A stretch of 64,000 bases of DNA, taken from Agromyces bauzanensis (GTDB lineage: Bacteria; Actinomycetota; Actinomycetes; Actinomycetales; Microbacteriaceae). A program made the position numbers and the translations under genes. The stretch's first letter is position 1, and each line of letters begins with the position of its first letter. Of this stretch, positions 1 through 64,000 are shown piece by piece. Below the pieces are notes generated by a model. It saw only the letters and a program-made list of their open reading frames with translations. It did not search any database and was not told where the DNA came from. The stretch is from assembly GCF_014645655.1 (NCBI RefSeq), contig NZ_BMMD01000003.1, positions 62,001 to 126,000 of the forward strand, read 5' to 3'.

Positions 1-663
1 GCGGGCGTGATCCCGGCCCCGCGCGGCACGGTCGACGTGCTCGGCATGGACCCCTCGCGCGCCTCCGCCCGCGACCGGGCGCGCCGCATCGGCTTCGTCT
101 TCCAGAATCCCGAGCACCAGTTCATCGCGCACACCGTCGCCGACGAACTCGACCTCGGGTTCCGGCTGCAGGGCGTTCCCGACGACGAGCGCCCGGCCGA
201 GATCGAGCGGATGCTGCGTCGCTTCGGCCTCGAGCAGCTGCGCGGCCAGCACCCCTTCCTGCTCTCGGGCGGGCAGAAGCGACGGCTCTCGGTGGGCACC
301 GCGCTCGTCGCCGGGGCTCCCGTGCTCGTGCTCGACGAGCCGACGTTCGGTCAGGACCGCGCCCGCGCGTCCGAGCTCCTCGGCATCCTCGGGCGACTCA
401 ACGCCGAGGGCACCACGGTCATCATCGTGAGCCACGACCTGCAGCTCGTCGCCGACCACGCGAATCGCGTCGCCGTGATGCAGGGCGGGCGGATCATCGG
501 GGCCGGCCCGACCGGCGAGGTGCTCGAGGGCCCGCTCATCGAGGCGGCCGGCCTGCGCCATCCGCCGCTCGCGCGCGCGACCCGCAGCCTGGTGCGGCAT
601 CCGGAATGGCAGCATGTGACCCGGATGTCGCAGCTGCCGCGCCCCGGCCGGGCCGCCGCATGA
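1..663 (+). CDS. ECF transporter ATP-binding subunit, 5' end outside window
   Basis: ATPase of an energy-coupling-factor vitamin/metal importer; it powers the EcfT subunit encoded next. About 220 residues are visible and the frame is open to the window edge, so the start and the Walker A motif lie upstream. Visible in order: Q-loop VFQNPEHQF, signature LSGGQKRR, Walker B VLVLDEP and switch-loop SHD. The Q-loop sequence with 'NPEHQ' is typical of EcfA/CbiO ATPases. It may be the C-terminal half of a double-ATPase protein, a common actinobacterial layout, but that cannot be seen here. The stop lies 24 bp before the next start, so the two genes form one operon. Confidence 0.88.
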   Translation, partial: AGVIPAPRGTVDVLGMDPSRASARDRARRIGFVFQNPEHQFIAHTVADELDLGFRLQGVPDDERPAEIERMLRRFGLEQLRGQHPFLLSGGQKRRLSVGTALVAGAPVLVLDEPTFGQDRARASELLGILGRLNAEGTTVIIVSHDLQLVADHANRVAVMQGGRIIGAGPTGEVLEGPLIEAAGLRHPPLARATRSLVRHPEWQHVTRMSQLPRPGRAAA

Positions 664-687
664 GGGACACCGCATGAGAGCCGCCGC

Positions 688-1533
688 ATGACCACCGCCG
701 GGTCGACCGTGGCGGCGTCCCGCAACCCGTACGCGGAGCAGGCACCCGTGCCCACCGCACGGTTCCTGCACGGACTCAACCCGCTCGCGAAGCTCGCCGC
801 GCCGCTGCCCGCGATGATCCTCATCCTCTTCACCCGCGACCTCGCCACGCCGCTCGGGTTCGTGGTGCTGGCGCTCGCGCTGCTGCTCGTCGGTGCGCGG
901 CTGCGGGCGCCGGCGGTCGTGGCGCTCCTCATCGGCACGCCCCTGGGCGTGGCGGTTCTCGGGGTGACCTTCGGCGTGTGGGTCGACCCGGCGCGCCTCG
1001 ACGACGCGTCGACCGCGGCATCCATCGTGCTCCTCGAGGTCGGCGAATGGCGGTTCACGCTCGCCGCCTACCTCGTCGGCCTCGCGACCGCGCTGCGCGT
1101 CGCGTCGATCGTGCTGCTCTCGCTCATCGCCGGGCTCACGACGACCGGCCCCGAGCTCGTGCGCGCGCTCGTGCAGAACCTGCGCGTGCCGTACCGGCTC
1201 GGCTATACGGCCCTCGCCGCCCTCCGGTTCGTGCCGCGGTTCCGGCACGAGCTCGACGTCATCCGCGCCGCGCACCGGGTGCGCGGCATCGACACCGGGC
1301 GCGGGCCGGTCGCGGCCGTGCGCCGCTCGATCTCGTACGCGATCCCGCTGCTCGCGAGCGCGATCCGCCACGCCGAGCGCGTCGCGCTCGCCATGGAGGC
1401 CCGCGCGTTCGGTGCGCATCACACCCGCACCGAGCGCACCGTCAGCGGCTGGCGCCTGCCCGACACGGTGTTCGTGGCCGCGTTCTGGCTCGTCACGGCC
1501 GCGATCGTCTGGTGGGGGCTGCTCGCCGCCTGA
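688..1533 (+). CDS. ecfT: ECF transporter transmembrane subunit EcfT
   Basis: Membrane scaffold of an ECF importer, coupling the ATPases to a substrate-binding S component. 281 residues with several hydrophobic helices in the N-terminal two thirds. Two coupling-helix signatures are visible: an RVRG motif near residue 196 and MEARAFG near residue 235, the Ala-Arg-Gly type motifs that contact the ATPases in this family. The substrate cannot be told because no S component lies in the window. An ATG 14 bp upstream (674) stops after five codons, so 688 is the start. Confidence 0.88.
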   Translation: MTTAGSTVAASRNPYAEQAPVPTARFLHGLNPLAKLAAPLPAMILILFTRDLATPLGFVVLALALLLVGARLRAPAVVALLIGTPLGVAVLGVTFGVWVDPARLDDASTAASIVLLEVGEWRFTLAAYLVGLATALRVASIVLLSLIAGLTTTGPELVRALVQNLRVPYRLGYTALAALRFVPRFRHELDVIRAAHRVRGIDTGRGPVAAVRRSISYAIPLLASAIRHAERVALAMEARAFGAHHTRTERTVSGWRLPDTVFVAAFWLVTAAIVWWGLLAA

Positions 1534-1544
1534 CGTGCGGACGC

Positions 1545-1568
1545 ACGGGCGCCCGCAAGCACGCCCGT
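1545..1568. terminator. Weak hairpin between convergent ecfT and FKBP gene
   Basis: Seven-base stems ACGGGCG and CGCCCGT with a 10-nt loop lie in the 82-bp gap between the convergent genes. There is no T-run, which is usual for high-GC actinobacteria. A bidirectional terminator is a plausible but weak reading. Confidence 0.35.
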
Positions 1569-1615
1569 ACAACCGAGCACGCCGGCCGAGCCGTCGCGGT
1601 CGCTCCGGATGCCGA

Positions 1616-2578
1616 CTATCCGGCGGCCGGTGCGGTGTCCTCGATCTCGACGAGGAAGACCAGCGTCTGGCCGCCGAGCGGGTTCTGCTCGCTCTGCTCC
1701 GTGCCGTACGCGTACTGCGGCGGGATGGACACGATCAGCTTCGTACCGACCTTCTGCCCGATGAGCGCCGACCCGAAGCCCTGGATCACCTGGTCGGTGG
1801 AGAACTGGGCGGGCTCGCCGCCGTAGGACTGGTCGAAGACCTCGCCGGTGTCCCAGCTCGTGCCCTGGTAGTGCAGGGTGACATTGTCGCCCTGCGCCAC
1901 CTCGTCGCCGTCACCCTCCTCGAGCACCTTCAGCAGGTACTCGGCGGGCGGCGGTGTGGCGGGCAGCGTCACGGTGGGCGCCTCGCCGTCGGCGCCGAAC
2001 TCCACCTCGGGCACGTTCTCGGTCCAGTCCCCGGGCTTCAGGGCCTCCTGCACCTCGACGACATCGACCACGATGACGACGGTCTCGCCGGGGGCCACGC
2101 CGATCGTCTCGTTGCCGGTCTCCCCGTAGAGCGTCGCGGCGGGCGCCACCGTGACGGTGCGCGACCCCGTCGGCACGCAGTCGATGCCGGCGAGGAACGC
2201 CTCGAACACCGTGCTGTCGCCGACGGTGATGGTGGCCGGCTGCGAGAAGAGCTCCTCGCCGCTCGTGCCCGAGAATGCGCTGACGATGGCGTTGACCGGG
2301 TCGCCGGTGGCCGTCTCGTCGCCGTCGCCCTCGATGGCGACTGTGCGCTCGAGCTCATCGGCCTCGAGCGGGGTCGTGAAGGTGGCGGTGGGGACGGCGC
2401 TGAACTCGCCCTCGACCGTCACGCCGTCGCTGAGCGACCCCGAGGAGAGGTCCATGCAGTCCGCCGCGGCGGTCGTCTCTGGGGCATCCGGCTCGGATCC
2501 GCCGGCGCACCCGGCGAGGACGAGGGCGGCGGTGGCGGCGAGTGCGACGGGCGCGGCGCGGCGCAGGGCACGATTCAT
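1616..2578 (-). CDS. Tandem-domain FKBP-type peptidyl-prolyl isomerase lipoprotein (copy 1)
   Basis: Secreted prolyl isomerase/chaperone probably anchored outside the membrane by lipid. 320 residues from the ATG at 2578; a longer frame exists upstream, but this start gives a clean lipoprotein signal peptide with lipobox LVLAGC (Cys24). The C-terminal half (about 215-315) is a recognisable FKBP domain: HYQG, the VFDQS pair equivalent to Phe36-Asp37 of FKBP12, and the AYG loop. The N-terminal half repeats the same layout in degenerate form (EGDG..., SGTSGEELF, VAPGETVVIVVDV), so the protein looks like two FKBP folds. Paralogues: a pseudogene at 3529-4112 and an intact copy at 60778-61704. Confidence 0.85.
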   Translation of the reverse strand: MNRALRRAAPVALAATAALVLAGCAGGSEPDAPETTAAADCMDLSSGSLSDGVTVEGEFSAVPTATFTTPLEADELERTVAIEGDGDETATGDPVNAIVSAFSGTSGEELFSQPATITVGDSTVFEAFLAGIDCVPTGSRTVTVAPAATLYGETGNETIGVAPGETVVIVVDVVEVQEALKPGDWTENVPEVEFGADGEAPTVTLPATPPPAEYLLKVLEEGDGDEVAQGDNVTLHYQGTSWDTGEVFDQSYGGEPAQFSTDQVIQGFGSALIGQKVGTKLIVSIPPQYAYGTEQSEQNPLGGQTLVFLVEIEDTAPAAG

Positions 2579-2685
2579 GACGGGAGGACTCGTTTCGATC
2601 GGGAAGGCGGGACTCCAGTCTGCCCGCTCCGGCTCTCGATTGCCTGAGACTTCGCGTTCCGCCAGATCAGGGCGAGAATGGGCAG

Positions 2686-3510
2686 ATGGGGGACACGCAA
2701 ACGGTACCCGATTTCGCGGAGGAGTTCGGCCGGGGGGCCGCTTCGTTCGCGGAGTTGGACGAGCCGCTCTGGAATCCGATCTCGACCGCAGCGGTGGCGC
2801 GTTCACGACCGCAGTTCGACGAACACGTGCTCGACGCCTGCTGCGGCGACGGGGCATCCGCCCTGCCGACCGCGGAGCTCGTGGGGGTCGGCGGGCTCGT
2901 CGACGCCGTCGACCTCGCCGAACCGCTCATCGCCATCGCCCGAGAACGCGCGGACGATCGGATGCCACAGCTGCACCTCCATGTCGCCGACGTCACGACG
3001 TGGGAGCCGGCGGGGTACGACCTCGTGCAGTGCGTTCTGGGGATCTTGTTCCTTCCCGACGTCGCGGCGGGCACCCGGCACCTCATCGAACGTGCGCGGC
3101 CCGGCGGCCGTGTCGCCGTGACGGTGTGGGCGCGCGGCGCACTCGAACCGCTGCCCGATCTGCTCGTGCGGGCGCTGCCCGACGGCGCGGCATCCGACCT
3201 GGATCTCGAGGACCTGACGAAGCCGACGGTCGAGTCCGCCGAGACCCCGGGGACGCTGGCGCTCTGGCTCACGGAGCGCGGGCTCGTCGACGTGCGCGCC
3301 GAGCAGGTGCAGCGGCGCCTCGAACCCACGCCGGAGCTCGCCTGGCGGCTCGTGCGCGGCACGGGCCTGCAGGCGATCGTGTCGGGGCTTGACGACGGGG
3401 AGCTCGAGCGCGTCCGCGAGCGCTTCCTCGCGACACTCGCCGAGGATGGCGTGACGTCGGTCGACGTCTCGACGCTCATCGCGGTGGGCCGGCGGCCCGA
3501 GGTGGAGTGA
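2686..3510 (+). CDS. Class I SAM-dependent methyltransferase
   Basis: Small-molecule or macromolecule methyltransferase of unknown substrate. 274 residues. The SAM-binding glycine motif reads VLDACCGDG near residue 45, followed by an acidic strand end (DAVDLAE) and the later GGRVAVTVWA strand, which define the Rossmann methyltransferase core of the UbiE/type-11 kind. It is divergent from FKBP copy 1 and stands alone, so context gives no substrate. The C-terminal 100 residues show no recognisable extra domain. Confidence 0.75.
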   Translation: MGDTQTVPDFAEEFGRGAASFAELDEPLWNPISTAAVARSRPQFDEHVLDACCGDGASALPTAELVGVGGLVDAVDLAEPLIAIARERADDRMPQLHLHVADVTTWEPAGYDLVQCVLGILFLPDVAAGTRHLIERARPGGRVAVTVWARGALEPLPDLLVRALPDGAASDLDLEDLTKPTVESAETPGTLALWLTERGLVDVRAEQVQRRLEPTPELAWRLVRGTGLQAIVSGLDDGELERVRERFLATLAEDGVTSVDVSTLIAVGRRPEVE

Positions 3511-3528
3511 CCCGGGGCGGCCTCGCCC

Positions 3529-4112
3529 CTAGCCTGCGATGGTCGGGTCGGTCTCGGTTCCCCCGATCTCGACGAGGAAGACGAGCGTCTGGCCGCCGAG
3601 CGGGTTCCGGTCGCTCTGCTCGGTGCCGTAGGCGTACTCAGGCGGGATCGAGACGATGAGCTTCGTGCCGACCTTCTGGCCGACGATCGCCGCTGCCAAA
3701 CCCGGGATGAGGCCGCCGTCGCCCTGCTCGAGCACGCTCAGCAGCTACTCGGTGGACGGCGCGGTGTCGGGGATCGTGACGGACGGCCGTGATCGTGAGC
3801 GGCCGCGAGAAGAGCTGCATGCCCGTCGAGCCGGAGAACATGCTCACCGTGGCATTCACGCGCGCCCGCCTCGGTGGCCCCGTCACCCTCGCGCACGACG
3901 GTGCGCTCGATCGCATCGGGTTGGAGGGGCAGGTCGAACGTGGCGGTCGGCGGCACGCGGAAGTCGCCGTCGACGGTCACACCGTCGCTGAGCGATCCCG
4001 ACGGCAGTTCCATGCAGGCGGCCTCGGAGTCGGGGCCGGGGGTGCAGCCGACGAGGAGGAGGGCGGCAGCGGCGAGTGCGACGGGCGTTCCGCGGCGAAG
4101 CGCACGGGTCAT
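3529..4112 (-). pseudogene. Decayed FKBP-type lipoprotein (copy 2)
   Basis: Remnant of a paralogue of the FKBP lipoprotein at 1616-2578. The 5' end at 4112 still encodes a lipoprotein signal (LLLVGC, Cys23) and the SGSLSDGVTVDGDF block. Just after the ERTVVREGDG segment the frame shifts. The next homologous piece, RVNATVSMFSG, is in another frame and ends near 3786. A deletion then joins it to the end of the linker; a TAG replaces the Tyr codon of the 'AEYLL' equivalent near 3745. A second deletion removes about 40 residues of FKBP core, including the catalytic Tyr/Phe-Asp region. The last 68 codons match intact copies closely, so the decay looks recent. Confidence 0.85.
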
Positions 4113-4234
4113 GAGGGTCTCGTTTCGGTCGGAAGGTCGGGGACTCCCGGCGTCGCGTCCGCTGGATCGCGGGAGACGGCGTCGGGAACACGGCGAACCG
4201 TACCGATGCAGGGAAACGCGCGGTTGCGCCCGGA

Positions 4235-5092
4235 TCAACCCGCGACGGCGCCGGTGGCGACCGGGCGACCGGGCTGGTTCGACCACTGGCTCCACGAGCC
4301 GGGGTACAGCGCCGCGTCGATGCCGGCGACGGCGAGCGCCGCGACCTCGTGCGCGGCGGTGACGCCCGATCCGCAGTAGGCCGCGACGGGCGTGCCGGCC
4401 ACGGCGCCCATCGACCCGAACCGCGCCCGCAGGGCCTCGGCGGGCAGGAAGCGCCCCGCCGCGTCGAGGTTTCCGGCGCTCGGGGCGGAGCGAGCGCCCG
4501 GGATGTGCCCGGCCTTCGGGTCGACGGGCTCGACCTCGCCGCGGTACCGCTCGGCGGCGCGCGCGTCGAGGAGGACGCCGCGCTCGGGGAACGCAGCGGC
4601 GCCGTCGGCATCGATCACGGGCATGCCGCCGTAGTGCGCGGTCGCGTCGCCCGGTTCGGGTGCGGCGTCGCCGGTCTCGAGCGGATGCCCCGCGCCGGTC
4701 CATGCGGCGAGCGCGCCGTCGAGCATACGCACGTCCTCGACGCCCGCGTGCCGGAGCAGCCACCACGCCCGGGCCGACGATTGGATGCCGACGTCGTCGG
4801 TCACCACGACGGAGTCGCCGTCGCGGAGCCCCCAGGCGCGCATCGCGCGCGTGAAGGCCTCCTCCGACGGCAGCGGATGCCGCCCCTGGCCATGCGCGGC
4901 GTGGTCGGCGAGGTCACGGTCGAGGTCGACGTAGACGGCTCCCGGGATGTGACCGGTCCGGAACGCCGGCCTTCCGTCGGGTTCCGCGAGCGTCCACCGC
5001 ACGTCCAGCACGACGGTGCGCGTGGCGGCCCGCCCGCAGTGCTCGTCGTCGAGTCGGCGGGCGAGTTCGTCGGCCGAGATCAGCAGCGGCAT
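4235..5092 (-). CDS. sseA: Two-domain rhodanese: thiosulfate/3-mercaptopyruvate sulfurtransferase
   Basis: Transfers sulfane sulfur from thiosulfate or 3-mercaptopyruvate to an acceptor such as cyanide or thioredoxin, in the cytoplasm. 285 residues with two rhodanese domains. The N-terminal domain (about 1-130) is the inactive type and the C-terminal domain carries the active-site loop CGSGVTA with Cys240. The loop is the MST/SseA type. I chose the ATG at 5092 over a GTG at 5122 because GGAGG stands 8 nt before it. Divergent from the Liv-type importer. Confidence 0.88.
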   Translation of the reverse strand: MPLLISADELARRLDDEHCGRAATRTVVLDVRWTLAEPDGRPAFRTGHIPGAVYVDLDRDLADHAAHGQGRHPLPSEEAFTRAMRAWGLRDGDSVVVTDDVGIQSSARAWWLLRHAGVEDVRMLDGALAAWTGAGHPLETGDAAPEPGDATAHYGGMPVIDADGAAAFPERGVLLDARAAERYRGEVEPVDPKAGHIPGARSAPSAGNLDAAGRFLPAEALRARFGSMGAVAGTPVAAYCGSGVTAAHEVAALAVAGIDAALYPGSWSQWSNQPGRPVATGAVAG

Positions 5093-5153
5093 GACTCCAT
5101 CCTCCCGCACCGATCCAAGCACGAGAATCGTATATCAGTTGCATCACGACGGC

Positions 5154-5182
5154 TTGCAACGTCCCTTCGCGCAACGTATCGT
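5154..5182 (+). promoter_or_regulatory. Candidate promoter of the Liv-type importer operon
   Basis: TTGCAA (5154-5159) and TATCGT (5177-5182) are spaced by 17 bp and resemble actinobacterial -35 and -10 boxes. Transcription would start near 5190, just upstream of the palindromic box at 5198-5219. No experimental support is available. Confidence 0.4.
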
Positions 5183-5197
5183 CGGAACAACCGAAAT

Positions 5198-5219
5198 AGT
5201 GACCGAATGGTCGGTCATG
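5198..5219. promoter_or_regulatory. PaaR-like operator upstream of the Liv-type importer
   Basis: Contains perfect 7-bp arms TGACCGA and TCGGTCA around ATGG (5200-5217). Aligned over 22 bp it resembles the box in the paaA/paaI promoter (21841-21862) and the one before paaJ (47409-47430). It lies just downstream of the proposed start of transcription and 60 bp before the importer's first gene, a place where a TetR-type repressor would block transcription. The assignment to PaaR is an inference from box similarity. Confidence 0.6.
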
Positions 5220-5278
5220 AACTCGGCACCCTGCTCAGCGACGAGAACCCGATCTCGGGCTCAAAGGAGAGTTCACCC

Positions 5279-6472
5279 ATGCACCGTGCGCAGCGCCGCC
5301 TGCTCGTTCCCGCCGCCGTCGCGGCATCCATCGCCCTCGCCTTCACCGGCTGCTCGTCGTCGAACTTCGGCGGCGGCGACGGCGGCGACGGCGCCTCGGA
5401 AGAGGGCCCCATCAAGATCGGCGCGGTGCTCGACATCACGGGCGTCGGCGCGAACCTCGGCGTTCCCGAGCAGAACACGCTCAACATGCTCTCCGAGCAG
5501 CTCAACGAGGACGGCGGCATCAACGGCCGCGAGGTCGAGCTCATCATCAAGGACAACCAGTCCACCGAGGACGGCGCCGCCAAGGCGACGACAGAGCTCA
5601 TCGAGAACGAGCAGGTCGACCTCATCATCGGCGCGTCGCGCACCGGCCCCTCGCTGGCCATGCGTCCGCTCGTCGAGGCCGCGCAGCTGCCGACCATCTC
5701 GGTAGCGGCGAACGCCGCCATCGTCGACGGCTCGGAGTGGGTCTTCAAGACCGCGCAGAACGACGTCGTCGTGCTCGAGCGCATCCTCGACGACGCCGAG
5801 TCGAAGGGCTACACCAAGGTCGCCCTCGCCCGCGACGCCACCGGATTCGGCGAGGGCATCGCCGAGATCATCACCGAGCTGGGCGCCGAGCGGGGCATCA
5901 CGCTCACCGCGACCGAGTCCTTCGAGCCGAACGCGACCGACTTCACGGCCCAGATGACGAACCTGCGCGCGGCCGACGCCGACTTCGTCATCATCTGGGG
6001 CATCACGCCGTCGGCCGGACTCGCGCAGGCCGCGTACGTGCAGATCGGCGTCGGCAAGCCCGTCTACCAGTCGCACGGCGTGGCGAACAACGCGTTCTTC
6101 GAGGCCGCAGGCGATGCCGCCGAAGGTGTCATCGCCCCGATGGGCCGCCTGCTCGTCGCCGACCAGCTCGACGCCGACGACCCGCAGAAGGAGGTCATCG
6201 ACCAGTTCATCGCGGACTACACCGAGGCCTTCGACAGCGCTCCGTCGAGCTTCGCCGGCCACGCGTACGACGCATGGAAGATCGGTGTGGCTGCGATCGA
6301 GGAAGCCGGCACCGACCCCGAGGACCTGCGCGACGCGATCGAGGCGACGAGCGACTTCGTGGGCATCTCGGGTATCTTCACGGTGACGCCCGAGAACCAC
6401 TCGGGCCTCACCGCCGACGCGCTCATCCTCGCGATCGCCGAGGGCGGCCGCTGGAACCTCTACGAAGAGTGA
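5279..6472 (+). CDS. Liv-type ABC importer substrate-binding lipoprotein
   Basis: Extracellular receptor of a branched-chain-amino-acid-type (HAAT) ABC importer. 397 residues. The start at 5279 follows AAGGAGAG with good spacing and gives a lipoprotein signal ending at Cys25 (FTGCSS). The rest is a type I periplasmic-binding fold (IKIGAVLDITGVGANLG, then GPSLAMRPLVEAAQLPTIS). This family binds amino acids, short-chain amides, urea and also aromatic acids. Because a PaaR-like box lies in the promoter, an aryl-acetate or similar aromatic ligand is a fair inference, but no binding residue proves it. First gene of a four-gene operon. Confidence 0.85.
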   Translation: MHRAQRRLLVPAAVAASIALAFTGCSSSNFGGGDGGDGASEEGPIKIGAVLDITGVGANLGVPEQNTLNMLSEQLNEDGGINGREVELIIKDNQSTEDGAAKATTELIENEQVDLIIGASRTGPSLAMRPLVEAAQLPTISVAANAAIVDGSEWVFKTAQNDVVVLERILDDAESKGYTKVALARDATGFGEGIAEIITELGAERGITLTATESFEPNATDFTAQMTNLRAADADFVIIWGITPSAGLAQAAYVQIGVGKPVYQSHGVANNAFFEAAGDAAEGVIAPMGRLLVADQLDADDPQKEVIDQFIADYTEAFDSAPSSFAGHAYDAWKIGVAAIEEAGTDPEDLRDAIEATSDFVGISGIFTVTPENHSGLTADALILAIAEGGRWNLYEE

Positions 6473-6482
6473 GCAGCATCCG

Positions 6483-7352
6483 TTGACTGATTTCCTCCAG
6501 CTGACGGCGGCAGGGTTGTCACAGGGTTCTGTGTACGCCCTGCTCGCCGTCGGCCTCATCGCCACCTACACGGTGCGGCACGTCGTGAACATCGCCCAGG
6601 GCGACTACGCGATGCTGGCCGGCCTGGGGAGCATCTCGCTCGTCAGCGCCGGCCTGCCGCTGCCGGTCGCCATCCTCATCGCGCTGATCTCGGTCACGCT
6701 CGCCTCGGTGCTCATCGAGCGCCTCGTCATCGCGCGCGTGAAGAACCTCACCACGCTCGTCTCGATCATCCTCACGCTCGGCGTCTCGACGCTGCTGCAG
6801 TCGATCATGCTGCTGGTGTGGGGCGCCGAGGCCCGTCGTCTGCCCGCCTTCCCCGGCGAGGACCTGCTCATCGGGGGTGTCAGCATCCGTTCGCAGGAGC
6901 TCTGGATGCTCGGCGCGCTCGTCGTCGTCGGCGGCGGCGTCCTGCTGTTCTACGAGAAGACCCGGTGGGGGAAGGCGCTTCGCGCGTCGGCCGAGCAGCC
7001 GGTCGCGGCGCGCATCGTCGGCATCTCGCCGGCCGTGGCATCCGTGATCGCCTTCGCCATCGCCGGTTTCGTGGGCGCGGTCGCCGGCGTCGTGTCGTCG
7101 CCCATCTACCTCTCGATCTGGTCGGGCGGCCTGCTGCTCGGCCTCAAGGGCTTCGTGGCGGCGGTGCTCGGCGGGCTCGTGTCGTTCCGCGCCGCGATCG
7201 TCGGTGCGCTGCTGCTCGGGGTGCTCGAGTCGTACGTCGCGGGCTACGTGGCATCCGGTTGGAAGGACGCCGTCGCGTTCTTCATCCTCATCATCGTGCT
7301 CATCATCCGACCGGCGGGCCTCGTGCTGCGCCCGAACGCGGTAAGGGTCTGA
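6483..7352 (+). CDS. livH: Liv-type ABC permease (LivH family)
   Basis: Integral membrane permease of the HAAT importer. 289 residues, about eight hydrophobic helices, with the usual LivH opening (LTAAGLSQGSVYALLAVGL) and a cytoplasmic EKTRWGKALRA loop that contacts the ATPase. The best start is a TTG at 6483, 10 bp after the receptor gene; no ATG or GTG gives a full first helix. The ribosome site is weak, suggesting coupled translation. Pairs with the permease half of the next protein. Confidence 0.85.
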   Translation: MTDFLQLTAAGLSQGSVYALLAVGLIATYTVRHVVNIAQGDYAMLAGLGSISLVSAGLPLPVAILIALISVTLASVLIERLVIARVKNLTTLVSIILTLGVSTLLQSIMLLVWGAEARRLPAFPGEDLLIGGVSIRSQELWMLGALVVVGGGVLLFYEKTRWGKALRASAEQPVAARIVGISPAVASVIAFAIAGFVGAVAGVVSSPIYLSIWSGGLLLGLKGFVAAVLGGLVSFRAAIVGALLLGVLESYVAGYVASGWKDAVAFFILIIVLIIRPAGLVLRPNAVRV

Positions 7353-7353
7353 C

Positions 7354-9353
7354 GTGACGCTCCTCCAGAAATCGCCAGGGGCCGTCCGGTCGAAGACCGG
7401 GTTCTGGCCGAACAACCGCGCGACCATCATCGGCGTGTCGATCCTCACCCTCGTGGTGATCATCCTGCCGTTCACGGCGACCTCCACGATGATGAACATC
7501 GCTGTGTTCTCGATGATCTTCGCGCTGCCCGCGATCGGCCTGTCGCTGCTCATGGGCCTCGCCGGCCAGGTGTCGCTCGGGCAGGCCGCGTTCTTCGCGA
7601 TCGGCGCCTACACGCACGCGATCCTGCTCCAGAAGTTCGAGATGCCCGGCGTCGTCGCGGCCGTCGGCGGGGTCGTCGCGGCCATGCTCGCGGCGCTCCT
7701 CGTGGGCCTGCCGATGCTGCGCCTGCGCGGCCACTACCTCGCCCTCGCAACCCTCGGGCTCGGCTTCATCGTCATGATCGCCGTGCGCGAATGGGAGTTC
7801 ACGGGCCGCACGACGGGCATCTACGGGTTCGGACGACCGGAGGTCTTCGGCATCCCGATCGACAACAACGGACTGTTCTTCTGGTACGTCGCGCCGTTCG
7901 TGATCGTCGGCCTCGTGCTCGCGCTGAACCTCACCCGCTCGCGCGCCGGCCGGGCGCTCTCGTCGGTCAACGACTCCGAGCTCGCGGCCGAGTCGCTCGG
8001 CGTGAACACCTACGCCCTGCGCGTGAAGGTGTTCACGCTCTCGGCGGGCTTGGCGGGCCTCGGCGGCGTGTTCTACGCCTACCAGGTGCAGATCGTCTCG
8101 CCGCAGATGGCGGAGTTCAACGTGTCGGTGGAGCTGCTGCTCATGGTCGTCCTCGGCGGCCTCGGTTCCGTGTGGGGCGCCATCGCCGGCGCCTTCATCG
8201 TGGAGCTGCTCTCCGAGGGACTGCGCGACCTGATCCCCGCGATCATCCCGGGCGCCACCGGCGAGGTGCAGCTCATCGGCTACGGCCTCGTGCTCATCCT
8301 CGTCATCCTGTTGCTGCCGGGCGGTCTCTACCAGGCGGTGCGGACGGTGTGGGCGGCGATCCGCCGTCGCACCGCGGCGCGGCGCGTGGCCGCGGCGGCA
8401 CTGGTTCCCGACGGCACGGCCGACGCGGGCGCCGGCGACGCGCCGACGCGTGCGTTCGGCGGCGTCCCCGGCGAACCTGCCGCACCGCACGGCGCGGCCG
8501 CGGTCGACGAGGAGGGCGTGCCCAACGTGCCGGGCGTCTCGACTCCGCTCGCCGAGGGCGAGGCGATCCTCGAGGTGCGCGGGCTCACGAAGCGCTACGG
8601 CGGCGTGGTCGCCGTCGACGACGTGAGCTTCACGGTCCCCGCCGGGCGCATCATGGGCCTCATCGGCCCGAACGGCGCCGGCAAGACGACGTGCTTCAAC
8701 ATGATCACCGGCGCCATCACGCCGACGTCGGGCACGGTCACGTTCCTCGGCGAGGAGGTGCAGGGTCGCAAGCCGCATGTCGGCGCCGTGCGCGGCCTCA
8801 CCCGAACGTTCCAGAACCTGCAGGTGTTCTCGTCGACCGACGTGGTGGGCAACGTCTACATGGGCCGGTACCGCGAGGGCCGCGCCGGCATCATCCGGGG
8901 CATGCTCGGGCTCCAGGGTCGCGAGCAGTACCGCAACGAGGAGATCGCACGCGACCTCCTCGACACCATGCGCCTCGGCGATGTCGCCGAACTCGCGGCC
9001 GGCGACCTGCCGTTCGGGCGGCAGCGCATGATGGAGGTCTGCCGGGCCCTCGCATCGGAGCCCGCGCTGCTGCTGCTCGACGAGCCGATGGCGGGCCTGT
9101 CGGGCAAGGAGCGCGAAATGCTCGCGAGCCTGCTCCGCGCGCTCCGCGACGCGGGCCTGACGATCGTGCTCGTCGAGCACGACGTCGCGCAGGTCCTGGC
9201 GCTCGCCGACACGGTCGCGGTGCTCGACGACGGCGTGCTCATCGCGTACGGCGAGCCGGAGGCGGTGCGCAACGACCCCGCCGTCATCGTGGCCTACCTC
9301 GGCACCGACGCCGACGAGGCCAAGCACGAACTCGAGGAACTGGAGGAGCACGC

Positions 9354-9357
<4 letters not shown>
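7354..9357 (+). CDS. Fused Liv-type permease and ATPase (LivM-LivG fusion)
   Basis: One 667-residue chain joins two subunits that are separate in most bacteria. Residues 1 to about 330 are a LivM-type permease (GLAGQVSLGQAAFFAIGAY, then the RSRAGRALSSVNDSE coupling loop). An Ala/Pro/Asp-rich linker of about 65 residues follows. From about 405 comes a LivG-type ATPase: Walker A GPNGAGKTT near 438, a signature region reading LPFGRQRM instead of LSGGQ, Walker B LLLLDEP, and EHDV. GTG start one base after the previous stop; it overlaps the next gene by ATGA. No stop or frameshift breaks the linker, so the fusion is real in this sequence. Confidence 0.88.
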
Positions 9358-10058
<701 letters not shown>

Positions 10059-10069
10059 CGCCGGTCCCG

Positions 10070-10114
10070 GTGGTCGAGTAGCGCCCGACGAAGGAGGGCG
10101 CGTATCGAGACCAC
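10070..10114. repeat. Dispersed imperfect palindrome (REP-like), copy 1
   Basis: Member of a family in this window with ends GGTGGTCGAG and CGAGACCACC around a GC-rich, variable centre. It lies 11 bp after livF. Related copies are at 41220, 42124, 45295, 46084 and 54848. Confidence 0.7.
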
Positions 10115-10118
10115 GGCA

Positions 10119-10155
10119 ACGGATGCCGCGGGAACGTCCCACTCGCGGCATCCGT
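10119..10155 (+). terminator. Hairpin terminator after the Liv-type operon
   Basis: Perfect 12-bp stems ACGGATGCCGCG and CGCGGCATCCGT with a 13-nt loop, 60 bp after the livF stop and about 100 bp before mrpA. There is no T-run. It probably separates the importer operon from the antiporter operon. Confidence 0.6.
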
Positions 10156-10251
10156 CACCGTCTTCGATTCCGCTGTCGGAATACGATGCGCCGATTCCCC
10201 TCGAAACCGAGCCGGTAGACTTGCCGGACGGAGCGAGCGCGGGGAGGGTCG

Positions 10252-13200
10252 ATGATCGCCAGCCTCGCCGCGTTCGCAGGGGTCGCACTCGTGACCCCAT
10301 TCCTCGCGAGGTGGCTCGGCCGGCGGGTGTTCCCGCTCATCGCCCTCATGCCGGCGGCGGCGTTCGTGCTGCTCCTCACGTGGCTGCCCGGGGTGCTCGC
10401 CGGGAATCCGGTCGTCGAGGTCGTGCCCTGGATCCCGCAGCTCGGCGTCGCGATCTCGTTCCGCATCGACGCCCTCGCGCTGCTCCTCGCCCTCATCGTC
10501 ACCGGCATCGGTGCCCTCGTACTGCTCTACTGCACGCAGTACTTCGGCGATGACGAGCCTGGGCTCGGCCGGTTCGCGGCGCTCCTCCTGGCCTTCGCAG
10601 GCGTCATGCTCGGGCTCGTCACCGCCGACGACGTGTTCCTGCTGTTCACGTTCTGGGAGGCCACGAGCGTGCTCTCGTACCTCCTCATCGGCCATTACAC
10701 GGAGAGGAAGGAGAGCCGCGGTGCGGCACTCCAGGCACTCACCGTGACCACCTTCGGCGGACTCACGATGCTCGTCGGACTCGTGGTGCTCGTCGTCGCC
10801 GGCGGCACGACGTCACTGTCGGAACTCGTCGCCGAGCCCGTCGGCGGCACCGCCGGTGCCGTCGGGATCGGCCTCGTGCTCGTCGGAGCCATCTCGAAGA
10901 GCGCGCTCGTGCCGTTCCACTTCTGGCTCCCTGCGGCGATGGCCGCGCCGACGCCGGTCTCGGCCTACCTGCACGCCGCAGCGATGGTGAAGGCGGGCGT
11001 GTACCTCGTCGCCCGCCTCGCCCCCGGGTACGCCGACGTCTCGGTGTGGCATCCGCTCGTCGTCGTGATCGGCGGGGTCACGATGATCGTGGGCGGCTGG
11101 CGGGCGCTGCGACAGACCGACCTCAAGCTGCTCCTGGCATACGGCACGGTGAGCCAGCTCGGCTTCCTCGTACTCGTCACGGGATTCGGCACGCGCGACG
11201 CGGCGCTCGCGGGCGTGGCGCTGCTGCTCGCGCACGCGCTGTTCAAGGCGACGCTCTTCCTCGTCGTCGGCATCGTCGACCACGCCACGGGCACGCGCGA
11301 CGTGCGCAGGCTCTCCGCCGTCGGCCGGCGCATGCCCGTGATCGCGACCATCGCGTTCATCGCCGCCGCGTCGATGGCCGGCGTGCCGCCGCTCATCGGC
11401 TTCGTGGCCAAGGAGGCCGTGTTCACCGCATTCCTCGACGCGACGGCCGCGGGCGAAGCCTGGGCGTGGGCGGCCCTCGTCGCCGCCATCCTCGGCTCGG
11501 TGCTCACCGTGGCGTACACGGCGCGGTTCCTGTGGGGCGCGTTCTTCACCAAGCCTGGCGCCGGGCCGACGACCCTGCAGCCCACGGGCACGCTGATCGG
11601 CATCGCGCCCGGGACCCTCGCCGTCGCGAGCCTCGCGTTCGCGTTCGCGCTCCCGCTCGTCGAGCCGCTCCTCGCCGCATCCGCCGACGAGCTTCCCGGC
11701 TCACGCGAGTACCACCTCGCGCTCTGGCATGGGCTCGAACCGGCACTCGCGCTCTCGGCGCTCGTCTTCGGCCTCGGCGCTCTGCTCGTGTGGCGGCGCG
11801 CCCCTGTCGCCCGCCTGCAGGCCGCGATGCCGCACACGATCGACTCGGGTCGCGGATACCTCGCGATCGTCGGCGCGCTCGACCGGCTCGCCGCCGGCCT
11901 CACGACGTTCATCCAGGCGCGCGGCGTGCCCGGCTACGTCGCCGTCATCGCCACCGTGTTCATCACGGGGCTCGGCGTCGCGGCCCTCCGCAACTCGACC
12001 TGGCCCGACACGGTGCGGCCGTGGGACCTGCCCGCGCAGCCGATCGTCGCGGCGTTGATCGCGACCGCGGCGATCGCGGCGGCCATCGTGCGACAGCGCA
12101 TGACGGCCGTGCTGCTCGCGGGGACCACCGGCTACGGGCTCGTGCTGCTGTTCGGCATGTCGGGCGCGCCCGACCTCGCGCTCACCCAGGCGCTGGTCGA
12201 GACCCTCACGGTCGTCGTGTTCGTGCTCGTGGTGCGCCGACTGCCCCGCCAGGTCGCCGTTCGCAGGCAGGCGGTGCGCGCGCCGTTCCGCATCGCGATC
12301 GGCGTGCTCTCGGGCGCGGTCATGGCGGTCATCGGGCTCGTCGCCCTCGGAGCGCGCGTGCAGCCGACGATCGCAGAAGGGCTTCCCGCGCTCGCCGTCG
12401 AGGCGCACGGGCGGAACATCGTGAACGTCATGCTCGTCGACATCCGGGCCTGGGACACGCTCGGCGAGATCTCGGTGCTCGTCGCCGTGGCGACGGGCGT
12501 CGCGAGCCTCATCTTCATCACGGGGCGCACCGGCGTCGCGCCGCGGCTCGACGCGCCGTCGACGCGCCGCGAGCGGTTCCTCCCGCTGCCCGAGCAGGCC
12601 GACACCATGCGGGGCGCCCGGGCGAGCCTCGCCGACACCGAGCACGAGGCCGACGCCGCCGGCGAGGCCGCGGCCACGCGCCAGACGTGGCTGCTGGCGG
12701 GTCGTACCATCTCGCCGCGCAATCGCTCCATCCTCGTCGAGGTGCTCGTGCGGCTGCTCTTCCACCCGGCGATCGTGGTGTCCGTGTTCCTGCTGTTCGT
12801 GGGCCACAACGCTCCGGGCGGCGGGTTCGCGGGCGGGCTGGTGGCCGGGCTCGCCCTCGTCGCGCGCTACCTCGCGGGCGGTCGGTACGAGCTCGGCGAG
12901 GCCGCGCCGGTCGACGCCGGACGCCTCCTGGGCATCGGCCTGCTGCTCGCCGCAGGAACGGCGACGCTGCCGCTGTTCCTCGGGCGCACCGTGTTCCAGT
13001 CGTCGTGGCTCGAGGCTGACGTGCCGGTGCTCGGCACCATCTCCATCGGCACATCGACGCTCTTCGACATCGGCGTGTACCTCGTCGTCGTCGGGCTGGT
13101 GCTCGACATCCTGCGCTCGCTGGGCGCCGAGATCGACCGCCAGCGGGAGGACGCCGACGAGCACGGCCTGCCCGACGCGATCGCCCCCGCCGACGATGCG

Positions 13201-13284
13201 CTCCACCCCGACACGCCGCACGACGAGCGGCGCGCGGTGGCGTCATCCGGCACCGCGCCGGCCGACGGTGAGGCCCGAGCATGA
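10252..13284 (+). CDS. mrpA: Mrp Na+/H+ antiporter subunit A fused to B
   Basis: Largest subunit of a multi-subunit cation/proton antiporter that exports Na+ (or Li+/K+) using the proton gradient. 1010 residues. The N-terminal 500 are the ND5/NuoL-like proton channel (ITGIGALVLLYCTQYFGDDE, SKSALVPFHFWLPAAMAAPTPV with its channel lysine). A MrpA C-terminal domain follows, and from about 815 a MnhB domain (LFHPAIVVSVFLLFVGHNAPGGGF), so A and B are one chain. GGGGAGG lies 5 bp before the ATG. First of six genes linked by 4-bp overlaps. Confidence 0.93.
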   Translation: MIASLAAFAGVALVTPFLARWLGRRVFPLIALMPAAAFVLLLTWLPGVLAGNPVVEVVPWIPQLGVAISFRIDALALLLALIVTGIGALVLLYCTQYFGDDEPGLGRFAALLLAFAGVMLGLVTADDVFLLFTFWEATSVLSYLLIGHYTERKESRGAALQALTVTTFGGLTMLVGLVVLVVAGGTTSLSELVAEPVGGTAGAVGIGLVLVGAISKSALVPFHFWLPAAMAAPTPVSAYLHAAAMVKAGVYLVARLAPGYADVSVWHPLVVVIGGVTMIVGGWRALRQTDLKLLLAYGTVSQLGFLVLVTGFGTRDAALAGVALLLAHALFKATLFLVVGIVDHATGTRDVRRLSAVGRRMPVIATIAFIAAASMAGVPPLIGFVAKEAVFTAFLDATAAGEAWAWAALVAAILGSVLTVAYTARFLWGAFFTKPGAGPTTLQPTGTLIGIAPGTLAVASLAFAFALPLVEPLLAASADELPGSREYHLALWHGLEPALALSALVFGLGALLVWRRAPVARLQAAMPHTIDSGRGYLAIVGALDRLAAGLTTFIQARGVPGYVAVIATVFITGLGVAALRNSTWPDTVRPWDLPAQPIVAALIATAAIAAAIVRQRMTAVLLAGTTGYGLVLLFGMSGAPDLALTQALVETLTVVVFVLVVRRLPRQVAVRRQAVRAPFRIAIGVLSGAVMAVIGLVALGARVQPTIAEGLPALAVEAHGRNIVNVMLVDIRAWDTLGEISVLVAVATGVASLIFITGRTGVAPRLDAPSTRRERFLPLPEQADTMRGARASLADTEHEADAAGEAAATRQTWLLAGRTISPRNRSILVEVLVRLLFHPAIVVSVFLLFVGHNAPGGGFAGGLVAGLALVARYLAGGRYELGEAAPVDAGRLLGIGLLLAAGTATLPLFLGRTVFQSSWLEADVPVLGTISIGTSTLFDIGVYLVVVGLVLDILRSLGAEIDRQREDADEHGLPDAIAPADDALHPDTPHDERRAVASSGTAPADGEARA

Positions 13285-13805
13285 GCGCCTCCCTCACCCT
13301 CGTGGTCGTCATGAGCGTGCTCTTCGGCGCGGGCATCGCGACCATGATGGAACGCAGCCTGACCCGCGTGCTCATCGGATTCCTGCTGGTCGGCAACGGC
13401 GTCAACCTGCTCATCTACCTGATGAGCGGCACGCCCGGGCTCGCGCCGATCCTCGGCGAGGACGTCGACGGGTCGGAGATCTCCGATCCGCTGCCGCAGG
13501 CGTTCATCCTCACCGCGATCGTCATCAACCTCGGCATCACGGCCTTCCTGCTCGCGCTCCTCTACCGCAGCTGGTGGCTGGCCCAGCTCGGCGCGCGCGG
13601 CGACCTCGTCGACGACGCGGCGGAGCACGTCGAGGATGCCGAGGAGACCGCCGACCTGATCCGCAGCTCCGCGGCCGACGACCGGGCCGTGCAGGAGCTC
13701 ATCGACGCGAGCGACGAGGAGCCCGACGCGGGCGGCGACGCGGAGCCCGAGGCATCCGAGGCATCCGAAGCATCCGCTCGACGGGGCGGGAGGAGGCGAC
13801 CGTGA
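13281..13805 (+). CDS. mrpC: Mrp antiporter subunit C
   Basis: NuoK-like membrane subunit of the antiporter. Three helices in residues 1-100 (VLIGFLLVGNGVNLLIYLMSG, AFILTAIVINLGITAFLLALLY) match MnhC. At 174 residues it is longer than the usual 110-125 because of an acidic cytoplasmic tail (residues about 105-174; DDAAEHVEDAEETADLIRSS, then EPEASEASEAS). The ATG overlaps the mrpA stop. The tail may be disordered; its role is unknown. Confidence 0.92.
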   Translation: MSASLTLVVVMSVLFGAGIATMMERSLTRVLIGFLLVGNGVNLLIYLMSGTPGLAPILGEDVDGSEISDPLPQAFILTAIVINLGITAFLLALLYRSWWLAQLGARGDLVDDAAEHVEDAEETADLIRSSAADDRAVQELIDASDEEPDAGGDAEPEASEASEASARRGGRRRP

Positions 13806-15418
13806 CCCCCGCCGCACTCGTCCCGCTCGTCGTGCTGCTGCCGCTCCTCGGCGCGGCGACCGCGCTCATCCTCGGCCGGCACCGGCGCGCGCAGATCGTC
13901 GTGAGCACCGCCGTGCTCGCCGCCGTCGCCGTGGTGGCGGCGGTCCTCCTCGCCGAAGTCGATCGCACCGGCACGGGCGTCACCGTCGCGGTGGGCGCCT
14001 GGCCCGCGCCGTACGGCATCGTGCTGGTCGTCGACCGGCTGAGCGCGATCATGATCGTCATCTCGGCGCTCGTGCTGCTCGGCGTCCTCCTCTACGCCGT
14101 CGGACAGGGCGTCGCCGACCGGCACCGCGAGACGCCGGTGTCGATCTTCCACCCGACATACCTCATCCTGTCGGCCGGCGTCTTCAACGCGTTCATCGCG
14201 GGCGACCTGTTCAACCTCTACGTCGGATTCGAGATCCTGCTGTCCGCGAGCTACGTGCTGTTGACCTTGGGCGGCACGGGCGAGCGCATCCGCGCGGGCG
14301 TCACGTACATCCTCGTCAGCCTCGTCTCGTCGCTGTTCTTCCTGAGCGCCATCGCGCTCATCTACGGCGCGACCGGCACCGCGAACATGGCGCAGCTCTC
14401 GGTGCGCCTCGCCGAACTGCCGCAGGACGTGCAGCTCATCCTGCACCTGCTGCTGCTCGTCGCGTTCGGCATCAAGGCCGCGGTGTTCCCGCTGTCGTTC
14501 TGGCTGCCCGACTCCTACCCCACCGCGCCCGCTCCGGTCACCGCGGTGTTCGCGGGCCTCCTCACCAAGGTCGGCGTCTACGCGATCATCCGCTCCGAGA
14601 CGGTGATCTTCGCCGAGAACGACCTCACGCCGCTCCTCATGGTCGTGGGCGGACTCACGATGCTCATCGGCATCCTCGGCGCGCTCACCCAGGCCGACAT
14701 CAAGCGGCTGCTGTCGTTCACGCTCGTCAGCCACATCGGCTACATGATCTTCGGCATCGCCCTGGCGAGCGTCGCCGGCCTCGCGGCGACGGTGTACTAC
14801 GTCGTGCACCACATCACGGTGCAGACCACCCTCTTCCTCACCACCGGCCTCATCGAGCGGTTCGGCGGCGCCACGTCGATCAACCGGCTCGCAGGACTCC
14901 TCGCGGCGTCGCCGCCGCTCGCGATCCTGTTCTTCGTTCCGGCGCTCAACCTCGGCGGCATCCCGCCGTTCTCCGGCTTCCTCGGCAAGGTCGGGCTGTT
15001 CGTGGCCGGGGCGGATGCGGTCGGCGGTACGGATGCCGCGGGCGAGATCGGCCCCGGCACCTCCGCGCCTGCCTGGCTCATCTGGACGGTCATCGCGGTG
15101 GGTGCGCTCACCTCGCTCATCACGCTCTATGCGCTCGCCCGCTTCTGGAACATGGCGTTCTGGCGCGGCCGCGACGAGCTCACCGGCTACGAGTCGGTGC
15201 TGCTCTCGTCGGTGCAGGAGGCGCCCGACGGCGGCGTCGTCACGGCCACCCGCACGACGCCGTGGCTCATGGTGGGGGTCACCACCGGCATGGTCGTGCT
15301 GACGCTCCTGCTCACGGTGTTCGCGGGTCCGCTGTTCGACCTCGCGGGCCGGGCCGCCGAGAACCTGCGGGACCCGTCGGTGTACGTATCCCTGGTCTTC
15401 CCGGGAGGTGTCGGATGA
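13802..15418 (+). CDS. mrpD: Mrp antiporter subunit D
   Basis: Second proton-channel subunit, NuoM/N-like, with about 14 helices. 538 residues from a GTG that overlaps the mrpC stop; a longer in-frame extension upstream lies within mrpC and is not credible. Conserved stretches include FGIKAAVFPLSFWLPDSYPT (channel lysine), LTQADIKRLLSFTLVSHIGY and LGGIPPFSGFLGKVGLF. It assembles with MrpA/B, C, E, F and G in the membrane. Confidence 0.93.
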   Translation: MTPAALVPLVVLLPLLGAATALILGRHRRAQIVVSTAVLAAVAVVAAVLLAEVDRTGTGVTVAVGAWPAPYGIVLVVDRLSAIMIVISALVLLGVLLYAVGQGVADRHRETPVSIFHPTYLILSAGVFNAFIAGDLFNLYVGFEILLSASYVLLTLGGTGERIRAGVTYILVSLVSSLFFLSAIALIYGATGTANMAQLSVRLAELPQDVQLILHLLLLVAFGIKAAVFPLSFWLPDSYPTAPAPVTAVFAGLLTKVGVYAIIRSETVIFAENDLTPLLMVVGGLTMLIGILGALTQADIKRLLSFTLVSHIGYMIFGIALASVAGLAATVYYVVHHITVQTTLFLTTGLIERFGGATSINRLAGLLAASPPLAILFFVPALNLGGIPPFSGFLGKVGLFVAGADAVGGTDAAGEIGPGTSAPAWLIWTVIAVGALTSLITLYALARFWNMAFWRGRDELTGYESVLLSSVQEAPDGGVVTATRTTPWLMVGVTTGMVVLTLLLTVFAGPLFDLAGRAAENLRDPSVYVSLVFPGGVG

Positions 15419-16197
15419 GTGCAGCGGATGCCTCGGCCACTCCGCCCGAGCCGCGCGACGCTTCGCTCGGGCCCGCAGAGCCGCCCGCCGAGCCGACGCT
15501 CTCGCGCTGGCAGGCCGTCTGGCGCCAACTCCCCCTGCTCCTGATCCTCGTGGTGCTGTGGGTGTTCCTCTGGGATCACGTCGACGTGCTCACCATCACC
15601 ACGGGCGTGCTGCTCGCGGTCCTCGTGACGCGATTCCTCTACCTGCCGCCCGTACTCCTCAGCGGCCGCTTCAACCCGTGGCGCGGGCTGCTCCTCGGCG
15701 TCCGGATGATCATCGACGTCGTGATCGCGTCGATCCAGGTCGCCGGTCGCGCGATCTGGCCGACCTGGCAGCCGGTGAACGCGATCATCGCCGTGCAGCT
15801 CCTCACCCGGTCGGATCTCATCACGACGCTCACGGCCGAGGCCATCACGGTCGTGCCGGGCACCGTCGTGGTCGACATCGACCGGGAACGCGGGCTGCTC
15901 TACGTGCACACGCTCGGCACGCGCACCCAAGCGGATCTCGACAAGGCGCGGGAGCACGTGCTCGTCGTCGAGGAACGCATCGTGCTGGCCATGGGAACGC
16001 GCGAGCAGGCGGCCGCCGTCCGACACGCGCACCGCGCCCGTCGCGCCCATGGCCTCGGTCGAGCCGACGGCGCGCCGCCGCTCGCCCCCGGCGCAGTGCG
16101 TGAGGTGGCGCCGCAGGAGACGGCGGAGCGGCATCCGCTCGACGGACCGGACGGCCGTCCCGGCGAACCCGATGCCCTGAAGGGAGGCGAGGCATGA
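15415..16197 (+). CDS. mrpE: Mrp antiporter subunit E
   Basis: Small membrane subunit of the antiporter. 260 residues against about 160 for most MnhE proteins: a 35-residue polar N-terminal lead and a 60-residue polar C-terminal tail flank the conserved core. The core shows two or three helices, then VNAIIAVQLLTRSDLITTL and ITVVPGTVVVDIDRERGLLYVH, the MnhE signature. The ATG overlaps the mrpD stop. Confidence 0.9.
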   Translation: MSAADASATPPEPRDASLGPAEPPAEPTLSRWQAVWRQLPLLLILVVLWVFLWDHVDVLTITTGVLLAVLVTRFLYLPPVLLSGRFNPWRGLLLGVRMIIDVVIASIQVAGRAIWPTWQPVNAIIAVQLLTRSDLITTLTAEAITVVPGTVVVDIDRERGLLYVHTLGTRTQADLDKAREHVLVVEERIVLAMGTREQAAAVRHAHRARRAHGLGRADGAPPLAPGAVREVAPQETAERHPLDGPDGRPGEPDALKGGEA

Positions 16198-16466
16198 CCC
16201 CGCTCACGATCATCGGTCTCGTCGCCGGCGTGATGTTCGGCATCGGCGCGCTCGCTGCGGTCGTGCGCATCATCCGCGGCCCGTCGATCCTCGACCGCGC
16301 GCTCGCGACCGACGTGCTGCTCGCGATCGCGATGTGCGCCCTCGGCGCCGAGATGGCGATCAACCGGCACACCGACACGCTCGTGGTACTGCTCGTGCTC
16401 GCGGTGTTCGCGATCCTCGGCTCGATCGCGATCGCCCGGTTCATCGGACTGCAGGACGAATCATGA
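16194..16466 (+). CDS. mrpF: Mrp antiporter subunit F
   Basis: 90-residue, three-helix MnhF subunit. The RIIRGPSILDRALATDVL segment after the first helix is the family signature. Start and stop overlap the neighbours by ATGA, so translation is probably coupled and the subunits are made in fixed ratio. Confidence 0.92.
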   Translation: MTPLTIIGLVAGVMFGIGALAAVVRIIRGPSILDRALATDVLLAIAMCALGAEMAINRHTDTLVVLLVLAVFAILGSIAIARFIGLQDES

Positions 16467-16840
16467 CTCCGGTCGAGCTCGGCGTCGCCGCCCTCGTCCT
16501 GCTGAGCGGCTTCCTCTCGATGGCGGCGGGTATCGGCGTGCTGCGTTTCCCCGACGTGCTCACGCGCCTGCACGCCGCCACGAAGCCGCAGGTGCTGGGG
16601 CTCGCGGTTGTGCTCCTCGCGATCGTGCTGCGCGTGCCGACCTGGGGCGTGCTCTCGACCGTGGTGCTCATCATGACGTTCCAGCTGCTCACGCAGCCCA
16701 TGACCGCGCACATGCTCGGCCGCTCGGCGTATCGCAGCGACCACGTGCGGTTCGACCTCCTGATCGAGGACGACCTCGGCCGCGACATCGCCGAGCACGA
16801 TCGGAACCAGGGGCCTGCGGAATCCCCCGGCGCGCCGTGA
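16463..16840 (+). CDS. mrpG: Mrp antiporter subunit G
   Basis: 125-residue MnhG subunit, last of the operon. The signature GVLRFPDVLTRLHAATKPQVLG is present after the first helix. A polar tail from about residue 90 closes the protein. The ATG at 16463 overlaps the mrpF stop. The 140 bp after it, before the convergent paaG gene, hold only a weak 6-bp hairpin (16958-16972) and no convincing gene. Confidence 0.92.
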   Translation: MTPVELGVAALVLLSGFLSMAAGIGVLRFPDVLTRLHAATKPQVLGLAVVLLAIVLRVPTWGVLSTVVLIMTFQLLTQPMTAHMLGRSAYRSDHVRFDLLIEDDLGRDIAEHDRNQGPAESPGAP

Positions 16841-16980
16841 GCGTCGCCTCCGATCGCGAGTGGGCGTGGGCCCACCGTGAGCGCGAACGACGGCGACGAG
16901 GGTGCGGATGCCGCCCGCGCTGCCTCGTCGGAGGCACTCGCATTCAGGGGTGACGCGGCGTGCGCGGCACGCGCCCCGGG

Positions 16981-17766
16981 TCAGTTGCGGCCGGTGAACG
17001 TCGGCGCGCGCTTCTCCTGGAACGCGGCGAAGCCCTCGCGATAGTCGTCGGTGTCGCAGAGCGCCGCCTGGGCGTGGTTCTCGTGCGCCATCGATCCCCA
17101 GAGGCCGAGGCGCTCGTCGCGCAGCTCCGCGACGAGCTGCTTCGACGCCGCGAACGCGAGAGTGGGGCCGGACGCCGCGGCACGGGCCGCCGCGCGGGTG
17201 GCATCCGTCACCTCATCGGCCGGGAAGACCCGCGAGAACAGGCCCGCGGCCACGGCCTCGGATCCCGACATGAGCCGGCCGGTCACGATGAGGTCCATGG
17301 TGCGGTGCGCGCCGAGCCGTTCGACGAAGAACGCGTGGCCGCCCGAGTCGAGGGTCGCGCCGAGGTTCTTGAACGGCGAGCCGATCTTCGCGGAGTCGGC
17401 GACGTACACGATGTCGCTCGCGATGAGGAGCCCGAGGCCGACGCCGAGGCACGCGCCATGCGCGACCGCGAAAGTCGGCACGGGGATGCGCGACATCCGC
17501 TTGAGCAGCGGCTCGACCTTGCCCCCGAGGTAGCGCAGCACGTCGTCGTCACGAGGGTCGACGCCCGAGATGTCGCGGCCGGCGCAGAAGGCGCGCCCCT
17601 CGCCGCGCAGCACCATCGCACGGACGCGCCCCTCGGATGCCGCGGCCTCGGCCTCCTCGTACACCCCGTCGAGTTCGGCCAGCGCCGCCCCGTCGAGCGC
17701 GTTGAGCTTGTCGGGCGCGTTCAACACCACTTCGGCGACGCCGTCGCGGATCTCCAGCTGGATCAT
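16981..17766 (-). CDS. paaG: Enoyl-CoA hydratase/isomerase, probable PaaG
   Basis: Crotonase-fold enzyme; PaaG turns the ring-1,2-epoxide of phenylacetyl-CoA into 2-oxepin-2(3H)-ylideneacetyl-CoA. 261 residues. The oxyanion-hole segments are FCAGRDIS and HGACLGVGLGL. The GATLDSGG segment places an Asp where PaaG has its catalytic one, and the end DYREGFAAFQEKRAPTFTG is characteristic of PaaG. It lies 132 bp after paaE on the same strand, so it can be the last gene of the paa operon or have its own promoter near the inverted repeat at 17783-17857. Confidence 0.75.
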   Translation of the reverse strand: MIQLEIRDGVAEVVLNAPDKLNALDGAALAELDGVYEEAEAAASEGRVRAMVLRGEGRAFCAGRDISGVDPRDDDVLRYLGGKVEPLLKRMSRIPVPTFAVAHGACLGVGLGLLIASDIVYVADSAKIGSPFKNLGATLDSGGHAFFVERLGAHRTMDLIVTGRLMSGSEAVAAGLFSRVFPADEVTDATRAAARAAASGPTLAFAASKQLVAELRDERLGLWGSMAHENHAQAALCDTDDYREGFAAFQEKRAPTFTGRN

Positions 17767-17782
17767 CCGAATCCTCCATCTT

Positions 17783-17857
17783 CCCCGAGTGTTAACGTAC
17801 GGTCAGGCGGGCTCCAACAGAACGACATCACTCGACGGCTGCCGTTAACACTCGGGG
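17783..17857. repeat. Perfect 15-bp inverted repeat with 45-bp spacer
   Basis: Arms CCCCGAGTGTTAACG (17783-17797) and CGTTAACACTCGGGG (17843-17857) are exact inverted copies flanking 45 bp. The pair sits in the paaE-paaG gap directly upstream of paaG; AT-bearing arms stand out from the GC-rich surroundings. It could be paired operator half-sites, a long hairpin in the paa transcript, or the ends of a tiny mobile element. A GGTCGAG 7-mer run in near-tandem follows at about 17865-17890. Confidence 0.7.
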
Positions 17858-17898
17858 TAAGAACGTCGAGGGTCGAGGGTCGAGGGTCGAGACTGGGG

Positions 17899-19113
17899 TC
17901 AGACATCGTAGTCGACGACGACGCGGTCGGACTTCGGGTGCGACTGGCACGTGAGCACGTACCCGCGCTCGAGCTCCTCGGGCTCCAGCGCGTAGTTCTC
18001 GGTCATGTTCACGCTGCCCTCGACAAGGCGGGCCCGGCACGTGCCGCAGACGCCGCCGGCGCATGCGAACGGGACATCCGACCGCACGCGCAGCGCGGCG
18101 TTGAGGATCGACTCGTTCGCAGAGACCGGGCTCTCGACGCTCGAGGTCACGCCGTCGAGGTTGAACTCGATCGCGACGGTCGGCTCACCGCGCTGCACGA
18201 CCACCGGTCGTCCGTGCTCGCCCTCGACGCGGTCGCCGGTGTCGGTCGTGAACAGCTCGTAGCGCACGTGCTTGGCGGGCACGGATGCCGCCGCGAGCGT
18301 GTCACGGGCCAGCTGCACGAGCTCGAACGGGCCGCACAGGAACCACTCGTCCACCGTCTCGGGATGGATGAGCATCTCGAGCATGCGCTGCAGCTTCTCG
18401 GCGTCGATACGCCCGGACAGGAGCGGCGCCGTGCGCTGCTCGCGGGAGAGCACGTGATGCAGCGCGAGCCGTGCCGGGTAGCGGTCCTTGAGCTCGGCGA
18501 GCTCCTCGAGGAACATCACATCGCGCGTCGAGCGGTTGGTGTAGACGAGCGAGAAGCGGGCCGTGTCCGACCGTGCGAGCACCGTGTGGGCGAGCGCCAT
18601 GAGCGGCGTGATGCCCGAACCGGCGGCGATGCCGACGATGTGCTTGCCGTCGAGGGCCTCGAGCCCCGACGTGAACGTGCCCTCGGGACTCATCACGTCG
18701 AGCGCGTCGCCCGCCTTCAACTCGGAGTTCGCCCACGTCGAGAAGTGACCGCCGAGGTCGCGCTTGATGGCGACCGAGATGCTCCCCCGCGACGGCGGAC
18801 GACAGAGCGAGTAGCTGCGGCGCAGCTCCCTGCCCTCGATCGTCGCCCGGATCGCGACGTACTGGCCAGGCAGGTACGCGTAGTCGGCGGCGAGCTCGTC
18901 GGGCACGTCGAACGTGACCTCGACGGCATCGTCGGTGAGCGAGCGCACCTCCGCGACCGTGAGCTCGTGGAACCGGGCGCGGCGGCGCTTCGGCACGTGC
19001 TCGCCGCCCACCGCGCTCTGCAGGAAGGCGGATGCCACCGCGGCATCCGCGGCGGCGCCGCTGGCGCTCGCCGGGGGACGTGCCGTGATCGACCCGAGGT
19101 TGCGTGCAGCCAT
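17899..19113 (-). CDS. paaE: Phenylacetyl-CoA epoxidase reductase subunit PaaE
   Basis: Passes electrons from NADPH via FAD and a 2Fe-2S cluster to the PaaA diiron centre. 404 residues. The FAD domain begins after about 50 residues (RFHELTVAEVRSLT; RRSYSLCRPP), then a nucleotide domain (GIAAGSGITPLMAL), and a plant-type ferredoxin domain with cysteines in CAGGVCGTC near 350 and LTCQ near 388. The first 45 or so residues (Ala-rich, then PKRRR) are not found in typical PaaE and might be an artefact of start choice, but the ATG at 19113 overlaps the paaD stop, supporting it. Confidence 0.93.
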   Translation of the reverse strand: MAARNLGSITARPPASASGAAADAAVASAFLQSAVGGEHVPKRRRARFHELTVAEVRSLTDDAVEVTFDVPDELAADYAYLPGQYVAIRATIEGRELRRSYSLCRPPSRGSISVAIKRDLGGHFSTWANSELKAGDALDVMSPEGTFTSGLEALDGKHIVGIAAGSGITPLMALAHTVLARSDTARFSLVYTNRSTRDVMFLEELAELKDRYPARLALHHVLSREQRTAPLLSGRIDAEKLQRMLEMLIHPETVDEWFLCGPFELVQLARDTLAAASVPAKHVRYELFTTDTGDRVEGEHGRPVVVQRGEPTVAIEFNLDGVTSSVESPVSANESILNAALRVRSDVPFACAGGVCGTCRARLVEGSVNMTENYALEPEELERGYVLTCQSHPKSDRVVVDYDV

Positions 19114-19655
19114 CAGAGCACCTTGAAGTAGTCGAAGGGCTCGAGGCAGTCGAGGCACTCGTAGAGCGCCTTGCACGAGGTCGAGCCGAAGCGGGCGATC
19201 TCTCTCGTGTTGAGCGAGTTGCAGCGGGGGCACTTGACCGCCATCCGCACGCGCACGGGTCCGCCGCGCACGGCCGCGTGGCCGGTCGGCGCCTGGATGC
19301 CGTACTCGCGGAGCTTCTGCTTGCCGTCCTCGCTCATCCAGTCGGTGGTCCACGCCGGGGCGAGCACCAGCTTCACGTCGACGTCGGCGTAGCCGGCGTG
19401 CGTGAGGGCGAGCACCACGTCGTCGCGCATGGCGTCCATGGCGGGGCATCCGCTGTACGTCGGCGTCAGCTCCACGTGCACGGCGCCGCCGTCCTCGACC
19501 TCGACCGAACGCAGCACGCCGAGATCCTCGATCGTGAGCACGGGGATCTCGGGGTCGGTCACGGTCGCGGCGATGTCCCACGCCCGGCGGGCGGCCGGGT
19601 CGATGGGCAGCGGACGTGCCTGGGTCGCTGAGCTGGTCGAAGGGCGCGCGGTCAC
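19113..19655 (-). CDS. paaD: Phenylacetate degradation protein PaaD
   Basis: Iron-sulfur maturation factor for the epoxidase reductase system. 180 residues. A MIP18/DUF59 domain (ATVTDPEIPVLTIEDLGVLR) is followed by a C-terminal zinc-ribbon-like region with CPRC and CLDC pairs. The start is a GTG at 19655 whose GTGA overlaps the paaC stop. Codons 4 to 12 are written by a dispersed repeat (19620-19643), giving an unusual RPSTSSATQA segment before the conserved domain. Confidence 0.9.
   Translation of the reverse strand: MTARPSTSSATQARPLPIDPAARRAWDIAATVTDPEIPVLTIEDLGVLRSVEVEDGGAVHVELTPTYSGCPAMDAMRDDVVLALTHAGYADVDVKLVLAPAWTTDWMSEDGKQKLREYGIQAPTGHAAVRGGPVRVRMAVKCPRCNSLNTREIARFGSTSCKALYECLDCLEPFDYFKVL
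19620..19643. repeat. Dispersed repeat inside the paaD N-terminus
   Basis: The 'GGTCGCTGAGC..GTCGAAGGG' element, a second repeat type that has a near relative inside mftC at 36193-36215. Here it is translated as part of the PaaD leader. Confidence 0.6.
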
Positions 19656-20509
19656 CACGACGCCCCCGGGTGTGCACGGGCCAGCACCTGCATCTCGGCC
19701 AGGAGCGGCCCGAGGTGCTCGGTGTGCTTGCCCTGACGGCCGCCGCCGGCCGCGATGTAGGCGTGCCGCCCGGTGGGCAGCTCGAGCTTCGCCTCGGCGA
19801 AGACGTCGGCGATCATGGCGTCGAAGCCCGCGCGAAGCGACGACGGCAGCACCGCGACGCCCTGTGCGGCGAGCCGCTCGACGAGCTCGTCGTCGCGGAA
19901 CAGCTCCTCGACGTACGGCCACGTATCGCCGATGCCCACGATCATGCGGCGACGCGACTCTTCGGTGCCGCCGGCGAGCCGCACCGTCCACTGGATCGCG
20001 TGATCGCGGTGGTAGTCGACCTCCTTCGCCGACTTCGCGGCGATGGCGGCGAGCGTCAGGTCGGTCGACTCCGTCAGCGCGGCGTAGAGCTCGACGAGGT
20101 AGACGGATGCCACGAGCCCACGTGCGATCGTGTGCGCGAAGTCGCCGTTCGGCTGCTCGAAGAGCCACGCGTTGCGGAAGTCGGGCTCGTCGCGGAAGTA
20201 CGCGAGGTCGTCTTCGCTGCGTCCCGTGTCGGTGCCCGCGTAGTGCAGGAGGGAGCGGGCGTGGCCGATCAGGTCGAGCGCGATGTTGCCGAGCGCGACG
20301 TCCTCCTCGAGCTCGGGTGCGCGGGAGATCCAGTCGCCGAGGTGCTGGGCGAGCACGAGCGCGTCGTCGCCGAGCCGCATGGCGTACTCCGCGACATCCG
20401 TCGACGCGACCGCACCGTGCCGCGCGCTCTCGCCCGCGTACTCGTCGGCGAGGCGAATGCGATCGACCGACACCTCGCCGTGCGGGTCGATGTCGTGCTC
20501 GTCGCTCAC
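19652..20509 (-). CDS. paaC: Phenylacetyl-CoA epoxidase structural subunit PaaC
   Basis: Ferritin-like subunit that dimerises with PaaA and lacks its own active diiron centre. 285 residues, all helical in appearance. Typical stretches are LGDDALVLAQHLGDWISRAPELEEDVAL near residue 45 and YHRDHAIQWTVRLAGG further on. Overlaps paaB by 4 bp and paaD by GTGA. Confidence 0.92.
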   Translation of the reverse strand: MSDEHDIDPHGEVSVDRIRLADEYAGESARHGAVASTDVAEYAMRLGDDALVLAQHLGDWISRAPELEEDVALGNIALDLIGHARSLLHYAGTDTGRSEDDLAYFRDEPDFRNAWLFEQPNGDFAHTIARGLVASVYLVELYAALTESTDLTLAAIAAKSAKEVDYHRDHAIQWTVRLAGGTEESRRRMIVGIGDTWPYVEELFRDDELVERLAAQGVAVLPSSLRAGFDAMIADVFAEAKLELPTGRHAYIAAGGGRQGKHTEHLGPLLAEMQVLARAHPGASW

Positions 20510-20814
20510 AGGTGCTTCACCCCTTCGGACTTCGTGTAGTACACGGCGTGCCGGTAGTTCTTGCCGGCCGGGCTCTCGAAGAACGCGCCCTTCGCGTCGG
20601 GGTCGCTCGTGGTGATCGCGTCGGCGGGGACCACCCAGATCGACACGCCCTCGTTGCGACGCGTGTACAGGTCGCGCGCGTTGCGCACGGCCATGTCGGC
20701 GTCGGGCGCGTGCAGCGATCCGACGTGCACGTGGCTGAGGCCGCGATTGGCCCGCACGAAGACCTCCCAGAGGGGCCAGGCCTCGGTGCCCGTCTCGCCG
20801 GGAGTCGACATCAT
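20506..20814 (-). CDS. paaB: Phenylacetyl-CoA epoxidase small subunit PaaB
   Basis: Small subunit bridging PaaAC dimers. 102 residues. WPLWEVFVRANRGLSHVHVG and the MAVRNARDLYTRR segment are diagnostic of PaaB. Two consecutive ATGs (20814, 20811) follow AAGGTGG; either may be used. It lies 15 bp after paaA. Confidence 0.92.
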   Translation of the reverse strand: MMSTPGETGTEAWPLWEVFVRANRGLSHVHVGSLHAPDADMAVRNARDLYTRRNEGVSIWVVPADAITTSDPDAKGAFFESPAGKNYRHAVYYTKSEGVKHL

Positions 20815-20828
20815 GCCACCACCTTCTG

Positions 20829-21788
20829 CTACGCGGCCTGCTTGCGGGCGTAGGCCGCGGCGGCCTCCCGCACCCAGGCGCCGTTCTCGTGGGCCTCGCG
20901 ACGGCGACGCATGCGCTCGGCGTTGGCGGGGCCGCGGCCGGCGATCACCTCGTGGAACTCGTCCCAGTCGATCTCGCTCATGTCGTAGGCCTGCTTCTCC
21001 TCGTTCCACTTGAGGTTGGGGTCGGGAAGCGTCACGCCGAGCACCTCGGCCTGCGGCACGAGCATGCCGACGAACCGCTGGCGCAGCTCGTCGTTCGAGA
21101 AGCGCTTGATCTTCCAGGCCATCGACTGCGTCGAGTTCGGAGATTCGTCGTCGGGCGGGCCGAACATCATGAGCGCGGGCCAGTACCAGCGGTTCACGGA
21201 CTCCTGCGCCATCCGGCGCTGCTCCTCGGTGCCCTGCATGAGCTCGAGGAGGATCTCGAAGCCCTGGCGCTGGTGGAACGACTCCTCCTTGCAGATGCGC
21301 ACCATCGCCCGGCCGTAGGGGCCGTACGAGGCACGGCACAGCGGCACCTGGTTGGCGATGGCCGCGCCGTCGACCAGCCAGCCGATGGAGCCCATGTCGG
21401 CCCAGGTCGGGGTCGTGTAGTTGAAGATCGAGGAGTACTTGGCCTTGCCCTCCAGCAGCTGGTCCGTCATCTCCTCGCGGGAGATGCCGAGCGTCTGGGC
21501 GGCCGAGTAGAGGTACAGCCCGTGGCCGGCCTCGTCCTGCACCTTGGCGATGAGGATCGCCTTGCGCTTGAGGCTCGGCGCACGCGAGATCCAGTTCGAC
21601 TCGGGCTGCATGCCGATGATCTCGGAGTGCGCGTGCTGCGAGATCTGACGGATCAGCGTCTTGCGGTAGGCGTCGGGCATCCAGTCGCGGGGCTCGATGC
21701 GCGAGTCCTCGGCGATGAGGTCGTTGAACTGCGCCTCCTCAGGGGAGAACTCACGCCCGACCAGGCTGAGGTCTGCGGGAGAGGTCAT
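20829..21788 (-). CDS. paaA: Phenylacetyl-CoA epoxidase catalytic subunit PaaA
   Basis: Diiron oxygenase subunit that epoxidises the aromatic ring of phenylacetyl-CoA. 319 residues from the ATG at 21788, which follows AGGAGT by 6 nt (a longer frame upstream lacks this). The diiron ligands sit in KVQDEAGHG near residue 90 and [10 protein letters not shown] near 168, and [14 protein letters not shown] lies between them. First gene of paaABCDE, whose promoter overlaps the operator at 21841-21862. Confidence 0.95.
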
Positions 21789-21840
21789 CGTCGACTCCTG
21801 TAGTGTACGCGGCATCCGGGGCACCCGTGGCTCCGGCATT

Positions 21841-21862
21841 ACTAACCGATCGTTCAGTTAGT
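21841..21862. promoter_or_regulatory. PaaR operator in the divergent paaA/paaI promoter
   Basis: A 22-bp near-perfect palindrome: ACTAACCGAT at one end and TCAGTTAGT at the other, with 6-bp perfect outer arms. It matches in all but one defined position the box I recall for the Corynebacterium glutamicum PaaR repressor (ACTNACCG...CGGTNAGT). A leftward -10 (TATACT, complement of 21860-21865) and a rightward -10 (TATAGT, 21864-21869) overlap or abut it, so one repressor could shut both operons. Another inverted repeat, TTGCAG/CTGCAA, lies at 21873-21889 in the paaI leader. Confidence 0.82.
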
Positions 21863-21919
21863 ATATAGTCGATTGCAGCGCCACTGCAACGGCGTGCGAA
21901 CTCGATGAGGAGCTTCAAG

Positions 21920-22396
21920 ATGACGGATGCCGAAACCTCGGCGACCACCACAGATGTCGCTGCTGCCCAGCCGGCCCCGCCGGTCCCCAACCGCGCGATG
22001 ATGGACCGCGACCTCGCGTCGTCGGCCCTCGGCATGGTCGTGGAACGCGACGATCCCGGTCACGCCGTGGTCTCCATGCGCGTGCGCGACGACATGACCA
22101 ACGGATTCCGCATCACCCACGGCGGCCTCGTGTTCACGCTGGCGGACACGGCGTTCGCGATCGCATGCAACGAGGACGACAACATCACCGTCGCGGCAGG
22201 CGCCGACATCACCTTCCTGAAGTCCACCGTCGCCGGGCAGACGCTCACCGCGACCGCGGTGCGCCGCACCCGCAGCGGGCGCACGGGCCTCTATGACGTG
22301 TCGGTCGTCGACGAACACGGCGACGCCGTCGCCGAGTTCCGCGGCCGCTCGATCACAACCAACCGTTCACTGCAGGCCGAGCAGCGGGGCGCGTAG
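21920..22396 (+). CDS. paaI: Hotdog-fold acyl-CoA thioesterase PaaI
   Basis: Hydrolyses dead-end ring-hydroxylated phenylacetyl-CoA esters to free CoA. 158 residues. The hotdog core shows NGFRITHGGLVFTLADTAFA (the HGG segment with the Asp of the family) and ADITFLKSTVAGQTLTA. The ATG at 21905 overlaps the ribosome site GAGGAG, so 21920 is the start. First gene rightward from the paa operator, 41 bp before paaK. Confidence 0.88.
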   Translation: MTDAETSATTTDVAAAQPAPPVPNRAMMDRDLASSALGMVVERDDPGHAVVSMRVRDDMTNGFRITHGGLVFTLADTAFAIACNEDDNITVAAGADITFLKSTVAGQTLTATAVRRTRSGRTGLYDVSVVDEHGDAVAEFRGRSITTNRSLQAEQRGA

Positions 22397-22437
22397 CGCG
22401 CCGCATCCCGAGCCTCTTCTCACCTCCGGAGCACACC

Positions 22438-23775
22438 GTGTCGACGACGACGACCACCACCAGCACCGTCTCGGGCCTTCGCCCGCCAACCCTCGACGAG
22501 CTCGACCCCGAGGAGCGTATGACTCGCTCCGAACTCGAGGCCCTGCAGCTGGAGCGCCTCCAGTGGACCGTGCGCCACGCCTACGAGCACGTGCCGCTGT
22601 ACACGAAGAAGTTCGACGATGCGGGCGTGCACCCCGACGACATCCGCTCGCTCGACGACGTCGTGAAGCTGCCGTTCACGACCAAGGAGGACCTGCGCCA
22701 GACCTACCCGTTCGGCATGTTCGCCGTGCCGATGGACCGGGTCGCCCGCATCCACGCCTCCTCTGGCACGACCGGGCGGCCGACCGTCGTCGGGTACACC
22801 AAGGAAGACCTCGAGCGCTGGGCCACGCTCGTCGCGCGCTCGCTGCGCGCCTCCGGCGTGCGCCCCGGCATGAAGGTGCACAACGCCTACGGCTACGGCC
22901 TGTTCACGGGCGGACTCGGCGCGCACGCGGGCGTCGAGAAGCTCGGCGCCACCGTCATCCCCATGTCCGGCGGGCAGACCGCGCGCCAGGTGCAGCTCAT
23001 CCGCGACTTCGAGCCCGACGCCATCATGTGCACTCCCAGCTACCTGCTCACGATCGCGGACGCGATGGTCGACGCCGGCATCGACCCGCACTCGACGAGC
23101 CTCAAGACCGCGATCCTCGGCGCTGAGCCGTGGACCAACGAACTTCGCCGTGAGCTGCAGCAGCGACTCGGCCTCGACGCGGTCGACATCTACGGCCTCA
23201 GCGAGGTCATGGGGCCGGGCGTCGGCAACGAGTGCATCGAGACGAAGGACGGCCCCCACATCTGGGAGGACCACTTCCTCCCCGAGGTCATCGACGACTC
23301 GCTGCAGCGGGTGCCCGACGGCACGATGGGCGAACTCGTGCTCACGACGCTCACCAAGGAGGCGTTGCCCGTCATCCGGTACCGCACGCGCGACCTCACG
23401 CGCCTGCTCCCCGGCACAGCGCGCCCGGCGATGCGCCGCATCGAGAAGATCACGGGCCGCAACGACGACATGATCATCCTCCGCGGCGTGAACCTCTTCC
23501 CGACCCAGATCGAGGAGATCGTGCTCGGCCTCGAGGAGCTCACCCCGCACTTCATCCTGGAGCTCAGCCGCACGGGCACCATGGACGACCTGACGGTGCG
23601 CATCGAGCGCCACCCCGACCTGTCGGTCGAGGACAGCCAGGGCGCCACGGTCGTGCTCGCCGAGCGCATCAAGGAGTTCGTCGGCTCGTCGGTCGCGGTG
23701 CGTCTCGAGGAGCCCGGCACGCTGCCGCGCAGCGAAGGCAAGTACCAGCGCGTCTACGACCTGCGCAACCAGTAG
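22438..23775 (+). CDS. paaK: Phenylacetate-CoA ligase PaaK
   Basis: Activates phenylacetate to phenylacetyl-CoA with ATP, the entry step of the pathway. 445 residues. AMP-binding signature SSGTTGRPTVVGYT near residue 105, then YGLSEVMGPGVGNEC and RGVNLFPTQIEEIVLG near the C-terminal hinge, all PaaK-type. GTG start after CGGAGC. Same transcript as paaI. Confidence 0.95.
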   Translation: MSTTTTTTSTVSGLRPPTLDELDPEERMTRSELEALQLERLQWTVRHAYEHVPLYTKKFDDAGVHPDDIRSLDDVVKLPFTTKEDLRQTYPFGMFAVPMDRVARIHASSGTTGRPTVVGYTKEDLERWATLVARSLRASGVRPGMKVHNAYGYGLFTGGLGAHAGVEKLGATVIPMSGGQTARQVQLIRDFEPDAIMCTPSYLLTIADAMVDAGIDPHSTSLKTAILGAEPWTNELRRELQQRLGLDAVDIYGLSEVMGPGVGNECIETKDGPHIWEDHFLPEVIDDSLQRVPDGTMGELVLTTLTKEALPVIRYRTRDLTRLLPGTARPAMRRIEKITGRNDDMIILRGVNLFPTQIEEIVLGLEELTPHFILELSRTGTMDDLTVRIERHPDLSVEDSQGATVVLAERIKEFVGSSVAVRLEEPGTLPRSEGKYQRVYDLRNQ

Positions 23776-24019
23776 CCGTCGGGCGGTCTCAACTCCTCCA
23801 CCGAGGGTGCCGACTGCGCCCGCGAGACGATCGCGGGCCGAGGCGGACGCTGCTTTCGGGGCCGCTGGGGCGCAGGGGCGCAGCGCCCGTCTCGAACGCC
23901 GCCCCCCGAACGAGGTCGCAGTCGTGCAGGGTTTCGGGCGCCGAAGCGCGCACTGCTGCGAATTCTCTCGAGGCCGTTGTTGAGGCCGCCAGACCGGCGG
24001 ATGCCACGGCAGGCGACGA

Positions 24020-24293
24020 TCGTGCGCGTCGCGCCGAGTTGCTCGGCGACGCGCAGCCGGCCGGGCACCCGGTCCACCGCGATGACCCCGTCGGGGATCT
24101 TCGAGAGCACCGTGTCGGCGTGCGGCACCCGGAGGAACTCGGCCATGGCGCCGCCGAGACCGCCGAAGGTCGGGCCGCTGCCGAACACGCCGCCGCGCTG
24201 GCCAAGCTGGATCTGGCCGCGCCGGCACATCGCGCACGCAACGCACCACGGTGCGGCCGGGCCGACGACGCGGTCGCCTGGCGCGGCTGGGCC
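24020..24293 (-). pseudogene. Remnant of a zinc-dependent alcohol dehydrogenase (MDR family)
   Basis: The frame runs GDRVVGPAAPWC, MCRRGQIQLGQRGG, FGSGPTFGGLGGAMAEFL and VPHADTVLSKIPDGV, then joins directly to IAVDRVPGRLRVAEQLGA. In intact relatives about 40 or more residues of nucleotide-binding fold lie at that join, so an internal deletion is inferred. The N-terminal catalytic-zinc region is missing, and the fourth structural-zinc Cys is Gly in QLGQRGG. The rest of the 548-bp gap between paaK and paaR holds no gene I can support. Confidence 0.72.
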
Positions 24294-24323
24294 ACGCGCA
24301 GGGAGCGTGCGAGACTGAGAACG

Positions 24324-24953
24324 ATGCCTGAGAACGGAACCCTCCGGCGAGGCCGCCCCGGCTACGACCAGCAGGGGATCCTCGAGGTCGCCGTCGCCGC
24401 CTTCAACCAGTACGGCTACGACGCGACCTCCATGGGCGTGCTCGCCGACCGGCTGGGCTTGTCGAAGTCGGCGATCTACCACCACTTCGCCTCGAAGGAC
24501 GAGATCCTCGAGCGCGCGCTCGACAACGCCCTGAGCGCGCTCGAGGGCGTGCTCCAGGGGCCCGAGTCCACCCACGGCCGGGCCGCCGACCGCCTCGAGT
24601 ACGTGCTCCGCGGCGGCGTGCACGTGCTCATCGCGAGGCTCCCGTATGTGACGCTGCTGCTGCGCGTGCGCGGCAACACCGAGGTCGAACGCCGGGCGCT
24701 GGCGCGCCGACGTGCCTTCGACCGGGCGGTGACCGCGCTCGTCGAGGAGGCGCAGGCCGAGGGGTCGCTGCGCAGCGACATCGACGCGAGCGTCGTGTCG
24801 CGCCTCGTCTTCGGCATGATCAACTCGATCGTCGAGTGGTATCGCACCGGCGGCCGGGAGGACGCCGACCGCCTCGCCGACGACGTCATCGCGGTGGCCC
24901 TCGATGGCCTGCGCATGCCCACCTCGAACCGCGTCGAGGAACTGCTGGGCTGA
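24324..24953 (+). CDS. paaR: TetR-family repressor, probable PaaR
   Basis: Probable phenylacetyl-CoA-responsive repressor of the paa genes. 209 residues. N-terminal TetR helix-turn-helix (YDATSMGVLADRLGLSKSAIYHHF, about residues 33-56) and a helical ligand domain. Its place 550 bp after paaK and the palindromic box in the paa promoter fit PaaR of Corynebacterium. A longer in-frame extension upstream antisense to the dehydrogenase remnant is not credible; the ATG at 24324 is used. Confidence 0.8.
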   Translation: MPENGTLRRGRPGYDQQGILEVAVAAFNQYGYDATSMGVLADRLGLSKSAIYHHFASKDEILERALDNALSALEGVLQGPESTHGRAADRLEYVLRGGVHVLIARLPYVTLLLRVRGNTEVERRALARRRAFDRAVTALVEEAQAEGSLRSDIDASVVSRLVFGMINSIVEWYRTGGREDADRLADDVIAVALDGLRMPTSNRVEELLG

Positions 24954-25088
24954 GTCCGGGTTGAGGAGGCGCGCCAGCGCCGCCCCCGCGAACGCGCCTC
25001 AGCGGTCGAGCTGCAGCCCCCGCCATGCGAATGCGCACAGCGCGCCGAACCGGTCACGCCAGAATGTCGGTCGCTCACTTTCTGTTCG

Positions 25089-25307
25089 TCAACAGGTCGC
25101 GCAACGCGCTCGGGGGGCGGGGCGGCGATTCCGGCGCAGGAGCGCCCACCCCGTCGCGGCGGCCGACCTCGCCCCGGTGGTCGCTGCGCGGGCATCCACC
25201 TCCTCGGCGCGACGCTCGTCGACCACACGGCGCCGCTCGAGTTCGCGCGTCAGGCGCGCCTCGCGCTCCGCCTGCAGGTGCGGGAAGGTCACTTCCGAGA
25301 TGAACAT
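25089..25307 (-). CDS. Small charged helical protein, possibly frameshifted
   Basis: 72 residues from an ATG that follows CGGAG by 6 nt. The first 45 residues are a strongly charged helix (HLQAEREARLTRELERRRVV). I do not recognise a family. After about residue 50 the sequence becomes Arg-rich and unnatural, while another frame on the same strand ends in SALRDLLTNRK; this suggests a frameshift or a wrong end. The remaining parts of 24954-25420 show a partial dispersed repeat (about 24960-24985) and nothing else. Confidence 0.4.
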   Translation of the reverse strand: MFISEVTFPHLQAEREARLTRELERRRVVDERRAEEVDARAATTGARSAAATGWALLRRNRRPAPRARCATC

Positions 25308-25420
25308 GCTGTACTCCGGTTCTTCGTGGATCTTCCCCTAAGCTCCTCCCTGAGGTGGCCGCGCGGCATCCGGAGAATCACCTATTTTCCGTTGTTGCCC
25401 TGCGCGAGGGGAATGGGTGG

Positions 25421-26491
25421 ATGCCTGAGGCTGCTGTACCGCGTGTGAAGAAGCGCATCGGGTTCCTGTCCTTCGGCCATTGGCATCCCTCGCCGCAGTC
25501 GGCGACCCGCTCGGGCGGCGAGGCACTCGTGCAGTCGATCGAGCTTTCCGTGGCCGCCGAGGAACTCGGCATCGACGGCGCGTTCTTCCGCGTGCATCAC
25601 TTCGCGCGTCAGCTCGCGAGCCCGTTCCCCCTGCTGGCCGCCATCGCGGCGCGCACGAGCCGCATCGAGATCGGCACGGGCGTCATCGACATGCGCTACG
25701 AGAATCCCCTGTACACGGCCGAGGAGGCCGCCGCCGCCGACCTCATCAGCGCGCACGCCGGCGGCGAGGGCCGCCTGCAGCTCGGCGTGAGCCGCGGGTC
25801 ACCCGAGCCCGCGCTGAACGGCGCGCACAGCTTCGGTTTCGTGCCACCCGAAGGCGAAGACGATGCCGCGCTCGCGCGCGCCAAGACCGAGACCTTCCGC
25901 CGGGCCATCGCCGGCGCCGGCGTCGCACCCGCGAACCCCAAGATGACCGGCACCACCGGCCTTCTGCCCATCCAGCCGCAGTCTCCGGGCCTCGCCGACC
26001 GCATCTGGTGGGGCAGCGGCACGCGGGCCACCGCCACCTGGACCGCCGAACAGGGCATGAACCTCATGAGCTCGACGCTGCTCACCGAGGACACGGGCGT
26101 GCCGTTCGACGAGCTGCAGGCCGAGCAGATCGAGCTGTACCGCGACGCGTGGGCCGCGGCCGGATGGGAGCGCACGCCCCGGGTGTCGGTCTCGCGCAGC
26201 GTCATCCCGCTCATCACCGACGAGGACCGCCGGTACTTCGGCGGCCGCCTCGGCCAGGACACGCAGGACCAGGTGGGCTTCCTCGACGGCGGCCTCGCCC
26301 GGTTCGGCAGGAGCTACATCGGCGAGCCCGACGCGATCGCGGCCGACCTCGCGCAGGACGCCGCCGTGGCCGCGGCGGACACGGTGCTGCTCACCGTGCC
26401 GAACCAGCTCGGCGTCGAGTACAACACGCGGCTGCTCGCCGCGATCGCCGAGCACGTGGCGCCTTCGATCGGCTGGGAACCCGCCCGGTAG
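25421..26491 (+). CDS. LLM-class flavin-dependent oxidoreductase
   Basis: Luciferase-like (TIM-barrel) FMN or F420 enzyme of unknown substrate. 356 residues. RIGFLSFGHWHPSP at the start of the barrel, DGAFFRVHHFARQLASPFPLL, and GTGVIDMRYENPLYTAEEAAAAD are typical of the bacterial luciferase-like monooxygenase group. The start could be the ATG at 25421 or the GTG at 25445, eight codons later and nearer the usual length. It is convergent with the mycofactocin operon (10-bp gap), so a functional link is only suggested by place. Confidence 0.8.
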   Translation: MPEAAVPRVKKRIGFLSFGHWHPSPQSATRSGGEALVQSIELSVAAEELGIDGAFFRVHHFARQLASPFPLLAAIAARTSRIEIGTGVIDMRYENPLYTAEEAAAADLISAHAGGEGRLQLGVSRGSPEPALNGAHSFGFVPPEGEDDAALARAKTETFRRAIAGAGVAPANPKMTGTTGLLPIQPQSPGLADRIWWGSGTRATATWTAEQGMNLMSSTLLTEDTGVPFDELQAEQIELYRDAWAAAGWERTPRVSVSRSVIPLITDEDRRYFGGRLGQDTQDQVGFLDGGLARFGRSYIGEPDAIAADLAQDAAVAAADTVLLTVPNQLGVEYNTRLLAAIAEHVAPSIGWEPAR

Positions 26492-26501
26492 GCACGCCGC
26501 G

Positions 26502-27899
26502 TCAGTGCCGCCGGCGCAGGTCGGGGAGCAGCGCCTTCGGCGAGCGCGCTCGGATCGCGCTCCACCAGACCCCCGCTCCGTACGCGGCGTCGTCGAGGCG
26601 ACGTGCGACGGCGAACCGCACCGGATCGAGCCTCGGCTTCGTGCGCGCATACTCGATCACGGTGTCGGCGAGGGTCGCCACGAGCACCGCTCGGCGAACG
26701 CGGCGCGACACGAGGCATCCGATCGCCGCGAGCGGCCACCAGTGCCGCAGCAGCAGCGCGAACCCCTGCGTCAGCGCGGCGATCGCGCCGTAGCCGGTGA
26801 GCCGACCGGCGAGGCGGTACGGATGCCGCACGCCCACCGCGCGGCGCCCGATGCGCACGATCGTCACGCCCGCGATGGCGGCCGCGACGGGCAGCGACCA
26901 GCGCCGCTGCGCCATCAGCGCCACGAGGAACCCGGCGCCCCACGGCGCGAGCACGACGGGCGCGATGTCGTCGGGATGCCGCACGGCGAGCGGGTGCGCG
27001 CCCGTGCCGTAGAACGCCTTGCGCCCCATCCACGCCAGGAGCGTCGACCGGTGCTCATGGCGCACGGATGCCGCGGGCTCGAACCGCACCCGCCGACCCT
27101 CGTCGACCAGCCGCCACACGAGGTCGACGTCCTCTCCAACGCGCATCGACTCGTCGAACCCGCGGCCGAGCGCGTCGACACGTGCGACGAGGCACGTGCT
27201 CGACACCCACGTGACGGGTGACCGCGGTCGCACGCTCGACGAGTCCTCGCCGAGGTCGAGCGACGAGCGGGCGTCCTCGTATCGGGTGATCCAGTTCGGC
27301 CGGCCCCTCTCGAGGCCGAGCACGCGGGGCGCCACCGTCACGAGCCCGGGGTCGGCGAAGTGCCGCAGCATCGTCTCGATCGCCGCGGGTTCGACGACCA
27401 CGTCGGAGTCGATGAACACGACGAACGGCGTCGTGACGCGTGCGAGCCCGGCGTTGCGCGCGCCCGCCGGCCCGACGTTCTCGGCGAGGGGCAGGAGTTC
27501 GGCGCCGTGCCGCGCGGCGACGGCGGCGACGGCGGCCCGGTCGACCGAGTCGTCGTCGACGACGATCACGTGCAGCGCCCCGCCGAGCCCGTCGAGGAGG
27601 CGGTCGAGCTGGCGCGGCCGGTCGCGCACGGGGATCACGACGGTGGCGAGCGCGAGGTCGGCGGCAGGCAGCGCGTCGACCACGGGGTCGGCCATGCCCG
27701 TCGCGAGGAGGTGGTCGGCGAGCGCGCGGCTCGAGGCATCCGTCACCGTCATCGTGCGGCCCCGGATGGCGCGGCGTGCGAGCGGCTTCAGGCGCGAGAT
27801 GCGGGTCGGCGAGCCGCCGACCAGCACGGCGCCGTCGTCGATGACGCGGGTGTGCCGGTTCAGGCGCACCACGAAGCCGTCGGGCAACCGCGCCGTCAC
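26502..27899 (-). CDS. mftF: Mycofactocin glycosyltransferase MftF
   Basis: Adds the oligo-glucose chain to pre-mycofactocin. 465 residues, the usual MftF length. The start is the GTG at 27899 overlapping the mftE stop. After a 90-residue N-terminal region (RLNRHTRVIDDGAVLVGGSPTRI is characteristic) comes a GT-A domain: VVIPVRDRP near 105, VVDDDS, and FIDSDV as the metal site, then GEDVDLVWRLVDEG. The C-terminal third has hydrophobic helices. Last gene of the locus. Confidence 0.92.
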   Translation of the reverse strand: MTARLPDGFVVRLNRHTRVIDDGAVLVGGSPTRISRLKPLARRAIRGRTMTVTDASSRALADHLLATGMADPVVDALPAADLALATVVIPVRDRPRQLDRLLDGLGGALHVIVVDDDSVDRAAVAAVAARHGAELLPLAENVGPAGARNAGLARVTTPFVVFIDSDVVVEPAAIETMLRHFADPGLVTVAPRVLGLERGRPNWITRYEDARSSLDLGEDSSSVRPRSPVTWVSSTCLVARVDALGRGFDESMRVGEDVDLVWRLVDEGRRVRFEPAASVRHEHRSTLLAWMGRKAFYGTGAHPLAVRHPDDIAPVVLAPWGAGFLVALMAQRRWSLPVAAAIAGVTIVRIGRRAVGVRHPYRLAGRLTGYGAIAALTQGFALLLRHWWPLAAIGCLVSRRVRRAVLVATLADTVIEYARTKPRLDPVRFAVARRLDDAAYGAGVWWSAIRARSPKALLPDLRRRH

Positions 27900-28639
27900 G
27901 ACGCCGCCCCCGACGGCGCGGAAACGAGGCATCCGCGATCGTCGACGACCCCTCCAGAGAACCGCGACCACGCATGCGCCACGATCGCGTCGAGCAGCCG
28001 CTCGCCCTCCTCGGCGGTCGCGCCCCGCGGATCACCGAGCACGCCGTTCGGCGAGACGCGGCGCACGCCACCAGCGCGCAGTTCCGCCATGAGCTCGGCG
28101 AGGGGCGCGTCATTCCCCGGCTCGACACGCTCGGCCAGCACCCGAGCCGGGTCCGTCGCCAGCATGAGCGAGGTCTCGGTGCGACCCGCGTGCGGATCGC
28201 CAGGGGCATCCGCCGCGCAGGGCAGCCACGACACCGCGCGGCCCTCGGCGATGAGCTTCGGCACCGCCGCGGCGAACGCCTCGACATTGCCGCCGTGCCC
28301 GTTCACGAACACGAGGCGCGCGGCCCATTCGCACGCCGAGCGTCCGTACTCGACGAGGAGCAGCGTGAGCGCCTCGGTGCCGATCGAGACGGTTCCTGGG
28401 AAGTCCTGGTGCTCGCCGCTCGCGCCGTAGGGGATCGCGGGCGCCACGGCGGCGTCGACGCCGTCGGCGGCGAGGCGTTCGGCGAGCGCATCGCAGACGA
28501 CGGATGCCACGGCCGTGTCGGTGTCGAGCGGCAGGTGCGGCCCGTGCTGCTCGGTCGACCCGAGCGGCACCAGCAGCACGGGCCGACCGACCTCGGGCCA
28601 GGGTCGATCCGCGAGGTGACGCGCGTCACGCTCGGTCAT
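27896..28639 (-). CDS. mftE: Mycofactocin peptidase MftE
   Basis: Creatininase-family metallopeptidase that cleaves the MftC-modified MftA to release the Val-Tyr-derived core (AHDP). 247 residues. LVPLGSTEQHGPHLPLDTDT carries the metal-binding Glu/His/Asp, and VNGHGGNVEAF the second site. GTGA overlap with mftF; the start is 9 bp after the mftD stop. Confidence 0.92.
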   Translation of the reverse strand: MTERDARHLADRPWPEVGRPVLLVPLGSTEQHGPHLPLDTDTAVASVVCDALAERLAADGVDAAVAPAIPYGASGEHQDFPGTVSIGTEALTLLLVEYGRSACEWAARLVFVNGHGGNVEAFAAAVPKLIAEGRAVSWLPCAADAPGDPHAGRTETSLMLATDPARVLAERVEPGNDAPLAELMAELRAGGVRRVSPNGVLGDPRGATAEEGERLLDAIVAHAWSRFSGGVVDDRGCLVSAPSGAAS

Positions 28640-28648
28640 GCGGCCGTC

Positions 28649-29947
28649 TCAGACGTTGCCGAGGGCCACCGCGTCGTCGGGCCGGGGTTCGGCCGGTTCG
28701 GGCTTGGTGCGCGTCGTCGCCGGCTTCGCCTTGCGCGGTTCGGGCTTCGCCGCGGGCTTCTCGGCCGCGGCCCCGGTGCCGAGCTCGCGCCGGAACGATG
28801 GCGGCATGTAGAAGTCGGCCGGGCTGAGCTCGTCGATCGAGGAGTGCCCCAGGCCGAGCACGGCCGAGTCCAGCCCACCGCGCAGCACGTCGAAGACGTT
28901 CTCGACCCCCGCCTGTCCGTTCGCCGCCAGCCCCCACAGGTATGCTCGACCGATCATCACCGCACGCGCACCGAGTGCGAGCGCCTTCGCGACATCCCCG
29001 CCACGACGGATGCCCCCGTCGAGGAGCACCTCGACCTGGTCGCCGACCGCCTCCGCGATGCCCGGAAGCATGCGAATCGGCGCAGGCGTCGTGTCAAGGT
29101 TGTTGCCGCCGTGGTTCGATACGGAGATCGCGGTGACCCCCGAATCGACGGCGCGCTTGGCGTCGTCGAGGCGGCTGATGCCCTTGAGCATGAACGGGCC
29201 GCCCCACTCCTCGCGCAGCCACGCGACGTCGTCCCAGGTCGCGGGCGGCGTCGACATCCACTCGCCGTACGCGCCGAAGAAGGTCGGAGGCGGGCCGCCG
29301 TCGGCGGGCGCGAGGTTCGGCGTGGAGAGATCGGGCACATGTCCGGTCTTCAGGAACTCGAGCAGCCACGCCGGCCGCGTCACCGCCTGCGGGGCGAACC
29401 GCATCGCCGCCTGCAGGGTGAGCTTCTCGGGGATCCACGGGCTCCCCCAGTCGCGGCCGTTGGAGAACGACCAGTCGAGGGTCAGGATGACGCCCTTGAC
29501 GCCCGCGGCGCGCGCCCGTTCCAGCCGGTGGAGCATCGTGTCGCGCGTGCCGCTCCAATACAGCTGGAAGAGCGTGTTCGGGTTGGCCTGCACGACCTCC
29601 TCGACGGGCTTCGACGCGTACGACGAGAGGCCGATGATCGTGCCCCGGTTGGCTGCCGCCCGGGACACGGCCACCTCGCCCTCGGGATGCACCGCCTGCA
29701 CGCCGGTCGGCGAGATGAGCACGGGCAGCGAGATCGGGATGCCCATCACCGTCGTGTCGAGACGGCGCTCAGCCGCGTGCCCCGCGACGTGCGGCGCCCA
29801 CTGCAGCTCGCCGTACGCCTTCATGTTGTCCTGATACGTCAGGCCGCGCTCCGACCCCGCGATCAGCGCGCCGTACACCGACTTCGGCAGGCGCCGCTTG
29901 GCGCGGCGCTGTGCCACCGCCACGGTCTCGAACCAGTCGTTGCTCAT
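28649..29947 (-). CDS. mftD: Mycofactocin FMN-dependent dehydrogenase MftD
   Basis: Lactate-dehydrogenase-like FMN protein that oxidatively deaminates AHDP to pre-mycofactocin. 432 residues. The TIM-barrel motifs are LPVLISPTGVQAVHPEGE (phosphate region), the ISVSNHGGNNLD active-site segment with the catalytic His, and VLLDGGIRRGGDVAKALALGA. The N-terminal WFETVAVAQRRAKRRLPKSVY is MftD-specific. A Pro/Lys-rich tail of about 35 residues ends the protein. Confidence 0.93.
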   Translation of the reverse strand: MSNDWFETVAVAQRRAKRRLPKSVYGALIAGSERGLTYQDNMKAYGELQWAPHVAGHAAERRLDTTVMGIPISLPVLISPTGVQAVHPEGEVAVSRAAANRGTIIGLSSYASKPVEEVVQANPNTLFQLYWSGTRDTMLHRLERARAAGVKGVILTLDWSFSNGRDWGSPWIPEKLTLQAAMRFAPQAVTRPAWLLEFLKTGHVPDLSTPNLAPADGGPPPTFFGAYGEWMSTPPATWDDVAWLREEWGGPFMLKGISRLDDAKRAVDSGVTAISVSNHGGNNLDTTPAPIRMLPGIAEAVGDQVEVLLDGGIRRGGDVAKALALGARAVMIGRAYLWGLAANGQAGVENVFDVLRGGLDSAVLGLGHSSIDELSPADFYMPPSFRRELGTGAAAEKPAAKPEPRKAKPATTRTKPEPAEPRPDDAVALGNV

Positions 29948-29975
29948 CGTCTCTCTCCTTCTTCAAGTCCTCGTC

Positions 29976-30956
29976 TCATCCGCCGAAGATCTGACTCACG
30001 GCGGGCGCCACCCCGCGGTAGTCGTGCACCACGTGCAGGGTACCGCGTCCGATGCGGGCGAGGTCGCGGCCGAGCTCGACGTCGCGCTCCCCGCTCGCAT
30101 CGAGCAGGACGTCGAGGCGCGGGAGCCGCCCGGCGAACGGCCGAGGATCCGGCCCGGCGTTGTGCACGCAGTCCGACAGGAGGATCACGCGCGCATCCCG
30201 CACCGGGGCACGGGCGAGCTGCTTGGCCGCGAGCTCGAGCGGGAACGCCATGTTCGTGAGCCCTCGCGCCGGGATCCGCATGATGGTGTCGAGCAGGTCC
30301 ATGGGTTTCACGGGCTCGCCGAGGTTCAGCAGGATCGCGGCATCCGACCAGAACGCGATCACCGCGAGGTCGTCGTGCTGGAGCTCGCCCGCGAGCGCTC
30401 CGACGGTCGCCGCGGCCGTCGCCACCCGCTCGCCCTTCATCGAGCCCGACACGTCGACCGCGAGCACCACCGAGCGCTTCGTTCGGATGCGGTCGCGCAC
30501 CACGATGTCCTCGTCCTCGGGCAACGGCCGCTCGGCGAGCACCTCGATCGTGCGATCGAGGTCGATCTCGTCGGAGCCGCCGCGGTACGGCATGCTGCCG
30601 AGGTCGCCGAGTCCGCGCCGGCTCGTCGCGTCGCGACGCGGCCGAGGCACCGCGAGGCGGGCCGCGATCTGGCGGGCGCGGGCGCGGACCGCCGGGTCGA
30701 CCGCGGCATCCGTCTCGGGCACGACGACGGACGCCTCCTCGTCGGTGAACCCGGGCGCGGCACTGCCGGGCATCGGCTTCGCCGCCGCGCGCCCGCCCTC
30801 ACCGCTCCGGCGCAGCAGCATGCCGCCGCCGGCACCGGCCGTGGCATCGAACACCGTCGGTTCCTCCTCGAGACGCTTCGGGGTGCGCCGCAGCGGCTTC
30901 CCGCTCGCACCGCGCCGGTCGGGCCGCTCGCGCTGGAGCGGGGAATCCGCCGGCAC
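29976..30956 (-). CDS. VWA-domain protein paired with MoxR ATPase
   Basis: Metal-ion-dependent adhesion-site protein that normally works with a MoxR AAA+ ATPase as a cofactor-insertion or maturation chaperone. 326 residues. The MIDAS motif DVSGSM lies near residue 165 and the later Thr/Asp positions (GLTNM, SDCVHN) are in place. The N-terminal 120 residues are polar and probably disordered. It sits 6 bp after the MoxR gene and 28 bp before mftD, inside the mycofactocin operon. Its client is unknown; a mycofactocin-dependent alcohol dehydrogenase is an inference. Confidence 0.82.
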   Translation of the reverse strand: MPADSPLQRERPDRRGASGKPLRRTPKRLEEEPTVFDATAGAGGGMLLRRSGEGGRAAAKPMPGSAAPGFTDEEASVVVPETDAAVDPAVRARARQIAARLAVPRPRRDATSRRGLGDLGSMPYRGGSDEIDLDRTIEVLAERPLPEDEDIVVRDRIRTKRSVVLAVDVSGSMKGERVATAAATVGALAGELQHDDLAVIAFWSDAAILLNLGEPVKPMDLLDTIMRIPARGLTNMAFPLELAAKQLARAPVRDARVILLSDCVHNAGPDPRPFAGRLPRLDVLLDASGERDVELGRDLARIGRGTLHVVHDYRGVAPAVSQIFGG

Positions 30957-30962
30957 GGCTCT

Positions 30963-31898
30963 TCATCCGGGCGCCGCTGCGTGCGGCTCCAGGATGAACC
31001 GGTCCTCCCAGATCTCGCGCAGCACCCGCTCCGGCGTCGTCTCGATCGCCTCGTCGAGGTGGATCCGCCCCGAGAGCGACACGATCATCGCGTCGAACAC
31101 GAGCTCGGGGTACCGCTCGTCGTCGGGTGAGCGGAGGTCGCGAAGCTCCGCGAGTTTCGTGGCCACGAGCACGCAGTCGATCGCGCCGCGCACGCTCGAG
31201 CCCTGCTTCAGGTCGGGATGCCGGCGGGTCGCCCGCGTCACGGCGACGGCGTCAGCGATGAGCCGCTCGCCGAGCTCTCCCTGCGCCGCAGTGCGCAGGG
31301 CGACGATGCGCTGCTCGCTCGGGGTGTCCTGGTAGTCGACGGAGAGTCGGTTCAGCCGGTCGTGCACGCTGGTCGACAACCGCGTCGTGCCGACGTTGTC
31401 GTACGGGTTCATCGACGCGATCACGCGGAACGTCGGTTTCGCATGGATGCGACCGACGCGTGGCACCGCGATCGACCGGTCCGCCATCGCGGTGAGCAGC
31501 GTGTTGAGCGTGTCCTCGGGCGCGCGGTTGAACTCCTCGATGTAGAGGAACCCGCCCTCCTTCATCGCCTCGACGAGCGGCCCGGCGACGAAGTTCTCGG
31601 CGCTGTAGTCCTCCTGCAGCACCCGGGCCGGATTGTGGTGGCCGACGAGCTTCGCGGGCGTGAGATCGGCATTGCCCTCGACGAAGAGCAGCGGGATGCC
31701 CCACTCCTCCGTGATCGCCGTGAGCATCGTCGTCTTGCTCGTGCCGGGCGGCCCCTCGAGCAGGATGTCGCGCCCGGCCGCCACGGCCGCGAGCGTGAGC
31801 TCGAGCTCACGCTCTCGGCCGACGATGCGGGACGCGATGCGCTCGCGGTTGGCGGCGAGGCGGCTCGCCCCGGTGTCGGCTCGTGCGAGATCGGTCAC
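30963..31898 (-). CDS. MoxR-family AAA+ ATPase
   Basis: ATPase of the MoxR group, usually a chaperone for metal-cofactor or dehydrogenase assembly together with a VWA protein. 311 residues. Walker A reads GPPGTSKTT near residue 48 and FLYIEEFNRAPEDTLNTLL carries Walker B. FRVIASMNPYDNVGTTRLS covers sensor 1 and the arginine finger region. It stands between the SDR genes and the VWA gene on one strand with gaps of 12 and 6 bp, so it is clearly part of the operon. Confidence 0.87.
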   Translation of the reverse strand: MTDLARADTGASRLAANRERIASRIVGRERELELTLAAVAAGRDILLEGPPGTSKTTMLTAITEEWGIPLLFVEGNADLTPAKLVGHHNPARVLQEDYSAENFVAGPLVEAMKEGGFLYIEEFNRAPEDTLNTLLTAMADRSIAVPRVGRIHAKPTFRVIASMNPYDNVGTTRLSTSVHDRLNRLSVDYQDTPSEQRIVALRTAAQGELGERLIADAVAVTRATRRHPDLKQGSSVRGAIDCVLVATKLAELRDLRSPDDERYPELVFDAMIVSLSGRIHLDEAIETTPERVLREIWEDRFILEPHAAAPG

Positions 31899-31910
31899 GT
31901 ACGTCTCCTC

Positions 31911-32744
31911 CTACTTGGCGGTACTCCCGGCATCGACGGGCAGCATGATCCCGGTGACGTAGCGGGCCTCGTCCGAGGCGAGCCACAGTACGGCGTTCGA
32001 GATGTCGACCGGCTCGACCCACGGGATCGGGAGCGCGTTCATGGCGCCGAACCGCTCGCCCATGACCTCCCTCGTCCGCGCCGCCGCCTCCAGGTCCGGC
32101 GCGAACAGCGCGTACATCGCCTCGTTCTGGACCATGTCGGTGTCGACGCTGGTCGGGTGCACGGTGTTGACGCGGATCATGTCCGGCGCCAGCTCGAGTG
32201 CGAGTGTCCGCATGATCCCGATGACGCCGTGCTTGGCCGCCACGTAGTGGATGAAGTTCGGGAACGCCTTGATCCCGGCCGTCGAGCTCGTGATGATGAT
32301 CGACCCGCCACCCGCGGCCCGGAGGTGAGGGATGGCGGCCTTCGTCGTCAGCCACACGCCTTTCAGATTGACGTCGATCATCTCGTCCCAGGCCTCCTCC
32401 GTCATCTCCTCGGCGGCCGCGCTGGAGAAGATGCCGGCGTTCGCACTGACGATGTCGAGCCGGCCGAGCTGGGCGACCCCCTCATCGAGCGCGCCCTTGA
32501 GCGCACCGTAGTCGCGGACGTCGGCCTCGCTCGCGACGATGCGCCGGTCGAGCGCCTCGACCTGGCGGACCGTCTCGGCGAGGTCTTCGCTCGTCGCTCC
32601 CTTGTAGGGCACCGTGGGTAGCTTGCGTGCGATGTCGATCGCGATGATGTCGGCGCCTTCCTTCGCCATGCGGATCGCGTGCGAGCGTCCCTGACCGCGC
32701 GCCGCGCCCGTGATGAACGCGACCTTTCCGTCCAGTCTTCCCAT
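31911..32744 (-). CDS. Mycofactocin-coupled SDR dehydrogenase (copy 1)
   Basis: Short-chain alcohol/carbonyl dehydrogenase with tightly bound NAD that is thought to be recycled by mycofactocin. 277 residues; start at 32744 after [31 protein letters not shown] is nearly the family consensus. The extra '[32 protein letters not shown]' segment (here split: YKGATSEDLAETV, then VEALDRRIV) marks the mycofactocin subgroup. Catalytic Ser-Tyr-Lys are TSSTAG and HYVAAKHG. Substrate unknown. Confidence 0.9.
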   Translation of the reverse strand: MGRLDGKVAFITGAARGQGRSHAIRMAKEGADIIAIDIARKLPTVPYKGATSEDLAETVRQVEALDRRIVASEADVRDYGALKGALDEGVAQLGRLDIVSANAGIFSSAAAEEMTEEAWDEMIDVNLKGVWLTTKAAIPHLRAAGGGSIIITSSTAGIKAFPNFIHYVAAKHGVIGIMRTLALELAPDMIRVNTVHPTSVDTDMVQNEAMYALFAPDLEAAARTREVMGERFGAMNALPIPWVEPVDISNAVLWLASDEARYVTGIMLPVDAGSTAK

Positions 32745-32775
32745 GATCTTCGACCTTTCCTTGTTGCTATCGCGT

Positions 32776-33609
32776 CTATTTCGCAATCGCGCCGGCGTCG
32801 ACCGGCAGGGTGATCCCCGTGACATAGCGCGCCTCGTCGGAGGCGAGGAACAGCACGGCATTCGAGATGTCGACCGGCTCGACCCACGCGATCGGCAGGG
32901 CGTTGATCGAGACCGCCGCCGCCTTGAAGTCCTCGACCGTCGGGTTCTCCAGGTCGGGGCGGAACAGCCGGAAGGTCGCGTCGTTGTTGACCATCGGGGT
33001 GTTCACCACCGTCGGGTGCACGCTGTTGACCCGGATGAAGTCCGCCGCGAGCTCGAGCGCGAGGGTGCGCATGAGGCCCACGAGGCCGTGCTTGGCCGAG
33101 ACGTAGTGCGCGAGGTTCGGGAACGCGAAGAGACCGGCGTCGGAGCTCGTGATGATGATCGACCCGCCGCCGGACGTCTTCAGGTGCGGGATGGCGACCT
33201 TGCAGGTGCGCCAGACGCCGCTGAGATTGATGTCGATCATGTTCGACCAGTCGTACTCGGGGATGTTCTCGCCCGTGTTGTACGTCCCGGCGATACCCGC
33301 GTTCGCGGCGACGATGTCCAATCTGCCCAGCTCTGCGACGCCCTCGTCGACCGCGGCCTTGAGCGCGTCGAAGTCCCGCACATCGGCCTTCCTCGCGACG
33401 ATGCGCCGGTCGAGGGCTTCGACCTGGCGCACGGTCTCGGCCAGGTCCTCCTCGGTGGCCGGCGGATACGGGTTCTCGGGCAGCGCCTCGCAGATGTCGA
33501 TCGCGATGATGTCGGCGCCCTCCTGCGCGAGGCGGATCGCGTGCGAGCGGCCCTGACCGCGCGCCGCGCCCGTGATGAAGGCGACCTTGCCTTCGACTCT
33601 TCCCGTCAT
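32776..33609 (-). CDS. Mycofactocin-coupled SDR dehydrogenase (copy 2)
   Basis: Paralogue of the neighbours, 277 residues from the ATG at 33609. [20 protein letters not shown], the YPPATEEDLAETVRQ insert, TSSDAG and HYVSAKHG are all intact. The region after the active site (FRPDLENPTVEDFKAAAV) differs from copy 1 and probably sets substrate. It lies 31 bp upstream of copy 1 on one transcript; the three copies look like tandem duplications that have diverged. Confidence 0.9.
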   Translation of the reverse strand: MTGRVEGKVAFITGAARGQGRSHAIRLAQEGADIIAIDICEALPENPYPPATEEDLAETVRQVEALDRRIVARKADVRDFDALKAAVDEGVAELGRLDIVAANAGIAGTYNTGENIPEYDWSNMIDINLSGVWRTCKVAIPHLKTSGGGSIIITSSDAGLFAFPNLAHYVSAKHGLVGLMRTLALELAADFIRVNSVHPTVVNTPMVNNDATFRLFRPDLENPTVEDFKAAAVSINALPIAWVEPVDISNAVLFLASDEARYVTGITLPVDAGAIAK

Positions 33610-33643
33610 GATCTTTCCCTTCCGGACGACGCGGAGCGCGACG

Positions 33644-34462
33644 TCACTTGTTGACCAGGAAGCCCGCGTCCACGGGCAGGGTGACGCCGGTGACGTAGCG
33701 AGCGGCATCCGAGACCAGCCAGAGGATCGCGTTCGAGATGTCGACCGGTTCGATCATCGGCACCGGCAGGGCATTGGCCATGGCGTTGCTCATCGCCGGA
33801 TCGGCCTGCATGAGCTCCTGTATGGCATCGTTGACGACCATCGGCGTGTTGACACCGGTGGGGTGCACCGTGTTGACACGGATGCTGTGCTTGGCCAGCG
33901 AGTTGGCGTACGAGCGCATGAGCCCCACGACGCCGTGCTTGGCCGCCGTGTAGCCGCGCCCGCCCGGGTTGTCGCCGCCGATTCCGGCGAGGCCCGCGGT
34001 CGAGCTGGTGAGCACGATCGCGCCGCCCTGGCCGCGTTCGATCATCGACGGGATCGCCACCTCGACGGTGTGGTAGACGCCCGTGAGGTTGACATCCAGC
34101 ACATCCTGCCACTCTCGCGGATCGGGATTCATGCTCAGGGGGAAGATCCCGGCGTTGGCGAGCACGATGTCGACCGGGCCGAGCTCGGCCACGCCCGCGT
34201 CGAGCGCTGCCTGCAGCGCCGACCGGTCGCGCACGTCGGCCTCGACGGCGTGGATGCGACGGTCCAGCGCCTCTACCTGCCGCACCGTCTCCTGCAGGTC
34301 GTCGGGCGTTGCCATCGGATAGGGGACGGTGTCGATCTGTGCGCAGATGTCGATCGCGATGATGTCGGCGCCCTCCTGGGCGAGCCTGATCGCGTGCGAC
34401 CGGCCCTGTCCGCGTGCGGCTCCGGTGATGAAGGCGACCTTGCCTTCGAGCTGACCAGTCAT
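33644..34462 (-). CDS. Mycofactocin-coupled SDR dehydrogenase (copy 3)
   Basis: 272 residues. The cofactor segment [18 protein letters not shown] and the [15 protein letters not shown] insert mark the mycofactocin subgroup. The active site reads [10 protein letters not shown] and [10 protein letters not shown], and the C-terminus [13 protein letters not shown] is the family end. Gap of 34 bp to copy 2. Confidence 0.9.
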
Positions 34463-34523
34463 GGATGACTCCTTCGTTCTCGTGTTCCTGATGGCGGTCG
34501 GGGTTGGTATGGAGTGGGCTCGG

Positions 34524-34760
34524 CTACTTCACCGGGTCGGCGTTGTAGCCGGGCATCAGCAGGTGACCGGCGTCGACGGGGATGGAGACGCCCGCGTCAG
34601 GATGGCCCCGGGATGGATCGAGTTCACGCGGATGCCGTACTGCGCGTACTCGAGCGCGAGCGTCTTCATGAGCCCGACGACGCCGAACTTCGAGGAGCAG
34701 TAGTGCGCGTAGCTGCGTGAGCGTGTCGATGAGGACGACCTTTCCGTCGAGCATTCCCAT
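34524..34760 (-). pseudogene. Fourth SDR dehydrogenase, reduced to three fragments
   Basis: Only 237 bp remain of a gene that is about 830 bp in its siblings. The first frame keeps the start MGMLDGKVVLID. After a deletion a second frame keeps the active-site helix and what follows: YAHYCSSKFGVVGLMKTL, ALEYAQYGIRVNSIHPGAIL. A further deletion returns to the first frame for VSIPVDAGHLLMPG and the stop. The catalytic Ser region, the cofactor loop and half the fold are missing. Confidence 0.85.
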
Positions 34761-34857
34761 GACTCGTTCCTCCTGTCGCCGGGAACGCCGACCCTCCTCG
34801 TGCAAGCGACACCACCGACCGCGACCGCGCCATCGCGGTCGTCGAGGCGAGTCGGTC

Positions 34858-36237
34858 CTACGCGAGTCCGGTGCGGATGTCTCCCTGGTGGCGCCGGTCG
34901 GCGCCGGGTTCCTTCGTTGCGAAGTCGTCGTTCCGTACGAAGTCGTCGGCGGGGCGCGCCGTGAAGCCGGCGAGCGGATCCTCCGCGCACGCGCTCACGG
35001 GCGCCGCCTGGAGGTCCTCGCGGCGCGCGAGCGTGAGCCGCACCGGCCCCATGCCGGTGGGCGGACGCGGCGGCGACGTGCGGTGCGAATGGTCACTCGA
35101 GTGCACGGGCAGGCTCAGCTTGTCGGCGCGGTCCTTGAGCAGCTGCTCGCCGTAGCCCTGCACGCACTCGGGGTCGGGCCCGTCGAGCGGCAGGCCGGTG
35201 AAGAACTTCGCGGCCATGCACCCGCCCTTGCAGGTGTCGAAGAACTGGCACGACGTGCACGCGCCGCCCGACTGCGGTTCGCGCAGCCGGGCGAACAGCT
35301 CCGACTCGCGCCAGACCGACTGGAAGCCGCCCTCGCCGCGCACGTTCCCCGCGAGGAACTCGTCGTGGATCGCGAACGGGCACGCATACACGTCGCCGAT
35401 CGGGTCGATGAGGCAGACCACCCGGCCGGCGCCGCACAGGTTCAGACCGGGCAGCGCCTGCCCGTAGGCGGAGAGGTGGAAGAACGAGTCCCCGGTGAGC
35501 ACGTTGTCGCCGTGCGCGACGAGCCAGTCGTACAGCTCGCGCTGCTGCGCCTGGGTGGGGTGCAGCTCGTCCCAGACATCCGCCCCGCGACCCGACGGGC
35601 GCAGGCGGGTGAGCCGCAGCTGAGCACGGTACCGGTCGGCGATCGCCTTGAACTCGTCGAGCTGCGGGATGTTCTGCCGGGTGCAGACGACCGAGATCTT
35701 GAAGTTCTTCATGCCGGCGTCCGACAGGTTCTGCAGCGCACGCAGCGCGGTCTCGTACGAACGCGGCCCGCGGACGACGTCGTTGACCTCGGCGGTGGCG
35801 CCGTCGAGCGAGATCTGCACGTCGACGTAGTCGTTCGCCGCGAGCTTCGCTGCGACCTCGGGCGTGATCTTCACACCGTTCGTCGAGAACTTCACACCCA
35901 CGTGGTGCGCGGTGGCGTAGTCGACGAGCTCCCAGAAATCGCTGCGCACCGTGGGCTCGCCGCCGCCGATGTTCACGTAGAACACCTGCATGCGCTCGAG
36001 CTCGTCGATGACGGTCTTGCACTCCTCGGTCGAGAGCTCACGGGGATCACGTCGACCCGAACTCGACAGGCAGTGCACGCACGACAGGTTGCACGCGTAC
36101 GTGAGCTCCCAGGTGAGGCAGATCGGAGCATCGAGGCCGCGCTCGAAGTGGTCGACCAAGCGCATCGAGGCCGGCGGCGGCGCGGTCACCGTGGTGCCCC
36201 GAGCCTGTCGAAGGGCGGATTCCTGTACGAGGGTCAT
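34858..36237 (-). CDS. mftC: Mycofactocin radical SAM maturase MftC
   Basis: Radical SAM enzyme that decarboxylates and cross-links the C-terminal Val-Tyr of MftA. 459 residues, starting at the ATG that overlaps the mftB stop. The 4Fe-4S motif is CNLSCVHC (Cys49, 53, 56). The SPASM-type C-terminal cysteines include NLCGAG, YACPFA, CTSCQFFDTCKGGC. The protein is longer than most MftC because of about 85 residues after SLPVHSSDHSH. Codons 8-16 come from a dispersed repeat (36193-36215); an internal Met at 25 would skip it. Confidence 0.94.
   Translation of the reverse strand: MTLVQESALRQARGTTVTAPPPASMRLVDHFERGLDAPICLTWELTYACNLSCVHCLSSSGRRDPRELSTEECKTVIDELERMQVFYVNIGGGEPTVRSDFWELVDYATAHHVGVKFSTNGVKITPEVAAKLAANDYVDVQISLDGATAEVNDVVRGPRSYETALRALQNLSDAGMKNFKISVVCTRQNIPQLDEFKAIADRYRAQLRLTRLRPSGRGADVWDELHPTQAQQRELYDWLVAHGDNVLTGDSFFHLSAYGQALPGLNLCGAGRVVCLIDPIGDVYACPFAIHDEFLAGNVRGEGGFQSVWRESELFARLREPQSGGACTSCQFFDTCKGGCMAAKFFTGLPLDGPDPECVQGYGEQLLKDRADKLSLPVHSSDHSHRTSPPRPPTGMGPVRLTLARREDLQAAPVSACAEDPLAGFTARPADDFVRNDDFATKEPGADRRHQGDIRTGLA
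36193..36215. repeat. Dispersed repeat inside the mftC N-terminus
   Basis: The 'CCCCGAGCCTGTCGAAGGG' element, sharing its right part with the copy inside paaD (19620-19643). On the coding strand it gives SALRQARG. Such elements are usually intergenic. Confidence 0.6.
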
Positions 36238-36515
36238 GCCGCACGCTCCACGAGCATCTTCGAATCGGCGAGCGTGCCCAGCGCCCGGAGGTAGGTGGGC
36301 AGGTGCTCGTCGGCGACACCGGCGGCTTCGCAGGCGGCACGTGCGGTCGCGGCATCCGACAACCCCTCGACCACCGTGAGCAGCGTGCGATCCTTCAGGA
36401 ACGACAGCTTGCGGGTGCCGAAGTGGTAGAGCAGTGCGCCGAAGGGCTCTGGCCGCACCGAGACCTGCGGATGGAGCTGCCAAGCGGATTCGGGATCTAC
36501 CCCGTGCACGGCCAT
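36234..36515 (-). CDS. mftB: Mycofactocin peptide chaperone MftB
   Basis: RiPP recognition element (PqqD-like) that binds the MftA leader and delivers it to MftC. 93 residues. PFGALLYHFGTRKLSFLKDRTLLTVVEGL is the MftB signature, with the winged-helix LPTYLRALGTLADSKMLV at the end. It starts 3 bp after the mftA stop and overlaps mftC by ATGA. Confidence 0.93.
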   Translation of the reverse strand: MAVHGVDPESAWQLHPQVSVRPEPFGALLYHFGTRKLSFLKDRTLLTVVEGLSDAATARAACEAAGVADEHLPTYLRALGTLADSKMLVERAA

Positions 36516-36518
36516 GCG

Positions 36519-36629
36519 TCAGTACACGCCGCACATGCCGTCGATCGAGACCTCCTCGACGAGTGAATCCGTCTCGATCACGTCCTCGATCTCACTCTGC
36601 GGTTCGACGAGCTGGTCGGTACGAGTCAT
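36519..36629 (-). CDS. mftA: Mycofactocin precursor peptide MftA
   Basis: 36-residue ribosomal precursor of mycofactocin, below normal gene-calling length. It begins MTRTDQLVEPQ, has a strongly acidic leader, and ends in EVSIDGMCGVY, the invariant MftA end in which the last Val-Tyr becomes the cofactor core. The ATG at 36629 follows GAGGAG by 7 nt. The stop is 3 bp before mftB. Identity is close to certain from the C-terminus and its neighbours. Confidence 0.96.
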   Translation of the reverse strand: MTRTDQLVEPQSEIEDVIETDSLVEEVSIDGMCGVY

Positions 36630-36724
36630 GGGATGCTCCTCATGTGCGATCGCCACCCTTGGCGATCTCGGTGATGAGTACGACACTAATGACACTCAGT
36701 GCCGTTGGGAAGGGGGTTGCGCCC
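36630..36724. promoter_or_regulatory. Divergent mftA / mftR promoter region
   Basis: The 95 bp between the divergent starts must carry both promoters. CACTAA and TCAGTG at 36684-36703 form an imperfect inverted repeat that could be an MftR operator, but the match is too weak to be sure. GGAAGGGGG serves as ribosome site for mftR. Confidence 0.4.
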
Positions 36725-37366
36725 ATGACGCTCGGCAGCGAGGACGCAGTGGCCCGGCCGAGGCTCGGACGCGCGCCGTCGACGACCCACGCCGAGATCA
36801 GCCACGTGGCCCTCACGCTGTTCATGGAGCGAGGATTCGACCAGACCACGATCGACGACATCGCCCGCGAGGCCGGCATCGGCCGACGCACGCTGTTCCG
36901 CTACTTCCCCTCGAAGAACGACCTGCCGTGGGGCGACTTCGGCCCTCTCCTCGACCGCATGCGCGAACAACTGTCGGGGATGCCCGACGACATCCCGATG
37001 ATGGAGCAGCTGCGCATCGCGGTCGTCGAGTTCAACCGGGTGCCCGAGGAGGAGTGGCCCTACCATCGCCGCCGCATGGAGCTGCTGCTGCACGTGCCCA
37101 CGCTCCTCGCCCACTCGACGCTGCGCTACGCCTCGTGGCGGCGGGTCGTGGCCGAGCATGTCGCCCGCCGGCTCGAGCTGCCGGAGCAGGACCTCATTCC
37201 GCAGACGATGGCGTGGACCTGCCTCGGCGTCTGCCTCGCGGCGTACGAGAAATGGCTCGATGACGGCGCGGCGCCGCTGCTCGACCTCCTCGACGAGGCG
37301 TTCCGGCTCATCGACGAGCGCATCGACACCAAGGTGGTGCAGGCGCACCGGGGCGCACGGGGATGA
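36725..37366 (+). CDS. mftR: TetR-family regulator MftR
   Basis: Regulator of the mycofactocin locus; in mycobacteria MftR responds to long-chain acyl-CoA. 213 residues. Helix-turn-helix FDQTTIDDIAREAGIGRRTLFRYFPSKND (read in two parts: TTIDDIAREAGIG and RRTLFRYF) near residues 38-66, and MftR-like WPYHRRRMELLLHVPTLLAHS further on. The start at 36725 follows a strong GGAAGGGGG; an upstream in-frame ATG at 36674 is possible. Four bp before mftG. Confidence 0.88.
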   Translation: MTLGSEDAVARPRLGRAPSTTHAEISHVALTLFMERGFDQTTIDDIAREAGIGRRTLFRYFPSKNDLPWGDFGPLLDRMREQLSGMPDDIPMMEQLRIAVVEFNRVPEEEWPYHRRRMELLLHVPTLLAHSTLRYASWRRVVAEHVARRLELPEQDLIPQTMAWTCLGVCLAAYEKWLDDGAAPLLDLLDEAFRLIDERIDTKVVQAHRGARG

Positions 37367-37370
37367 CCCG

Positions 37371-39062
37371 GTGACCGGTGCCGGGGCCGCCCGCACGACC
37401 GTCGTGGTCGGCGCCGGCGCCGCCGGCGCGGCGCTCGCGGCCCGGCTGAGCGAAGACCCCGATCACCGGGTGATCGTGCTCGAGGCAGGGCCGGTACCCC
37501 GCTCGCGGGGGCAGTTCCCGCCCGAGCTGCTCGACGCGTCGACGGTGCAGGGCGCGATGCCGGGGCATCCGGCGAACTGGTCGTACCTCGGCCACCTCAC
37601 CCCCGACCTGCCGTACACGATCGCCCGCGGCCGCACCATCGGCGGCTCGTCGACCATCAACGGCGGCTACTTCGTGCGCGCCCGCCCCGAGGATTTCGCC
37701 AGGTGGGCGGATGCCGCGGGCCCCGACTGGAGCTTCGAGCGTGTGCTTCCCGTGCTGCGCGACCTCGAGCGCGACCTCGACTTCGGGGCGGGCGAGTTCC
37801 ACGGCGACACCGGGCCGATGCCCGTGCGCCGCGCGGCGCAGTCGAACCCCGCCGCCCGCGCCTTCACGGCCGCGGCGCTCGAGCTCGGCTTCCGGGCCGA
37901 GCCCGACAAGAATGCGCCCGGACCGGCCGGCGTCGGCCCCGTGCCGCAGAACGTCGTCGACGGTGTGCGCATCAACACGGGCCTCGCCTACCTCGATCCC
38001 GTGCGCGACCGTCCCAACCTCGATGTGATCGGCGGATGCCGCGTGCGGCGTGTCGTGTTCGACGGCACGCGGGCGGTCGGGGTCGAGGTGGCTGGGGGCG
38101 GCGGCCCCGGGGCATCCGGTCGTGCCGATGCATCCGGCGCATCCGGTCGGGTGATCGAGGCCGACGAGGTCGTGCTGTGCGCGGGCGGCATCGGCACGCC
38201 GCACCTGCTGCTCGTCTCGGGCGTCGGACCGGCCGAGCAGCTGCACGCGCACGGCGTGCCCGTCGTTCGCGATGCGCCCGGTGTCGGCCACGCGTTCAGC
38301 GATCACCCCGACCTGTCGGTCGGCTGGCGCGCCCGGCGCGAGGTCATGGACCCGCGCACGCCCGAGACGTTCACGACCGCGCTGAACTTCGCATCGCCCG
38401 GCGGGGACCCGGCGGGCGACCTCGAGATCATGGTCGCGGTCAAGACGATGAACCACCTGCTCATGGGCTCGCGCGGCGTGGTGGCCGGCGGTGCCCGGGC
38501 GGCGCTGCGGCATCCGATCGCCACCGTGCGGGCCGTGCGCGGCGCGTCGCTCTCGCGACTGCGGGAGCAGGCGGCGCACGGACGCGACCTCGTGCTGCTC
38601 GTGGGGCTGCAGGGCGAGGAGGCGCGCGGCTCGATCACGCTCGAGTCGGCCGACCCCGCGGTGCATCCGCGCATCGACTACCGGTACCTGTCGACCGCGC
38701 ACGACCGGGAGCGGATGCGGCTCGGCATCCGCACGGCCGTGGCGCTGCTGCGCACGCGCGCCTTCGCCGACCTGTTCGAGCGGCTCACCGAACTCGACGA
38801 CCCGACCCTCGACGACGATGCCGCGCTCGATGCGTGGATGCTCGCGCATCTCGGCACCGCGATCCACCTGTGCGGCAGCACGCCCATGGGACCGGCCTCC
38901 GACCCGGGCGCCGTCGTCGACCCCCTCGGGCGCGTGCGCGGAGTGTCGGGGCTCCGCGTCGCCGACACGTCGATGCTGCGGGATGCCCCGTCGCGCGGAC
39001 CGGCCGCGACCGCCGTGCTCATCGGGGAGCTCGTCGCGCGCTTCATGCGGCGCGGCGACTGA
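37371..39062 (+). CDS. mftG: Mycofactocin-associated GMC oxidoreductase MftG
   Basis: FAD flavoprotein that reoxidises mycofactocinol and passes electrons on to respiration. 563 residues from a GTG 4 bp after mftR. FAD motif VVVGAGAAGAALAARL, GMC signature 1 region RGRTIGGSSTINGGYFVRA, signature 2 region LCAGGIGTPHLLLVSGVGP, and the C-terminal His of HLCGSTPMG. The small Gly/Ala/Ser insert near residue 245 (GGPGASGRADASGASGR) is low-complexity and made of GGCATCCG repeats. Confidence 0.9.
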   Translation: MTGAGAARTTVVVGAGAAGAALAARLSEDPDHRVIVLEAGPVPRSRGQFPPELLDASTVQGAMPGHPANWSYLGHLTPDLPYTIARGRTIGGSSTINGGYFVRARPEDFARWADAAGPDWSFERVLPVLRDLERDLDFGAGEFHGDTGPMPVRRAAQSNPAARAFTAAALELGFRAEPDKNAPGPAGVGPVPQNVVDGVRINTGLAYLDPVRDRPNLDVIGGCRVRRVVFDGTRAVGVEVAGGGGPGASGRADASGASGRVIEADEVVLCAGGIGTPHLLLVSGVGPAEQLHAHGVPVVRDAPGVGHAFSDHPDLSVGWRARREVMDPRTPETFTTALNFASPGGDPAGDLEIMVAVKTMNHLLMGSRGVVAGGARAALRHPIATVRAVRGASLSRLREQAAHGRDLVLLVGLQGEEARGSITLESADPAVHPRIDYRYLSTAHDRERMRLGIRTAVALLRTRAFADLFERLTELDDPTLDDDAALDAWMLAHLGTAIHLCGSTPMGPASDPGAVVDPLGRVRGVSGLRVADTSMLRDAPSRGPAATAVLIGELVARFMRRGD

Positions 39063-39109
39063 GTTGGCACGGGCAGGCGAATGTCAGCGGGATCGGCAAG
39101 AGTGGGGGC

Positions 39110-41212
39110 ATGACGCTCGCCGCCCCATCCACCGACCTCCGCGCCTCCGCGCTGGCCGCGCTGCGCGAGCTCGTGGGCCGCGGCGACGGGGAGTTCCACG
39201 ACGGTCAGTTCGAGGCGATCGAGGCACTCGTCGCCGGGCGGCGTCGGGCGCTCGTGGTGCAGCGCACTGGCTGGGGCAAGTCGGCGGTGTACTTCGTGGC
39301 GACGCTGCTGCTGCGACGGCAGGGCGCCGGACCCACGGTGCTCGTGTCGCCGCTCCTCGCGCTCATGCGCGACCAGATCGCGGCGGCCGAGCGCGCCGGG
39401 GTGCGCGCCGTCGCCATCAACTCCACGAACCCGCACGAGTGGGCCGACGTGCAGGCGCGGCTCGCCGCCGACGAGGTCGACGTGCTGCTCGTATCGCCCG
39501 AGCGGCTCAACAACCCGGCGTTCCGCGAGCAGCAGCTGCCGGCACTCGTGCGCCGCATCGGCATGCTCGTGGTCGACGAGGCGCACTGCATCAGCGACTG
39601 GGGTCACGACTTCCGGCCCGACTACCGGCGGCTGCGCGACCTCATCGCCGAGATCCCAGCGGGCGTGCCGGTGCTCGCCACCACGGCCACGGCGAACAGC
39701 CGGGTGGTGGCGGATGTCGCGGAGCAGCTCGGCTCGTCAGGCGACGTGCTCACCATTCGCGGGCCGCTCGCCCGTGCATCGCTGCGACTCGGTGTACTGC
39801 GGCTGCCCGATGCGCCGACGCGGCTCGCGTGGCTGCTGAGCCATCTCGACGACCTGCCGGGATCGGGCATCATCTACACGCTCACGGTCTCGGCGGCGAA
39901 CGACACGGCGCGGCTCCTGCGCGAGCGAGGGCACAGCGTGCGCGCCTACACGGGCCAGACCGATCCCGACGAGCGCGAGGAATCCGAGGGCATGCTGAAG
40001 CGCAACGAGGTCAAGGCCCTCATCGCCACCAGTGCACTCGGCATGGGGTTCGACAAGCCCGACCTCGGCTTCGTGCTGCACCTCGGCGCTCCGTCGTCGC
40101 CGGTCGCGTACTACCAGCAGGTCGGCCGAGCCGGTCGCGCGAGCGAGAGCGCCGACGTGCTGCTGCTGCCGGGCACCGAGGACCGCGCGATCTGGCACTT
40201 CTTCGCGACCGCGTCGATGCCCGACGAGGAGCGCGCCCGCCGCGTCATCGACGAGCTCTCCGACGTGCCGCTCTCGACGCCCGCGCTCGAGGCTCGCGTC
40301 GATATCCGGCGCACGCCGCTCGAGCTGCTGCTCAAGGTGCTCGACGTCGACGGCGCCGTGCGACGCGTGCAGGGCGGATGGGTCGCAACCGGCACGCCGT
40401 GGACCTACGACGCAGAGCGCTACGAGCGCATCGCCGCCGAGCGCGAGGCCGAGCAGCAGCACATGATCGACTACGAGCAGGCCGACGGGTGCCGCATGGA
40501 GTTCCTCCAGCGCTCGCTCGACGACGACACGGCGGCGCCATGCGGTCGGTGCGACACCTGTGCGGGAGCGTGGTACCCGGGCGAGCTGGCCGAGGGCGCC
40601 GCGGCCGCGGCATCCGTGGCCCTCGACCGCGTCGGCGTGCCGATCGAACCGCGACGCGCATGGCCCACCGGAGCCGACCGGCTCGGCGTTCCCGTGAAGG
40701 GGCGCATCGCACCGGCCGAGCAGGCCGGCGAGGGTCGCGGGCTCGCCCGGCTCACCGACCTCGGCTGGGGCGGTACGCTGCGTGAGCTCTTCGCCGCGGG
40801 CGCGCCCGACGCGCCGGTGTCGCCGCAGGTGCTCGCGGCGTGCGTGCGCGTGCTCGCCGAGTGGGGCTGGGCCGAACGGCCGGTCGCGGTCGTGTCGGTG
40901 CCGTCGCGGTCGCGCCCGCTACTCGTGGACTCGCTCGCACGCGGGCTCGCCGAGGTCGGGCGGCTTCCGTACCTCGGCGCCCTCACCCCCGTGGGCGGCG
41001 GGCCCACGGGTCGGCCCGGCGGTAACAGCGCCTTCCGCTTGGCCGGCGTTTGGGAGCGGTTCGCCGCCGACGGGCTGGATGTGCCGCCTGGCGGCGTGCT
41101 GCTTGTCGATGAGCTGGCCGACAGCCGCTGGACGCTGACCGTGGCGGCTCGTGCCCTGCGCGCGGCGGGCGCCACCGAGGTGCTGCCGTTCGTGCTCGCG
41201 CTGCGCGGCTGA
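39110..41212 (+). CDS. RecQ-type ATP-dependent DNA helicase with phosphoribosyltransferase-like C-terminus
   Basis: DNA-unwinding enzyme of recombination and repair. 700 residues. Walker A QRTGWGKSAVYF near 50, DEAH near 157, the RecQ loop SDWGHDFRPDYRRL, motif V/VI ATSALGMGFDKPDL and YYQQVGRAGRA. A zinc region follows with CRMEFLQ and CGRCDTC. After about 590 comes a domain found in many actinobacterial RecQ proteins that ends like a type I phosphoribosyltransferase: GGVLLVDELADSRWTLTVAAR near 665 (the DD of the PRPP motif reads DE). The start follows GTGGGGGC; a longer frame upstream overlaps mftG and is not credible. Confidence 0.87.
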   Translation: MTLAAPSTDLRASALAALRELVGRGDGEFHDGQFEAIEALVAGRRRALVVQRTGWGKSAVYFVATLLLRRQGAGPTVLVSPLLALMRDQIAAAERAGVRAVAINSTNPHEWADVQARLAADEVDVLLVSPERLNNPAFREQQLPALVRRIGMLVVDEAHCISDWGHDFRPDYRRLRDLIAEIPAGVPVLATTATANSRVVADVAEQLGSSGDVLTIRGPLARASLRLGVLRLPDAPTRLAWLLSHLDDLPGSGIIYTLTVSAANDTARLLRERGHSVRAYTGQTDPDEREESEGMLKRNEVKALIATSALGMGFDKPDLGFVLHLGAPSSPVAYYQQVGRAGRASESADVLLLPGTEDRAIWHFFATASMPDEERARRVIDELSDVPLSTPALEARVDIRRTPLELLLKVLDVDGAVRRVQGGWVATGTPWTYDAERYERIAAEREAEQQHMIDYEQADGCRMEFLQRSLDDDTAAPCGRCDTCAGAWYPGELAEGAAAAASVALDRVGVPIEPRRAWPTGADRLGVPVKGRIAPAEQAGEGRGLARLTDLGWGGTLRELFAAGAPDAPVSPQVLAACVRVLAEWGWAERPVAVVSVPSRSRPLLVDSLARGLAEVGRLPYLGALTPVGGGPTGRPGGNSAFRLAGVWERFAADGLDVPPGGVLLVDELADSRWTLTVAARALRAAGATEVLPFVLALRG

Positions 41213-41219
41213 GTCGCTC

Positions 41220-41260
41220 GGTGGTCGAGGAGCGAGCGCCGGCGAGCGTATCGAGACCAC
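41220..41260. repeat. Dispersed imperfect palindrome, copy 2
   Basis: GGTGGTCGAGGAGCGAG at the left and GTATCGAGACCAC at the right. It lies 8 bp after the helicase stop and may serve as its terminator. A half copy (GAGTTCTCGATACGG) follows at about 41264-41278. Confidence 0.7.
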
Positions 41261-41291
41261 GTCGAGTTCTCGATACGGCCCTGGCCGACCC

Positions 41292-41309
41292 GGTACCGTT
41301 TGGTACCAT
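41292..41309 (+). promoter_or_regulatory. Tandem GGTACC sites and -10 box of the VapBC operon
   Basis: GGTACC occurs at 41292-41297 and 41302-41307, one helical turn apart. TACCAT (41304-41309) lies 5 bp before the antitoxin ATG at 41315, the geometry of a leaderless actinobacterial promoter. The paired GGTACC sites are candidates for autoregulation by the antitoxin. Confidence 0.5.
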
Positions 41310-41314
41310 CGATC

Positions 41315-41569
41315 ATGGCGGTGAACCTGAGACTGACACCTGAGATCGCGGATGCCCTTCGTGAGCGCTCCCGCGCGAGTGGCGTGAGCCAACAGGAGAT
41401 CCTCCGCCGGGCGATCGAGCGCTATCTCGAAATCGAAGCCCGATCTGCGTCGTCGTATCGGGCGAGCCTCATCCCCCCGCGCAGGCCGTTCCAGGAGAGT
41501 GAAGAGCAGCTCGTCCTCCCCATCGGCGTCAGCTCCGAGACGCTCCTCGACCGCGACGACCGACTCTGA
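41315..41569 (+). CDS. Ribbon-helix-helix antitoxin (VapB-like)
   Basis: Neutralises the PIN toxin encoded next and likely represses the operon. 84 residues. The first 45 are an RHH DNA-binding fold (VNLRLTPEIADALRERSRASGVSQQEILRRAI); the polar rest would wrap the toxin. The ATG at 41315 is preferred over a TTG at 41300 because of the promoter geometry. Stop and next start overlap as TGATG. Confidence 0.8.
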   Translation: MAVNLRLTPEIADALRERSRASGVSQQEILRRAIERYLEIEARSASSYRASLIPPRRPFQESEEQLVLPIGVSSETLLDRDDRL

Positions 41570-41979
41570 TGTTGGTCTACGTCGACAGCAGCGCATTGCT
41601 CAAGCGCGTCGTGGCCGAGTCGGAATCCATCGCCATCGGCGCCGCCCTCGGCGCGGCCGCCCGAACCGGCACCGTGCTGGCCTCGTCGACGCTCGCATGG
41701 GTCGAAGTGACGCGCGCGCTTCGGAGCCGCCTCGACACCGTCGATCCCCGACTCATCGGCCGGCTGAGCGACAGTGCCCTCTCAGGCGTGCAGGAAGCCC
41801 AGATCACTCCAGAGGTGACCGCGGTGGCCCGCCGTATCGGCCCACCGACGCTTCGCTCGCTCGACGCGATCCACCTCGCCACCGCCACGCTCCTCGAGGC
41901 CGATGAGGTGTGGGCGTACGACCGGCGCCTCCTCGACGCCGCTGACGGGCTCGGGCTCGTCACTGCGTCACCCGTCTGA
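41569..41979 (+). CDS. PIN-domain ribonuclease toxin (VapC-like)
   Basis: Mg-dependent endoribonuclease of a toxin-antitoxin pair. 136 residues. All four acidic positions appear intact: MLVYVDSSALLKR (Asp6), WVEVTRALR (Glu), LDAIHLATATLL (Asp) and VWAYDRRLLDAA (Asp). Translation is coupled to the antitoxin by TGATG. The 230 bp after it hold a double repeat and no gene. Confidence 0.85.
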   Translation: MLVYVDSSALLKRVVAESESIAIGAALGAAARTGTVLASSTLAWVEVTRALRSRLDTVDPRLIGRLSDSALSGVQEAQITPEVTAVARRIGPPTLRSLDAIHLATATLLEADEVWAYDRRLLDAADGLGLVTASPV

Positions 41980-42123
41980 CGGGTCTGCCGTTCTCGATGT
42001 TTCCGTAGCCGCCGCCGGGGTGGCCCGCCGGCTCGCACCGTGCGGGCCACCGCGGTGCTCGAGTCGACCACCTCCACCGCACCGCGGTATCGCCTGTACG
42101 CGCTCGCGACCGAGCCGCCGAAA

Positions 42124-42206
42124 CCGGTCGAGTAGCGCCGCAGGCGCGTCTCGAGACCCTCGTGCACGGGTCTCGATCCGCCGCTTCGCGGCACCTCGAC
42201 CACCGG
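42124..42206. repeat. Pair of dispersed palindromes facing each other, copies 3 and 4
   Basis: CCGGTCGAGTAGCG...TCTCGAGACCC is followed after about 9 bp by an inverted unit GGGTCTCGATCCG...CACCTCGACCACC. The double unit fills the end of the gap between the PIN toxin gene and paaZ, where two transcripts converge; a terminator role is plausible. Confidence 0.65.
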
Positions 42207-42211
42207 GGCCG

Positions 42212-44293
42212 TCACACGGCCGCCGGCGCGAGCTCCTTCGCGACGAGCGTGAGCACGTCGTAGGTCGCCACGATGGCGTCGTCCTGGTTCTTCAGCACCG
42301 CGTCCCAGCGCACCTCGCCGTACTCGTCGGTCTCGCGCGGCGAGATCTCCTTCGCCGTGAGCTCCACGCGGATCGAGTCGCCGGGCGACACGGGCGTGAT
42401 GAAGCGCAGGTTCTCGAGGCCGTAGTTGGCGAGCACCGGGCCGGGCGCCGCGTCGACGAACAGGCCCGCGGCCCACGACACGAGCAGGTACCCGTGCGCG
42501 ACGCGGCCGGGGAAGAACGGGTTGGCGGCGGCCGCCTCCTCGTCCATGTGCGCGTAGAACGTGTCGCCGGTGAAGTTCGCGAATGTCTCGATGTCCTCGA
42601 GCGTCACCGTGCGCGACTTGCTCACCACCTGGTCGCCGATGCGCAGTTCGGCGAGCGACTTCCGGAACGGGTGCACGCCGCCCGGCTGCGAGGCCGCACC
42701 GGTGTGCCACACGCCCGTGAGTGCGGTGAGCATCTCGGGCGAGCCCTGCACGGCGGTGCGCTGCATGTGGTGCAGCACCGCGCGGATGCCGCCGAGCTCC
42801 TCACCACCGCCGGCGCGCCCGGGTCCGCCGTGCACGAGGCTCGGCAGCGGCGAGCCGTGGCCGGTCGACGAGCGCGCGTCGTCGCGGTCGAGGAAGAGCA
42901 CGCGACCGTTGTACGCGGCGATCCCGCCGGCGAGGGCCACCGCCACCTCGGGATCGTGCGTCGCCACGCTCGTCACGAGCGAGCCGCCCCCGCGCGCCAC
43001 GAGTCGCACGGCGTCGTCGACCGTGTCGTACCCGACGATCGACGCGACGGGCCCGAACGCTTCGACCTCGTGCAGCGCGGGGCTCGAGGCATCCGTGAAT
43101 CTCAGCAGCATGGGGGCGACGAAGGCGCCGTCGGACACGTCGGCGGCCTCGCCGTCGGCACGCATGACGCTCGGGGCATCCATCGATCCGATCACGAGCT
43201 CGCCGCCCGCGGCCTCGAGCTTCCCGACCTGCCGCAGCACCTCGTCACGTTGCGCGACCGACGCGAGCGGACCCATCGTGACGCCCTCGACTCGCGGGTC
43301 GCCGAGCACGACGCGCTCCTGGATGCGCGCACGCACCGCGTCGATCACGGCGTCGACGGATGCCGCGGGCACGACCGCGCGGCGGATGGCCGTGCACTTC
43401 TGCCCCGCCTTGCTCGTCATCTCGACGACGAGCTGCTTGACGTACGCGTCGAACTCCGGCGTGCCGGGCACGGCATCAGCGCCGAGCACCGACGCGTTGA
43501 TCGAGTCGGTCTCGCTCGTGAATCGCACGCCACCGGTCTGCACCGAGTCGTGCGCGCGCAGGCGCTCGGCGGTCGACGCCGACCCCGTGAATGCCACGAG
43601 GTCGCCGAGCCGCAGGTGGTCGAACAGGTCGGGCACGCTGCCCGACACGAGTTGCAGCGAGCCCTCGGGGAGCAGGCCCGACTCGACCAGGATGCGCACG
43701 AACGCCTCGGCGAGGTAGCCGGTGGGCGTCGCGGGCTTCACGAGCGTGGGCACGCCCGCCAGGAAGGCCGGTGCGAACTTCTCGAGCGAGCCCCACACGG
43801 GGAAGTTGAAGGCGTTGATCTGCACGGCGACACCGGGAAGCCGCGAGTAGATATGCCGACCGAGGAATGAGCCGTCCTTCGAGAGGCTCTCGACATTGCC
43901 GTCGACGTACACCTTCGCGTTCGGCAGCTCACGGCGGCCCTTGCCCGAATACGTGAAGAGCACGCCGAGGCCGCCGTCGATGTCGACCCAGGAGTCCTGC
44001 TTCGTCGCACCGGTACGGCTCGAGAGCTCGTAGAGCTCGGCCTTGCGCTCGGTGAGCGCGAGCGCCATCTGCTTGAGCAGCACGGCGCGCTGGTGGAAGG
44101 TCAGCTCGCCCAGCGAGCGCTGCCCCACCGTGCGCGCGTACTCGAGGGCCGCGCCGAGGTCGAGCCCCTCGGTCGAGACGCGCGCGACCACGTCGCCGGT
44201 CGACGCGTCGCGCACCTCGACGGCGGATGTCGCGGCCGCGGCATCGGGGGTCCACCACTCGCCGTTCACATAGCTCGGCAGGATCTCGGTCAT
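42212..44293 (-). CDS. paaZ: Bifunctional oxepin-CoA hydrolase / aldehyde dehydrogenase PaaZ
   Basis: Opens the oxepin-CoA ring (hydratase domain) and oxidises the resulting aldehyde with NADP. 693 residues. The aldehyde dehydrogenase domain (1 to about 520) has VAFTGSASTAERL and the catalytic Cys in KAGQKCTAIRRAVV near 298. The MaoC hotdog domain (from about 545) has FANFTGDTFYAHMDEEAA and FPGRVAHGYLLVS with the Asp/His pair. Of two adjacent ATGs, 44293 has the better spacing to AAAGGAG. Confidence 0.94.
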   Translation of the reverse strand: MTEILPSYVNGEWWTPDAAAATSAVEVRDASTGDVVARVSTEGLDLGAALEYARTVGQRSLGELTFHQRAVLLKQMALALTERKAELYELSSRTGATKQDSWVDIDGGLGVLFTYSGKGRRELPNAKVYVDGNVESLSKDGSFLGRHIYSRLPGVAVQINAFNFPVWGSLEKFAPAFLAGVPTLVKPATPTGYLAEAFVRILVESGLLPEGSLQLVSGSVPDLFDHLRLGDLVAFTGSASTAERLRAHDSVQTGGVRFTSETDSINASVLGADAVPGTPEFDAYVKQLVVEMTSKAGQKCTAIRRAVVPAASVDAVIDAVRARIQERVVLGDPRVEGVTMGPLASVAQRDEVLRQVGKLEAAGGELVIGSMDAPSVMRADGEAADVSDGAFVAPMLLRFTDASSPALHEVEAFGPVASIVGYDTVDDAVRLVARGGGSLVTSVATHDPEVAVALAGGIAAYNGRVLFLDRDDARSSTGHGSPLPSLVHGGPGRAGGGEELGGIRAVLHHMQRTAVQGSPEMLTALTGVWHTGAASQPGGVHPFRKSLAELRIGDQVVSKSRTVTLEDIETFANFTGDTFYAHMDEEAAAANPFFPGRVAHGYLLVSWAAGLFVDAAPGPVLANYGLENLRFITPVSPGDSIRVELTAKEISPRETDEYGEVRWDAVLKNQDDAIVATYDVLTLVAKELAPAAV

Positions 44294-44308
44294 CATGCTC
44301 CTTTCAAT

Positions 44309-44368
44309 GGGGAGCCCGGTGCTCCCCTGCGCCACGTCGCCGCGCGGTGCGCCACTTCATGTGGCGCA
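44309..44368 (-). promoter_or_regulatory. Two hairpins in the paaH-paaZ leader
   Basis: GGGGAGC/GCTCCCC with a 5-nt loop (44309-44327) lies just before the paaZ ribosome site. TGCGCCAC/GTGGCGCA with a 5-nt loop (44348-44368) lies 20 bp further upstream. Both are perfect. In the 142-bp gap they could tune paaZ translation or mRNA stability, or mark an operator. Confidence 0.45.
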
Positions 44369-44435
44369 GAGGTTGCGAAAGTGGCGCGGTCCGTGTGGGT
44401 CTTGGATGTGTCGAGGTGGTACGTGGGGGTGCCGC

Positions 44436-45338
44436 TCACGGGGCATCCCACAGGTAGAAGCCCTCGCCGGTCTTGCGGCCGAGCTTGCCCTCGGCGACCA
44501 TGCGGCGCAGCAGGTTGGGCGGGTCGAACCGTTCGCCGAGCGTCGACGAGAGGTACTCGGCGATGCCGAGCCGCACGTCGAGTCCGACGATGTCGGTGAG
44601 GCGCAGCGGGCCGAGCGGATGCTTGTATCCGAGAGTCATGGCGTTGTCGATGTCCTCGGCCGACGCGACGCCGTCTTCGAGCATGCGGATGGCCTCGAGC
44701 CCGAGGGCGACGCCGAGTCGCGACGACGCGAAGCCCGGGGCATCCGTGACGACGATCGGCGTCTTGCCGATGGCCTCGACCCACTCACGGGCCTTGGCCA
44801 CGAGCACGCCGTCGGTCGCGTCGCCGCGGACGATCTCGACGAGCTGCGACGCCGGCACGGGGTTGAAGAAGTGCATGCCGAGGAAGCGCGACGGCCGCTC
44901 CAGGAGCGCGGCAAGCTGGTCGATCGAGATCGACGACGTATTCGACGCGAGCGCCGCGTCGGCCGCGAGCACCGCCTCGACGCGGGTGAGGGCGTCGATC
45001 TTCAGCTCCAGGTCCTCGGGCACGGCCTCGACGACGAGGCCGCAGCGGGCGAAGTCGGCGAGGTCGGTGCTCGTCGCGAAGCGGGCGCCGATGACGCCCG
45101 CGTTCTCGTCGGCGGTGCCGCGGGCGACGGATGCCTCGACGGACTCGAGCACCCGCTTCGAGGCCGCCGCCGCGGCATCCGCATCGCGTTCGACGACCGT
45201 GACCCGGGAGCCGACGAGCAGGAACGCGTGCGCGATGCCCGCGCCCATGCGCCCGCCGCCGAGCACGCCGACGTCGGACGGGGCTCCGGCCGCTGGTGGT
45301 CGAGTAGGCGCGCCAGCGCCGTATCGAGACTCGCTCAC
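44436..45338 (-). CDS. paaH: 3-hydroxyacyl-CoA dehydrogenase PaaH
   Basis: NAD-dependent oxidation of 3-hydroxyadipyl-CoA to 3-oxoadipyl-CoA. 300 residues. VGVLGGGRMGAGIAHAF is the NAD-binding motif near residue 25, then SNTSSISIDQLA and LGMHFFNPVPASQLVEIV with the catalytic His. The C-terminus YKHPLGPLRLTDIVGLD is typical. The GTG at 45338 overlaps the paaF stop; a dispersed repeat supplies codons 4-15 (SRYGAGAPTRPP). Confidence 0.9.
   Translation of the reverse strand: MSESRYGAGAPTRPPAAGAPSDVGVLGGGRMGAGIAHAFLLVGSRVTVVERDADAAAAASKRVLESVEASVARGTADENAGVIGARFATSTDLADFARCGLVVEAVPEDLELKIDALTRVEAVLAADAALASNTSSISIDQLAALLERPSRFLGMHFFNPVPASQLVEIVRGDATDGVLVAKAREWVEAIGKTPIVVTDAPGFASSRLGVALGLEAIRMLEDGVASAEDIDNAMTLGYKHPLGPLRLTDIVGLDVRLGIAEYLSSTLGERFDPPNLLRRMVAEGKLGRKTGEGFYLWDAP
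45295..45330. repeat. Dispersed palindrome inside the paaH N-terminus, copy 5
   Basis: GGTGGTCGAGTAGGCG at the left and GTATCGAGAC at the right, wholly within paaH. Read on the coding strand it gives the residues before the NAD-binding motif. Confidence 0.75.
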
Positions 45339-46129
45339 TTCGTTCGCCTCTCGAGGAACTCGGTCATGCGTCGGTGCTTCTCGGGGCTCTCGAAGAGCAC
45401 GGCCTGCTCCTCGAGGTCGACCGTGGGGTGCGCCTCGCGCGGCGCCCGGAACACGCGCTTCGTCGCGATCGTCGCGGCGCGGTCGTTGCGCGCGATGCGA
45501 TCGGTGATGGCGTGCGCGGCGGGCAGCAGCTCGTCGGCGGGATGGAGCTCTGTCACGAGGCCGATCCCGAGCGCCTCCTCGGCGCCGATCGTGCGGCCGG
45601 TGAGCAGCAGCTCGATGGCGCGCGCGTCGCCCACGATCTCCTTGAGGCGCCAGGTCGCGCCAGCGGCGGCGATGATGCCGAGGCCCGTCTCGGGGTTGCC
45701 GAGCTTCAGCGCGGGGGTCGCGATCCGGATGTCGGCCGCATATGCGAGCTCGGCGCCGCCGCCGAGGGCGTACCCGTCGAGCGCGGCGATCACGGGCATC
45801 GGCAGCTCTGCCACGCGCACGAACGCGTTGGCGTTGATGCCGGCGCGGGCATCCTCCGCGCGCCGCTCCCGCAGCTGGGCGATGTCGGCGCCCGACGCGA
45901 ACACGCCGGCCGCGCCCGTGAGGATGAGGATGCGCGGATCGGCCTCGAGTTCCGCGCACAGCGCGTGCAGGGCGTCGACCGTGGCCTGGTCGATCGCGTT
46001 GCGCACGTCGGGGCGGTTGAGGGTCGCGACGACGCGGTCGTCGCGACGCTCGACGAGGAGCGGGAGGGTCGCACGCCCTCCGCTGGTCGAGGAGGAGCGC
46101 AGCGACGTCTCGAGACCATCCGCCGACAT
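45335..46129 (-). CDS. paaF: Enoyl-CoA hydratase PaaF
   Basis: Hydrates 2,3-dehydroadipyl-CoA to 3-hydroxyadipyl-CoA. 264 residues. Crotonase motifs: VFASGADIAQL and DGYALGGGAELAYAADIRIA for the oxyanion hole. The two catalytic Glu are expected there and in NPETGLGIIAAAG. The start ATG at 46129 overlaps the thiolase stop (TGATG). Codons 5-16 (GLETSLRSSSTS) are written by a dispersed repeat. The split of roles between this enzyme and the one at 16981 rests on context and end sequence. Confidence 0.85.
   Translation of the reverse strand: MSADGLETSLRSSSTSGGRATLPLLVERRDDRVVATLNRPDVRNAIDQATVDALHALCAELEADPRILILTGAAGVFASGADIAQLRERRAEDARAGINANAFVRVAELPMPVIAALDGYALGGGAELAYAADIRIATPALKLGNPETGLGIIAAAGATWRLKEIVGDARAIELLLTGRTIGAEEALGIGLVTELHPADELLPAAHAITDRIARNDRAATIATKRVFRAPREAHPTVDLEEQAVLFESPEKHRRMTEFLERRTK
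46084..46118. repeat. Dispersed palindrome inside the paaF N-terminus, copy 6
   Basis: TGGTCGAGGAGGAGCG at the left and GTCTCGAGACCA at the right, wholly within the first 16 codons of paaF. Confidence 0.75.
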
Positions 46130-47328
46130 CACACGCGTTCCACGACGAGCGCCGTGCCCTGGCCGACGCCCACGCACATGGTGGCGAGGCCGTAGCGCGA
46201 GTCCTCGCGCTCCATGCGACCGAGGAGCGTCACGACGAGGCGCGAGCCCGACGAGCCAAGCGGATGTCCCAGCGCGATCGCCCCACCGTCGGCGTTGACG
46301 CGCGTGGCGTCGAGGCCGAGTCGGCGCATCGACGCGATCGACTGGGTGGCGAATGCCTCGTTGAGCTCGATCGAGCCGAGGTCGCCGATCGACAGGCCCG
46401 ACCGGGCGAGCGCCTTCTGCGTGGCGGGCACGGGGCCGAGGCCCATGATCTCGGGGGCGAGGCCGGCCGCCGAGCCCACGACCACGCGGGCGCGGGGCGT
46501 GAGCCCGTATCGTTCGACCGCCTCGGCGCTCGCGACCACGATGGCGGATGCCCCGTCGTTCAGTGCGCTCGAATTGCCCGCCGTCACGACCGAGCCGCCC
46601 GGCACGACCGCGCGCAGTCCCGAGAGCACGTCGAGCGTGGTCTCGGGGCGAGGCCCCTCGTCGACGAGCACCTCGCCGTGCGCGGTGGGCACGCCCACGA
46701 TCTCGGCCTCGAAGCGCCCGGCCTCGATCGCCGCGACGGCGCGCTGCTGCGAGAGCAGGGCGAACGCGTCGGCCTCCTCACGGGTGATGCCGTCGACGCG
46801 GGCAACCTCCTCGGCCGTCTCGGGCATCGAGAACGTCGCCTTGTCGCGGGCGAGGAGCTTCGGGTTCGGGAAGCGCCACCCGATGGAGGTGTCGTACGCC
46901 GCGCCGGGCTTGGCCCACGCCTTCTCGGGCTTGGCCTGCACCCAGGGAGCGCGCGTCATCGACTCGACGCCGCCCGCGACGATGAGGTCGGCGTCGCCCG
47001 CGCGGATCGCCCGCGCGGCCATGGTGATGGCCGACATGCCCGAGGCGCAGAGGCGGTTCACGGTGATGCCGGGAACCGAGTCGGGGAGCCCGGCGAGCAG
47101 CACCGACATCCGGCCGACGTTTCGGTTGTCCTCACCCGCCTGGTTGGCGGCGCCGAGGATGACCTCGTCGACCGCGCCCGATCCGATCGCGTCGGTGTCG
47201 AGGCCCGCGCGGCGCAGGGCCTCGCCGACCACGAGCGCCGCGAGGTCGTCGGGCCGCACGCTCGCGAGCACTCCGCCGTAGCGACCGACCGGTGTGCGCA
47301 CTCCACCGACGAGGTAGGCCTCCGCCAT
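46129..47328 (-). CDS. paaJ: 3-oxoadipyl-CoA thiolase PaaJ
   Basis: Last step: cleaves 3-oxoadipyl-CoA to succinyl-CoA and acetyl-CoA. 399 residues. Nucleophilic Cys in TVNRLCASGMSAI near 90; VNADGGAIALGHPLGSSGSR carries the catalytic His; MCVGVGQGTALVVE has the second Cys. NVGRMSVLLAG is closest to the PcaF/PaaJ group. First gene of paaJ-paaF-paaH-paaZ; start 47328 follows AGGAGTG. Confidence 0.9.
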   Translation of the reverse strand: MAEAYLVGGVRTPVGRYGGVLASVRPDDLAALVVGEALRRAGLDTDAIGSGAVDEVILGAANQAGEDNRNVGRMSVLLAGLPDSVPGITVNRLCASGMSAITMAARAIRAGDADLIVAGGVESMTRAPWVQAKPEKAWAKPGAAYDTSIGWRFPNPKLLARDKATFSMPETAEEVARVDGITREEADAFALLSQQRAVAAIEAGRFEAEIVGVPTAHGEVLVDEGPRPETTLDVLSGLRAVVPGGSVVTAGNSSALNDGASAIVVASAEAVERYGLTPRARVVVGSAAGLAPEIMGLGPVPATQKALARSGLSIGDLGSIELNEAFATQSIASMRRLGLDATRVNADGGAIALGHPLGSSGSRLVVTLLGRMEREDSRYGLATMCVGVGQGTALVVERV

Positions 47329-47408
47329 TTCTCACTCCTGACCGCGTTGTCTGTGATGGATCGCTCTCGCCCAGCGTAGGCGTCCGCCCGCCGTATGGGG
47401 CAGGAATA

Positions 47409-47430
47409 AGTGACCGACCGTTCAGGAAGT
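47409..47430. promoter_or_regulatory. PaaR-like operator upstream of paaJ
   Basis: AGTGACCGACCG and TTCAGGAAGT make a 22-bp box differing in about three defined positions from the recalled PaaR consensus and sharing ACCGA, CGTTCAG and AGT with the paaA box at 21841. It is 81 bp upstream of paaJ, and CATAAT next to it (complement strand) could be a -10. This links the lower pathway to the upper one. Confidence 0.65.
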
Positions 47431-47445
47431 AATTATGGCAAACGG

Positions 47446-47889
47446 ATGCCCCGACCGCCACTCGGCGCCCTGGCATCCGCACCTGCCGACACCGTCTGGC
47501 TGACTCGCCACCGGACGGCGTCGCTCTTCGGCCGCGACGTGAAGACGATCGGCAAGCACATCGCCAACGCCCGACGTGCGGAACTGGACGGGATTCCAAC
47601 TGTCGCAGAATTTGCGACAGTTCAGCGTGAGGGCGACCGCCTCGTCGAACGCACGGTCGAGCACTACAACCTCGACGCGGTCCTCTCGGTCGGCTTCCGC
47701 GTGAAGTCACCCGAGGGCATCCACTTCCGACGGTGGGCCAACGGTGTACTCAAGAGCTACATGATGGAGGGCGCCGCCCTCAACGAGCGGCGCCTCGAGC
47801 AACTCGGGTCGATCGTGCGTGTGCTCTCTCCGAGGAGTGACCGACGAAGGCACGCCGCTGGCGGGGGCGAGCCTTCGCACGACAGCTGA
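47446..47889 (+). pseudogene. Truncated RhuM-family protein
   Basis: About 147 codons with the N-terminal half of the RhuM (COG3943) family: LFGRDVKTIGKHIANAR, DGIPTVAEFATVQREGDR and VGFRVKSPEGIHFRRWANGVLK. Intact members are about 330 residues; here homology ends after LEQLGSIVRVL and the reading continues through unrelated Arg-rich codons into a helicase fragment. The family is linked to mobile and defence islands, but its function is unclear. The upstream GTG at 47410 lies in the operator, so the ATG at 47446 is used. Confidence 0.7.
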
Positions 47890-47976
47890 CGATACGACCC
47901 TCCTTGCCCGGCACGACCGGTGCGGCCCGCGTGATGCAGGTTCGGCTTGTACTCGTCGGGCGCGGGCGCCTGGATC
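47887..47976 (-). pseudogene. Fragment of a DEAD-box RNA helicase (motif VI region)
   Basis: These 90 bp match 49232-49320 of the intact helicase gene in the same orientation with roughly ten differences. On the minus strand they read PDEYKPNLHHAGRTGRAG and then, after a one-base shift, GKEGRIVS, against PDEYKTYLHRAGRTGRAGK in the intact gene. No further helicase sequence adjoins it. It is a small partial duplication or the last trace of a paralogue. Confidence 0.75.
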
Positions 47977-47984
47977 CGATCGGT

Positions 47985-48797
47985 TCAGCCGGCGTCGGGT
48001 TCCTCGGTCGGCGCGTCCGCGGGCTCGGACGGAGGTATCGCCTCATCGGTCGGGCCGAAGAGCGTCCACTCACCCTCGGCGCACTCGTAGAAGGCCACGA
48101 CCTCCGTGTCGATGTAGACGTCGCCGTCGGTGGTGCACTTCTCGTTCTCGGGTGCGCCGAGGCCGAGCGTGAGCTGGGTGCCCGGCTCGCCCGGTGCGCC
48201 GGCCTCGCCCTGCTCACCCTGCTCTCCGGTCGCGCCCGTTTCACCGGTCGCACCGGTCGCGCCGGTGAGGTTCTCGGCCGCCGACGTGCGGATGTTCCCG
48301 ACGAGCGTCCAGTCGTCCTGGAACAGATAGACGTCGGACGTGGAGATGTCGATGTAGACGTCGCCCTCGTAGCCCTTGCCCGATTCAGGCGCGCCGGTGC
48401 CGGCGCGGACCGCCGATCCCGCCGGAAGGATCTCCTTGATCGCTTCCTCGTACGCGGCTTCGTCGAGCTCGTCCACCGTCGGCGCCGATGTCGCGACCGG
48501 CTCGGTCGAATCAGCGGATCGTGCCAGCGACGCACCGAGGAACGACGCCACGAACGACAGCAGGACCACACCCACGCCGACCCAGATGAGCATCGCCCGG
48601 CTCACGCCGCGGTTCGGCCCGGGGGCGCCGGGCTCCGGGGGCTGCGCCGACTCGAGCTGCGCCGATCCGGGCTGCGCCGACCCGGGCGTCGCGGACTCCG
48701 GCGACGCCGACTCGGGCGTCGGAGACCCCGACGTGGCGGACCCCGGCGTCGTCGGGTCGGGCGCTGGCGTGCCCTGCGGATTCCGGTCGTCGGCCAT
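47985..48797 (-). CDS. Membrane protein with collagen-like repeats
   Basis: Single-pass surface protein of unknown role. 270 residues. A polar Pro/Ser/Glu/Ala-rich region (about 1-65; SGSPTPESASPESATPG) is followed by one membrane helix (MLIWVGVGVVLLSFVASFLG, about 75-98). Outside lies a globular unit ending GDVYIDISTSDVYLFQ, about nine Gly-X-Y triplets (GATGATGETGATGEQGEQG and on), then a second GDVYIDTEVVAFYECAEGEW unit. The two GDVYID units on either side of the collagen stretch look homologous. The start at 48797 avoids a longer proline-rich lead. Confidence 0.75.
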   Translation of the reverse strand: MADDRNPQGTPAPDPTTPGSATSGSPTPESASPESATPGSAQPGSAQLESAQPPEPGAPGPNRGVSRAMLIWVGVGVVLLSFVASFLGASLARSADSTEPVATSAPTVDELDEAAYEEAIKEILPAGSAVRAGTGAPESGKGYEGDVYIDISTSDVYLFQDDWTLVGNIRTSAAENLTGATGATGETGATGEQGEQGEAGAPGEPGTQLTLGLGAPENEKCTTDGDVYIDTEVVAFYECAEGEWTLFGPTDEAIPPSEPADAPTEEPDAG

Positions 48798-48954
48798 GTC
48801 GCGCCCCCGTGTCCCGCGCTCCCGTGCGGCCGGCGGCCGCACCCCGTGGGGCGCGTCGGGTTCAAGCGTACCGACCCGCATCCCGCCGGACACCACGGGT
48901 TCGACGCCATCGGCACCGGACGGATGTCGCACCTGGCGCCGCGCCCGCGGACGA

Positions 48955-48988
48955 CGAAGGCGCGCATCCGGTTGGATGCGCGCCTTCG
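48955..48988 (-). terminator. Strong hairpin terminator after the RNA helicase gene
   Basis: Perfect 15-bp stems CGAAGGCGCGCATCC and GGATGCGCGCCTTCG with a GGTT loop, 17 bp after the helicase stop. This is among the most stable simple hairpins in the window. Confidence 0.75.
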
Positions 48989-49004
48989 CGGTACGGACGG
49001 CCTC

Positions 49005-50861
49005 CTAGGAGGCGCGCTCCTCGGACTGCTCGTCGACGTCGATCTCGATCTCGATCTCGATCTCCTCGAGCTCGACCGCCACGACGGACTCATCGGTCGC
49101 CTGGGCGAGGTCGACCTGGCCGATGTCGAACAGCATCTGGTCGCCGAGGGCGACCCGCTCGAACGCCACGTCGATCTCGGCACGACCGAGCAGGTCGGTC
49201 ATTCGGCGCTGGCGGTTGCCCGGGATCAGCGTGACGACTCGACCCTCCTTTCCGGCACGACCGGTGCGGCCCGCGCGATGCAGGTACGTCTTGTACTCGT
49301 CGGGCGCGTCGGCCTGGATCACGAGGTCGATGTCGTCGACGTGGATGCCTCTGGCCGCGACATCCGTCGCCACCAGCACGTTCACCCGGCCGCTCGTGAG
49401 CTGCTGCAGGTTGCGAGTGCGGCGCGACTGGTTGAGGTCGCCGTGCAGCGCGACCGCGCGGATGCCGAAGTCCTCGAGGTGCTCGGTCAGGTCCTCGGCG
49501 AACGCGCGCGTGCGGCTGAACACGAGGGTCTTGCCCTCGCGGTTCGCGAGCTGCGCCACGATGTCGCGCTTCTCCCGGTTCTCGATGATGAACACGCGGT
49601 GCTCGATGGTCGACGACGCCTGATCCTCGCCCGCGACCTCGTGCACCGCCGGCTCGACGAGGAACTCCTCGACGAGCTCGGCCACGCCGGAGTCGAGCGT
49701 CGCGGAGAAGAGCAGCTTCTGGCCGCCCTCGGCGGTGCGGCGGAGGATGCGCTGCACCGGCACGAGGAAGCCGAGGTCGCACATGTGGTCGGCCTCGTCG
49801 ACCACGGTCACGACGACCTCGGAGAGGTCGAGCCGGCGCTGCTCGATGAGGTCCTCGATGCGGCCGGGCGTGCCGATCACGATGTCGACGCCGCGCTGCA
49901 GCGCGCCGACCTGGCGACCCTGGGGCACGCCGCCGTAGATCTGGGTGGTGAAGAGGCCGACGCTCTGCGCGATGGGCTGCACCGTGCGATCGATCTGCAG
50001 GGCGAGCTCGCGCGTCGGGGCGAGGATGAGCGCGCGGGGCTTGCGCCCCATCTGGCGCTTGCCGCCCGACTTGCCCGACTCCGTCCAGAGCTGCATCAGC
50101 CGCTCCACGGTGGGAGCGCCGAACGCGATGGTCTTGCCCGAGCCGGTCTTGCCGCGGCCGAGCACGTCGCGACCCTCGAGCACCGCGGGGATCGTCGCGG
50201 CCTGGATCGGGAACGGCGACTCGGCGCCGAGCTCCCCGAGCGCACGCACGACGTTGCCGCCGAGCCCGAGATCGGCGAACGTCACGCCCTCGACGTCATC
50301 GGCCTGGATGGCCTCGGCCTCGAGACGCTCGAGCACGACGTCGTCGGCCGCGGTGAACCGCTGCGCCTGGTCCTTGGCCGGGTAGAAGCTCGACGGGCGA
50401 CGGTCGGACTCGCGGAATCCGGCACGGTCGCCGTCGTGACGCGGTGCACGGGTGCGGTCGTCGCGGTCGAACGAACGAGCCGGACGGTCGGTGCGGTCAT
50501 GCGAACGCGCCGGACGGTCACTGCGGTCGTACGAACGCGCCGGCCGCTCATCGCGCTCGGAACGACGCGGAGCACGGTCGTCCCGGTCGTACGACCGCGG
50601 GGCGCGGTCGTCGCGGCGCGCGGGACGCTCCTCGGCGCGACGGGCATCGCGGCCGTCGCGGTCGGCGCGGTGCGGCGTGCGGTCGGCGGCGACGCGCTCA
50701 TCGCGTGACCAGCGCTCCTTGCGCGGGGCTTCCGCCTCCTCGGGGCGGTAGCCGCGGTGGCCGGCACTGCGCGAGCCCGGCTTGGCGCGACTGCTCTTCG
50801 CGTACTTCGGATCGAAGTTCTTCGCCGGTCGTCCGCCGGCGGGCTTCTTGTTCTTGGGCAT
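49005..50861 (-). CDS. DEAD-box ATP-dependent RNA helicase
   Basis: RNA unwinding and ribosome or mRNA remodelling, often cold-induced. 618 residues from the ATG at 50861. The first 160 are an Arg/Asp-rich, low-complexity tail built from DRDDRAPRS-like units. The core follows: Q-motif FADLGLGGNVVRAL, Walker A GRGKTGSGKT, APTRELA, VDEADHMCDLGF, SAT, and HRAGRTGRAGKEG. A short acidic tail (EIEIEIEID) ends it. The 420 bp upstream hold an inverted repeat and no gene; a long leader is possible. Confidence 0.9.
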   Translation of the reverse strand: MPKNKKPAGGRPAKNFDPKYAKSSRAKPGSRSAGHRGYRPEEAEAPRKERWSRDERVAADRTPHRADRDGRDARRAEERPARRDDRAPRSYDRDDRAPRRSERDERPARSYDRSDRPARSHDRTDRPARSFDRDDRTRAPRHDGDRAGFRESDRRPSSFYPAKDQAQRFTAADDVVLERLEAEAIQADDVEGVTFADLGLGGNVVRALGELGAESPFPIQAATIPAVLEGRDVLGRGKTGSGKTIAFGAPTVERLMQLWTESGKSGGKRQMGRKPRALILAPTRELALQIDRTVQPIAQSVGLFTTQIYGGVPQGRQVGALQRGVDIVIGTPGRIEDLIEQRRLDLSEVVVTVVDEADHMCDLGFLVPVQRILRRTAEGGQKLLFSATLDSGVAELVEEFLVEPAVHEVAGEDQASSTIEHRVFIIENREKRDIVAQLANREGKTLVFSRTRAFAEDLTEHLEDFGIRAVALHGDLNQSRRTRNLQQLTSGRVNVLVATDVAARGIHVDDIDLVIQADAPDEYKTYLHRAGRTGRAGKEGRVVTLIPGNRQRRMTDLLGRAEIDVAFERVALGDQMLFDIGQVDLAQATDESVVAVELEEIEIEIEIDVDEQSEERAS

Positions 50862-51139
50862 GGGTGACACTTCCTGGGTTGTACTGGAGTACATGGCAGG
50901 CCTGCCGGGCGCGCGAAGCGCACAGCAGGTCTGAGAACCCGGAACATCGTCGACCGGGGCCGTTCACATACGGTGACTATCCGAGAGCGGATGCCTCGGA
51001 ACCGGCCCTTTGGACTCACAAACCCATCCGCGCACAGCGCGGTGTCCAGAACCGACTCGGCAACGATACCGGATCGCGGCTGGGAAAGCGCCCCGCACCA
51101 CCTCTCGCGAGCCAAGGCCCGCGCCCACCGCAGAAATTC

Positions 51140-51193
51140 GCATGAGAATCGGCGCCACGGATCTGGTGAGCCCTCTTCTGACGATTCTCATGC
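51140..51193. repeat. Perfect 12-bp inverted repeat upstream of the esterase gene
   Basis: GCATGAGAATCG (51140-51151) and CGATTCTCATGC (51182-51193) with a 30-bp spacer. The arms are AT-richer than their surroundings. The element lies 90 bp before the esterase start in the gap shared with the divergent helicase gene. The rest of the 50862-51283 gap shows nothing else I can support. Confidence 0.65.
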
Positions 51194-51283
51194 AAACGTG
51201 ACCCGCGACAGCGCGCCGAGGAGTGCGGGGCGAATCCGCCGAACCTGAGGTAGCATCACTCCACCCCTGAACCCGGAGCCGGC

Positions 51284-52297
51284 GTGACCTCGATCCGAAC
51301 CACAGGCGGCCCCGGCATCCGCGCCAGGCGGATCGCATTGGCTGCGCTGGCCGCCATCGCGGCGGTCGTCGGCGTGGGCGCGCTCTCGGGCTTCCACCTG
51401 CCGTTACGCGAGATCGACCCGCAGGGCCCGGATGTCGCGAGCGAGGTCGCGAGCGCCGAGATCATCGGCATCCGCACGTTCACGGCGCCGGCCGGCCTCG
51501 ACGTGCACGCCGACCTCGAGTACGGCACCCGCGAGGACGGCACGCTGCTCACCCTCGACGTGTGCACGCCAGCGGCCGAGGCCCTCGTGCCGTCGCGGCC
51601 GGCGGTGGTGTCGATCCACGGCGGCAGCTGGGCCCGCGGCGACAAGGCGAACGTCGACTGGCGCAACGTGTGCCTGTGGCTCGCGAGCGAGGGCTTCGTC
51701 GCGGCATCCGTCAACTACCGGCTGGTGCCCGACGTGCGGTTCCCGGCCGCGATCGAGGATGTCGCGCTCGCGGTCGAGTGGCTGCGCGTGCCCGAGCAGG
51801 TCGAGCGCTTCGGCATCGACCCCGCACGCATCGGCGCGTTCGGCGGGTCGGCCGGCGGCAACCTCGCGGCGCTCCTCGGCACCACGGGCGACGGGCCGCT
51901 CGACGAGGGTTCGCGGGTCGCGGCCGTCGCCGAGCTGTCGGGTCCCGTCGGGCTCACCCCGGTCGACCTCGACGCCGACGGCGCCACGCCGTGGCTGCGC
52001 GGCATCGTGGCCGATTACCTCGACTGCGAACCCGGCGCGACCCTCGACGCATGCCCCCACGCCGCGGATGCCTCGCCGGCGACGCATGCCGACCCGAGCG
52101 ACGCGCCCGTCTTCATCGGCCATGCCGAGTCGGAGGTCGTGCCCGTCGGGCAGTCGCAGCGGTTCGCGTCCGCGCTCGCCGCGGCGGGCGTCCCCGTCGA
52201 GATCGCGATCGTGCCGGGCGGCGAGCACTCGATCGGCATCCTCGACGCGGCGCTCAGGGCAAGGGTCGCGGCCTTCCTGCACGCGCACCTGGCCTGA
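51284..52297 (+). CDS. Membrane-anchored or secreted alpha/beta-hydrolase (esterase)
   Basis: Carboxylesterase of the HSL/BD-FAE kind, substrate unknown. 337 residues. An N-terminal hydrophobic segment (about 17-35) exports or anchors it. The oxyanion motif is SIHGGSWARGD near 105, the nucleophile elbow FGGSAGGN near 187, and the late Asp (SDAPVFIGHAES) and His (GGEHSIG) complete the triad. GTG start after CGGAGC. Convergent with a small membrane gene 12 bp further on. Confidence 0.82.
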   Translation: MTSIRTTGGPGIRARRIALAALAAIAAVVGVGALSGFHLPLREIDPQGPDVASEVASAEIIGIRTFTAPAGLDVHADLEYGTREDGTLLTLDVCTPAAEALVPSRPAVVSIHGGSWARGDKANVDWRNVCLWLASEGFVAASVNYRLVPDVRFPAAIEDVALAVEWLRVPEQVERFGIDPARIGAFGGSAGGNLAALLGTTGDGPLDEGSRVAAVAELSGPVGLTPVDLDADGATPWLRGIVADYLDCEPGATLDACPHAADASPATHADPSDAPVFIGHAESEVVPVGQSQRFASALAAAGVPVEIAIVPGGEHSIGILDAALRARVAAFLHAHLA

Positions 52298-52309
52298 GGC
52301 GGCCGCAGC

Positions 52310-52707
52310 TCAGGCGTCGCGCTCGACGGGCACCTCGTCCTCGCGATGGTCGTCCTCGCCACCCGGAGCACGAGCACGCTCATGAGCACGGCGGACGCCA
52401 CGATGCCGACGTTGTTCGCCCACCGGTCGGCGACGTCAAGGGCGAGGAGCCCCGTCGTGGTGGAGAACAGGAGGATCGAGAGGATCGCGGCGACGCCGCC
52501 CACCCGCACCGCCGCCTGCCGTGCCACGTCGAACGAGAACACGAAGTAGCTGAGCGCGCACGCGATGACGACCGTGTAGTCGAGCGCGATGACGAAGCTG
52601 ATCATCACCTGGAAGAAGCCGAGGCTCTCGAGCGCCCGACCGCCGAGCCGACGGAACGAGGTCGGCGCCGAGCCGCGGAACCGGTGCCTGGCCAGTGAAG
52701 AGTTCAC
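52310..52707 (-). CDS. Small multi-pass membrane protein, apparent frameshift near its end
   Basis: Unrecognised membrane protein. From a GTG at 52707 about 117 residues show three hydrophobic helices (MISFVIALDYTVVIACALSY; VGGVAAILSILLFSTTTGLL; GIVASAVLMSVLVL). In the same frame the reading then runs antisense through the esterase gene with poor composition. One frame over, the sequence ends naturally as GEDDHREDEVPVERDA and stops at 52310, in the gap. A one-base indel near 52365 would explain this. Confidence 0.5.
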
Positions 52708-52898
52708 GCGGACGTGCTGCCCGACTTCCGACCTGTGCTTCCGACACGGGACCCCCTCGGATCTCCGCCCGTGACTCCACGGGCGCGCCATCGACCGTCA
52801 CCGGGCACGTTGGCAGAGGCCCCGTACCGTCGTAGGGCCCCGGCATGGCTCCGCGGGGGGATGCATCGACGTGGGGCGCGTGACAGGCTGCTGCCACC

Positions 52899-54170
52899 AT
52901 GAACGACGACCACCAGCGAAACGTGCCGCCACCCGTTCCGCCGGCCGCGCCTCGGCCCGCAGCCGCGCCTGCGCGCGCCGGCACCGCGGCGCAGGCCGGC
53001 TTTCCCGTCGACGAACGGCTGTTCCGCGCCTGGATGTGGGTCGCGACCTCGCTCGCCGCCGTCCTGCTCCTGTGGGTGTCGATTCCGCTGGCGGCAACGG
53101 TGTACGGCGTACACCTGCTGGCCGCCTTCGCCACGAGCCTCCTGCTCGCCGGCGCACTCCCGCTCGCGGTGCGCTGGCCGTGGGCCGCGGCCGTGGTCGC
53201 GACGGCGGGCGTGCTCTGGTTCGCCTTCCTGTCGGCCGGCTCCGAGGGAGCACCGTGGCCGTGGCCCGTCACGACGATCATCTCGCAGGGCGTGCTGCTC
53301 ATCGTGCTCGGGCTGATGCACACCTGGTGGGTGGGCCTGTCCGCCTGGCTCGCGGGCATCGTGGTGACCACGCCGTTCGCGTTCGTCGACCTCGGTGCCG
53401 CCGCGAACCTCGTGACGGCAGCGGCCGTGACCGCCCTGGCGTTCGCGGTGGCGCTGCTCGTGGCCCAGCGCCGGCTCATCGGCGAGGAGCTGTTCCGCGA
53501 GCGCGCGAACACCGCGTCCGAGCAGCAACGCCGCGTGCTCGTGGAGGAGCGGAACCGCATCGCACGCGAGCTCCACGACGTCGTCGCGCACGGACTGTCG
53601 ATCATCCACGTGCAGGCGACGAGCGCCCCCTACCGGATCACGGGGCTGAGCGACGCGGCGAAGGCCGAGTTCGACGAGATCGCGGTATCCGCTCGCGCCG
53701 CCATGACCGAGATGCGGCAGCTGCTCGGGGTGCTCCGCAGCGCCGAGACGTCGGCCGACACCGCCCCGCAGCCCGGGATCCGCGAACTGCCGGCACTCGC
53801 GGTGGCCGTGGAACGCGCCGGCGTGCCCGTGACGCTCGAGCTCGGCGTCGGGCTTCCCGAGACCGGGCTCGCCGCGACCTCGGCCTACCGCATCGTGCAG
53901 GAGGCCCTCTCGAACGTGGTTCGCCACGCGCCGGGCGCGGCGACGTACGTGTCGGTCGAGGCGCTCGCGGGCGACCTCATCGTCACGGTCGAGAACGAGC
54001 CGGCGACGGATGTCCCTGGACTCGACGCGAACGGCGGCGGCCACGGCCTCGTCAGCATCGGCGAGCGCGCGGCGCTCCTCGGCGGGCATGCCGAGCACGG
54101 CGAGCGACCCGGCGGGGGTTACCGTGTCCTCGCGACCCTGCCGCTCGGGTCGGACGGAGGAACGACGTGA
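52899..54170 (+). CDS. Two-component sensor histidine kinase (NarL-type)
   Basis: Membrane sensor that phosphorylates the response regulator encoded next. 423 residues. A Pro/Ala-rich cytoplasmic lead (1-45), five or so membrane helices (about 45-190), then HisKA_3: ERNRIARELHDVVAHGLSII with the phospho-His near 228, and an ATPase domain with the N-box QEALSNVVRHA and GHGLVSIGERA. No extracellular sensing domain is visible, so the signal may be membrane-borne. Overlaps the next gene by GTGA. Confidence 0.9.
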   Translation: MNDDHQRNVPPPVPPAAPRPAAAPARAGTAAQAGFPVDERLFRAWMWVATSLAAVLLLWVSIPLAATVYGVHLLAAFATSLLLAGALPLAVRWPWAAAVVATAGVLWFAFLSAGSEGAPWPWPVTTIISQGVLLIVLGLMHTWWVGLSAWLAGIVVTTPFAFVDLGAAANLVTAAAVTALAFAVALLVAQRRLIGEELFRERANTASEQQRRVLVEERNRIARELHDVVAHGLSIIHVQATSAPYRITGLSDAAKAEFDEIAVSARAAMTEMRQLLGVLRSAETSADTAPQPGIRELPALAVAVERAGVPVTLELGVGLPETGLAATSAYRIVQEALSNVVRHAPGAATYVSVEALAGDLIVTVENEPATDVPGLDANGGGHGLVSIGERAALLGGHAEHGERPGGGYRVLATLPLGSDGGTT

Positions 54171-54838
54171 CGATCTCGGTGCTCGTCGCCGACGACCAGG
54201 CGATGGTGCGTGCCGGGTTCGCGGCGGTGCTCGCCGCGCAGCCCGGCATCGACGTCGTCGGGCAGGCCGCCGACGGCGCCGAGGCGGTCGCGCTCGCCCG
54301 CGAGCTGCGGCCCGACGTCGTGGTCATGGACGTGCGGATGCCGCAGCTGAACGGCATCGAGGCGACCCGCGCCCTGCAGACGCCGTCGCGAAGCTCCGAC
54401 TACGTGCCGCGCGTGCTCATGCTGACGACGTTCGACATCGACGAGTACGTCTACGAGGCGCTCCGCGCGGGCGCGAGCGGATTCCTGCTGAAGGACGCCA
54501 CGCCCGACGAGCTCGTGGCCGCGGTTCGCATCGTCGCGGCGGGCGACGCCCTGCTCGCGCCGAGCGTGACTCGCCGGCTCATCGAGGACTTCGCCCGCTC
54601 GGCCCCGGCTCCGCTTCCGTCGACCTCCCGGCTCAACGACCTGACCGAGCGCGAACGCGAGGTGCTCACGCTCGTGGGCCGAGGCATGTCGAACAGCGAG
54701 ATCGCCGCGGCGCTCTTCATCGCCGAGCAGACCGTGAAGACGCACGTCTCGAAGATCCTGCAGAAGCTCGGGCTCCGCGACCGCGTGCACGCCGTCGTGC
54801 TCGCGTACGACACCGGCCTCGTGCGGCCCGGCGGCTGA
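54167..54838 (+). CDS. LuxR/NarL-family response regulator
   Basis: DNA-binding partner of the kinase. 223 residues from the GTG overlapping the kinase stop. Receiver domain: VLVADDQAMVRAG acidic pair, phospho-Asp in VVVMDVRMPQ near 54, Lys in GFLLKDA near 110. C-terminal helix-turn-helix: LTEREREVLTLVGRGMSNSEIAAAL near 167. A pair of palindromes 45-70 bp after its stop, before the acyltransferase gene, is a candidate target. Confidence 0.92.
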   Translation: MTISVLVADDQAMVRAGFAAVLAAQPGIDVVGQAADGAEAVALARELRPDVVVMDVRMPQLNGIEATRALQTPSRSSDYVPRVLMLTTFDIDEYVYEALRAGASGFLLKDATPDELVAAVRIVAAGDALLAPSVTRRLIEDFARSAPAPLPSTSRLNDLTEREREVLTLVGRGMSNSEIAAALFIAEQTVKTHVSKILQKLGLRDRVHAVVLAYDTGLVRPGG

Positions 54839-54847
54839 ACCGCGGCC

Positions 54848-54879
54848 CCGGTGGCCGAGGAGGGAGGTCTCGAGACCCC
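54848..54879. repeat. Dispersed palindrome, copy 7 (degenerate)
   Basis: CCGGTGGCCGAGGAGGGAG and GTCTCGAGACCCC: ends match the family but the left arm has drifted. Ten bp after the response-regulator stop. Confidence 0.55.
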
Positions 54880-54882
54880 CTA

Positions 54883-54909
54883 CCCCGGTACGGGGGCGGA
54901 ACGGTTCCG
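54883..54909. promoter_or_regulatory. Two adjacent palindromes before the acyltransferase gene
   Basis: CCCCG-GTA-CGGGG (54883-54895) and CGGAAC-G-GTTCCG (54897-54909) are exact palindromes one base apart, about 80 bp before the acyltransferase start. They may be binding sites for the response regulator encoded upstream or a terminator for it. Confidence 0.45.
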
Positions 54910-54987
54910 CCGGGTGATGCGGCGGCCGGTACCGCGTCCCTAACCTGCCACTCGTGGGCGGAGGGACCGCCAGGTTGGGGCACGATC

Positions 54988-56517
54988 ATGACCGACACCC
55001 TGGCACGTCCGGCAGGGGCATCCGTTCGCGGCGGGGCATCCGCTCGGCCACGCTCGGGAGTCGCGCGCGACTCGAGCGTCGACGCGATCCGCATCGCCTT
55101 GCTCGTCGTCGTATTCGCGCTGCACGCCATGATGTTCGGCGTCACCATGGGCCCCGACGGCCTGGTGCTCGAGAACGCCCTCGAGAACCAGGCCTGGTTC
55201 GGCCCCGTCAGCTGGGTCGTGCAGGTCATGCCGATGTTCTTCATCGCGGGCGGCTTCTCGAGCTTCCACCACTGGCGGTCGATGCAGGCGCGAGGGACGT
55301 CGCCGGTCGACTACGTGCGCACGCGCCTCGGCCGGTTGGTGCGCCCGGCGATCGTCCTCGTGGTCGTCGTGGCGACCGGCCTGGTCGCACTGTCGCTCGC
55401 CGGCGTCCCGGCCGACGTCGTGGCGACCGCGGGATTCCGCATCGGCCAGCCGCTGTGGTTCCTCGGCGTGTACCTCGCGATCTCGGCGCTCGTGCCGCTC
55501 ATGGTGCGCGCCCACGAACGGGCGCGGGCGCTCACTCCGCTCGCACTGCTCGCGGCGGTCGTCGCCGTCGACGTCGTGCGCCTCTCGACGGGTATCGAGG
55601 CGATCGGACTGGCGAACCTCCTGCTGGTCTGGCTGCTCGTGCAGCAGCTCGGGTTCCATCTCGCCGACGGCGGGCTCGACCGGCTCTCGCGCGGCACCCT
55701 GTGGGGCATGGCCGGCGGCGCGCTCGCGCTCCTCGCGGTGCTCACGGTGGTGGGCCCCTACCCCGTCGACATGTACGACAACCTCAACCCGCCGACCGTG
55801 GGCCTCGTCGTGCTCGGCGTCGCGCAGCTCGCGCTCTTCCAGCTGGCCCGCCCGCGCATCCGGGCGTGGGTGGAGCGAGCGGATGCCTCGCGCGCGATCG
55901 CCACCGTCGGAGAGCGTGCCATGACCATCTACCTCTGGCACATGCCCGTGCTCGTCGCCTTCGCCGGCGCACTCCTCGTCGCGAGCGCGACGCTCGGGGT
56001 CTCGTTGCCCGAACCGCTGAGCTTCGCCTGGTGGGCGTCGCGCCCGCTGTGGCTCGGCGTGGGCGCCGCCGCAGTGGTGCCGGTCGTGCTCGTGTTCTCG
56101 CGGTTCGAGCGGGGGCGCCGGATGTCGCGCACGGGGTCGCCCGCGGCATCCGCATCTCCGTCGACCCGGCCGACCGTGCCGACGGCGTGGTCGGCGGCAT
56201 TCGACGCCGCATGCGGGGTGGCCGGGGTCGCGGTCGTGCTCGTGACCGGGTTCGGCCCGCTGCAGGCCGTCGTGGCACTCGCCCTGCTCACGATCGCCCT
56301 GCAGGGCAGCGGGTCGATGCTCCAGCACAGCCGGACCCTGCTCGCGGCGCTTCACCGGGGGCCGCGCCGAGGCAGGATCCCGATGGCGGCCCACGCCGCG
56401 GCAACCCGCGTAGGCGAGCAGCACGAGGGCTCCGGGCGGCCGTGCGGTCGCCGCTCCGCTACCAGACCACTTCGCAGTATGCCGCCGCAGCCTTGGCGAG
56501 ACGCTCGTCGGCCGTGA
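54988..56517 (+). CDS. Membrane acyltransferase of the OafA/acyltransferase-3 family
   Basis: Probably acylates a surface glycan or lipid. 509 residues with about ten membrane helices. Family traits: SSVDAIRIALLVVVFALHAMMFG at helix 1 with the catalytic-type His, FIAGGFSSFHHWRS, and RLGRLVRPAIVLV; TIYLWHMPVLVAF near 310 is also typical. The last 55 residues are Arg-rich and overlap the convergent PIN toxin gene by 59 bp, so the original stop may have been lost. The ATG at 54988 has only a weak ribosome site. Confidence 0.82.
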   Translation: MTDTLARPAGASVRGGASARPRSGVARDSSVDAIRIALLVVVFALHAMMFGVTMGPDGLVLENALENQAWFGPVSWVVQVMPMFFIAGGFSSFHHWRSMQARGTSPVDYVRTRLGRLVRPAIVLVVVVATGLVALSLAGVPADVVATAGFRIGQPLWFLGVYLAISALVPLMVRAHERARALTPLALLAAVVAVDVVRLSTGIEAIGLANLLLVWLLVQQLGFHLADGGLDRLSRGTLWGMAGGALALLAVLTVVGPYPVDMYDNLNPPTVGLVVLGVAQLALFQLARPRIRAWVERADASRAIATVGERAMTIYLWHMPVLVAFAGALLVASATLGVSLPEPLSFAWWASRPLWLGVGAAAVVPVVLVFSRFERGRRMSRTGSPAASASPSTRPTVPTAWSAAFDAACGVAGVAVVLVTGFGPLQAVVALALLTIALQGSGSMLQHSRTLLAALHRGPRRGRIPMAAHAAATRVGEQHEGSGRPCGRRSATRPLRSMPPQPWRDARRP

Positions 56518-56875
56518 AAAGGGCGATGCCCAAGGCCTCGGCGAGCGACACGTATGCGGCGTCGTAGGTCGTGATCGTGTGTCGCATCGCCCATATGCGA
56601 GCACGCATGAGGCCGGGAGCATGGCGATCGATCTCCATCTCGCCGAAGAGTCCCAGCGCTTCGGTCGCATCGCTCACCCCGATCGCCCCGGATACGGCAA
56701 GACGACGGAGCGCCGACATGACCTCGTAGTCGAGCAGCGCCGGGGCGGCGAGGGGTCGCTCGCCGAGCAGGGCGCGGGACCTGACATCCGCATCGCCGAT
56801 CAGGGCGTCGATGATCACCGAGCAGTCGACGACCAGCGCGGCCGACGATGACCCGGCGAGATCGAGATCGCTCAT
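56459..56875 (-). CDS. PIN-domain ribonuclease toxin (VapC-like), second locus
   Basis: 138 residues. Acidic site residues: VVDCSVIIDALIG (Asp), LLDYEVMSALRRL (Glu), TTYDAAYVSLAEALG (Asp) and LFTADERLAKAA (Asp). TGATG overlap with the antitoxin; a GTG one codon earlier is possible. Its 3' end runs under the acyltransferase tail. Confidence 0.85.
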   Translation of the reverse strand: MSDLDLAGSSSAALVVDCSVIIDALIGDADVRSRALLGERPLAAPALLDYEVMSALRRLAVSGAIGVSDATEALGLFGEMEIDRHAPGLMRARIWAMRHTITTYDAAYVSLAEALGIALFTADERLAKAAAAYCEVVW

Positions 56876-57102
56876 CACGCGTCGCGGTCTGCGCGAACGG
56901 TCGCCGTGATCTCGTCACGCGACACCCGTCCCGCAAGCGGCCGGGCGGCCTCGAGGATCTCGGCATTGCTGCGATACGCCACCATGCGGGTGAGTTCGCG
57001 CGCGACGTAGTCGGACAGGGACATCCGTTCGGCGGCGGCCCGCTCCTTCAGTCGCGCGTGAACATCATTCGGAAGATTCCTCACCTGCAGCATGCGGGCC
57101 AT
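56875..57102 (-). CDS. Ribbon-helix-helix antitoxin (FitA/VapB-like), second locus
   Basis: 75 residues. MLQVRNLPNDVHARLKERAAAERMSLSDYV is the FitA-type RHH fold (read in two parts: LQVRNLPNDVHARL, AERMSLSDYVARELT). The upstream strand reads TACGGT five bases before the ATG, so this operon too may be transcribed without a leader. Pairs with the PIN toxin that follows. Confidence 0.82.
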   Translation of the reverse strand: MARMLQVRNLPNDVHARLKERAAAERMSLSDYVARELTRMVAYRSNAEILEAARPLAGRVSRDEITATVRADRDA

Positions 57103-57198
57103 ACTTCACCGTACATGCGCAGCACATGCATGAGAAGCCCAGATTGTGGATAACTTCCTACGCGAGGCCCGGGTTCAGATCCCACCCGCGAATCCGGC

Positions 57199-58143
57199 TC
57201 AGGGGATCAGCACGATCTTTCCCCGCACGTGCCCGGCTTCGCTCTCGCGCTGTGCGTCGGCCGCCTCGGCGAGCGGGTAGCGCGCGCTGACCTCGACGTG
57301 GAACCGGCCCTCGGCCGCGAGTCGGGCCGCCTCGGCGACGCCCTCGGCGCGCAGCCGCAGCTCCTCCGGGCCCATGGTCGACGGGATGGCGCTCGACCAC
57401 GTGCGGATGCCGAGGTCCGCGGCGTCCATCATGCGCACGATCGTCGCGATGCGCGACCGATCGGCGACGAGCTCGAGACAGGCTTCGATGGCCTCGTCGG
57501 TGCCGGCCGCGTCGAGCGCGACGTCGTACCCGCGCGGCGACGCCGCGCGCAGCCGGTCGACGAGACCCGGGCCGTATGCCACCGGTACCGCCCCCAACTC
57601 GTGCAGCCGGTCATGCTTGCCGGGCGACGACGTGGCGACGACGTTGGCGCCCCACGCCCGGGCGAACTGGATCGCCGCCTGGCCGACCCCGCCCGACCCG
57701 GCATGCAGGAGCAGCGTCTCGGCCTCGCGCAGGCCGAGCGAACGCAGCACCTGATGGGCCGTGCCCGCCGGGATCCCGAGTGCGGCGCCCTGCTCGAAAC
57801 TCAGCGCCGCGGGCTTGGGCACAAGCTGAGAGGGCTTCGCCACGACGTGGCTCGCGTACGCGCCGGATGCGCCGTGCACGATCACCTCGTCGCCGGCCCG
57901 CACCCCGTCGACGCCCTCGCCGACGGCGACGACGACGCCCGAGGCATCCGCCCCCAGGCCCTGCGGTTCGCTGAAGTCGCGCGTGCCGCGCCGGCCGCTG
58001 CGGATCTTCGCGTCGACGGGATTCACGCCCGCCGCACGCACCTCGACGACGACGCTGCGGGAGGGCGCCTCGGGCACGGGCCCTTCGACGATGGTGAGCA
58101 CCTCGGGACCGCCGTGCTCGCTGTACCGGATGAACTGGGCCAT
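57199..58143 (-). CDS. NADP-dependent quinone oxidoreductase-like MDR enzyme
   Basis: Zinc-free medium-chain reductase of the QOR family, reducing quinones or enones with NADPH. 314 residues. RYSEHGGPEVLTIVEGPVPE start, VRAAGVNPVDAKIRSG, and the nucleotide motif LLHAGSGGVGQAAIQFARAWGA near 145. No Cys-rich zinc loop. The start at 58143 follows GGAGATGG. It lies 53 bp downstream of the IclR gene on the same strand, perhaps co-transcribed. Confidence 0.87.
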   Translation of the reverse strand: MAQFIRYSEHGGPEVLTIVEGPVPEAPSRSVVVEVRAAGVNPVDAKIRSGRRGTRDFSEPQGLGADASGVVVAVGEGVDGVRAGDEVIVHGASGAYASHVVAKPSQLVPKPAALSFEQGAALGIPAGTAHQVLRSLGLREAETLLLHAGSGGVGQAAIQFARAWGANVVATSSPGKHDRLHELGAVPVAYGPGLVDRLRAASPRGYDVALDAAGTDEAIEACLELVADRSRIATIVRMMDAADLGIRTWSSAIPSTMGPEELRLRAEGVAEAARLAAEGRFHVEVSARYPLAEAADAQRESEAGHVRGKIVLIP

Positions 58144-58195
58144 GTGCCATCTCCTCGTCGTCGGCTCTCCGTCCACGCTAGCCGTCCCCCCGGTG

Positions 58196-58978
58196 CTACG
58201 GGACGCCGAGGATGCGCTTCGAGAGGGTCGCGGTCGCCTCCCGCACGGCCGGCACGACGAGCGGCTGGAGCTCGCGCGCCGAGTCCTCGGGGTACGTGAT
58301 CGCGATGGCCGCGGCCGGCCAGCCGAGGTGGTCGAGCACGGCGGCGCCGACCGAGGCGAGCCCGCCCGTCACCTCCCCGTGTTCGCCCGCCCAGCCCTGC
58401 TCGCGGACGGTCGCGAGCACGCGCTTCAACCGGCCGTGACTCCAGTCGTCGTCGGCATCCCCCTCGCCCCGGGGATGCCGCGTCGCGAACGCGGCCCGGT
58501 CGGGATACAGGGCGCGCAACTGCGCTGGCGGCAGCTCGGCGAGCATCGCGCGACCCGTCGCGGTGAGGTGGGCGGGCAGGCGCACGCCCACGTCGGTCAC
58601 GAGCGAGGGACGGCGCGGGGCGCGCTCCTCGACGAGGTAGAGCACGTCGCGCCCGTGCAGCACGGCGAGGTGCCCCGACTCGCCGAGCCGGTCGACCAGC
58701 CTGGCCACGAGCGGACGCCCGAGTCGCGCGAGCGGCTGCTGGCGGCTGAACCCGCTGGAGAGCTCGAACGCGGCGATGCCGAGGCCGTAGCGCCGTTCTT
58801 CCGGCAGGTGCACCACGAAGCCGCGATGCTGCAGCACCGCGAGCAGGTGGTACGCCGTGGAGCGCGGCAGCCCGAGCGCCTGCGCGATGGTGGCGGCGGG
58901 CACGGGTCCGCGCTGCGCCGCGAGGTGCGCGAGGATCGCGAGCGCCTGGTCGGCGGCGGGCACCTTCGATTCGGCCAC
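58196..58978 (-). CDS. IclR-family transcriptional regulator, candidate hut regulator
   Basis: 260 residues. N-terminal winged helix (ADQALAILAHLAAQRGPVPAA, then LGLPRSTAYHLLAVL near 37-51) and a C-terminal effector domain (HLTATGRAMLAELPPAQ; GLASVGAAVLDHLG). GTG start after GGGAGG. Divergent from hutH with a 99-bp shared promoter, the usual place for a histidine-utilisation regulator; that role is inferred from position only. Confidence 0.87.
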   Translation of the reverse strand: MAESKVPAADQALAILAHLAAQRGPVPAATIAQALGLPRSTAYHLLAVLQHRGFVVHLPEERRYGLGIAAFELSSGFSRQQPLARLGRPLVARLVDRLGESGHLAVLHGRDVLYLVEERAPRRPSLVTDVGVRLPAHLTATGRAMLAELPPAQLRALYPDRAAFATRHPRGEGDADDDWSHGRLKRVLATVREQGWAGEHGEVTGGLASVGAAVLDHLGWPAAAIAITYPEDSARELQPLVVPAVREATATLSKRILGVP

Positions 58979-59006
58979 CGGATGCCTCCCACGCGAGTCT
59001 ACGCAC

Positions 59007-59022
59007 GTCTGGTATCACAGAC
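59007..59022. promoter_or_regulatory. Candidate IclR operator between the regulator and hutH
   Basis: GTCTG and CAGAC flank GTATCA, a 16-bp inverted repeat in the divergent promoter. Short, hence tentative. Confidence 0.35.
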
Positions 59023-59077
59023 AACGGCCGCCTCGCGCGCGTTCCCGCACGCGCGGGCGGGGTGTGGAATCGGGAGT

Positions 59078-60664
59078 ATGAGCACCATTGCGCCCACGCC
59101 CGCCCGCGCCGATGCGGCATCCGTCAACGTCGGCGCCGCCCCGCTCACCGTCGACGACGTCGTCGCGGTGGCCAGGCACGGGGCATCCGTCACCCTCGAC
59201 CCGGCCGCGCTCGACGAGGTCGCCGCGAGCCGCGCCATCATCGAGGGGCTCGCCGCAGACCCCGAGCCGCACTACGGCATCTCGACCGGGTTCGGCGCGC
59301 TCGCCACCACCTTCATCGCCGAGGACCGCCGTGCCCAGCTGCAGGCGAGCCTCGTGCGCTCGCACGCCGCGGGCTCGGGCGCCGAGGTCGAGACCGAGGT
59401 CGTGCGCGCCCTCATGCTGCTGCGCCTGTCGACGCTCATGACCGGCCGCACCGGCGTGCGCCGCGAGACCGCCGAGACGTACGCGGCGATCCTCAACGCC
59501 GGCATCACGCCCGTCGTGGGTGAGTACGGCTCGCTCGGCTGCTCGGGCGACCTGGCGCCGCTCGCGCACTGCGCGCTCGTGGCGATGGGCGAGGGCGAGG
59601 TGCGGGTCTCGACGGGCTCGGCGGATCTGACGACGGATGCCGTGTCCGCGCTCGCCGCCGCCGGCATCACGCCGCTGCGGCTCGGTGCCAAGGAGGGCCT
59701 CGCCCTCATCAACGGCACGGACGGCATGCTCGGCATGCTCACGCTCGCGATCCACGACCTCCGCATGCTCCTCACCACCGCCGACGTCGCCGCGGCCATG
59801 AGCGTCGAGGGCCTCCTCGGCACCGACGCCGTGTTCGCCGAGGACCTGCACGGCCTGCGCCCGCAGCGCGGGCAGGCGGCATCCGCGTCGAACCTGCGAC
59901 GCCTGCTCGCCGGGTCGCCGATCGTCGCGAGCCACAAGGGCCCCGAGTGCACGCGCGTGCAGGACGCGTACTCGCTGCGCTGCGCCCCCCAGGTGCACGG
60001 CGCCGCCCGCGACACGCTCGACCACGCGGCATCCGTCGCCGACGCGGAGCTCGCCAGCGCGATCGACAACCCCGTGCTCACCCTCGACGGCCGCGTCGAG
60101 TCGAACGGCAACTTCCACGGAGCGCCGGTGGCCTACGTGCTCGATTTCCTGGCGATCGCGGTGGCGGATGTCGCGTCGATGAGCGAGCGGCGCACCGACC
60201 GGTTCCTCGACCGCGCGCGCAACCAGGGGCTGCCGCCGTTCCTCGCGCACGAGGTCGGCGTCGACTCCGGCCTCATGATCGCGCAGTACACCGCCGCGGG
60301 CATCGTGTCGGAGCTGAAGCGGCTCGCCGTGCCGGCGTCGGTCGACTCGATCCCGTCGTCGGCGATGCAGGAGGACCACGTGTCGATGGGCTGGGCGGCT
60401 GCGCGCAAGCTGCGCCGCGCGATCGATGGGCTGAGCCGGGTGCTCGCGATCGAGGTCATGACGGCTGCGCGGGGACTGGCGCTGCGAGCGCCGCTCTCGC
60501 CCGGTGCGGCGACCGGCGCCGTGGTGTCGCTCGTCGCGGCGGTGGGCGCGGTGCCAGGGCCCGACCGCTTCCTCTCCCCCGAGATCGAGGCGATCACCGG
60601 GCTCGTCACGGCAGGCTCGGTAGCCGCGCGAGCCGCTACGGCCGCGGGAGCCGCGCTCGCCTGA
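59078..60664 (+). CDS. hutH: Histidine ammonia-lyase HutH
   Basis: Deaminates L-histidine to urocanate, first step of histidine breakdown. 528 residues. The self-forming MIO cofactor triad reads Cys-Ser-Gly (155-157, GSLGCSGDLAPLAH) rather than Ala-Ser-Gly. Other family marks are YGISTGFGALAT with its catalytic Tyr, and VQDAYSLRCAPQVHGA. No other hut gene lies next to it here. ATG at 59078 follows CGGGAG; a longer frame upstream lies antisense to the IclR gene. Confidence 0.93.
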   Translation: MSTIAPTPARADAASVNVGAAPLTVDDVVAVARHGASVTLDPAALDEVAASRAIIEGLAADPEPHYGISTGFGALATTFIAEDRRAQLQASLVRSHAAGSGAEVETEVVRALMLLRLSTLMTGRTGVRRETAETYAAILNAGITPVVGEYGSLGCSGDLAPLAHCALVAMGEGEVRVSTGSADLTTDAVSALAAAGITPLRLGAKEGLALINGTDGMLGMLTLAIHDLRMLLTTADVAAAMSVEGLLGTDAVFAEDLHGLRPQRGQAASASNLRRLLAGSPIVASHKGPECTRVQDAYSLRCAPQVHGAARDTLDHAASVADAELASAIDNPVLTLDGRVESNGNFHGAPVAYVLDFLAIAVADVASMSERRTDRFLDRARNQGLPPFLAHEVGVDSGLMIAQYTAAGIVSELKRLAVPASVDSIPSSAMQEDHVSMGWAAARKLRRAIDGLSRVLAIEVMTAARGLALRAPLSPGAATGAVVSLVAAVGAVPGPDRFLSPEIEAITGLVTAGSVAARAATAAGAALA

Positions 60665-60726
60665 CGCAGCCGCACGCGTCAGCTCGACACGCAGACGTTC
60701 GACCGCGAATCCAAGGAGATCCCGGA

Positions 60727-60757
60727 GCGCGCAGGGGCGTCGAGCCGACGCCCCTGC
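60727..60757. terminator. Bidirectional hairpin terminator between hutH and FKBP copy 3
   Basis: Perfect 14-bp stems GCGCAGGGGCGTCG and CGACGCCCCTGCGC with an AGC loop, in the 113-bp gap between convergent genes. Its symmetry suits termination from both sides. Confidence 0.75.
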
Positions 60758-60777
60758 GCACGCCGGTGCATCACGCC

Positions 60778-61704
60778 CTACTCCGCCGGCTCTACCGACT
60801 CGACCTCGATGAGGTACACGAGTGTCTGGCCGCCGAGCGGATTCAGCTCGCTGTGCTCCGTACCGTACGCGGACTGTGGCGGGATGGTCACGATCAGCTT
60901 CGCTCCCGGTTTCTGGCCGATCACCGCTGCGGCGAGGCCCGGGACAAGCCCGTCGGTCGAGAGGATCGGCGCCTGACCACCGTAGCTCTGCTCGAACACC
61001 TCACCGGAATCCCAGCTGGTGCCCTGGTAGTGCATGGTCACGGTGTCGCCGGCCTGCACCTCCTCGCCTTCGCCCGGCTCGAGCACTTTCAGGAGCAGGT
61101 CTACGGGCGGCTCGGCCTCGGGAAGGGTCACAACGGGCGCGGCGCCCGCGGCGGCTCCGAACGCGACCTCCGGCACGTCCTCCGTCCACGGCCGTGGCTC
61201 CAGGGGCTCCTGCACGTCGGCCACGATCACCACGGTGTCGCCGGGCGCGAGACCGATCGCCCCGTTGCCCTGCCCATCGTAGAGGGCGGTCGAGGGCGCG
61301 ACCGTGACGGTACGCGAGCCCGTCGGAACGCAGTCGACGGCAGCGCGGAATGCGTCGTAGTCTCCGCCCGTGACGGTCACCGGATGCGTGAGGAGTTGCT
61401 GGCCGGTCGCGCCCGAGTACAGGCTCACCACGGCGCTCACGTGGGTTCCGGGGACGGTGGTCTCGCCGTCGCCCTCGCGAACCACGGTCCTCTCGAGTTC
61501 CTCGGCCTGAACGGGCAGGTCGAAGGCCGCGGTGGGCGCAACGCCGAAATCGCCGTCGACCTTCACGTCGTCGCTGAGCGATCCCGGCAGGACTTCCATG
61601 CATTCCGGGGTGTCGGGACCGGGGCCGGCGACGCAGCCGGCGAGAAGAAGGGCAGCGATCATGGCGAGCGTGAGGCAGGTTCCGTGGCGGAGGGCGCGTT
61701 TCAT
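60778..61704 (-). CDS. Tandem-domain FKBP-type lipoprotein (copy 3)
   Basis: 308 residues from an ATG after AGGAG; a longer frame runs back into the PstB gene. Lipobox LLLAGC gives Cys24. Like copy 1 it has a degenerate first FKBP-like half (ERTVVREGDGETT, LAPGDTVVIVADV) and a clearer second half (HYQGTSWDSGEVFEQSYGG, AYGTEHSELNPLGG). The catalytic Asp37 equivalent is Glu here (VFEQ) and the VI-W floor reads LVPGL, so isomerase activity is doubtful; a chaperone or binding role is possible. It lies 65 bp after PstB on the same strand. Confidence 0.82.
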   Translation of the reverse strand: MKRALRHGTCLTLAMIAALLLAGCVAGPGPDTPECMEVLPGSLSDDVKVDGDFGVAPTAAFDLPVQAEELERTVVREGDGETTVPGTHVSAVVSLYSGATGQQLLTHPVTVTGGDYDAFRAAVDCVPTGSRTVTVAPSTALYDGQGNGAIGLAPGDTVVIVADVQEPLEPRPWTEDVPEVAFGAAAGAAPVVTLPEAEPPVDLLLKVLEPGEGEEVQAGDTVTMHYQGTSWDSGEVFEQSYGGQAPILSTDGLVPGLAAAVIGQKPGAKLIVTIPPQSAYGTEHSELNPLGGQTLVYLIEVESVEPAE

Positions 61705-61769
61705 GGGAGAGTCTCCTTCGGATCGGATCGACGGTTCGTGCGAGGAGCGGAGCGTCTGCAGGCCCCGCA

Positions 61770-62675
61770 TCACCCGAACCGCCCGCTCACGTAGTCGTGG
61801 GTGCGCGGGTCGATGGGGTCGGCGAACATCGCCTCGGTGTCGCCGTGCTCGATGATCGTGCCCGGCGTACCCTGCGCGGCGAGGAAGAAGGCGCACTGCT
61901 GCGACACCCGCTGGGCCTGCTGCATGTTATGGGTGACGATGACGATGGTGACCTCGTGCGCAAGCTCGAGCATGGTCTCCTCGATGACACGCGTCGACGT
62001 CGGATCGAGCGCCGAGCACGGTTCATCCATGAGCAGCACTCGCGGCCGCACCGCGAGCGACCGAGCGATGCAGAGCCGCTGCTGCTGGCCGCCCGAGAGT
62101 CCCGCGCCGGGTGCGCGCAGTCGGTCCTTCACCTCGTTCCACAGGCCGGCCTTGACGAGGCACGATTCGACGAGCTCGTCCTTCTCGCCGTGCGAGACCC
62201 GCACGCCGGTCAGCTTGAGGCCGGCGATGACGTTGTCGTAGATCGACATCGCCGGGAACGGGTTCGGCTTCTGGAACACCATCCCGATCTGCTTTCTCGC
62301 GTCGACGAGCTTCCGCGCCGGGTCGTAGATATCGTCCCCGTCGAGCAGGACCTCTCCGGCGAGGCTCGCCGATGGCACGAGCTCATGCATGCGATTGAGG
62401 ATGCGGAGGAAGGTCGACTTGCCGCAGCCCGAGGGGCCGATCAGCGACGTGATCACTCCCGCCTCCATGGTGAGCGAGACCCGGTCGAGCACCTGGTGGT
62501 CGCCGAACCACGCGGTGATGTTGCGGCCCTCGAGGGTTGCGGGGGTCGCGGGCTCGGGTTCGGCCGCCTGAAACGGCTGCTGCTGGATGCCGCGGCCGAA
62601 TCGGGGCGGGCGGATGCCTTCCTGCCCGTCAGGGCTCTCGGGAATCACCTCGACGGTGGTGATGTCGTCGGTCAT
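61770..62675 (-). CDS. pstB: PstB-type phosphate ABC transporter ATPase
   Basis: ATPase of a phosphate-type importer. 301 residues from the ATG at 62675, preceded by GGAAG. A polar 45-residue lead is unusual. Then Walker [20 protein letters not shown] near 83, [19 protein letters not shown], signature [16 protein letters not shown], Walker [14 protein letters not shown] and [12 protein letters not shown] are all PstB-like. No PstS, PstC or PstA is in the window; the upstream neighbour on the same strand is a sortase-like protein, so they may lie beyond the right edge. Confidence 0.85.
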
Positions 62676-62732
62676 GGCCTCGTCTTCCTTCGGGTTGCGC
62701 GGTTCAGGATGCATGGATCAGGGGGCGCGGGG

Positions 62733-63737
62733 TCAGAGCAGGTTCGGCAGGAGCCGCACGACCTCGCCGGTCACCCAGAGCGCGGCGAGCACGGTGAGCG
62801 GCACGAACACGATCCAGGTGCGGCGCGGCCCCACGTTGCGGTAGGCCCAGACCGCGACGAACTCGACGACCACGAGGAACTGCAGCGCGAACACGAGCGC
62901 CCACGCCATCGACGTGTCGCCGCGAAGCTCGCGGTCGGACTCGGGCAGCGTGGCGAAGTTCGTCAGCCGCACCCCCCTCGGCTGCACCTCGCTCGCCAGA
63001 CGGGCATCCACTCGGGCCACTCCCGTCGGCGAGAAGGGCACGCCGCGGGCGGTGGTGAGGATGACGCGGCTCTCGCCCGGCGTCAACCGTGGCGGGGCCG
63101 GGTCGCCCGCGTAGCGCAGGCCGATCACCTCGAACGTGTGCTCCCCCTGCCCCGTGATGATCGTGAATTCGTCACCGGGCGCGAGTTCTTGGATGCGGGC
63201 GAACGGCCCGCCGAAGGCCGCCGCCCGCCCGAGGATCACGCTCACGCCGACCTGGCCGGGCAGCGAGGTGTCGCGACGATGTCCGGGGCCCAGCTGCGTG
63301 GTTCCCGAATCGGTGCCCTCGACCACGATCTCGCGGATGCCGAGCTTCGGGATCTCCATCAGCGCGACGGGCGCCCCGTCGGGCAGCAGCACGTCGTTCA
63401 CGTCGCCTTCGCTCACCGGGCCGACGCCCTGCTCGAGCTGGGCGCGGAAGGAGTCGCTCAGCTGCTGCTGCGTGACGAAGTGGCGGATCTGGCCGATGAC
63501 CATCACGTTCAGCACGAACGCAAGCAGCAACGCCGAGCAGACGATCAGCGTGCCGCGGATGAACTGCATGCGGGGCGAGAGCACCACCGGTGGGCGTTCC
63601 GGTCGCGGCATCCGTCGGGGTGGCTTCGGCGGCCGGGGCGGCTTCGGAGGCCGGATCTTCCGCGGCGGAGTGGCCGAGACGTCGCCGTACGTGTCGGTGC
63701 TGTCGTATCCGTACGTGTCGAGCTCCATGAGCGTCAT
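62733..63737 (-). CDS. Sortase-fold membrane protein lacking the catalytic residues
   Basis: 334 residues: a Pro/Arg/Lys-rich cytoplasmic lead (20-50), a membrane helix (about 62-83), a sortase-like domain (about 110-250) and two C-terminal helices (about 277-298, 307-326). The fold is marked by VALMEIPKLGIREIVVEGT, LGPGHRRDTSLPGQ and SRVILTTARG. Where class E sortases read AGHR this reads LGRA (position 171 Arg for His), and where they read TLTTC it reads ILTTA (Ala230 for Cys). Hence no transpeptidase chemistry is expected. The start overlaps the upstream stop by ATGA. Confidence 0.8.
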   Translation of the reverse strand: MTLMELDTYGYDSTDTYGDVSATPPRKIRPPKPPRPPKPPRRMPRPERPPVVLSPRMQFIRGTLIVCSALLLAFVLNVMVIGQIRHFVTQQQLSDSFRAQLEQGVGPVSEGDVNDVLLPDGAPVALMEIPKLGIREIVVEGTDSGTTQLGPGHRRDTSLPGQVGVSVILGRAAAFGGPFARIQELAPGDEFTIITGQGEHTFEVIGLRYAGDPAPPRLTPGESRVILTTARGVPFSPTGVARVDARLASEVQPRGVRLTNFATLPESDRELRGDTSMAWALVFALQFLVVVEFVAVWAYRNVGPRRTWIVFVPLTVLAALWVTGEVVRLLPNLL

Positions 63738-64000
63738 GCAGGTTCTCCCACCCGCACCGGCTGCGCGAGCCGCCGCAGGAAGTAGCGCACCGCCGCGAAC
63801 CCGAGCCCGACGACGATCAGCACGGCGATGAGCCACGGCGGCGCGAACACATTGGCGTCGCGCGTGAACGACGAGAGCTCGGCGTTGTCGACGACTGGGG
63901 GCGGAGTGAGGCGCGCGTGCACCGTCACGAACGTCCACTGTCCCACCCCTTGGAGGGTGGCGCTGATGGTGCGCTTCTCGCCGGGCACCATGCCGGTCAC
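63734..64000 (-). CDS. C-terminal end of a membrane-anchored surface protein (5' end outside window)
   Basis: At least 88 codons, open to the window edge. A beta-rich segment (ISATLQGVGQWTFVTVHARLTPP) precedes one membrane helix (PWLIAVLIVVGLGFAAVRYFL) and a short basic tail, the layout of an exported protein anchored at its C-terminus. No LPXTG-type motif lies before the helix in the visible part. Overlaps the sortase-like gene by 4 bp, so they are made together. Confidence 0.6.
   Translation of the reverse strand: MTGMVPGEKRTISATLQGVGQWTFVTVHARLTPPPVVDNAELSSFTRDANVFAPPWLIAVLIVVGLGFAAVRYFLRRLAQPVRVGEPA

Follow-up and report, generated by a model that had tools for sequence, protein, structure and literature searches.

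Sortases have been studied as transpeptidases and as drug targets. The protein considered here, a pseudo-sortase encoded by Agromyces bauzanensis, shares with class E and class D sortases the fold, the N-terminal membrane helix and the GPGH..D..LPGQ.G and YG.PF motifs, but it and its relatives differ from them in having Arg or Lys for the catalytic His, Ala, Ser or Gly for the catalytic Cys, a shorter loop before beta-7, a C-terminal hairpin and pst genes as neighbours. The nearest PDB entries by profile or fold are 4d70, 5uus and 5go5. The neighbours resemble PstSCAB in that PstC and PstA score over their family cut-offs, PstB falls just under its own, PstS is homologous and PHO-box-like sites occur at some loci; unlike PstSCAB, the system has a transmembrane (TM)-anchored PstS with Glu for the pocket Asp, two extra PstS-family proteins, the pseudo-sortase and, in many species, wall proteins.

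A third relevant group is the WxL/WxLIP (DUF916-DUF3324) clusters of Firmicutes, the phylum that holds over 91% of 938 WxL sequences according to an excerpt of PMC9772566 (further background is given in part of PMC10599100). Proteins of the present loci match these families weakly (WxLIP in 24/24, WxL in 4/19, with the A. bauzanensis copies below cut-off and unmatched, respectively) and differ from the Firmicutes clusters in being Pst-linked and in showing, by eye, the first W-x-L motif only. In Isd-type heme relays, several homologous ligand-binding proteins lie between the wall and an ABC importer, and an active sortase anchors covalently. The system described below may be alike in logic, with multiple ligand-binding proteins from wall to importer, except that its sortase is dead. 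Neither a description of a pst-linked dead sortase system nor a conserved non-catalytic sortase was found in the open-access literature searched, and the word sortase is absent from the available portion of PMC7866108.

Gene row and partner proteins

The window, i.e. the whole 64,000-nucleotide stretch of DNA analysed, corresponds to C3:62001-126000, where C3 coordinates are those of the contig; the contig stretch flanking it on the right is termed L007. The genes are as follows, with TM and secretion labels assigned by eye unless a model is cited.

C3:136238-137416, minus strand: pstC, in the gene row past the right edge of the window
C3:134988-136241, minus strand: pstA, in the gene row past the right edge
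C3:133333-134991, minus strand: PstS-TM, a PstS with a C-terminal TM
C3:130667-133336, minus strand: S2, a PstS-like protein of 889 aa with a C-terminal TM
C3:129352-130476, minus strand: S3, a secreted PBP-like protein
C3:127872-129302, minus strand: a secreted protein, tentatively WxL-like
C3:126555-127802, minus strand: a WxLIP-like protein with a TM
C3:125734-126558 (starting beyond the window; C-terminal part at 63734..64000 in the window), minus strand: a protein of 274 aa whose C-terminal stretch is TM-like (by eye)
C3:124733-125737 (62733..63737 in the window), minus strand: the pseudo-sortase, 334 aa (ORF, profiles and model)
C3:123770-124714 (61770..62714 in the window), minus strand: pstB, an ABC ATPase carrying an N-terminal leader (ORF and profiles)

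The earlier note on this DNA had proposed looking past the right edge for pstS, pstC and pstA, and all three are present there. Its C-terminally anchored protein upstream of the pseudo-sortase agrees with the TM-like stretch seen by eye in the 274-aa protein, and the ATGA coupling that it reported is visible as a 4-nt overlap between the ATG start of the pseudo-sortase and the upstream stop (63734-63737). PstC scored 234.3 bits against TIGR02138 (cut-off 196.45) and PstA 217.2 bits against TIGR00974 (cut-off 193.45). PstB, in which the Walker motif and LLMDEP were recognized by eye, scored 337.5 bits against TIGR00972, just below the cut-off of 343.2, over profile positions 2-248 of 248; its true start may be an internal ATG (MTDDITT). 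The same note had called the PstB leader unusual, which did not hold within the family, as most PstBs of relatives have an N-terminal leader of varying length. After pstB (window 60778-61704) lies the gene of a secreted peptidyl-prolyl isomerase of the FKBP type that looks like a lipoprotein; it was set aside as a part of the system since it was matched in its own locus only among the relatives' loci compared. A PASTA Ser/Thr kinase gene (L007:16457-18364) lies directly upstream of pstC; in 18 of the 34 loci from relatives (E 1e-4) a kinase match adjoins the operon on one side or the other, and PASTA-kinase-type matches are also found near the active sortase loci L078, L079 and L245.

PstS-TM matched a solved PstS in the PDB (8ods, E 5.8e-34). 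Its anion-site Arg and Ser-Gly are retained in all 26 sequences aligned (of 35 found), and in the same 26 the pocket Asp, which we take to be Asp56 of E. coli, is replaced by Glu; its ligand or affinity may therefore differ. The genome contains two other pst sets, and both of their PstS proteins have Asp at this position. A profile alignment (probability 97.7, E 2.3e-12) relates S2 to PstS-TM, with Arg-Ser-Asp kept and Gly-Ser-Gly-Thr (the SGT loop) dropped. The model of S2 (pLDDT 83.8) matched PstS structures (8ods, E 3.8e-11; 4lvq, TM by target 0.81). At locus L239, the S2-type protein consists of a neocarzinostatin-family domain followed by a PBP domain, both above cut-off. S3 is assigned to the PBPs because PBP_like_2 was matched in 8 of 31 members (best 8.5e-12) and above cut-off in the L239 relative; profile comparisons of S3 with PstS-TM (probability 3.7) and with S2 were not significant, and the S3 profile had no match in the PDB. 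S3 is without the anion-site Arg. Judged by these residues, S2 (without the SGT loop) and S3 (without the Arg) may not bind phosphate.

For the wall proteins, the peptidoglycan-binding WxLIP domain (PF06030) matched all 24 sequences scanned under an E limit of 0.1, most strongly at 1.1e-8 (17.9 bits for the A. bauzanensis copy, cut-off 27.3), while the four PF13731 (WxL) matches among 19 sequences, under the same limit, reached 0.0014 at best. In the secreted protein the second W-x-L position reads TLTL, i.e. the two motifs are not both present, and the WxL label is tentative. A C-terminal TPxDP stretch in S2 was considered as sorting-signal-like and rejected: it occurs in many loci of the window type and is absent in the compact type (half of the rows viewed). 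These alignments used subsets of the sequences found (A1, 38 of 39, without L077; A3, 31 of 34; A4, 34 of 35; A5, 26 of 35; A6, 24 of 25).

Sortase fold and catalytic positions

The pseudo-sortase scored 42.0 bits against PF04203 (cut-off 26.6), covering profile positions 1-83 of 125 only, and 56.4 bits against the class E sortase model NF033747, under its curated cut-off of 160. It consists of an N-terminal TM helix, a sortase barrel and a C-terminal hairpin terminating in LLPNLL. An AF2 model built from 38 sequences (mean pLDDT 86.3) places an N-terminal helix at 55-102, a barrel with seven listed strands, and C-terminal helices at 277-301 and 304-333. When this model was compared with the PDB using Foldseek, each of the best 50 of 234 matches (E up to 10) was a sortase, the top match being the class D sortase 4d70 (E 1.3e-10, TM by target 0.81). 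By model and PDB comparison, the protein has the sortase beta-barrel fold, with the two added C-terminal helices that had been described from the sequence.

Position 171, that of the catalytic His, is Arg and position 230, that of the catalytic Cys, is Ala, as had also been read earlier. The register at the His is given by GHRxTYGxPF in class E and GRAAAYGGPF in this copy, of the same length, and that at the Cys by TLTTC and ILTTA; the relative at locus L234 (GRRTTYGAPF, LTTSNPEY) is consistent with both. A MAFFT alignment instead puts the class E Cys in an insert column right after 230, where the family rows have a gap in 126 of 127 and Tyr in one, and there is no Cys in the family under either reading of the register. 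The beta-8 Arg position varies in the family alignment (mostly R or Y); the apparent loss of this Arg noted before thus stands for many relatives, but not plainly for the A. bauzanensis copy, which has Arg242.

Among the 133 rows of the family-wide alignment, 127 are family members, with Arg at 171 in every one and Ala (120), Ser (5) or Gly (2) at 230; the remaining six are class E sortases carrying His and Cys. The 127 rows all differ and comprise 118 distinct barrel sequences, with some genomes present twice. They were gathered partly by the pattern HRRD..LPGQ, which could miss active forms; the whole-protein searches of family, order, class and phylum are free of this bias. Arg replaces the catalytic His in 38/38 Microbacteriaceae relatives and in the A. 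bauzanensis copy. For the 28 class-level matches residues were inspected in 25 (L172-L196), where position 171 is Arg (23) or Lys (2) and position 230 is Ala (19), Ser (4), Thr (1) or Val (1), in a motif without Cys. A conserved Cys or His elsewhere in the fold had been named as grounds against a dead sortase; no such replacement was seen in the family alignments, and relocation of the catalytic residues was rejected. His153 was likewise discarded as a sign of new chemistry, since the active sortases aligned here conserve it too. The motifs that surround the former groove (HRRD, LPGQ, R171, TGQG and VDA) are strongly conserved. The C-terminal hairpin is conserved as well, the PN at its end being near-invariant, and the loop preceding beta-7 is short compared with that of class E enzymes.

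Recurrence, selection and origin

Searches at increasing rank gave strong matches in 34/150 genomes of the family, 8/99 of the order and 28/148 of the class, and the dead form was present in 6/198 genomes of the phylum sample. In the Microbacteriaceae, the 39 strong matches (one partial) from the 34 genomes had E-values of 2.3e-40 or lower, and the next matches followed at 2.3e-13 or higher. A plasmid search with the pseudo-sortase protein returned no match. PstB lies downstream in 38/38 loci of family relatives, with the order at L057 disturbed by an overlapping ORF call, and was found in 79 of 80 named dead-sortase loci, the contig of the remaining one ending first. All 34 family loci with enough contig contained PstC, PstA, PstS-TM and S2 (E 1e-4); at the same threshold S3 was matched in 33 of these loci, the WxLIP-like protein in 23 and the WxL-like protein in 17. 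Across the 150 family genomes, S2 and the dead sortase occurred together in 34, S2 alone in one (at a contig end) and the dead sortase alone in none.

At class level, short flanks (n = 25) showed pstB next to the dead sortase in 12 cases, S3 in eight and neither in five. In 18 wider stretches, S2 was found in 16, PstC or PstA in 16 and a PstB-like gene in 15; two of the gaps are short contigs, and at L197 PstC and PstA occur with no PstB, the same genome having a second locus with PstB. Most of the operon core thus recurs across Actinomycetota in varying order. The gene order that the earlier note had proposed to search for was borne out as far as the dead sortase recurs with pst genes, but the order varies and pstB is not always adjacent.

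Selection on the pseudo-sortase is mostly purifying, judged from dN/dS ratios of 0.055-0.263 in nine of ten pairs and 0.422 in the other, figures that are rough as several pairs have high dS. The ratio was near that of pstB in most pairs and about 2.6 times as high in L064/L066 and L071/L074. In a maximum-likelihood tree built from 44 selected rows, a single branch with support of 100/97 separated 35 dead from 9 active rows. Under midpoint rooting, L234 splits first among the dead rows; its protein (GRRTTYG, LTTSNPEY) has Arg in place of the His, Ser in place of the Cys and the beta-8 Arg, and its gene lies between an S2-type protein and pstC, pstA, pstB and pstS. The deepest dead branch, L239, has consecutive genes for an S2-type protein, the dead sortase, pstC, pstA, pstB and pstS.

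In the phylum search, 8/198 genomes had a match at E 1e-20. Three of the matches (L236, L237 and L238) retain His and Cys, and all three lie outside pst loci. The active L236 and L238 proteins show by eye a C-terminal hydrophobic hairpin with ends (LLPPNL or ALPGNY) resembling LLPNLL. A distantly matching ABC ATPase is divergent to the sortase at L241 and L242 (E 1e-19 and 3e-20). In one genome (G397; L240, L242), the genes of a dead sortase, S2 and S3 are divergent to pstCAB-pstS, and an active sortase whose C-terminal hairpin is similar is encoded elsewhere. Taken together, the tree and the loci fit a single loss of catalysis along with entry into the pst operon. A pst cluster with an intact sortase in relatives, which had been named as a sign of mere decay, was not seen among the loci examined.

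Possible phosphate control and roles

The source consulted describes the coelicolor PHO box and, more generally, 11-nt direct repeat units. The 231 loci (2.78 Mb, overlaps included) contain four distinct sites of the pattern GTTCACCN4GTTCAC and none of its reverse: at the start of the two other pstS genes of the A. bauzanensis genome, and upstream of pstC in L058 and L199, both dead-sortase operons. In place of a strict 11-bp PHO box, the operon described here carries the weaker TTCG-N17-GTTCACC at the pstC start. Among 35 pstC upstream stretches, the strict 11-bp rule was satisfied in one and the N17-spaced form found in 10, against an expectation of 0.1 (9 of 1613 other windows), with the spaced motif having been noticed in the same 35 sequences before counting, with two of the ten rows (L048 and L049) being near-copies, and with the site of L057 lying 84 bases past the called start. 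Other spacings from 4 to 29 occurred in at most one of the 35 each; either form was present in 11/35 (expected 0.17) and neither in 24/35. In the A. bauzanensis genome, TTCR-N17-GTTCAC has 14 sites (control, 0), three of which precede pstC of this operon, its S3 gene and phoU, and 11 of which are situated within coding frames or lack a visible phosphate link. The spaced motif also occurs upstream of S3 in 3/34 loci and upstream of WxLIP in 3/25. These sites are support, not proof, for phosphate control. The earlier note had suggested a phosphate-type transport or surface assembly system; because of the PHO-box-like sites and the PstS residues, phosphate uptake is now the better supported of the two and surface assembly the less.

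Our main reading, to which we give a probability of about 0.56, is a Pho-regulated importer whose binding proteins extend to the surface and in which a non-catalytic sortase serves as a subunit. The analysis shows the fold, the missing catalytic residues, the conservation, the linkage and co-occurrence of the genes and, at some loci, PHO-box-like sites; we infer that the substrate is phosphate, that the operon is under Pho control, that a complex forms, that the pseudo-sortase has a docking role and which partner it binds. PstC, PstA and PstB would form the membrane pump, to which the membrane-anchored PstS would pass phosphate; S2, TM-anchored and with a changed pocket, and the secreted S3 would extend the importer into the cell wall, joined in many species by the WxL-like and WxLIP-like proteins. 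The pseudo-sortase would be a membrane subunit derived from a class E-like sortase through loss of His and Cys, and probably holds at least one PstS-family partner beside PstCA without cutting it, using the old substrate groove and the membrane hairpin. Exact docking onto PstS-family tails is a guess. A fuller version, in which wall-displayed PstS-family proteins relay phosphate from wall to membrane, their tails gripped in the former groove and presented to PstCA with no covalent anchoring, is possible but doubtful; if true, this would be, to the best of our knowledge and within the open-access literature searched, the first sortase turned transporter subunit.

Several other explanations were considered. 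The lost catalytic residues could mark a decaying relic sitting by chance in a pst operon, which we reject as scarcely credible because Arg171 is present in 127/127 rows, Cys is absent, selection is mostly purifying and the dead forms lie on one supported branch; that they occur in several classes of the phylum sampled, and with steady neighbours, argues against it as well, such that the conservation data already contradict decay. That the protein is still an enzyme, with a chemistry independent of Cys and His, could account for the conserved motifs around the old groove, yet no conserved nucleophile is seen (230 is Ala in 120/127 rows) and the shortened loop before beta-7 speaks against it, making this very improbable.

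The pseudo-sortase might instead be a regulator that senses occupancy of PstS or PstCAB and signals via the membrane hairpin, much as elsewhere PstB-PhoU acts on a sensor kinase. Its steady linkage to Pst genes, the conserved hairpin with the PN end and the kinase gene beside the operon in about half of the relatives' loci (18/34) are in keeping with such a role; profile searches, however, found no known signalling domain, and across the class it is S2 and S3, not a kinase or PhoU, that are the steady neighbours, and we regard it as unlikely. The same architecture might also move something other than orthophosphate, such as a different oxyanion or a small ester of phosphate. The Glu for Asp in all 26 aligned PstS-TM pockets, the altered pockets of S2 and S3 and the Asp retained by the two other PstS proteins of the genome would suit a different ligand, whereas the PHO-box-like sites suggest phosphate control and PstC and PstA score above the NCBIfam phosphate equivalog cut-offs; on balance, we consider this rather unlikely too.

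Returning to the importer with a non-catalytic sortase subunit, our data suggest that an elaborate, probably phosphate-controlled uptake system of actinobacteria includes, as a conserved component, an enzyme-like protein lacking the catalytic residues; a wall-anchoring enzyme may thus have been put to non-enzymatic use in a nutrient transporter. For the way in which actinobacteria with thick walls acquire phosphate, a Pst transporter with additional PstS-family and wall-binding components is relevant, and the label "sortase" on this gene implies an activity that is very probably absent.

Some minor variants were also observed. In compact operons (L058, L062, L065, L068, L070, L071, L074 and L075), which had no WxL or WxLIP matches, S3 is about 680-1040 aa long with an extra C-terminal part, and Big_3_5 bacterial Ig-like repeats (Pfam) occur in 5/31 S3 proteins. 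A contig filed as Stenotrophomonas maltophilia (L142) has an actinobacterial dead sortase and pstB, and is probably contamination. Lastly, L077, near a contig end (G118:C1), is a second, apparently damaged partial copy of the operon, the WxL-like protein of which is almost identical to that of L057.
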